From Candidatus Latescibacterota bacterium (GTDB lineage: Bacteria; Latescibacterota; UBA2968; UBA8231), in NCBI GenBank assembly GCA_022825185.1, contig JAJDYK010000184.1:1-8879 (forward strand): a stretch of 8,879 nucleotides of DNA, given 5' to 3'. A program made the position numbers and the translations under genes. This document shows positions 1 through 8,879 of this stretch, one piece after another. Each line of letters starts with the position of its first letter. The stretch's first letter is position 1. Under the pieces are notes generated by a model that made no database searches, was not told the origin of the DNA, and was given only the letters and a program-made list of their open reading frames with translations.

Positions 1-1
1 G

Positions 2-835
2 GTCTTAACTTGGCTCTCCGGCGTCGCAGTAATGACCATCTGGCTGTGGCAGTCTGGCTTGCCGCTGTGGGCGGCCTTTTTGACCCTGATGCTGGCCATC
101 CTTATCTTCGTCGGCTTAACTCGAGTGGTAGTAGAAGGAGGTGTGGCCGCGGCGGTCGGACCAATGATTTCTCCAACGGTCTTAGTTTCGGCTGTCGGCT
201 CTTCGGCGATCGGCCCGGCCGGCATAGTCGGCCTCGCATACACATTCGTGTGGGCGGCGGATATCCGCACCTTTGTCATGGCTTCCTGCGCACACGGCCT
301 CAAGTTGGGTGAGGGACTAGGCCAGCGGCTGCGCCCGCTTTTTTGGTACATGCTGCTGGCGATTGTCGTCAGCATCGTCGGCTCGGTCGCAGCGATTTTG
401 TACCTCGCCTACGAATACGGCGGCATCAACCTCAACGCGTGGTTTTTTGGAGGTGGAACTCGCGCCCCTTTTGATTATATTACCACCAAGTTAAGCGCGC
501 CCACCGAGCCGAATATCGATGGCTGGATTCACACTTTTGTCGGCGGGGGCATCATGGCCCTGCTCATGTGGGCGCGCCAGCAGCTCTTGTGGTGGCCTCT
601 GCATCCCATCGGCTACCCAATTGGTGCCGTATGGCTGATGGACCAGTTGTGGTTTAGTATTGCCATCGCTTGGCTCTTAAAGTTGTTGGCGATGAAATAC
701 GGCGGTCCTGGTCTTTTTCGCCGGGCGCGTCCTTTCTTTTTAGGCCTAATCATAGGCCAGTTTTTCATCGCGGGACTCTGGTTGATTATCGACTTTTTTA
801 CGGGCATGACCGACAATGTGGTCTTCTGGATCTGA
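2..835 (+). CDS. OPT-like polytopic membrane protein, DUF6785/DUF6784 type (5' partial)
   Basis: This is the C-terminal 277 residues of an integral membrane protein. The frame is open back to base 2, so the gene starts outside the window and the ATG at 32 is just an internal Met. Several hydrophobic segments are visible, at about residues 18-40, 54-82, 103-128, 168-188 and 234-257 of the fragment. The segment RVVVEGG after the first of these, the LWWPLHPIGYPIG motif near residues 186-198, and the KYGG...RRARPFFLGLIIG stretch near 222-242 are features I associate with the C-terminal DUF6784 part of DUF6785 proteins, which resemble oligopeptide transporters (OPT). Substrate is unknown; transport of peptides or another small solute is inferred from the resemblance. 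It ends 17 nt before the FtsX/M28-like gene, so the two are probably co-transcribed. The general class (OPT-like membrane protein) is fairly secure; the exact family name is from memory of motifs. Confidence 0.75.
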   Translation, partial: VLTWLSGVAVMTIWLWQSGLPLWAAFLTLMLAILIFVGLTRVVVEGGVAAAVGPMISPTVLVSAVGSSAIGPAGIVGLAYTFVWAADIRTFVMASCAHGLKLGEGLGQRLRPLFWYMLLAIVVSIVGSVAAILYLAYEYGGINLNAWFFGGGTRAPFDYITTKLSAPTEPNIDGWIHTFVGGGIMALLMWARQQLLWWPLHPIGYPIGAVWLMDQLWFSIAIAWLLKLLAMKYGGPGLFRRARPFFLGLIIGQFFIAGLWLIIDFFTGMTDNVVFWI

Positions 836-841
836 GAAAGG
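834..841 (+). promoter_or_regulatory. Probable ribosome binding site for the FtsX/M28-like gene
   Basis: The purine run GAGAAAGG overlaps the stop codon of the preceding gene and ends 11 nt before the ATG at 853. It is a moderate Shine-Dalgarno match at slightly long spacing. Together with the signal peptide that begins right at 853, it favours this start over the upstream in-frame ATG at 670. Confidence 0.5.
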
Positions 842-852
842 CACTTACAATT

Positions 853-3800
853 ATGCCTAAGTTCGCGATGCGATGGATGGCCTTCGGCTGGATTTTGGTC
901 GGCGCAGTACCGGCTTGGACCGAAGTCGATTTTGCCGAGTTGGCGCGCACGGCCCCGGTCGAGCGCGTGCAGCAAACGATGGACACCTTTGCTGGCTTGG
1001 GGTCTAGAGTCGCTGGCTATCGAGGTGCCGACCAAGCGGCCCAGATCGTACAGGAGCGCTTCCGCGCTATCGGCCTCGACGACGTCACAGTCCACGAATA
1101 CGATGTTTCTATTCCGGTCGATAAGGGTGGATTTCTGCAAGTAGTTGGCAGCGACGAACAAGTGCCAATCCACGGCCTATGGCCCAATCTCGTCAAAACC
1201 TCGACGCTGCCCGAAGACGGGGTGACCAAGCGCTTGATCGACGCTGGTGCGGGTGAGTACGCGGACATGGACGGCAAGCAAGTCGAAGGGTCCGTGGCCC
1301 TGATGGACTTTAATTCCGGCGACGCTTGGCTCAATGCCGCCTACCTCGGGGCGCAAGCTATCATCTTTATCGAGCCGGACTCCACCGTTTACTTGGAGGG
1401 GGAAAAGAAATTCCTCACCATGCCGCTCGATCTACCGAGGTTCTGGGTCAATCGCCAAGTCGGTCAGCACTTGCGTCGCCAATTGGCGACCGAGGGCGAG
1501 CAGACGCTTCACCTACAGTACCGCATGGATTGGGAGCGGCGTCCCGCTTGGAATATCCTCGGCACGATCCCCGGATACGATCCCTTGCTAAAAGAGGACG
1601 TGATCGTGCTGGAAGCGTACTACGACGCCATGTCCGTGGTGCCAGCCCTTGCCCCAGGTGCCGAGCAAGCCTCCGGCATTACTGCGCTGTTGGAATTGGC
1701 ACGCTATTTCCGCGAAAATCCACCAGCGCGCACGGTCGTATTCCTCGCCACTTCGGCCCACCACTTGGGTTTGCGCGGGATTGATGATTTCATCCAGCGC
1801 TATTTGCGCAAAGAAGAGCCCTTCATCGAGCACATGCTGGTGAGGCGGGTCGTCGATGCTGCACTCGCGCGGAACATGATTGCCCAAGATGGCATCCACT
1901 ACGCCATCGGCGAGGAGGAGTTCGCCGGTAAGGAAGCCCTCGTGCGGGGCGTTGCCGAAGGGCGCACCGACTTGGCCGCGCGCGTTGCCGACGCTGCCCT
2001 CGCCGAAGGGCTGCTGAGCCAAGAAGGAGGCGCACTACACCTCGCCGACGAGCAATTCAAAGATCGCCGCGAACTGGTTGACGAATTGCGCTCGGACGAT
2101 GACTTGCGCCTCGCGCTCTTCAAAACTTGGGTCGATCCCAAAGTCGATTCGCTCGCTGTCAAGCTCTTTATCAGCCTCGACCTTTCGTCGCAAACCGACG
2201 AACTCGGAGTGTGGAATAGCAATACCAGCTTTTACTACAAGCGCTACTTTGCACCCTTCGGCAAAAACTTCATGGGGTATGCGCGCAAGATCAGCCGCGA
2301 GTTGAATTATCAGCGGCGCGATGTGCTGGTCAATGGCATCAGCCCCGAAGGCGGGATGAGTTGGCAGACCTTTGTACCAGGCGAAATATCGGTCAACAGC
2401 GAATTGGTGTTGGCGACCGGTACGCCGGCATTGGCCTTTGTCACTGTCAACGACGCGCGCTTCCTCGTCGATACGCCCTTAGACCGGGCCGAGCACGTCA
2501 ACTACGCCAATCTCGCCAAACAAATCCGGGTGCTCGCTGGCATGTTCGAAATGGCCTTTGCAGACCCAGAGCTTTTCCCGGACTTCAAGATGCGCTTGCG
2601 CGACACGCTGCGCTCGCTGCGCGGTCGGACTATGGTCTTTCCGCGCCGCAGCATCATCCCCGACTTGCCGCGTGCAGACGCCGTAGCCGTGGTGCGCAAC
2701 GGCAAGAAAAAGTCGTATAAAGGGGTGCGCGGCGAGTACTACGAAGTCGTCAATGATAAGGGGGCCTTCTACGTAAATCGGGTGCGGGTCAACAACGTGC
2801 AGATTGAGGGCTACTACATGGACCCGATCACCGGCCGCATCACTTACGCCCCCGACCGCGGCGTGCAAGGCGACGAAAGCTACCCCATGCGGGTCGCCAT
2901 GGACTGGCGCGACAAGCAGTGGATGGTCATCCTCTTCCCCTGCGTGCCCTACAACTTCTTCGACATCGTCGATCCGCGCTATTTGACCAAGCTGTCCAAC
3001 GTACAGGTCTTCGACGAAACGAACGGTCCACCTGTGGAGTACGGTTATACCATCGGCGAAGGCCCCTCGGCCCAAAACGAGCCGGTCGGGGTGCTCTTCG
3101 CACGGCCCGGTTCGCACATCAAGATGGGGTTCGGTGCTGGCCTGCTAGGATTCCGCTCGCTCCTGCTCAACGCCACCAGCGTAACCGACAAGGAAAAGGC
3201 CGAGGGCGAGGGCTTTGAGATCCGCCCCGGTACTTCCTTTGCCCGCACGACCTTCCAAGCCGCCCAAGACATGTGGAATCTCGACGAGTCGCGAATGCGC
3301 GAGTTGCGGAGCTTTGCCATTGAAAACCAGCGCCTCAACGACCTCCACTATCGCGCCGAAGCTGAGCTAGCCCAAGCCTCTGAGGCTGAGACCGAGCAGC
3401 GCTGGGGCGATTTCGTGCGCCACACGCGCGCGGCTTTTGGGCTGGAGTCGCGCGCCTACCCAGACGTCAAATCTACCCAAAACGACGTCATTCAGGGCAT
3501 TATCTTCTTTATGGCCCTCGTCATTCCCTGCGCCTTTTTCACCGAGCGGCTCATTTTTACGGCCGCCACGATCCGCAATCAAATCATCGGATTCGCCGGG
3601 GTTTTTCTGGCGATCTGGATCGTGTTGTGGCTGGTGCATCCGGCCTTTCAGCTATCCAATCCCTTCGTCATCCTGCTCGCTTTCATCATCATCGCGCTGG
3701 CAGTGCTGGTGATGTCGATTATTTCCGGTCGCTTTAACGAGCAGATGAAGAAGCTGCGCACCGAAGTAGCCGTGATCCACGACACGGACGTCAGCCGCTC

Positions 3801-5604
3801 CTCGGCCTCGCTGACGGCCTTCCAGCTCGGGATTTCCAACATGAAGCGGCGCAAGACGCGCACGGTGCTCACTTTCACCACGCTCTTGTTGCTGACCTTC
3901 ACGGTGCTCTCTTTCACCTCCATCCGCACGGGCTTGCGATTCAACCAAATCAGCCGCGACAACGAGGGTCTCTACGAGGGCATCCTCATCCGCAGCAAGG
4001 CGTGGAATCCCATGGAGGATTCAGTCCTCGAATACGCCCGCAGCAATTTCGGCGATCGGGCCGCGGTCGCGCCGCGCAGTTGGTACAGCAACAAGGCCAA
4101 GGCACACATCAAAATAAAACACGGGGAAAAGGCCCATAACGCACTCGGCGTCCTAGGTTTAGCACCCGAAGAGACTCAAGTCACTCGGCTCAGCCAAGCC
4201 CTAGTCGCCGGACGCTGGTTTGAGCCGGGTGAGGACAAGGTCTGTATCCTGCCCATCGACATGATCAAGGAGGCCCATCTCGATGTCGATTTGGCCGACG
4301 TTGGTCAAGCGCAAGTCAGGGTCTTCGGCGACTTATTCACGGTGGTGGGCGTCATCGACTCCAAGCGCATGAAGGACCTCAAAGACCTCGACGACGAGAT
4401 CCTGACGCCAGCCGACTTCGCCGTCACCGGCGGTCAGGCAGTGCAGGAAATAGCCGAGGAAGAACAGCGCGAAAAGCAGGGGCTGGAGGACGCCAAGGTC
4501 GTCATCAAGCCCTTCGTCCACATAGAGCCAGCCAACACCCTGATTATTCCCTACCACACGCTGCGCAACGTCGGCAGCGGCAACCCGTTACAGTCGGTAG
4601 CCGTGCGCTTCCCCGAGGGTAGCGATGTGCGCGGCGAGGTCGAGGAATTCCTCTCGCGCCTCGCGGTAACGCTGTTCGCCGGAGTCAAGGAGGCCGGCGA
4701 TGAATACATCAAGGTGTCGATCTATTCATCGCTGGGCATGACCTCCTTTTCCGGGATGAGCAATTTGTTCATCCCCATGCTGATCGCCTCACTAATCGTG
4801 CTCAACACCATGATGGGCAGCGTGTACGAGCGCTTCCGCGAAATCGGCATCTACTCTTCGGTGGGCCTAGCTCCCGGCCACATCTCATGGCTTTTTATCG
4901 CCGAGAGTTGCGTCTATTCGGTGCTGGGCGTGGTCGCCGGTTATCTCAGCGGCCAAGTAATCGCCAAAGTGCTCATCGAATTCGACCTTTTGGGTGGCTT
5001 CACGCTCAACTATTCCTCGGTGGCCGCGGTGCTCTCCTGTATGCTGGTGATGGCCGTAGTCATGCTCTCGACGATTTATCCGGCGCGCAAGGCTTCGCAA
5101 ATGGCCGTGCCGGACGTGACCCGCAAGTGGAAGCTGCCACCGCCCGACGGCGACCAGTGGGATTTCGAGTTCCCCTTTACGGTCAGCGGCCACGAGGTAT
5201 TGGGCTTGAGCGTATTCCTCATCGGCTACTTCGACTCCTACAGCGAAGAGTCCATCGGCACCTTCTACACCGACGGTGCCCAGCTAAACCGCGAAGAAAC
5301 GCCCAACGGCGAAGGATACATCATCGACATGAATATCTGGTTGGCTCCTTTCGACTTGGGCGTCAGTCAACACGTCACCGTGCGGGCCATGCCAGAGGCC
5401 GAGCACAACATTTACGCGGTCAGCTTACAAATCAAGCGGCTCAGTGGCGAGGATGCCTCGTGGCGGCGGGTCAACCAGCGCTTTATGAACGTCATCCGCA
5501 AACAGTTCCTCATCTGGCGCACGGTGGATGCCGAGGCCAAAGAAGGCTACCGCCAACAGGGCGAGGAAATTCTACAAGGGCTGCGCAGCGAAGTGTCGGC
5601 GTAA
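853..5604 (+). CDS. FtsX/MacB-type permease with extracytoplasmic M28 peptidase-like domain
   Basis: A 1,583-residue membrane protein. Residues 1-22 form a signal peptide (MRW followed by a hydrophobic core). Residues about 30-560 resemble M28 zinc aminopeptidases, but the metal site is degenerate: Y256 replaces the first His, E271-Q272 replace Asp-Asn, H303-H304 replace Glu-Glu, and no His is seen near V539; D258 and D443 remain. Residues 333-422 hold a 45-residue repeat pair. A beta-rich region (~620-800) and a helical stalk (~808-876) lead to membrane segments at about 879-898, 911-930, 938-958, 1003-1025, 1304-1324, 1344-1366 and 1388-1410. The last three carry FtsX hallmarks (NTMMGSVYERFREIGIYSSV; IYPARKAS). 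Between segments 4 and 5 lies a MacB-like periplasmic domain. A ~170-residue tail follows inside the cell. Such permeases normally work with an ABC ATPase, none of which is in the window. Start at 853 chosen over 670, which would overlap the upstream gene by 166 nt and bury the signal peptide. Confidence 0.85.
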   Translation: MPKFAMRWMAFGWILVGAVPAWTEVDFAELARTAPVERVQQTMDTFAGLGSRVAGYRGADQAAQIVQERFRAIGLDDVTVHEYDVSIPVDKGGFLQVVGSDEQVPIHGLWPNLVKTSTLPEDGVTKRLIDAGAGEYADMDGKQVEGSVALMDFNSGDAWLNAAYLGAQAIIFIEPDSTVYLEGEKKFLTMPLDLPRFWVNRQVGQHLRRQLATEGEQTLHLQYRMDWERRPAWNILGTIPGYDPLLKEDVIVLEAYYDAMSVVPALAPGAEQASGITALLELARYFRENPPARTVVFLATSAHHLGLRGIDDFIQRYLRKEEPFIEHMLVRRVVDAALARNMIAQDGIHYAIGEEEFAGKEALVRGVAEGRTDLAARVADAALAEGLLSQEGGALHLADEQFKDRRELVDELRSDDDLRLALFKTWVDPKVDSLAVKLFISLDLSSQTDELGVWNSNTSFYYKRYFAPFGKNFMGYARKISRELNYQRRDVLVNGISPEGGMSWQTFVPGEISVNSELVLATGTPALAFVTVNDARFLVDTPLDRAEHVNYANLAKQIRVLAGMFEMAFADPELFPDFKMRLRDTLRSLRGRTMVFPRRSIIPDLPRADAVAVVRNGKKKSYKGVRGEYYEVVNDKGAFYVNRVRVNNVQIEGYYMDPITGRITYAPDRGVQGDESYPMRVAMDWRDKQWMVILFPCVPYNFFDIVDPRYLTKLSNVQVFDETNGPPVEYGYTIGEGPSAQNEPVGVLFARPGSHIKMGFGAGLLGFRSLLLNATSVTDKEKAEGEGFEIRPGTSFARTTFQAAQDMWNLDESRMRELRSFAIENQRLNDLHYRAEAELAQASEAETEQRWGDFVRHTRAAFGLESRAYPDVKSTQNDVIQGIIFFMALVIPCAFFTERLIFTAATIRNQIIGFAGVFLAIWIVLWLVHPAFQLSNPFVILLAFIIIALAVLVMSIISGRFNEQMKKLRTEVAVIHDTDVSRSSASLTAFQLGISNMKRRKTRTVLTFTTLLLLTFTVLSFTSIRTGLRFNQISRDNEGLYEGILIRSKAWNPMEDSVLEYARSNFGDRAAVAPRSWYSNKAKAHIKIKHGEKAHNALGVLGLAPEETQVTRLSQALVAGRWFEPGEDKVCILPIDMIKEAHLDVDLADVGQAQVRVFGDLFTVVGVIDSKRMKDLKDLDDEILTPADFAVTGGQAVQEIAEEEQREKQGLEDAKVVIKPFVHIEPANTLIIPYHTLRNVGSGNPLQSVAVRFPEGSDVRGEVEEFLSRLAVTLFAGVKEAGDEYIKVSIYSSLGMTSFSGMSNLFIPMLIASLIVLNTMMGSVYERFREIGIYSSVGLAPGHISWLFIAESCVYSVLGVVAGYLSGQVIAKVLIEFDLLGGFTLNYSSVAAVLSCMLVMAVVMLSTIYPARKASQMAVPDVTRKWKLPPPDGDQWDFEFPFTVSGHEVLGLSVFLIGYFDSYSEESIGTFYTDGAQLNREETPNGEGYIIDMNIWLAPFDLGVSQHVTVRAMPEAEHNIYAVSLQIKRLSGEDASWRRVNQRFMNVIRKQFLIWRTVDAEAKEGYRQQGEEILQGLRSEVSA
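1600..2520 (+). other. Degenerate M28-type metal site (protein domain feature)
   Basis: Sequence landmarks of the M28 fold are in the right order. AYYD at residues 255-258 stands where the family has H-x-D. PGAEQASG (268-275) stands where PGA-DN-SG is usual. SAHHLGLRG (301-309) stands where AEE.GL.G is usual, and SLDL (441-444) matches the strand carrying the fourth ligand. FLVDTPLD (537-544) lies where the last His ligand of the HT..D motif should be. Compared with Aeromonas aminopeptidase (ligands His97, Asp117, Glu152, Asp179, His256, base Glu151), only the Asp179 equivalent (D443) is clearly kept as a ligand. Hydrolysis by the usual mechanism is therefore unlikely; ligand binding or a structural role is inferred. 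The alignment was made by eye, so the last position is the least certain. Confidence 0.65.
1849..2118 (+). repeat. Two 45-residue tandem protein repeats inside the M28-like domain
   Basis: Residues 333-377 (1849-1983) and 378-422 (1984-2118) align without gaps at the start: VVDAALARNMIAQDG against VADAALAEGLLSQEG, followed by E.F and then L-V at matching positions. About 12 of 45 positions are identical by eye, with many conservative changes. The pair is charged and probably helical, and it sits between the SAHH motif and the strand with D443, so it looks like an insertion in a surface loop of the peptidase fold. The DNA has diverged, so this is an old duplication rather than a recent one. 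Confidence 0.6.
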
Positions 5605-5610
5605 GGGAGG
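5603..5610 (+). promoter_or_regulatory. Strong ribosome binding site deciding a GTG start
   Basis: AAGGGAGG begins inside the TAA stop of the FtsX/M28-like gene and ends 7 nt before the GTG at 5618. This near-ideal Shine-Dalgarno is why the GTG is preferred over the in-frame ATG at 5675, which has no comparable sequence ahead of it. Confidence 0.8.
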
Positions 5611-5617
5611 ATAGCGA

Positions 5618-8044
5618 GTGCTCGGAAGCAAAAACAGAAACCCGAACCAAGAGATCGAAGAATATCGGGACTTAATGCAGGTCCCGGACCGCTTCGAGAA
5701 CGGCTTTACGATCAAGGCCATCCTCGGCGTGCTCTTCGTCGCCTTCATCATGGTGCCGGGCAACATGTACTTGAGCCTGATGATCGGCGGCTCTTTGGGA
5801 GCGGCGGCCGAGTGGGTGACCATCATCCTCTTCGCCGAAATCACCAAGCGTTCCTTTTCTTCGCTACGGCGCCAAGAAGTCTATGTGCTGTTTTACGTGG
5901 CCGGCTCGCTGATTGCCGCTGAGACTGGTGCCTTTGAAGGCTTGCTCTACAACCAGTACTTAGTGCAATCGCCAGCGGCCAAGCAGTTTGGCATCGCCAA
6001 GCTGATCCCCGGTTGGGTGGCACCGCAGCCCGACTCCTCCGCCATCATCGAACGGACCTTCCTGCACTCGGATTGGGCGATGCCGATCGTACTCCTAGTC
6101 TTGGGGATGATCATCTGGCGCATCAACTGGTTCACCATGTCGTACGCACTCTTCCGGCTCACCTCCGACTACGAGCGCCTGCCCTTTCCCTTCGCGCCCG
6201 TAAACGCCCAAGGCGCTACGGCACTGGCCGAGACCACCCAAGGGGTTGAGACGTGGCGCTGGCGGGTATTTTCGGCCGGGGCGATGATCGGTTTGGTCTT
6301 TGGCACAATCTACGTGGCCTTGCCGGCGATTACTGGCGCGCTGTTGACTGAGCCGATCCAACTCATACCTATTCCCTTTGTCGATTTCACCCAAGTCACT
6401 GGCAATTTTATCCCGGCCACTCCGCTGGGATTTACCGCGCACTTGGGACCGATCTTCGTCGGTCTAGTGGTGCCGTTCTGGGGCGTGGTTGGCACCTTCC
6501 TCGGTCTAGTCGCCGCCGCCGTTGCCAATCCGCTGCTCTATACCTGGACGCCTTCGTGGCGCGAGGAGCCGTACCTGAACTTGTGGCAGCAAGGCATGGG
6601 CACGATCGAGACCTATTTCGTCAACTACGTCGATTTCTGGATGAGTTTCGGCCTCGGCACTACCTTCGCCATCGCCGCCATCGGCATCTATCAGATAGTT
6701 CAGAGCGTGCGCAAGGCTAGGGCTAACAACGGCAACGGGAATGATAGCAGTCCCAAGAGCGGCTTCGCCACCCCTGCCGGCCGCGGCGATTTCCCCATCT
6801 GGGTGGCGTTGGCACTATACGCCTTGGCCACGGCTGGCCTGATCGGCATCGCCGCTTGGCTGCTGCCGGGCATTGCCCAATTTATATGGTTCTTCCTCTT
6901 CTTTGGTTTCGTATTCACGCCCTTTCAGTCGTTTGTCAACGCTCGCCTAGTCGGGATGGTAGGACAGACTGTGGACGTTCCCTTCGTGCGCGAGGCTACG
7001 ATTATTCTCTCTGGGTATCGCGGTGTTGACATCTGGTTCATTCCGTTTCCCTTGGGCAACTACGGTGCCCAGACCCAGAAGTTCCGCGAAATCGAATTGA
7101 CCGGCACCCAGTTTACCAGCATCATCCGCGCCGAGATTTTCATGGTACCCATTGTGCTCTTTACCAGTTTTCTCTACGGCTCCTATATCTGGAAACTGGC
7201 ACCGATCCCGTCGGCTTCCTACCCCTATGCCCAGCTCATGTGGCGTCTGCGCGCCTACCAGCAATGTCTTTTTATCACCGGCACCATGCGCAGCGAACTG
7301 GCCATAGACAACGATCAGGCGGGATGGACTCCAGCTAACCTGATCGAAAACGAATGGTGGTACTGGCGAGTGCGGCTAGTGGATCAGGAGTGGCTAGACT
7401 CCAACGGCAAGCGCGGTCAAGTCGGCCCGTGGATGCCAACCCAAGTTTTCTACTCGTACTTTGATCAGGGAGCACCCGACATTGTCGCCGAGCGCTATCT
7501 GCGCGATGAGCAGCTAGCCGAAGAGGAAGTTGTCGAGGGCCTGCCGGCGATTGCGCCACTGGGGCCAGCGATGGACACCGTCATTCGCGAACCCCGCCCA
7601 ACCCTCGAAGTGAAGGTCGAACGAGCCGTGCCAGCGGGGTGGTCTTTCTACTTTGAGGTCGATACCGATCCGCTCTTTACCAGCTCCTGGATCCAGCGCT
7701 CCACCGATGTGCCTTGGCTCTTTAGGGCGCTGAAACTTGAGGTCATCGCCCTTGGTGCCGGCTTCGGGCTGGTGAGCTTCATTCTGCTCTCCATACTCGG
7801 GCTGCCGATCCTGCTGATCTTTGGCTTCGTGCGCTCGCTGACGATTCTGCCGCACTTGGTCGTCACCGAGATCATCGGCGCGCTCTTGGCACGCTACTAC
7901 TTTTGGAACAAGTACGGGCGGCAGGAGTGGCGGCAGTTTGCCCCGGTTCTGGCGGTGGGCTTCGCCTGCGGCATGGCGCTGATGGGGATGGCGTCGGTGG
8001 GGATCGCCCTAATCCAGAAATCGGTCTCCGTGCTGATCTTCTAG
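5618..8044 (+). CDS. OPT-like putative peptide transporter with large soluble insert
   Basis: An 808-residue polytopic membrane protein, starting with GTG after a strong ribosome binding site. An N-terminal soluble segment of ~30 residues is followed by hydrophobic segments at about 33-56, 60-78, 87-104, 153-175, 218-242, 275-306, 340-362, 392-416, 419-437, 502-526, 705-726, 727-745 and 774-800. The PGNMYLSLMIGGSLG motif (47-61), LPFPFAPVNAQGATAL (188-203) and FREIELTGTQF (489-499) fit the oligopeptide transporter (OPT) superfamily; members move peptides or metal chelates, usually with protons. An Asn/Gly/Ser-rich linker (369-382) separates two halves. Residues ~552-702 form a soluble insert with the fibronectin-like strands WWYWRVRLVD (580-589) and FYFEVDTDPLF (677-687). 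The C-terminal pattern (KYG, then R..P and a Gly-rich helix) resembles the end of the first gene, suggesting distant kinship. Substrate is unknown. Confidence 0.8.
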   Translation: MLGSKNRNPNQEIEEYRDLMQVPDRFENGFTIKAILGVLFVAFIMVPGNMYLSLMIGGSLGAAAEWVTIILFAEITKRSFSSLRRQEVYVLFYVAGSLIAAETGAFEGLLYNQYLVQSPAAKQFGIAKLIPGWVAPQPDSSAIIERTFLHSDWAMPIVLLVLGMIIWRINWFTMSYALFRLTSDYERLPFPFAPVNAQGATALAETTQGVETWRWRVFSAGAMIGLVFGTIYVALPAITGALLTEPIQLIPIPFVDFTQVTGNFIPATPLGFTAHLGPIFVGLVVPFWGVVGTFLGLVAAAVANPLLYTWTPSWREEPYLNLWQQGMGTIETYFVNYVDFWMSFGLGTTFAIAAIGIYQIVQSVRKARANNGNGNDSSPKSGFATPAGRGDFPIWVALALYALATAGLIGIAAWLLPGIAQFIWFFLFFGFVFTPFQSFVNARLVGMVGQTVDVPFVREATIILSGYRGVDIWFIPFPLGNYGAQTQKFREIELTGTQFTSIIRAEIFMVPIVLFTSFLYGSYIWKLAPIPSASYPYAQLMWRLRAYQQCLFITGTMRSELAIDNDQAGWTPANLIENEWWYWRVRLVDQEWLDSNGKRGQVGPWMPTQVFYSYFDQGAPDIVAERYLRDEQLAEEEVVEGLPAIAPLGPAMDTVIREPRPTLEVKVERAVPAGWSFYFEVDTDPLFTSSWIQRSTDVPWLFRALKLEVIALGAGFGLVSFILLSILGLPILLIFGFVRSLTILPHLVVTEIIGALLARYYFWNKYGRQEWRQFAPVLAVGFACGMALMGMASVGIALIQKSVSVLIF
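7271..7723 (+). other. Soluble beta-rich insert in the OPT-like protein
   Basis: Residues about 552-702 lack membrane-length hydrophobic runs and sit between two membrane segments. WWYWRVRLVD followed by G-Q-V-G-P-W (580-605) matches the YYWRVRA.D..G..G.W signature of extracellular fibronectin III-like sandwiches. FYFEVDTDPLFTS.WIQRS (677-694) matches the usual strand that precedes that signature, but here it comes after it. An acidic helix (629-640) lies between them. Fibronectin-like identity and an extracytoplasmic location are inferences. Confidence 0.45.
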
Positions 8045-8045
8045 C

Positions 8046-8879
8046 ATGAATGATCGGGTGGATTTCGCTTGGCAAGGGCTGCGGTTGTCCGTGCCCGACG
8101 ATTGGAACCTCGGCCGGGTTGACGGGGACTTTGAAAAGGGCTATGCCCGCCTCGACGACGCCGAGATCGTGCGCGCCGAGATCGAATGGCGGCGGCTCAA
8201 AGGCCGCGGCGAGGCCCTGCGCCTGACCGAGTTGGTAGATCGCTATCTAACCAACCTGCAAAAGAAGGCCCAAAAGGTCGATGCTCCCTTTGAGGTTCAG
8301 CGCCGCGCCCGATTCCTCAAGAACAAAAAATTCCTCGAAGGCCGCGAATACGAGGTCTTCATCTGGGAGGCCGACTTCCGGGCCTACAACCTAGCACTCG
8401 CCTTGAAGTCCGGGCGGGTAGTGCTCCTGCGAGTGCTGGCCAAGCTAGACGAGTTTTTGCCCGAGCAAGCCGAGGCCGTGTTCAGTTCGCTCGTCGATCA
8501 AGAAGGCGAGGATGCGTATCTGTGGAGCGTGTACGGCTTGCGGTTTTTCGCGCCCAGCGATCTCAAGCTACAAAGCCATTCCCTCAAGTCGGGCCACATC
8601 GAGCTAGAGTTCTCCCTCGGCAAACAAGTTCTAAAGGTGCATCGGTTGAGCATGGCCCGGATTATGCTCAAAGACGCGCACATTCAAGACTGGTATCCGG
8701 TTTTCTTTAAAAAGCAACTGCGCGACTTCGTGGTCGATATTACTCCAGAAGCCGTGCAGGAACACGAGGGCATTCGCGTCGAAGGGCGACCGCGCAGCCG
8801 TTGGCGTCAGCTACTGCGTCCCCTGCCCTTTATGAACCCGAGGCCGCGCCTGTATATGCGGGGGCGCGTCTGGCGCGAT
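8046..8879 (+). CDS. Unassigned soluble protein with two similar segments (3' partial)
   Basis: The frame is open from the ATG at 8046 to the end of the window, giving 278 residues with the C-terminus missing. It begins 1 nt after the stop of the OPT-like gene and has no clear Shine-Dalgarno, so it is probably made by translational coupling. No signal peptide or membrane segment is seen, so a cytoplasmic location is likely. Residues 9-36 (W..GLRLSVPDDWNL, then G-Y-A-R-L) resemble residues 160-188 (W..YGLRFFAPSDLKL, then G-H-I-E-L), pointing to two copies of one domain. The first copy runs to about 150, with a strand/helix pattern ending in a helix and SSLV, as in Mog1/PsbP-like folds; that fold guess is tentative. 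The end (244-278) is Arg/Pro-rich. I do not recognise the family. Its place in the operon suggests a cytoplasmic partner of the transport proteins. Confidence 0.75.
   Translation, partial: MNDRVDFAWQGLRLSVPDDWNLGRVDGDFEKGYARLDDAEIVRAEIEWRRLKGRGEALRLTELVDRYLTNLQKKAQKVDAPFEVQRRARFLKNKKFLEGREYEVFIWEADFRAYNLALALKSGRVVLLRVLAKLDEFLPEQAEAVFSSLVDQEGEDAYLWSVYGLRFFAPSDLKLQSHSLKSGHIELEFSLGKQVLKVHRLSMARIMLKDAHIQDWYPVFFKKQLRDFVVDITPEAVQEHEGIRVEGRPRSRWRQLLRPLPFMNPRPRLYMRGRVWRD

What the first reader, a model, noticed from the sequence alone, without database searches (positions are those of the whole stretch)
1600..2520. Pseudo-peptidase domain fused to an FtsX permease
The ectodomain keeps the M28 fold landmarks in order, but the catalytic set is changed: His to Tyr at 256, Asp to Glu at 271, the Glu-Glu pair to His303-His304, and no His at the last ligand position, while D258 and D443 stay. 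The surrounding residues are well kept, so the change looks selected rather than decayed. It could be a peptide-binding or sensing domain that drives the permease, or a site with a different metal arrangement (the His pair plus Asp is suggestive).
Basis: partly seen in the sequence, partly recalled or inferred. Interest (0 to 1): 0.72.

Follow-up and report, generated by a model that had tools for sequence, protein, structure and literature searches.

The report
Rewired peptidase-like head on ABC permease
In a group of little-studied bacteria, a large membrane pump component carries a peptide-cutting enzyme fold whose normal zinc-binding centre has been replaced by a different, nearly unchanging set of residues, so it probably grips or handles a ligand rather than cutting peptides in the usual way.

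The parts
2..835 (+). C-terminal 277 aa of a DUF6785/DUF6784 membrane protein (start lies before the window)
   Evidence: Pfam DUF6784 1.8e-31, DUF6785 1.9e-23; full-length orthologue is 651 aa
853..5604 (+). M28-fold / FtsX permease, 1583 aa, the subject of the finding
922..2562 (+). Residues 24-570: M28 fold with PA-type insertion; the model's structure matches span about this part
   Evidence: AlphaFold mean pLDDT 93.4 for residues 24-885; Foldseek and VIA matches to M28 enzymes
1618..1620 (+). Residue 256 (Tyr here; canonical first ligand His); Y 181, H 35, F 8 of 224
1624..1626 (+). D258, kept as in canonical M28, 224 of 224
1663..1665 (+). E271 (canonical bridging Asp), 213 of 224
1759..1761 (+). 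H303 (canonical general-base Glu), 224 of 224
1762..1764 (+). H304 (canonical ligand Glu), His in only 119 of 224
1825..2142 (+). Residues 325-430: about 100-residue insertion of the window's branch, absent in the paralogues aligned
2179..2181 (+). D443 (canonical ligand Asp kept), 224 of 224
2470..2472 (+). D540 (canonical last ligand His), Asp in 220 of 224; His in 15 of 16 generic M28 proteins
2563..3486 (+). Residues 571-878: second part of the ectodomain, confidently predicted, fold not identified
   Evidence: barely covered by the matches
3487..3723 (+). Residues 879-957: three hydrophobic segments
   Evidence: hydropathy
3805..5127 (+). Residues 985-1425: MacB/FtsX-type permease module with four hydrophobic stretches
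5618..8044 (+). 808-aa multi-TM protein, distant relative of the upstream DUF6785 protein
   Evidence: no Pfam match; hhalign probability 93.2, E 2.9e-7 over 182 columns
8046..8879 (+). First 278 aa of an about 330-aa protein of the cassette, no family match

Best explanation
The protein is a type VII (MacB/LolC/FtsX-type) ABC permease with an M28 aminopeptidase fold on its outside. Shown here: the fold is intact by prediction and the canonical di-zinc centre is replaced by a conserved set (Y/H/F256, D258, E271, H303, H/F/Y304, D443, D540). Inferred: the pocket no longer works as a two-zinc aminopeptidase and instead binds a ligand in the former substrate cleft, perhaps a peptide or another envelope molecule. 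A LolD-like ATPase, encoded in the cassette in Poribacteria and presumably supplied in trans in the window's lineage, moves the permease by mechanotransmission. That opens and closes the head and passes the ligand, or a signal, to the DUF6785-type membrane proteins made from the same cassette. My odds: not a canonical di-zinc peptidase 0.93; ligand-handling head of a type VII ABC machine 0.5; peptide as the ligand about 0.3.
Against: No ligand, metal or activity data. No ATPase motif in the 24 other loci scanned. The Aeromonas E151H mutant is titled 'functional' (titles only), so Glu to His at the base position alone need not kill an enzyme. E271, H303, D443 and D540 could well hold a metal. 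In the window's close relatives the same four residues are kept as strictly as in an enzyme.
Confidence: 0.5

Rival explanations
1. Active enzyme with a rebuilt, probably mononuclear metal centre: E271, D443 and D540 with H303 hold one metal near the old second site, or H303 acts as the base. It would hydrolyse or transfer a group on a peptide or envelope substrate, gated by the ABC cycle.
For: The four residues are 213, 224, 220 and 224 of 224; E271 and D540 are lost together in three related proteins (P0133, P0135, P0167). E151H of Aeromonas aminopeptidase is titled functional. Single-zinc and changed M28 relatives are described: GPAA1 has Pro at site 1 (PMC7522609, abstract and passages). 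A type VII ABC working with a hydrolase exists, YbbAP-TesA (PMC12646458, abstract and passages).
Against: Ligand types at four of five canonical ligand places differ from all 16 generic M28 proteins compared. An invariant Arg, R536 (224 of 224), lies four residues before D540 and might fill the site without metal. No geometry, metal or activity data.
Confidence: 0.27
2. Inert scaffold: the head keeps the M28 fold only to bind partner proteins, as the transferrin receptor does (recalled), and the old pocket has no role.
Against: 8 of 15 invariant ectodomain columns lie in the former catalytic motifs, which an unused pocket would not require.
Confidence: 0.15
3. Ordinary M28 peptidase: a normal H/D/E/D/H site is formed by other residues and the reading is an alignment error.
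For: One of two alignment modes with the two control proteins misplaced column 540, and both strained the row L058 near column 443.
Against: Motifs around 256-258, 271 and 303-304 align almost without gaps; the local mode and the 16-protein alignment put His at column 540; predicted strands and helices fall where the fold requires.
Confidence: 0.03

Closest known systems
M28 aminopeptidases: BSAP/YwaD (6hc6), Aneurinibacillus enzyme (2ek8), Aeromonas aminopeptidase (1amp)
   Different: Their ligand set H, D, E, D, H and base Glu are recalled; here the places read Y, E, H, D, D with His as base, and the domain is fused to a permease
Non-peptidase M28-fold proteins: transferrin receptor, nicalin, GPAA1
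   Same: M28 fold with a changed centre on a membrane protein (PMC7522609 abstract and passages; inactivity of the first two recalled)
   Different: Eukaryotic, not ABC permeases; different substitutions (GPAA1: Pro at site 1)
Glutaminyl cyclases (M28 fold, one zinc)
   Different: They keep all five canonical positions (PMC7522609 passages); here four of the five differ
Type VII ABC permeases MacB, LolC/E, FtsX, YtrF
   Same: FtsX and MacB_PCD domains; sequence matches to solved MacB, LolC, YtrF
   Different: None of those matched carries an M28 head; three extra hydrophobic segments precede the FtsX module
YbbAP-TesA
   Same: Type VII ABC permease working with a hydrolase-fold partner (PMC12646458 abstract and passages)
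   Different: TesA is a separate GDSL esterase with an active site; here the fold is M28, fused and altered

Membership tests
M28 fold / superfamily | M28 alpha/beta fold with motifs in order | tested here: met
   Pfam 2e-9, Foldseek and VIA; the Pfam model matches 10 of 14 family members
M28 metallopeptidase (catalytic) | Canonical di-zinc ligands H, D, E, D, H | tested here: not met
   Only the fourth (D443) and the helper D258 are kept
M28 metallopeptidase (catalytic) | General-base Glu | tested here: not met
   H303 in 224 of 224
M28 metallopeptidase (catalytic) | Peptidase activity | not testable with these tools
   needs protein
Type VII ABC permease | FtsX-type C-terminal module with MacB-like periplasmic core | tested here: met
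   FtsX 14 of 14, MacB_PCD 8 of 14 members
Type VII ABC permease | LolD/MacB/FtsE-type ATPase partner | tested here: inconclusive
   Next gene of the cassette in 3 of 3 Poribacteria loci; no motif in the other 24 loci scanned; LolD-like genes elsewhere in 5 of 5 genomes
Type VII ABC permease | Mechanotransmission (no substrate path through the membrane) | not testable with these tools
   needs structure and biochemistry
Glutaminyl cyclase | Single-zinc site with the canonical positions kept | tested here: not met
   Positions 271, 304 and 540 are E, H/F/Y and D
OPT oligopeptide transporter (for the 808-aa neighbour) | Match to an OPT model | tested here: inconclusive
   TIGR00728 sub-threshold in 3 of 14 members, best 2.1e-4, not in the window's own protein; structure model failed, mean pLDDT 41.3

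The most novel reading that the evidence does not exclude
A new M28-fold metallo-centre (Glu/His/Asp/Asp, one metal) in the head of a mechanically driven ABC machine that processes or transfers an envelope substrate together with DUF6785-class membrane proteins: an ATP-gated, membrane-anchored enzyme system of a kind not described in the papers that my searches listed.
Probability: 0.17. Interest if true: 0.78.

Novelty: new variant of a known kind. Interest (0 to 1): 0.52.

Why it matters
It joins two well-known parts, a peptidase fold and a mechanotransmission ABC permease, in a way that no paper listed by the searches describes by title or abstract start. It shows a catalytic centre rewritten and then frozen across most genomes of a phylum and in members of at least two others, with seven copies in one genome. 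It also gives a first partner, by fusion, cassette and co-occurrence, for the unknown family DUF6785, which has 49 matches in one genome. A handful of conserved residues make the question 'pseudo-enzyme or new enzyme' directly testable.

Tried and rejected
Rejected: decay (the changed residues are conserved); an ordinary site through misalignment; H303-H304 as a conserved pair; H256 as a simple relic of the ancestral ligand, because on the tree it sits on 4 scattered tips among Tyr (quick search, midpoint-drawn root, 24 open forks, so not firm). Unproven: OPT membership of the neighbours; the structure model of the 808-aa protein failed (mean pLDDT 41.3) and was not searched. Nothing found: RNA families in the window at the gathering cut-off; plasmid records gave only partial generic matches, 6 records, none covering 80%. 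Literature: eight searches listed no paper on this fusion; DUF6785 is in no paper held. Listings are capped (one search listed 20 of 36), preprints and most subscription journals are not held.

Pitfalls: my script read L007 in a wrong frame, so that row counts as a gap there; corrected from then on. One alignment mode misplaced the controls at column 540. P0249, P0279 and P0281 appear cut or frame-shifted and were not counted as intermediates. Of 75 family rows P0214-P0288 only 37 had all eight columns filled: H303 37, D443 36, D540 35, E271 36 of 37. Searches listed the best 120 of 552 and of 215 matches, and scored only about 8000 candidates each. One search scored at most 8 candidates per genome.

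Full report
What is there. The window carries part of a tight operon on the + strand: the end of a DUF6785/DUF6784 membrane protein (2-835), the 1583-aa protein in question (853-5604), an 808-aa multi-TM protein (5618-8044) and the start of an about 330-aa protein (from 8046). The window's own assembly is not held. The nearest genome, G001, has the same gene at 99% identity and six further paralogues at 37-47%. Named relatives are metagenome assemblies, most of them labelled Latescibacterota, Latescibacteria or Gemmatimonadetes/Gemmatimonadota, with three Poribacteria and one Armatimonadota. That the window's phylum is Latescibacterota is my inference.

The change is conserved. I aligned the window protein, all 213 proteins listed by the first two searches and ten locus proteins: 224 rows. 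H303, D443, D258, Y257 and D544 are 224 of 224, D540 220, E271 213. Position 256 is Y 181, H 35, F 8. Position 304 is H 119, F 95, Y 6, G 2, L 1, C 1. Eight of the 15 fully invariant ectodomain columns lie in 53 motif columns (expected 0.97; the rows are related, so this is descriptive). A third search with the head alone listed 92 proteins: P0104 and 75 new family rows down to E 6.3e-52, then a sharp drop to 16 generic M28 proteins at E 8.7e-15 and weaker. The 16 read H-D-D-E-E-D-H-D in 14 cases. The odd family rows that I checked (P0249, P0279, P0281) look cut or frame-shifted; P0285 has Ser at 256. No clear intermediate was seen. Two canonical M28 proteins of G001 serve as controls.

The last ligand His is replaced by D540 in the VDTPLD loop: 15 of the 16 generic proteins have His at this column. 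And H304 is not part of the common set. On a tree of 78 rows built only from the permease half, H303 and D443 never change, H304 needs at least 3 changes, H256 4 (on scattered tips), E271 4 and D540 2 (quick tree, several open forks). E271 and D540 are lost together in three related proteins (P0133, P0135, P0167). An invariant Arg, R536, lies near D540.

The permease half. FtsX 3e-15 and MacB_PCD 2.1e-7, with MacB, LolC and YtrF among the matched structures. Hydropathy gives three segments at 879-957 and further ones at 1006-1024, 1299-1317, 1344-1375 and 1390-1408. The stretch YERFREIG after the second FtsX helix resembles the loop that meets the ATPase in this class (recalled). Type VII proteins are reported to do work outside the membrane rather than carry substrates through it (PMC5985334 abstract and passages; PMC12646458 abstract and passages).

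The cassette. In the 20 loci, the DUF6785 gene lies upstream in 13 of the 17 that hold at least 1 kb upstream (missing in L046, L053, L054, L056; broken into several frames in L040), the 808-aa relative downstream in 17 of 17 with room, the 330-aa protein in 16 of 16 and a PqqD-like protein in 16 of 16 (Pfam PqqD 1.5e-10 and 4.8e-13 for the two scanned). In Poribacteria (3 of 3) an ABC ATPase follows. The two scanned are closest to LolD (235.5 and 237.4 bits, below the equivalog cut-off of 307.75), and the third is alike. A simple ATPase motif was found in none of the other 24 loci scanned; LolD-like genes occur elsewhere in 5 of 5 genomes searched. Of the six G001 paralogues, five have a DUF6785 gene beside or fused to them, L017 does not. 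L014 is one 2088-aa frame with FtsX and then DUF6785/6784, and P0126, P0135 and P0167 carry the same domains.

Co-occurrence. In 64 genomes of the phylum of G001 all 64 have some match at E 1e-3, but 59 have one at 3.1e-59 or better, and G007-G010 and G015 have only 2.9e-12 or worse, which I take as generic M28 or FtsX. DUF6785 is present in 59 and absent in exactly these five, and in 0 of 14 control genomes. Four of the five are one family and G015 is 67% complete, so this is at most two independent absences. DUF6785 copies far outnumber this gene (49 matches in G039), so most are not paired with it.

Mechanism. My best reading is a mechanotransmission ABC machine whose head is an M28 fold rebuilt to bind a ligand. 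Peptide as the ligand is suggested by the fold's history, the PqqD-like gene (peptide chaperones in other systems, by NCBIfam names) and a faint OPT resemblance of the neighbour; each hint is weak. A mononuclear metal enzyme is the main rival: the Aeromonas E151H mutant is titled functional (titles only), and changed or single-zinc M28 relatives are described (PMC7522609, abstract and passages). Metal, ligand and partner are untested.

Noticed in passing
L011:17794-18240 (just beyond the window); L053:20144-20605: A PqqD-like (RiPP recognition fold, recalled) protein follows the 330-aa protein in 16 of 16 loci with room; its role beside an ABC permease is unexplained.
   Followed up: partly
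1825-2142 (residues 325-430): The insertion in the M28 head of the window's branch reads by eye like two copies of a unit of about 45 residues (VVDAALARNMIAQDG / VADAALAEGLLSQEG), and the model shows the same helix-strand order twice.
   Followed up: partly
L053, residues 257-281 of the 2384-aa protein: One of two Poribacteria relatives scanned carries a LysM domain (2.3e-9) in the ectodomain, hinting at contact with the cell wall.
   Followed up: no
G039 and other genomes of the phylum: DUF6785 is hugely expanded: 49 matches in one 6.5-Mb genome, 0 in 14 control genomes.
   Followed up: partly
L040:8031-9898: The upstream DUF6785 gene of this relative is spread over several overlapping frames: broken gene or sequencing errors.
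   Followed up: no
alignment A3; the member was not identified: One of the 11 relatives of the 808-aa protein scanned carries a PDZ domain (PDZ_6, 2.3e-11).
   Followed up: no
3487-3723 and 2563-3486: The ectodomain part after the M28 fold (residues 571-878) is confidently predicted but its fold was not identified, and three hydrophobic segments precede the FtsX module.
   Followed up: no
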